From contig JAERRP010000916.1 of the NCBI GenBank assembly GCA_016735415.1, positions 1 through 12,653 on the forward strand: a stretch of 12,653 bases of DNA. The letters are read 5' to 3'. The notes below the pieces were generated by a model that was not told where the DNA came from, did not search any database, and saw only the letters and a list, made by a program, of their open reading frames with translations. The position numbers and the translations under genes are program-made. Of this stretch, positions 1 through 12,653 are shown in pieces (within the stretch, counting starts at the first letter, position 1; every line of letters starts with the position of its first letter). The stretch is from Desulfobacterales bacterium (GTDB lineage: Bacteria; Desulfobacterota; Desulfobacteria; Desulfobacterales; UBA5852).

Positions 1-1887
1 GCAGGTAATGCATCGCTCTTCCGTGCGTCTGAAATCGGTGGCCACCGGATGATCAAAATCAAAGTAACCCATCTGAAGGGCGTCGATTTTCATCTGATCC
101 CGGCAGACGCGAATACAATCCCCGCAGCGGCGGCAGATATCACATCGCAGGCACCGGAGCGCCTCTTCGCGGGCCTGGTTTTCCGAGTACCCGAGCTCGG
201 CCTGCTGAAAAGTTGTTCGGCGCCGGTCGATATTCAGCAACGGCATTTCCGGTTTTTTAAGGGACATCTTCGTGGCAGCGGACACTTCAAACCAGGCCGT
301 TCGATCGCGGCGCACCGGGACGGGCGGCATCGTCGGCTGGGGGATACCGGACAGGTAGCGATCGATGGCGTCAGCGGCCTTTTTGCCACCGCCGATGGCT
401 TCAATCACGGTGGCCGGTCCCAGTACGGCGTCGCCGGCGGCGAAGACGCCTTCGATGGAGGTTTCCATGGTCACCCGGTTGATATCGATCGTATCGCGCC
501 GGGTTAAGCGGAGGTCCGCCATCAAGTCCAGCCCGGCGAAATCCACCCGCTGGCCGACAGCGGGGATGACCGAGTCCACTTCCATATGATAATCGCTGCC
601 CTCCACCGGGACGGGACGTTGTCGGCCGCTGGCGTCGGCAACGCCCAGCTTGGCTCTCAGGCAATGCAGTGAGGTGACCGATCCATCCTGGCCTTTGACA
701 CCGACGGGAATGGTTAAAAAGGAAAAGTGAACCCCCTCTTCTTCGGCCTGTTCCACTTCTTCCTCGTCCGCAGGCATTTCCGAGCGGGTTCTCCGATATA
801 CGACCGTAACCTCATCGGATCCCAAACGGACGCAGGTCCGGGCGGCGTCGATGGCCACATTTCCGCCGCCGATGATGGCGACTTTCTTTCCGGGCATGTG
901 TCGTTCGCCCAGGGCGACCTTCCGGAGCAGTTCGATCGCATCGATGACCGCGGGGAAATCTGCCTCGCCCGGGATTCTCAATTGAAAAGCTTTATGCGCG
1001 CCGATGCCGATCAGGAATGCTTCAAACCCTTCCTTGTTCAGCTGCTCAAAGGTAACATCTTTCCCGAAGCGCGTGTTGAAGATAAATTCCACGCCGAGAT
1101 CTTCGATCATGGCCACTTCGCGGTCGATAATTTCCCTCGGAAGCCGGTAGCGCGGAATTCCCACGATCATCATACCCCCGGCAATCGGCAAGGCCTCGAT
1201 GACCCGAACCGCATAGCCCTTAAGCGCCAGATAATAGGCCGCACTGAGTCCGGCGGGGCCCGCCCCGATAACGCAGACTTTCTGATTTTTGGCCGCGGCC
1301 TTGGGGGGGTTTTTATATTTCCTTTCTGAAAGGGCTCTTTCGGCGGCAAAGGCCTTGAGGAACTTGATCGATACCGGTGTGTCGATGCGACCCCGGACAC
1401 ACATGAATTCGCATGGCCGCGTGCAGATCAGCCCGCATATCCAGGGGAAGGGATTATCCTGCCGAATGATATTGATGGCTTCGGCATCTCTTCCCAGTCC
1501 GATCAGGGAAACGTAAGTCGGGATGTCGATGCCGGCCGGGCAGGCCATCTGACACGGCGATGGGGCCAGTTTGATGCAAACCCCGGTAGTGCAGTTATGG
1601 GTATTGATATGGCTTAGGAATACCTCCCGGTGTTTGTGAACGGCGTGCTGAATGCTTTTTCCTATCTCGACCCCGTCGGTATCTGCGCCGATATCCACGA
1701 GTTCCTGAGCCAGGGACTCCAGCGCGTTCAGATGATCGGCGCCGGCGCGGCCCCAGGAGACATCGTGCAGAAGCTGGCGGATCTCCTCGGCAATGCGTCT
1801 GCTCTTCGGTTTGGCCGGACGATTGGAATGCAGGATTCCGTCCAACTGGATCAGTGCGCTGTTTACGGGACACTCGCGACCGGACAT
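1..1887 (-). CDS. GltD/NfnB-like FAD- and NAD(P)-binding iron-sulfur oxidoreductase, C-terminus cut by window edge
   Basis: The reading frame is open from the start to base 1 (629 codons, no stop), so the C-terminus lies outside the window. Of two in-frame ATGs (1893, 1887), 1887 is chosen because GAGGA (1900-1896) sits 8 bases before it. Residues 1-108 resemble a NuoF iron-sulfur domain without its cluster cysteines. Residues 112-163 form the GltD/dihydropyrimidine-dehydrogenase cysteine domain (C112, C116, C151, C155, C159, C163). An FAD Rossmann motif GAGPAG is at 208-213 and an NAD(P) motif GGGNVA at 340-345. The later YRRTRSEMP is typical of NADPH-binding GltD relatives, and the closing FAD motif is FAAGDAVLGPATVIEAI. 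A ferredoxin segment starts at C579 (C579, 582, 585, 588, 591, 595), with C626 and C629 at the edge. It starts 34 bases after the second NuoG-like gene. Likely role: pyridine nucleotide flavin module, possibly bifurcating, of the cluster's complex. The general class is sure; the electron partners are inferred. Confidence 0.9.
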   Translation of the reverse strand, partial: MSGRECPVNSALIQLDGILHSNRPAKPKSRRIAEEIRQLLHDVSWGRAGADHLNALESLAQELVDIGADTDGVEIGKSIQHAVHKHREVFLSHINTHNCTTGVCIKLAPSPCQMACPAGIDIPTYVSLIGLGRDAEAINIIRQDNPFPWICGLICTRPCEFMCVRGRIDTPVSIKFLKAFAAERALSERKYKNPPKAAAKNQKVCVIGAGPAGLSAAYYLALKGYAVRVIEALPIAGGMMIVGIPRYRLPREIIDREVAMIEDLGVEFIFNTRFGKDVTFEQLNKEGFEAFLIGIGAHKAFQLRIPGEADFPAVIDAIELLRKVALGERHMPGKKVAIIGGGNVAIDAARTCVRLGSDEVTVVYRRTRSEMPADEEEVEQAEEEGVHFSFLTIPVGVKGQDGSVTSLHCLRAKLGVADASGRQRPVPVEGSDYHMEVDSVIPAVGQRVDFAGLDLMADLRLTRRDTIDINRVTMETSIEGVFAAGDAVLGPATVIEAIGGGKKAADAIDRYLSGIPQPTMPPVPVRRDRTAWFEVSAATKMSLKKPEMPLLNIDRRRTTFQQAELGYSENQAREEALRCLRCDICRRCGDCIRVCRDQMKIDALQMGYFDFDHPVATDFRRTEERCITC

Positions 1888-1921
1888 GAGCATTTTCCTC
1901 GCTTGGTATTTACGCGAACCC

Positions 1922-2710
1922 TTACGCGTCCGACTTGCCGCCGTAGGTCTTCGGGGGGCGTCTGGCGGTCATCCGATAATTTTGTTTGGCGTACAGCTTG
2001 GCACATGTCGCGCAATGGTGGTGCTCTTCTTTTTCATCCGGATGAGATTCCTCGCGCGCCTTCACGTATTCCAGAAAACGATCGGTGGCATAGTAGCGGC
2101 CGCACATATCGCATCGTTCAAGCGCATGTTGCCCGATGATCACATCCCTGATCTCAATCGTTCTGACATTTTCGCGGTCGTTTAAACGGATGGCGCCGGT
2201 CGGACAGATATTGGCGCAGGTCCCGCATCCGATACAGGCACCGGCTTCGGAGGGGACGACATACTGTACGCCGTCTTTTCTGATCATGGCCAAAGCCTTG
2301 GCCCCGATAATGTCCGAACATACCCGTACACAAAGACGACAGCGGATACAGCCATCGGGTTTCAGCCCCGTCGTCAGTCCGAATTCCTGACCGATTCGAT
2401 GGATCGCTTCGGAATGCGGCGCGAGTTTCAGCAGATTCCCGATGGCCTCATTTCTTAACTTGTGAACCATCGCGCTCTCGGTGGTCACCGACATGGATTC
2501 CTGCACTTTTACCGCACAGGACAAGCGCGTGCGGGGCGGTTTGCTCCCATGCTTGATTTCCACCACGCAGAGTTTACACGAGGCCGCAGGGATAAGCGCC
2601 CGGTGGAAACAAAGGCTTGGAATTTTGAGGCCTTTTTCCTGCAACAGCAGGAGCAGTCGTTGGCCTTCTTCAGCCTCGTGATCTTCACCATTAATTGTTA
2701 TCTTAACCAT
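1922..2710 (-). CDS. NuoG N-terminus-like ferredoxin subunit, second of two paralogs ([2Fe-2S] + 2 [4Fe-4S])
   Basis: This 262-residue protein has no transmembrane segment or signal peptide. The N-terminal ferredoxin fold carries [2Fe-2S] ligands C34, C45, C48 and C65, in the spacing seen in NuoG and iron-only hydrogenases. The His-ligated [4Fe-4S] domain that normally follows is missing: residues 66-120 hold no cysteine. Two [4Fe-4S] motifs follow (C121/124/127/131 and C159/162/165/169). The tail adds CxxC at 200-203 and CxxC at 233-236, preceded by an EEHHH stretch, which could bind zinc or another cluster. GGGGAG lies 8 bases before the ATG. It follows its paralog after 44 bases and precedes the GltD-like gene by 34. 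Known relatives act as electron wires between flavin and catalytic subunits (NuoG, HydA, HndD, formate dehydrogenase N-termini); here that domain stands alone. The wire role is inferred. Confidence 0.9.
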   Translation of the reverse strand: MVKITINGEDHEAEEGQRLLLLLQEKGLKIPSLCFHRALIPAASCKLCVVEIKHGSKPPRTRLSCAVKVQESMSVTTESAMVHKLRNEAIGNLLKLAPHSEAIHRIGQEFGLTTGLKPDGCIRCRLCVRVCSDIIGAKALAMIRKDGVQYVVPSEAGACIGCGTCANICPTGAIRLNDRENVRTIEIRDVIIGQHALERCDMCGRYYATDRFLEYVKAREESHPDEKEEHHHCATCAKLYAKQNYRMTARRPPKTYGGKSDA

Positions 2711-2754
2711 GGCCGTGTCTCCCCGCGGTTATGCCCCCATCGATCCGGATGCCT

Positions 2755-3558
2755 TCACCAACCCCTGAAGGGCGTTTTGCCAAAGTCGGTCCTGATCGGC
2801 CGGGGCACCTCGATCTTCTTTACGCACTCGGGGCAAATGCTGTCGACAAGATTGAGGCCTTTGGGCTTGTAAGCTTTTTCATTGATGCGCTCCAGGTATT
2901 TCCTGGGCGCAAAGGGGCGACCGCATTTCTTGCAGGGTTCGAGGGTGAAGCGGGACAAGACCTGCCCCCACGTGTATATCTTTCTTTCATTGCCGCGATC
3001 CTCGATCCGAATTGCGCCCGTGGGACATACCTGGGCACAGGCGCCGCATCCGATGCAATACTCGGAAAGCCGCTCGAAATCGGTGGCAATTTTCCGTTTA
3101 TGGCCGCGGTTGACCCAACAAAGGGCATATACTCCGATTTTCTCCCGGCAGACCCGGACGCAGCGGCCGCAACGGATGCAGTCGTCCGCTTCGCCGGTGC
3201 GGAAGCGGCTGGTGACCACACCCAATTTCCCCGCCAGATCGATAAGTTCTCTGGAATAAGGCGCACGTCCGAGAAGCAGTTCCAGGAGCAATCGGCGATT
3301 TTTTTTGATTCGCTCGGTATCGGTTTCCACCACCAGGCCTTCCTTGACTTCCTGGATACAGGAAACCCGGATAGAAGGCCGGATCGAACCGCTGATATCC
3401 ACGATGCAGAGTCGGCAGCTTCCCTCGGGCTCCAAGGCTTCGTGATAGCAGAGGGTCGGAATATAAATTTCTTCCTGCCTGGCAGCTTCCAACACCGTCA
3501 TGCCGCGGGGCGCTTGGATTTCTTGTCCGTTTATCGTGAGATTGACCAGCTCCGGCAT
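2755..3558 (-). CDS. NuoG N-terminus-like ferredoxin subunit, first of two paralogs ([2Fe-2S] + 2 [4Fe-4S])
   Basis: This protein has 267 residues from ATG 3558, which has AGGTGG five bases upstream. An in-frame GTG at 3567 is possible but overlaps that Shine-Dalgarno sequence. [2Fe-2S] ligands are C37, C48, C51 and C67. As in its neighbour, no cysteines lie between 68 and 126, so the His-ligated NuoG cluster is absent. [4Fe-4S] motifs are C127/130/133/137 (with a stray C147) and C168/171/174/178. A tail with CxxC at 209-212 and CxxC at 242-245 is shared with the downstream paralog, which argues for duplication of the whole gene rather than a domain. The gene starts 9 bases past the NuoF-like stop codon, so translational coupling is likely. 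No membrane segment is seen. It probably carries electrons between the NuoF-like flavin site and another subunit. Which paralog contacts which partner cannot be told from sequence. Confidence 0.9.
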   Translation of the reverse strand: MPELVNLTINGQEIQAPRGMTVLEAARQEEIYIPTLCYHEALEPEGSCRLCIVDISGSIRPSIRVSCIQEVKEGLVVETDTERIKKNRRLLLELLLGRAPYSRELIDLAGKLGVVTSRFRTGEADDCIRCGRCVRVCREKIGVYALCWVNRGHKRKIATDFERLSEYCIGCGACAQVCPTGAIRIEDRGNERKIYTWGQVLSRFTLEPCKKCGRPFAPRKYLERINEKAYKPKGLNLVDSICPECVKKIEVPRPIRTDFGKTPFRGW

Positions 3559-3567
3559 GTTGTCCAC

Positions 3568-5349
3568 CTACCCTTTGAGAACTGCTGAAAATTTGCATTT
3601 TTCATAGCAAACGCGGCATCGGACGCACTTATCCTGGTCGATATGATGAGCGCTCTTTTTTTCACCGCTGATGGCGCCGACCGGACAATTGCGCGCACAG
3701 ACCGTGCAGCCGGTGCAAAGGGCCTCATCGATCGTAAAAGTGGTAAGGGCCTTGCACCCGCCCGCCGGGCATCGCTTCTGGTGAATATGGGTCTCGTATT
3801 CGTCACGGAAATACTGCAGGGTGGACCGGACCGGATTCGGCGCGGATTTTCCCAGCGCACAAAGGGAGGTGTCCTCAAGTACCTCTGAGAGTTCCTCTAA
3901 CAAAGTAATATGCTCCGGCGTCCCATGGCCTTCCGTGATCTCGGTCAGCAACCGAACCATCTGGGGGATACCGTCCCGACAGGGGGTGCACTGGCCGCAG
4001 CTTTCCTCCATACAGAAGGTAAGAAAGTATTTGGCCATATCCACCATGCAGGTATCCTCGTCCATAACGATCATGCCGCCGGAGCCCATCATCGAACCGG
4101 CCTCCGCAAGATGCTCATAATCAACCGGCATATCCAACAGGCTGGCCGGGATGCACCCGCCCGAGGGCCCGCCGGTTTGTACCGCCTTGAACGCTTTTTT
4201 ATTCGGAATGCCGCCGCCGATATCAAAAATGATTTCGCGCAGGGGAATCCCCATGGGGACTTCCACCAGACCGGTGTTGTTGATCTTGCCCACCAGGGAG
4301 AAAATCTTGGTGCCTTTGCTTTTTTCGGTGCCAATGCTGCGATACCATTTGGCGCCCTTTCCAATGATCAAAGGCACGTTGGCCCATGTTTCGACGTTGT
4401 TCAGACAACTGGGCTTGCCCCACAACCCGCGATCGGTGGTATGGACATATTTCGGACGCGGCTCGCCGGCTTTGTCTTCGATGGAGGTCATCAGGGCCGT
4501 GGATTCTCCGCACACAAAGGCCCCCGCGCCCAGAACGACCTTGATGTCGAATTCAAAATCGGTCCCAAAAATTTTGCTCCCCAGAAAGTTCCGCTGGCGG
4601 GCCTGGTCGAGCGCCATTCGCAAACGATTGACGGCCAGTGGATATTCAGCCCGGATATAGATGTAACCGGTCGAAGACCCCATGGCATGTGCACCGATCA
4701 TCATCCCCTCGATGATCGCATGCGCATTGCCCTCGACGATGGAGCGATCCATGAAAGCCCCCGGGTCGCCCTCGTCGGCATTGCACAGAACATACTTGGG
4801 CTTGCCGTAAGCCCGCCGGCAGCTTTCCCACTTCACGCCCGTGGGAAATCCGCCCCCCCCGCGACCCCGCAATCCGGAGTCCTTGATAATCCGGATGATC
4901 TCCTCGGGATCCAGGGCCAACGCCCGGCGGGCCGACTGGTAGCCTCCGGCCGCCAGATATTCCTCGATGGACTCGGGATCGATTCGGCCGCATTGCGCCA
5001 GCACGAGCTTCTGCTGCTTGGCATGGAAGGCCCGATAGTCGTCCTGTACCAGCCATTTTTTAACGGGCTCGCCGCCGATGATATGTTCATCAACGATCTT
5101 TTTTACTTTTTGGGGGGTAACCAGCTGGTAGGTTTCGGTCTTACCGTTGATACGGACATCCACCAGGACGTCTTTGGCACAGAAGCCCCGGCATCCCACC
5201 TTGTGCGTTCGTGCCGGGTAGGATGCCTTCAGCCCGCTTTCTGCCAGCATTTCCTGAAAAGAGGCGATGACTTTGTAACCCCCGGCCGCCACGCCGCCGG
5301 TTCCGGTGCAGATGCTGATGATGATTTCCGCGGTGTCCTTCTCATCCAT
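3568..5349 (-). CDS. NuoF-like FMN/NAD(P)H dehydrogenase subunit with C-terminal 2x[4Fe-4S] domain
   Basis: 593 residues, with the layout of HndC/HydB-type NuoF proteins. Residues 1-90 are a thioredoxin-like [2Fe-2S] domain with C14, C53 and C57, but Gly19 sits where the second cysteine of Cx4C is expected. The FMN and nucleotide region has the glycine-rich GLRGRGGGGFPTG (159-171), CNADEGDPGAF (189-199) and GAGAFVCGESTAL (274-286), where NuoF normally has GEETAL. The N3-type [4Fe-4S] cluster uses C451, C454, C457 and C497. After C527 and C532, two ferredoxin motifs follow (C545/548/551/555 and C575/578/581/585). AAGG lies 8 bases before the ATG, and the nuoE-like gene ends 24 bases upstream. 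The expected role is to oxidise or reduce NAD(P)H at FMN and pass electrons to the cluster chain in a soluble complex. Cofactor choice is uncertain because of Ser283. The family is clear. Confidence 0.95.
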   Translation of the reverse strand: MDEKDTAEIIISICTGTGGVAAGGYKVIASFQEMLAESGLKASYPARTHKVGCRGFCAKDVLVDVRINGKTETYQLVTPQKVKKIVDEHIIGGEPVKKWLVQDDYRAFHAKQQKLVLAQCGRIDPESIEEYLAAGGYQSARRALALDPEEIIRIIKDSGLRGRGGGGFPTGVKWESCRRAYGKPKYVLCNADEGDPGAFMDRSIVEGNAHAIIEGMMIGAHAMGSSTGYIYIRAEYPLAVNRLRMALDQARQRNFLGSKIFGTDFEFDIKVVLGAGAFVCGESTALMTSIEDKAGEPRPKYVHTTDRGLWGKPSCLNNVETWANVPLIIGKGAKWYRSIGTEKSKGTKIFSLVGKINNTGLVEVPMGIPLREIIFDIGGGIPNKKAFKAVQTGGPSGGCIPASLLDMPVDYEHLAEAGSMMGSGGMIVMDEDTCMVDMAKYFLTFCMEESCGQCTPCRDGIPQMVRLLTEITEGHGTPEHITLLEELSEVLEDTSLCALGKSAPNPVRSTLQYFRDEYETHIHQKRCPAGGCKALTTFTIDEALCTGCTVCARNCPVGAISGEKKSAHHIDQDKCVRCRVCYEKCKFSAVLKG

Positions 5350-5373
5350 TCTGAAGACCTTTTAGGTGGGCGG

Positions 5374-5826
5374 CTATTTATAGCCGGATAGAATTTTACT
5401 GATCTGCTTGGGCGTCACCTTGCCGTGGGTATCCTCATTTACAACAACAACCGGTGCCAGACTGCATGCGCCGATACAGCGAACTTCTTCAAGGCAAAAA
5501 GTCATATCATCCGTGCTTTCGCCCGGATTGATATGAAGCACGCGCTCCATTTCATTTATCAATATTTCAGCACCCTTGACATGGCAGGCCGTGCCGGAAC
5601 AGACACACACCTCGTGTTTGCCTTTGGGTTTCAGACTGAACCGATTGTAGAAATGGGCGATGCTGTAAATCTGGGTGATGGGGATGCCTGTCTTCTTGGA
5701 GACGTACCGCAGCTCTTCTTCGGGCAGGTAATGAAAATGATTCTGAACTTCGTGGAGAATGCCGATAAGATTGCCTTTTACTTCCGGAAAACGATCCAGG
5801 ATCGTATTTATTACCGCAACATCCAT
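5374..5826 (-). CDS. NuoE-like [2Fe-2S] thioredoxin-fold subunit
   Basis: The protein has 150 residues from ATG 5826, or 153 from an in-frame ATG at 5835. The inner start is preferred because AAGGA lies 8 bases before it, while the outer ATG overlaps that site. In 153-residue numbering, an N-terminal helical domain contains the family phrase Y57-S-I-A-H-F-Y63, followed by a thioredoxin-like fold with C79-x4-C84 and C120-x3-C124, the four [2Fe-2S] ligands of the NuoE/HndA/HydC family. The length is normal for the family. It lies 24 bases before the NuoF-like gene, the usual nuoE-nuoF order. In bifurcating hydrogenases, formate dehydrogenases and complex I this subunit packs on NuoF and carries the off-path N1a-type cluster. 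It probably does the same here. No sign of truncation. Confidence 0.93.
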   Translation of the reverse strand: MDVAVINTILDRFPEVKGNLIGILHEVQNHFHYLPEEELRYVSKKTGIPITQIYSIAHFYNRFSLKPKGKHEVCVCSGTACHVKGAEILINEMERVLHINPGESTDDMTFCLEEVRCIGACSLAPVVVVNEDTHGKVTPKQISKILSGYK

Positions 5827-5942
5827 TATTCGCATCCTTATTTAGTGCCCATCCAACCGAACGGTTTGTCTCGAGATTATCCATCCTGCTCCCGGTCTGC
5901 TGTTCATAACATCTATCGAAGCGCTCTTGATAAACCCGGAAA

Positions 5943-6464
5943 TCATTCCAGATGCGCCGCGCCCTTGGTTGATGCCATGGCGCGGGCATAACGTTCCCTT
6001 TTTACCACGGGCATTTCTTCTGTTTTCCCAAAACGGAGACAGTGGGTCAGGCAGATGGTCACACAGGCCGGTTTGAGTCCGGCGTCAATCCGGTCCATGC
6101 AATAATCGCATTTCACCACCTTGCCGATTTCTGCATTCCACTGGGGCGCGCCCCACGGGCAGGCGGAAATGCAAGTCTTGCATCCGACACACAGGTTGTG
6201 ATCCACAAAGACGATGCCGTCCTTTTCCCTGCGCTGCATGGCACCCGTGGGGCAAGCGGACACACACCAGGGGTTTTCACAGTGAAAACAAGGCATGAAA
6301 ATATACGAGGCGCGGGGTTTTCCATTGAAAAACTTGGGTCCAACCGTAATGATTTGGCAGGGTCTTGTTCCCGGCGGCAAGCCCTTGTTGCTCTTGCATA
6401 CGATCTCGCATGAATGACAGCCAATGCATTTTTGCTGGTCCTGCAACATGAAATACTTGCTCAT
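5943..6464 (-). CDS. Four-cluster [4Fe-4S] ferredoxin subunit, DmsB/PsrB/PhsB type
   Basis: 173 residues with 16 cysteines in four ferredoxin-type groups: C13/16/19/23, C59/62/67/71, C92/95/98/102, and C119/122 with C134/138. By the rule for DmsB, PsrB and FdnH, these pair to ligate four [4Fe-4S] clusters. C36 is extra. There is no Tat signal and no C-terminal membrane helix, unlike respiratory versions such as FdnH. GGAGG lies 6 bases before the start. It follows the molybdopterin subunit by 76 bases, the order seen in psrAB and phsAB, but no NrfD/PsrC membrane subunit follows. It should wire the Mo/W subunit to the NuoEF-like module. A 116-base gap separates it from the nuoE-like gene, with no clear promoter or terminator in it. 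Confidence 0.93.
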   Translation of the reverse strand: MSKYFMLQDQQKCIGCHSCEIVCKSNKGLPPGTRPCQIITVGPKFFNGKPRASYIFMPCFHCENPWCVSACPTGAMQRREKDGIVFVDHNLCVGCKTCISACPWGAPQWNAEIGKVVKCDYCMDRIDAGLKPACVTICLTHCLRFGKTEEMPVVKRERYARAMASTKGAAHLE

Positions 6465-6540
6465 TATCTCCCTCCAGATATGATTTGCGATTGACTATCC
6501 ATGGATCCTCATCCCCTGGTCAACCGCCTTCAATACTCAC

Positions 6541-8625
6541 TTAGGCCGCTTTAACCGTAACAAATGTATCATGAAAGGCCGGGCTTCCACCGACACGGTC
6601 CGTGATGTTTTCCTGCAGCACGCTGTCTGAAATGCCCTTGTTGTAGCAGCGCGCGGCCAGTTTGGCTTCATGCCCGAAGCCATGTACCATGAAGACGGCT
6701 TCCGGATGAATCATATCGGTCACGTAGGCTTTGAGGACTCCCGTACCGACTTTGGAGTTCAGCTCCACCAGGTCGTTTGTTTTGATGCCCAGGGCGGCCG
6801 CCTTGGCGGTGTTGATCCAGAGGGCATTTTCCGGAAAGAGTTCGTTCAGATAGGGAACGTTCTGGGTGGAAACGTGGGTATGCAGCGCCACCCGGCCCAC
6901 CACCAGACGAAAGACATCGTCCTGGCCTTCCGGCACCGGCTTATAAGCGGAAAAGGATTCCAAACCGATGTCTTCCAGAAGCGATGATTTGAACTCGATT
7001 TTGCCGGAGGGCGTTTTGAAGTTTATCCCATCCTTGCGTTCCCAGAAAATCTGGTCATGGCCATAGGCCACAAATCCCTTGGCTTCGAAATCCTGCATCG
7101 TAAAGCCGGTGCCCTCCAGCTGCCAGTTCACGAGATCGTCCATGGTCTCGTAAGGGAAATATTGCCCGATCTCGAGCCGCTCGGCGAGCTTTTTCATGAT
7201 CACGGAATACTCGAGGGTGTCGTACCGGGGTTCGACCGCCTGACGGCGCAGGAACATCTGGGGCTTGAGGCCGTTGGCCTGTTGCACGCTGTCGGTTCGT
7301 TCAAAGTAGGTGGACTCGGGCAGGATCACATCGGCGTACCAGGCCAGGTCGCTGTAGTTGATGTCGACGGCCACGATCAGATCCAGCTTTTCCAGGGCCC
7401 GCTTCATCTGGTTTGTGTCGGCGATCGATTTCAGTGGATCGAAACGATTGATGATCACGGCTTTGATCGGGTAGGGGTCCTCGTTCAAAATAGCCGGGCC
7501 CAGCATCTGGGGAACACCGTGGGCACCATCCGGTAATGGAAATTCCGGCGTGCCCACTTTATCAAATCGCATTTTGTCGATTTTGGGCAATTCCTGTTCC
7601 GTCAGTTTGCGGGCCGGTTTGCCACCGGCCGCGCCGGGGCCCTTTTTGAAAAACAAACCGCCCGGTGCTTCCACGGTACCCATCAGGGAATTCAGGATCA
7701 GGATGGATCGCCGCAGATAAATCTCATAGTCATGGTGGGCACCCCGATAGCCGTAATGGAAAATCACGGCGGGCTTGACCGCGCTGACCTCACGGGCCAG
7801 GGTCGTGATTTCGGCCGCCGGGATCCCGGTTTCCTTCTCGGCCCACTCGGGTGAATAGCTTCGCACGAAGTCCTGGAGTTCGACGAGCCCGGTGACCCAG
7901 CGGTGAACGTACCCGGCGTCGTAAAGCCTTTCCTTTAAAATGACATGAATAAGGGCGTAGTTGAGCGCCAGATCAGTGCCGGGACGGATCATCCAATAGC
8001 GATGGGCTTTGGTGGCGGTGACCGTCACGCGGGGATCGATGTAGGTCATCTGCGCACCGTTTTCGAGGGCTGTGGTCAGGTTGTTGACCTCTTTGACCGA
8101 CACGGCCTCGAAAATATTCCGGCCGTAAAGGATGATGTGTTTGGTGTTTTTATAATCCATCCCCATCTGGCTGTCGGTGTAGCCGAACATGGTTCGGCAG
8201 GCCGTGTTGACGGACCCTTTGCACAACGCATCGTGCGTAAAATGGTTGGGTGACCGGATGGCTTTCATGAATGTCTTGCTGACGTGGGTGGCCAGGTTGG
8301 TGCGTTCCCCCAGGACCACACTATGCCCGCCATGGGTGTCGATAACAGCTTTCAGTTTTTCGGCCACATAATCGAGGGCCTCGTCCCATGAGGCCTTGCG
8401 CCATTTCCCTTCGCCCCGTTTGCCTTCACGAATCATAGGGCTCTGTACGCGCTGGGCGTCGTACTGCATCGAAATCCCAGCGGCCCCCCTGGGACACAGG
8501 CTGCCTTCCATCCCGGCAACATGAGGATTGCCTTCCAACCATTTCACCTGCCCGTTTTTAACCTCCACCCGGATCGGGCACCGTACCGAGCACATGAAAC
8601 AGAGGCTGTAAATCGATTGCGTCAT
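6541..8625 (-). CDS. Molybdopterin (Mo/W-bisPGD) oxidoreductase catalytic subunit, PsrA/PhsA-like, cytoplasmic, substrate unknown
   Basis: This 694-residue member of the DMSO reductase superfamily opens with the N-terminal [4Fe-4S] motif C9-x2-C12-x3-C16-x27-C44, followed by P45-R46-G47. The catalytic and first dinucleotide-binding domains cover about 60-470, including YGRNIFEA, IDPRVTVTATKA and IRPGTDLAL. The C-terminal molybdopterin dinucleotide domain lies at about 575-690. The likely metal ligand is Cys135 in FTHDALCKGSVN; it is followed by Lys, where formate dehydrogenases have Sec/Cys-His. This places the enzyme nearer polysulfide/thiosulfate reductases than formate dehydrogenases. No twin-arginine signal precedes the first cluster, so the enzyme stays in the cytoplasm. 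A strong GGGAGGGG lies before the ATG. It is the first gene of the redox block and sits behind a candidate sigma-54 promoter. Reduction of a sulfur, arsenic or organic substrate is possible; I cannot choose among these. Confidence 0.93.
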   Translation of the reverse strand: MTQSIYSLCFMCSVRCPIRVEVKNGQVKWLEGNPHVAGMEGSLCPRGAAGISMQYDAQRVQSPMIREGKRGEGKWRKASWDEALDYVAEKLKAVIDTHGGHSVVLGERTNLATHVSKTFMKAIRSPNHFTHDALCKGSVNTACRTMFGYTDSQMGMDYKNTKHIILYGRNIFEAVSVKEVNNLTTALENGAQMTYIDPRVTVTATKAHRYWMIRPGTDLALNYALIHVILKERLYDAGYVHRWVTGLVELQDFVRSYSPEWAEKETGIPAAEITTLAREVSAVKPAVIFHYGYRGAHHDYEIYLRRSILILNSLMGTVEAPGGLFFKKGPGAAGGKPARKLTEQELPKIDKMRFDKVGTPEFPLPDGAHGVPQMLGPAILNEDPYPIKAVIINRFDPLKSIADTNQMKRALEKLDLIVAVDINYSDLAWYADVILPESTYFERTDSVQQANGLKPQMFLRRQAVEPRYDTLEYSVIMKKLAERLEIGQYFPYETMDDLVNWQLEGTGFTMQDFEAKGFVAYGHDQIFWERKDGINFKTPSGKIEFKSSLLEDIGLESFSAYKPVPEGQDDVFRLVVGRVALHTHVSTQNVPYLNELFPENALWINTAKAAALGIKTNDLVELNSKVGTGVLKAYVTDMIHPEAVFMVHGFGHEAKLAARCYNKGISDSVLQENITDRVGGSPAFHDTFVTVKAA

Positions 8626-8701
8626 GCTTCCCCTCCCAATTATAAAGAAAACGATAAGTTGCTTTGGCAGACATCATGGTGAGATACCCTGCGCGGTCAG
8701 C

Positions 8702-8717
8702 GATGACCAGATGACCA
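8702..8717 (-). repeat. Tandem 8-base direct repeat in the leader of the molybdopterin gene
   Basis: TGGTCATCTGGTCATC on the minus strand is two perfect 8-base copies. It lies about 25 bases downstream of the candidate sigma-54 promoter and 77 bases before the start codon. It could be a regulator or RNA-binding site, but chance is possible for a repeat this short. Confidence 0.4.
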
Positions 8718-8739
8718 AATCAAACAGCGGAGAAAATGC

Positions 8740-8762
8740 TGCAATTTGCATACCATTTGCCA
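8740..8762 (-). promoter_or_regulatory. Candidate sigma-54 (-24/-12) promoter, two overlapping registers
   Basis: On the minus strand TGGTATGCAAATTGCA (8755-8740) has GG-N10-GC spacing and a perfect TTGCA -12 element. A second register seven bases upstream, TGGCAAATGGTATGCA (8762-8747), also has GG-N10-GC and a perfect TGGCA -24 element. Either would start transcription near 8735-8728, leaving a leader of about 100 bases before the molybdopterin gene at 8625. Sigma-54 control would need an enhancer-binding protein, and none is encoded in this window. The call rests on consensus matching alone. Confidence 0.45.
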
Positions 8763-8883
8763 CAAGACGTTGAAGGGATTCCGCCTGCCGTGTTTCAAGG
8801 CGATAATATCAAGTAAATCCATCGGATAAGTCAATTAAAAAAAAGGCTGGCGTACCTGAATAAAGGCCTCAAATCGCTTTGGC

Positions 8884-8917
8884 GAAAAGGGGACCGCCAG
8901 TTTTTTCTGGCGGTGCC
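8884..8917 (-). terminator. Rho-independent terminator after cbiO
   Basis: A perfect 8-base inverted repeat (ACCGCCAG 8893-8900, CTGGCGGT 8907-8914) encloses a six-base loop and extends by two further pairs past a one-base bulge. Read on the minus strand, the stem is followed by CCCCTTTT. It sits 58 bases after the cbiO stop codon. The T run is short, so termination may be partial; a second T8 run lies about 40 bases further down at 8844-8837. Confidence 0.6.
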
Positions 8918-8974
8918 AGATAAAAATGGCGCACTCACAAGGTTGATGGGCTTGTAATGGCAGGTGTTCCAGGT

Positions 8975-9712
8975 CTATTTGTGCTGGTGCGGTACCTGGC
9001 CGTGGCGGTGGGCATGCAAATGTTCATGGAAATGGATTTCCTCATCCATCAGGATACGGCCGTCCTCCATGGAGTAAGTCTTGTCGGTCGTCGCGGAAAG
9101 GAACCGCGCATTGTGGGAAATGAGAACATAGGCTAAATCTAAATTGCCGATCAGATGCGTCAGCGTGTGGCGGGTCTGATCGTCCAGGCCGGTGGCGGGC
9201 TCGTCCAGCAGCAGAACCTCGGGTTCCATGGCCAGAATGGTCGCCAGCGAAACCAGCCGTTTCTCTCCCCCGGACAATCGAAAGGTGATGCGCTCCTCGA
9301 ATCCTTCCAGGCCCAGTCTTGCCAGGGTGCGGCGGGCGATGCTCTCAGCCTCCTCACGGGATTTTCCCAGGTTCAGAGGACCGAAGGCCACATCTTCCAG
9401 CACGGTAGGGCTGAAAAGCTGATCATCGGCATCCTGAAACAGCATGCCGATACGCTGCCGGACCTTGATGAAATCCTGCTCCCGGCGAACCGGACGTCCA
9501 AAAATACGCAGTTCTCCGGCACAGGGTTTCAGCAACCCCATGATAATGTGAAACAAGGTCGTCTTACCGCTGCCGTTGGGGGCCACCAGTCCCACCCGCT
9601 CACCGGGGTAAAGATCGAAATCCAGGTTATTCAGAATATCGGGTCTGTCCGGGTAACCGAAGTCGATGCCGCGCAGGGAAATGATGGGGGCTGTTTTTTT
9701 GCCGGGTTCCAA
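8975..9712 (-). CDS. cbiO: Cobalt ECF transporter ATPase CbiO with histidine-rich C-terminus
   Basis: 245-residue ABC ATPase. The start is TTG at 9712, five bases after GAGAGG; no ATG fits the family's N-terminus. Walker A is APNGSGKT (44-51), the Q-loop is near FQDADDQLF (92-100), the signature is LSGGEKR (146-152), Walker B is LLLDEP (167-172), and an H-loop histidine follows in LISHN. The phrase DDQLFSPTV is typical of ECF-transporter ATPases of the CbiO/EcfA group. The last 23 residues contain eight histidines, likely a metal-binding or sensing tail. It is the last gene of the cobalt operon, 9 bases after cbiK, and is followed by a terminator. It would power Co2+ (or Ni2+) import together with CbiM and CbiQ. 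Cobalt is favoured because cbiK is in the operon. Confidence 0.94.
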   Translation of the reverse strand: MEPGKKTAPIISLRGIDFGYPDRPDILNNLDFDLYPGERVGLVAPNGSGKTTLFHIIMGLLKPCAGELRIFGRPVRREQDFIKVRQRIGMLFQDADDQLFSPTVLEDVAFGPLNLGKSREEAESIARRTLARLGLEGFEERITFRLSGGEKRLVSLATILAMEPEVLLLDEPATGLDDQTRHTLTHLIGNLDLAYVLISHNARFLSATTDKTYSMEDGRILMDEEIHFHEHLHAHRHGQVPHQHK

Positions 9713-9721
9713 GGATGCCTC

Positions 9722-10510
9722 TCAATCCAGTTTAAGGGGCCGGCCGGCCAGGGCCGCCCTGATATGGCGGCCGAAGATATCGATTATCGCCGATTGAACC
9801 CCCAGGCCGTCGGCTTCCGGGATGACGCGCAATCCCTGCTTTTCAAACCGGGATTGCCAGGAAGTCGGCTGATCACCGCTGATATCCTGCCTGAAATGGG
9901 CACCGGCCACCAGCATGAACGGTCTCAGTCTCGCCCGGCGGCACCCTGTGGCCCCAAGCTGGGCCGCAATGACGGACGGTCCAGGGTCGCCCTTGACCTG
10001 ACCCAGAACAACCCGGTCGCCGAAGCGTGCCGCTATACCCCCGGCCAGGACCGCATAAGCCATCCAGGCGGGATGATCCGTCCCGTGGCCCACGAAAACC
10101 AGCGCGTCTTCTTCCGTCGGTGGTCGCAGCTTTTCGATCCAGTCCAGGACGGCATCGAAATCTTCCGGGTGCGAAAGAAGCGGCAGGCCGAGATGCACAT
10201 CAAGGGGGCTTTGGGCCGCCTTCCAGACCAGGCCGTGAAATTCAAGCCCGCAGATCAGATGAAGCGATTGGACCACCGCTTTGCGACAGCCCGCCCGGGC
10301 CAGTTGGTCGAGAACCGTTGCGGGGGTCGCCAGCGCCTGACCTGTTTCTTCGCGCCGTCGGTTGCGGATGGCGCCTGAAGAAAAGGCCCAGTGGATCGGG
10401 TGTCCCGGAAAATGCCGGCCGCATTCCGCCTCAATCCAACGGTAGGTGGCGGATGCCGCGCTCGACGTTCCGGATGCCACCAGGACAATCGGTGTTTGAT
10501 CGGCTGCCAT
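9722..10510 (-). CDS. cbiK: Sirohydrochlorin cobaltochelatase, anaerobic CbiK type
   Basis: 262 residues, close to Salmonella CbiK length. It would insert Co2+ into sirohydrochlorin, an early step of anaerobic cobalamin synthesis. The N-terminal PIVLVASGTSS is the chelatase family opening. Candidate catalytic and metal-binding residues are His142 in FVGHGTDH and His205 in LVAGAHFRQD, with Glu90 in the LEFHG segment; these match the paired histidines known in CbiK. Family members I recall have GDH before the second histidine, whereas this one has GAH (Ala204). There is no signal peptide, so it resembles the cytoplasmic CbiK form rather than the periplasmic haem-binding form of Desulfovibrio. 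The ATG at 10510 has no clear Shine-Dalgarno, and no better in-frame start exists upstream. It lies between cbiQ (48-base gap) and cbiO (9-base gap), which links uptake to insertion. Confidence 0.88.
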   Translation of the reverse strand: MAADQTPIVLVASGTSSAASATYRWIEAECGRHFPGHPIHWAFSSGAIRNRRREETGQALATPATVLDQLARAGCRKAVVQSLHLICGLEFHGLVWKAAQSPLDVHLGLPLLSHPEDFDAVLDWIEKLRPPTEEDALVFVGHGTDHPAWMAYAVLAGGIAARFGDRVVLGQVKGDPGPSVIAAQLGATGCRRARLRPFMLVAGAHFRQDISGDQPTSWQSRFEKQGLRVIPEADGLGVQSAIIDIFGRHIRAALAGRPLKLD

Positions 10511-10558
10511 GGATTCGGGGTTCGCTTTCGATGTTTTGTCACGGCCGTGGGAAATGGT

Positions 10559-11311
10559 TCAGCAGATCCATTCCAGCCCGAGCAGGACGATCATAGCAGA
10601 TGCGGCCGTGAGCGCAAACCACCGATTGACGGGATGGGCCGGAAACCTCGCCAGTGAATGAAAGCGGCCGTTGAATCCGCGGCAGCGCATGGCCTGGTAC
10701 ACCCGATCGGCCCGGGCCGCGGCCCTCACAAAGAGTATGCCCACCAGGTAGGCATAGCTGCGGTAGGTGTGCAGACTGGTTCGCGGATTGAACCCCCTGA
10801 TTTTCATGGCCGTACTCAAACGACGGTATTCCTGTTCGATAACAAAGATATATCGATAGCACATCAACAGCAGATAAACGAGTTTGGCCGGAACGCGCAG
10901 GCGGCCCAGGGCCTGGCCCAATGTGGTGACGGGGATGGTGGCCACAAGGGCCGTGAAAACGGCGATAATGGCCATGGATTTCAGAGTGATGTGGGCTGAG
11001 AGCACAATGCCCGGCCAATAAAAGTTGAGAGGTCCCAGCTTCCCGACGGCTTCTCCTTCGTAGGTCAGCGGCAGCAGCAGCCACAACATCAGCAGAAAAC
11101 CCAGAACCACGGCCAGCCGCTTGCCGATCTCCCGGATATCCAAGCCTGACAGAAGCAGCAGCGCCAAAGCGGGCACGCAGGCAGCCATCAGGGCGGTAAA
11201 CGAATGGAAAACCGCCACGGCGCACGAGAAGAAGGCGGCGGCCACGATTCTCAGCCGGGGATCGATGCGGTGCAGAAAAGAATCACGGGGCGCCTGGAGT
11301 TCCGTAATCAT
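10559..11311 (-). CDS. cbiQ: Cobalt ECF transporter transmembrane (T) component CbiQ
   Basis: 250 residues, rich in hydrophobic segments (about 22-60, 65-85, 100-130, and one at the C-terminus). The cytoplasmic coupling region carries the two short arginine motifs of T components: AMKIRGF, and about 40 residues later AMRCRGF, each of which contacts an ATPase subunit. The N-terminal HRIDPRLRIV is typical of CbiQ. The start codon lies 4 bases after the stop of the NikL-like gene, with no strong ribosome-binding site of its own, so coupled translation is likely. It would transmit ATP-driven movements from CbiO to CbiM during cobalt import. Confidence 0.93.
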   Translation of the reverse strand: MITELQAPRDSFLHRIDPRLRIVAAAFFSCAVAVFHSFTALMAACVPALALLLLSGLDIREIGKRLAVVLGFLLMLWLLLPLTYEGEAVGKLGPLNFYWPGIVLSAHITLKSMAIIAVFTALVATIPVTTLGQALGRLRVPAKLVYLLLMCYRYIFVIEQEYRRLSTAMKIRGFNPRTSLHTYRSYAYLVGILFVRAAARADRVYQAMRCRGFNGRFHSLARFPAHPVNRWFALTAASAMIVLLGLEWIC

Positions 11312-11315
11312 GGGG

Positions 11316-11957
11316 TTATCCGGACTTCCGACGGGAGTGGATATAGGCCCCCAGGCCGACCAGACCGAGGATGTACCCGATGCCGCCGATAATGTCGCTC
11401 AGGGAGGGCCCCGGCTCGAACTGCCGCAGGCGTTGCTGGATGGGCGCCAGTTTCTTGTCCAGCGACTGCTCGATCAGGGCCTGGAGGGCGGCCGGTGACA
11501 GCGTGACGGTCTCGGCGGGTTTTCCCGCTGCGGCCATCGGTTTGGGCGGCGCTGTTTCCGGCCAGGGTTCGGTTGGGGACGGTGCCACCGTCGGACCATC
11601 CGCGAATTCTTTGGCGTAAACCGTCCATTCGTTACGGTGGCCGGATCCCGCCATCAACACAATCCGCAGGGTTTCAGAACGCGGCGGCTTGAAGGCGAAG
11701 CGACCTTGGTCGTCGGTCCGGCCTTCCAGCAGCTTTTCACCCGCGGCATTGTACACGTCGATGCGGCCGTCCCGGGCGTAGCGCCCCCCGCTGAACTTGC
11801 TTTCCGTGAAAACGGTATCGCCCTGCACCCAGGCGAATACCATGACCTTATGAGCCCTGGCCGCGGCCGGCATCAAAACCAGCAGGAGGGCCAAGCCCCC
11901 CCAAAGACGGCCAGATCCGCGCAGCCAGTGGTTGATTGTCTTCACATGACCTTTCAT
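11316..11957 (-). CDS. NikL/CbiL-type accessory protein of the cobalt/nickel ECF transporter
   Basis: 213 residues. An N-terminal signal peptide (arginines at 13 and 17, hydrophobic core 19-30, ARA at 33-35) would be cleaved to expose His36 as the first residue of AHKVMVFAWVQG. This is typical of NikL-like proteins, where the exposed N-terminal histidine region is thought to help bind metal. A beta-rich extracytoplasmic domain (about 36-118) resembles those with carboxypeptidase-regulatory folds. Then come a proline-rich linker (about 119-147), a helical stretch (157-181), and a C-terminal membrane helix (about 188-206) ending in RRKSG. The ATG overlaps the cbiM stop as ATGA and has AAGGGA six bases upstream. 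It probably replaces the CbiN subunit in metal capture. Not to be confused with the methyltransferase also named CbiL. Confidence 0.85.
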   Translation of the reverse strand: MKGHVKTINHWLRGSGRLWGGLALLLVLMPAAARAHKVMVFAWVQGDTVFTESKFSGGRYARDGRIDVYNAAGEKLLEGRTDDQGRFAFKPPRSETLRIVLMAGSGHRNEWTVYAKEFADGPTVAPSPTEPWPETAPPKPMAAAGKPAETVTLSPAALQALIEQSLDKKLAPIQQRLRQFEPGPSLSDIIGGIGYILGLVGLGAYIHSRRKSG

Positions 11958-12595
11958 GCTTCATCCCTTTCGACCCCTGTCGACGGTGCCGGCCTCGCCA
12001 GACCGGGCAGCAGATCCGGCTGAACCTGACGGAAAAAAGCGACACAGAAAACCGTGATCACTCCTTCGATTACCATGACCGGGATGTGCGCCGTGATAAT
12101 CAGCAGGGTGACTTCCAGAAAATTTTCTTCTGTGAACATCAGGGCGCCACCGGTGATAACCGCCCCCAGGAGGATGCTGAAAAACCCGCAGGCAAAGGCG
12201 GCCGGGAGGGCAATTTCGCGGCGGCGGCCCACCAGCGGACCGAAAAGATAAAAGCAGACCACCGCCGGGGCTGCCATGATCAGGGTGTTAATCCCCAGGG
12301 TGGTCAGTCCTCCATACTGAAACAATAGGGCCTGCAGCAGAAGCGCCACCACGATTGTCGGGAACGCCCCCCATCCCAGCATCAGCCCGACAATTCCATT
12401 CAAAATCAAATGAACGCTGGAGGGGCCGATGGGCACGTGAATCAGCGAGGCCACGAAAAAGGCGGCGGCCAGCAGACCGGCTCGGGCGATGCGGTCGTAA
12501 TCCAGCTTTTTAAGACCCACCGCCGTGCCGGCCACCGCCAGGGCGCCGCCGGTAAGGAGTACGGGGCCCGAAAGGACTCCTTCGGAAATGTGCAT
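11954..12595 (-). CDS. cbiM: Cobalt ECF transporter substrate-binding membrane (S) component CbiM
   Basis: 213 residues, mostly membrane helices. The N-terminus MHISEGVL holds the family's metal-binding His2; further conserved residues appear in HVPIGPSSVH (His53 and His62) and in the NG after it. GGAGA lies nine bases before the ATG. It is the first gene of the cobalt block in this window and overlaps the next gene by 4 bases. CbiM binds Co2+ directly and determines specificity; NikM relatives bind Ni2+ with nearly the same residues, so the metal is assigned from the cbiK neighbour. Only 58 bases upstream are visible, so a cobalamin riboswitch or promoter cannot be judged. Confidence 0.93.
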   Translation of the reverse strand: MHISEGVLSGPVLLTGGALAVAGTAVGLKKLDYDRIARAGLLAAAFFVASLIHVPIGPSSVHLILNGIVGLMLGWGAFPTIVVALLLQALLFQYGGLTTLGINTLIMAAPAVVCFYLFGPLVGRRREIALPAAFACGFFSILLGAVITGGALMFTEENFLEVTLLIITAHIPVMVIEGVITVFCVAFFRQVQPDLLPGLARPAPSTGVERDEA

Positions 12596-12653
12596 GGTTT
12601 ATCTTCTCCGTCTGGCCGCGAACCCTTAATTCTGCGGCCATTCCTCGAACTTC

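Follow-up and report, generated by a model that had tools for sequence, protein, structure and literature searches.

Gene organization of the locus

The window, by which we mean the whole 12,653-nt stretch of DNA analysed, probably comes from a sulfate-reducing bacterium and carries seven co-oriented and tightly packed minus-strand genes with zero internal stops. The genes, and the region upstream of the first of them, are as follows:

6541..8625, minus strand: A, PhsA/PsrA-like molybdopterin catalytic subunit, 694 aa (Pfam, NCBIfam and PDB matches, alignment)
5943..6464, minus strand: B, four-cluster PsrB/DmsB-like ferredoxin in the BfuS position, cassette-locus type (domains, PDB match, Cys, tree)
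5374..5835, minus strand: E, NuoE/BfuC-like [2Fe-2S] subunit (PF01257, conserved Cys)
3568..5349, minus strand: F, HydB/StnB/BfuB-type FMN-NADH-ferredoxin subunit, 593 aa (domains, PDB match, ligand residues)
2755..3567, minus strand: G1, BfuA-like ferredoxin (2Fe-2S, two 4Fe-4S motifs and a C-terminal CxxC...CxxC)
1922..2710, minus strand: G2, the other ferredoxin, of HoxU/NuoG-N-like type, paired with the GltD-like protein (domains, conserved Cys, co-occurrence)
1..1893, minus strand: GltD/StnC-like FAD-NADPH flavoprotein, truncated by the contig end (domains, residues)
8626..8974, minus strand: region upstream of A with a weak sigma-54-like site, suggestive only, with two mismatches and tested against simple letter shuffles

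The spacers calculated from these coordinates are 76 nt (A-B), 107 nt (B-E), 24 nt (E-F), 0 nt (F-G1), 44 nt (G1-G2) and 28 nt (G2-GltD). All seven genes described in the initial annotation, including the two ferredoxins, were found with agreeing domains, and none of the seven, in a window that ends inside GltD, encodes a membrane anchor of the NrfD/PsrC type. The domain types in that gene list also stand, except that the subunit called NuoF is rather of the HydB/StnB type. Rfam and tRNA scans of the window gave zero matches. A functional tie to the upstream nickel/cobalt transporter was discarded: cbiM, cbiQ or cbiK was labelled only in loci L001-L005.

Catalytic subunit A and ferredoxin B

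Protein A contains Pfam domains PF00384, PF01568 and PF04879. Its best match was PsrA, at 428.7 bits with the next best at 222.9, its closest structure was the A chain of PDB 2vpw, and its best NCBIfam match was the PhsA model NF012032, at 608.8 bits, under the curated cut-off of 694. Residues C135 and R294 correspond to C173 and R332 of PsrA, which we take to be the Mo ligand and the active-site Arg, and both are invariant in a 15-row alignment. No signal peptide was seen in A by eye. Identity as a formate dehydrogenase was rejected, the score against the formate dehydrogenase alpha model being 257.1 bits versus a cut-off of 666.25; moreover, A has CK where formate dehydrogenase chain 7bkb_D has CH, that is, Lys versus His after the metal ligand. 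The NCBIfam scores and the PsrA match thus agree with the earlier description of A as PsrA/PhsA-like and unlike formate dehydrogenase.

Ferredoxin B was assigned by domain search to the DmsB/PsrB type, with 2vpw_B as the best PDB match and 9mqx_E also matching, and its 16 Cys are kept in 99/99 rows.

A Bfu-type cassette formed by E, F and G1

In E, Cys 79, 84, 120 and 124 are present in all 14 rows. Protein F has a thioredoxin-like N-terminal part and two C-terminal 4Fe-4S motifs; its domains are PF01512, PF10531 (SLBB, 22.3 bits, under the cut-off of 27), PF10589 and a C-terminal PF00037, Pfam domains standing in for the InterPro entries named in PMC9304861. The best PDB matches of F were 7t2r_B and 9bov_B. 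Section 6 of PMC9304861 and section 17 of PMC7311640 give the ligand set of the [2Fe-2S] cluster B2, together with bifurcation residues, as criteria for Bfu, the B2 His being absent from non-bifurcating homologues. The corresponding ligands in the window are C434, T472, H521, C527 and C532, and the His is present in 11/11 F rows. The criteria of Losey for bifurcating beta subunits are A/E232, M234, F367, GGPSG and extra Fe-S domains; F carries A198, M200, F350 and GGPSG, found in 11, 10, 11 and 11 of the 11 rows, respectively, with positions matched by motif to those of the Thermotoga maritima chain and with GGPSG counted by its first and last G. Of the four Cys at the N-terminal [2Fe-2S] cluster B5, F shows three (C14, C53 and C57); in an alignment with F, the NfnABC chains 9bov_B and 9n5u_B likewise have three.

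G1 contains PF13510 (Fer2_4) and Fer4 families without an extra catalytic domain. It is closest to BfuA of the electron-bifurcating tungsten enzyme Wor-Bfu and aligns full-length with chain 9mqx_A. By domain content, genes for BfuB (F), BfuC (E) and BfuA (G1) of the Bfu family are all present in the operon. Bfu Type 2 is defined by separate S and L subunits feeding BfuA and by a BfuA lacking clusters A3 and A5; of these two features, the separate subunits are matched in the operon, with the A and B genes directly ahead of E-F-G1. Judged by its residues, F-E appears to be of the bifurcation type of the Bfu family (HydABC/Stn/Wor), and the earlier reading of a bifurcation-type NuoEF is upheld by the presence of the B2 ligands and bifurcation residues. 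Copies of the operon F gene are 74-82% identical in 10 of the 12 genomes searched and other F-like genes there reach at most 62%, which sets the operon copies apart as a dedicated paralogue.

GltD-like flavoprotein and G2

The GltD-like protein, whose relatives are about 720 aa long, contains Fer4_20 and Pyr_redox_2. Its K180 corresponds to StnC K170, the Lys at the proximal 4Fe-4S cluster, and this Lys, the Arg equivalent to StnC R239 and an NADPH-type RR pair are each present in 75/75 rows, so that the Stn-like character first proposed for this protein holds at the cluster ligand. G2 contains Fer2_4 and 4Fe-4S domains, and its 16 Cys are kept in 46/46 rows. In deeper members of the family, a degenerate NuoF is fused to GltD.

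Constant core and optional cassette in related loci

We compared 98 distinct loci, comprising the best 80 of 210 relatives (one genome-contig scan) and 20 regions chosen out of the 54 genomes that gave matches among 297 searched, minus two duplicates. The duplicate contigs (L133 = L036 and L138 = L072) are still included in the trees and residue counts. The loci are related, so the counts are not independent, and genes were called as longest ORFs with BLAST labels, so that starts and overlaps are rough.

B directly follows A in 91 of 96 loci by an automatic filter, the remaining five having B in the gene list, and GltD or a GltD fusion lies within 9 kb in 58 of the 60 loci for which the sequence extends far enough. 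A, B and the GltD-like flavoprotein thus form the constant core. E and F occur at 12 of the 98 loci in this sample; among the 82 loci whose sequence continues 3 kb or more downstream, 10 have them. In 11 of the 12 they come immediately after A-B, indicating that the association of NuoEF with this molybdoenzyme is recurring but optional, mostly in one lineage. The seven genes recur in identical order at locus L012, so the cassette operon does not depend on the window. G1 accompanies E-F in 10/11 loci and G2 accompanies GltD in 42/44, the other two stopping at a contig edge, which explains the presence of two ferredoxins.

The seven-gene complex proposed in the initial annotation is rejected as an obligatory unit on the gene orders of these 98 loci: the molybdopterin and ferredoxin genes regularly occur without nuoEF, the arrangement named there as evidence against it. 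The search across genomes suggested there recovered the A-B-GltD core and the A-B-E-F order, but not conservation of all seven genes together. The operon may instead encode two enzymes, an NADPH-linked A-B-G2-GltD and a stand-alone E-F-G1 NADH-ferredoxin unit serving another partner, a reading that we regard as rather unlikely. It is favored by the absence of E-F-G1 from most loci, by the confinement of the cassette mostly to one lineage of A, by L015, where B-G2-GltD is in window order and E-F-G1 is gone as a block, and by L078, where a diverged E-F-G1-GltD lies on the opposite strand. It is opposed by the consecutive A-B-E-F, by the dedicated F paralogue, by L076, where A-B-E-F-G1 occurs without any GltD, and by L038 and L055, in each of which a B gene is present twice, ahead of the cassette and again ahead of GltD, an arrangement suited to two inputs of electrons. 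The cassette of L076 also indicates that GltD is not needed beside it.

Mismatch between A and B in the window

In the trees, built by quick searches and supported by SH-aLRT values alone, the A of the window groups with cassette-less relatives and its B with the B of cassette loci. Cassette-type B also occurs without E-F at three loci (L015, L053 and L057). Placing the window A with the cassette A's was rejected by the AU test (p 0.0031; p 4.5e-5 with L037/L045 left free), in which groups were defined after the B tree was known. With the window excepted, the A's accompanied by cassette-type B fit one clade, an arrangement that the AU test did not reject and that had the higher score (p-AU 0.71; 0.54 with the window removed from the data), and the match between B type and cassette may thus represent plain shared descent rather than a fit of parts. 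A second module swap, in L037/L045, was hinted at by the quick A tree and was not supported by these direct AU tests.

The mismatch may have arisen because the module behind the catalytic subunit was exchanged, or because the contig is chimeric. We consider an assembly chimera improbable. The window is apparently one metagenome contig, its A and cbi neighbours resemble those of the cassette-less loci L001-L005 and its B that of cassette loci, and a second independent mismatch was not confirmed, all of which would suit a chimera; on the other hand, visual inspection of the A/B spacer showed no long stretch identical to that of either parental type. The AU rejection fits swap or chimera alike.

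Sulfur context and proposed mechanism

Of 54 loci, 42 have a TauE/SafE permease, of which there are two types, no farther than 6 kb away. By chance, about 0.02 would be expected at each locus, a figure calculated from 70 matches (67 of them above the cut-off) across 47.5 Mb in nine genomes selected for carrying A, with about 14 kb taken for each locus. No TauE was found in the window, which covers 4 kb upstream of A, or near A in its relatives L001, L004 and L005. The predicted structure of the long permease was too poor for use (mean pLDDT 60.1). CoA-disulfide-reductase or lipoamide-dehydrogenase-type neighbours occur at 7/98 loci.

Our best explanation, tentative and with a probability somewhat short of even, is a soluble NADPH-linked thiosulfate/polysulfide-type reductase to which some lineages added an NADH- and ferredoxin-confurcating core. 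A-B would reduce sulfur compounds in the cytoplasm as a soluble enzyme of the PsrA/PhsA type, usually fed by the GltD/StnC-like flavoprotein with G2 as the wire, electrons passing from NADPH through FAD, Fe-S clusters, G2 and B to Mo. A minority, the window among them, have a Bfu cassette behind B, with E as BfuC, F as BfuB and G1 as BfuA; there, NADH and reduced ferredoxin would merge at FMN and the Fe-S clusters, giving electrons at about -400 mV, which would pass through G1 and B to Mo. This is about the potential needed to reduce thiosulfate to sulfide and sulfite, and it is out of reach of NADH alone; in the reverse direction, the enzyme would reduce NAD+ and ferredoxin. The gene content, the residues, the optional nature of the cassette and the neighbouring permeases are observations; that the proteins form a single physical complex, that electrons flow this way and that the substrate is thiosulfate (or polysulfide) we infer. 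Points for this explanation are the conserved A-B-GltD core, the consecutive A-B-E-F, the ligand and bifurcation residues of F and its standing as a dedicated paralogue, the order of genes in L015, the NuoF-GltD fusions of deeper members and, for sulfur, the PsrA match, the permeases and the CoA-disulfide-reductase-like neighbours. Points against it are the PhsA score under the cut-off, the lack of TauE in the window and near A in L001, L004 and L005, the L076 cassette that has no GltD beside it, the possible shared descent of B type and cassette, the cassette-type B at E-F-less loci and the three Cys at the N-terminal cluster of F.

With the same architecture, A may act on another substrate, such as sulfite, tetrathionate, an organosulfur compound or another oxyanion, reduced or oxidised; we rate this as possible, if less probable than our best explanation. 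The substrate cannot be read from a PsrA-type sequence, and the TauE family has a wider substrate range. TauE itself is known for sulfite export, as described in PMC3949148. Thiosulfate or polysulfide is favored over such substrates by the wide margin of the PsrA match, by the CoA-disulfide-reductase-like neighbours at some loci and by the fit of the -400 mV logic to thiosulfate.

In its fullest form, which we think unlikely, the proposal is of a confurcating cytoplasmic thiosulfate reductase, a Bfu enzyme with a sulfur oxyanion as third substrate and a second, NADPH port, whose one Mo site would be set to about -400 mV by NADH, NADPH and ferredoxin together; in the window, the entire electron module behind the catalytic subunit may have been swapped. 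Run backwards, it would form thiosulfate from sulfide and sulfite and yield reduced ferredoxin, a soluble energy-coupling step in sulfur disproportionation. Reducing thiosulfate is only marginally favourable with H2 and runs uphill when NADH is the donor. If the proposal is true, sulfate reducers would gain a soluble way to pay for it, and sulfur compounds would join the third substrates of the Bfu bifurcating family. In relatives the core is an optional add-on, so the locus seems to put a known energy-coupling machine to a new use. Nature also supplies enzymes with related catalytic subunits that differ in having or lacking the bifurcating core, and comparing them offers a test of what the core adds.

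Comparison with known systems

No paper describing this operon was found among the open-licence papers searched, and the terms thiosulfate, polysulfide and molybd have zero occurrences in the main text of PMC9304861, the paper defining Bfu. In AegA/YgfT, represented among the NCBIfam matches for B and GltD, a B-like ferredoxin and GltD are fused in one chain, unlike in the window. We know of no dedicated PhsA-like subunit for these proteins. PsrABC/PhsABC resemble the operon in that the A and B chains of PDB 2vpw are the nearest structures to A and B, respectively; however, the seven genes include no membrane anchor, A shows no visible signal peptide, and the enzyme would be fed by nucleotides instead of quinol. 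Stn/Nfn-Bfu (StnABC, PDB 8oh5; NfnABC, 9bov) share a NuoEF-type core and a GltD-like NADPH domain with the Lys ligand, but their GltD lies within the BfuA chain and they lack a molybdenum-type catalytic subunit, whereas the window encodes G1, G2 and GltD separately and the main association of GltD is with A-B.

In Gottschalkia acidurici, Fdh-Bfu (FdhF2-HylABC) likewise has a molybdopterin-family catalytic subunit on a Bfu core, as described in PMC6085437 and in section 5 of PMC9304861, but is a formate enzyme, whereas the window A is far nearer to PsrA and has Lys versus the His of 7bkb_D. Wor-Bfu (BfuABCSL) of Acetomicrobium mobile, an electron-bifurcating tungsten aldehyde oxidoreductase (PMC9304861; PDB 9mqx), has the same five-part plan of catalytic L, ferredoxin S, BfuA, BfuB and BfuC, and G1 and B are homologous to 9mqx chains; the catalytic subunit of the window, however, belongs to the DMSO-reductase family (PsrA/PhsA) rather than to the aldehyde oxidoreductases, and the window adds GltD and G2.

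Gene content of the operon and sampling of relatives

The window carries seven genes with intergenic gaps of 0-107 nt, identified by Pfam and NCBIfam matches as follows.

A, minus strand: PhsA-like
B, minus strand: DmsB/PsrB-like
E, minus strand: NuoE
F, minus strand: long, HydB-type NuoF
G1 and G2, minus strand: HoxU/NuoG-N-like ferredoxins
GltD, minus strand: GltD-like flavoprotein, last of the seven, truncated at the contig end

None of the seven encodes a membrane anchor, and visual inspection of the sequence revealed no signal peptide in A, whose first cysteine motif begins at residue 9; 58 of 100 loci share this position, and the remaining loci had longer A starts, derived from longest-ORF gene calls. 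Upstream of A lies one further system.

Window 8975-12595: nickel/cobalt ECF transporter (CbiM, NikL, CbiQ and CbiO) with an embedded CbiK-like chelatase

Among the labelled loci, a cbiM, cbiQ or cbiK label was found only in L001-L005, related loci on other contigs.

Of 7995 candidates scored, 3621 proteins matched A at E <= 1e-30. From the genome scan with A, the best 80 of 210 relatives were kept as loci; most are assigned to Desulfobacterota groups or deltaproteobacteria, and a few are given only as Proteobacteria. A second sample comprised 297 genomes from the phylum of Desulfosarcina widdelii, in which A scored above 1110 bits in 27 genomes and a match of 770-866 bits was present in 27 more; one of the latter (G239) is a fragment that, with 75% identity to the window's A, belongs to the A family proper. 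Genes were labelled in 100 loci (80 + 20), or 98 once two contigs met twice had been removed.

Conserved core and optional cassette

B is the next gene after A in 91 of the 96 loci with room for it and was also found in the other five. Of 60 loci with at least 7.5 kb downstream, 58 have GltD, as a separate protein or in a fusion, within 9 kb; the two without it are L072 and L076. E and F are present together in 12/98 loci (10/82 among those with at least 3 kb downstream), directly behind A-B in 11 of the 12. The twelfth, L078, has a diverged E-F-G1-GltD unit on the opposite strand beside A-B, possibly a case in which a Bfu unit and the A-B enzyme came together independently. Where an A-B-E-F locus extends at least 5.5 kb downstream, GltD is missing in L076 and present in L012, L028, L037, L038, L045 and L055; L037 and L045 have it upstream of A, and in L038 and L055 it is preceded by a second B. 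L012 has all seven genes in the order of the window, and L015 has that order without E-F-G1. We therefore conclude that the core is A-B-GltD(-G2) and that E-F-G1 has been added to it optionally. Behind GltD, a gene labelled in 57/98 loci (L037:7394-7663 and others) encodes u89, a small conserved protein of some 70-100 aa and possibly an assembly factor.

Twelve genomes whose loci have a cassette-type B were searched for F, and 10 had one 74-82% identical to that of the window, their remaining F-like genes being at most 62% identical. The best match in G307 (L035), where the operon copy is truncated by the contig end, was just 50%, and G311 (L015) gave no F match at E <= 1e-100. Judged by these identities, the operon F is a dedicated paralogue.

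Other modules adjoin A-B elsewhere, namely, in deeper members, a degenerate NuoF-GltD/StnC-like fusion (ORFs of 1131-1231 aa) following A-B and, in a sister family, an RnfC-like FMN/NADH-type protein directly behind A-B.

L122:9840-13235, L125:11518-15213, and in L121, L123, L126, L135 and (cut) L120: NuoF-GltD fusion
L142:6504-8000 and L018:2735-4150 (first A-B pair of L018): RnfC-like protein

The fusions have lost the FMN/NADH loops and kept the B2-type ligands in five or six of six. As these fusions and RnfC-like neighbours show, A-B pairs occur with several nucleotide-type modules.

Histories of A and B

In the B tree, 13 B's of cassette loci (one contig twice) and three others form one group of 16 (SH-aLRT 91), the window's B falling within a starred subgroup of 14 rows (SH-aLRT 95). 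In the A tree, the window's A joins L001-L005 (support 97, starred), in which no cassette was seen, L002 and L003 being short contigs. Monophyly of all the A's paired with a cassette-type B was rejected (AU p 0.0031, log-likelihood difference 181). Constrained together without the window, however, these A's outscored the free tree (p-AU 0.71), and the same constraint gave p 0.54 with the window deleted from the data; only sets holding the window were rejected (p 4.5e-5 with L037/L045 free). The mismatch between A and cassette-type B thus hangs on one contig, and, the window aside, the two may share one history. The quick A tree had also hinted at L037/L045 as a separate A lineage, which a direct AU test did not confirm.

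Compared gene by gene, A of the window shares 85% identity with that of L001 (98% across the last 56 residues), while B shares 68% with that of L001 and 91% with that of L013. The switch in affinity coincides with the A|B border; compared visually, the spacer there resembles neither parent. The mismatch may represent either a module swap or a chimeric contig.

Regulation and sulfur-related neighbours

Labels for an AtoSC-like histidine kinase and for a sigma-54 regulator occur together in 44/98 loci, and the best sigma-54-like site upstream of A had a mean of 2.2 mismatches, versus 3.3 in shuffles (95 upstream regions), which is no more than suggestive of sigma-54-type control. Adjoining the regulators, L122:1873-2838 encodes a phosphonate-type periplasmic binding protein, and L123 and L126 have ORFs of similar length at the corresponding position.

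The best solved relative of A is PsrA of 2vpw (428.7 bits; next, 222.9), of which A keeps the Mo-ligand cysteine and R332. Of the 54 loci that extend 6 kb or more in both directions, 42 have a TauE/SafE permease within 6 kb, about 0.02 TauE per locus being expected by chance. Two types, long (27 loci) and short (41 loci), were found, either being present in 67/98. Counting against a sulfur reading, none was seen near A in the window, L001, L004 or L005. Small membrane genes accompany both types: u219, u123 or u143 the long one (23/27 loci) and u196 the short one (38/41). Small membrane-type proteins accompanying the permease or the histidine kinase are encoded at L122:6305-6895, L019:6414-7073, L019:5845-6336 and L037:7757-8128; u196, u219 and u163 had no Pfam match. 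The long permease (L019:7120-8889 and relatives) shows 72-92% identity across nine loci; its conserved N-terminal part, about 250 residues long, has no Pfam match at E <= 1e-5.

In seven loci, a neighbouring gene takes its label from a CoA-disulfide-reductase-like protein. Two of these neighbours were scanned: that of L124 is lipoamide-dehydrogenase-like and that of L131 is of the CoA-disulfide-reductase type fused to rhodanese. We infer that the latter is akin to NSR of Thermotoga maritima, an NAD(P)H-dependent polysulfide reductase that also has thiosulfate reductase activity (PMC9431562).

Energetics and relation to known systems

The potentials given for NADH, NADPH, ferredoxin and merged electrons are about -280, -380, -500 and -400 mV, respectively (PMC9304861). 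Our own arithmetic from the -4 kJ/mol stated for thiosulfate reduction by H2 in PMC4215793 places the thiosulfate couple near -393 mV. For thiosulfate, NADH alone is too weak, NADPH is borderline and NADH plus ferredoxin fits. Since the couple matches NADH plus ferredoxin and not NADH alone, thiosulfate-type chemistry is favoured for A, with moderate confidence.

The modules named in the main text of PMC9304861 do not include one of the PsrA/PhsA type; an open clade of that study may already contain such a module. By sequence, the E-F-G1 cassette itself is classed as a putative member of the Bfu family.
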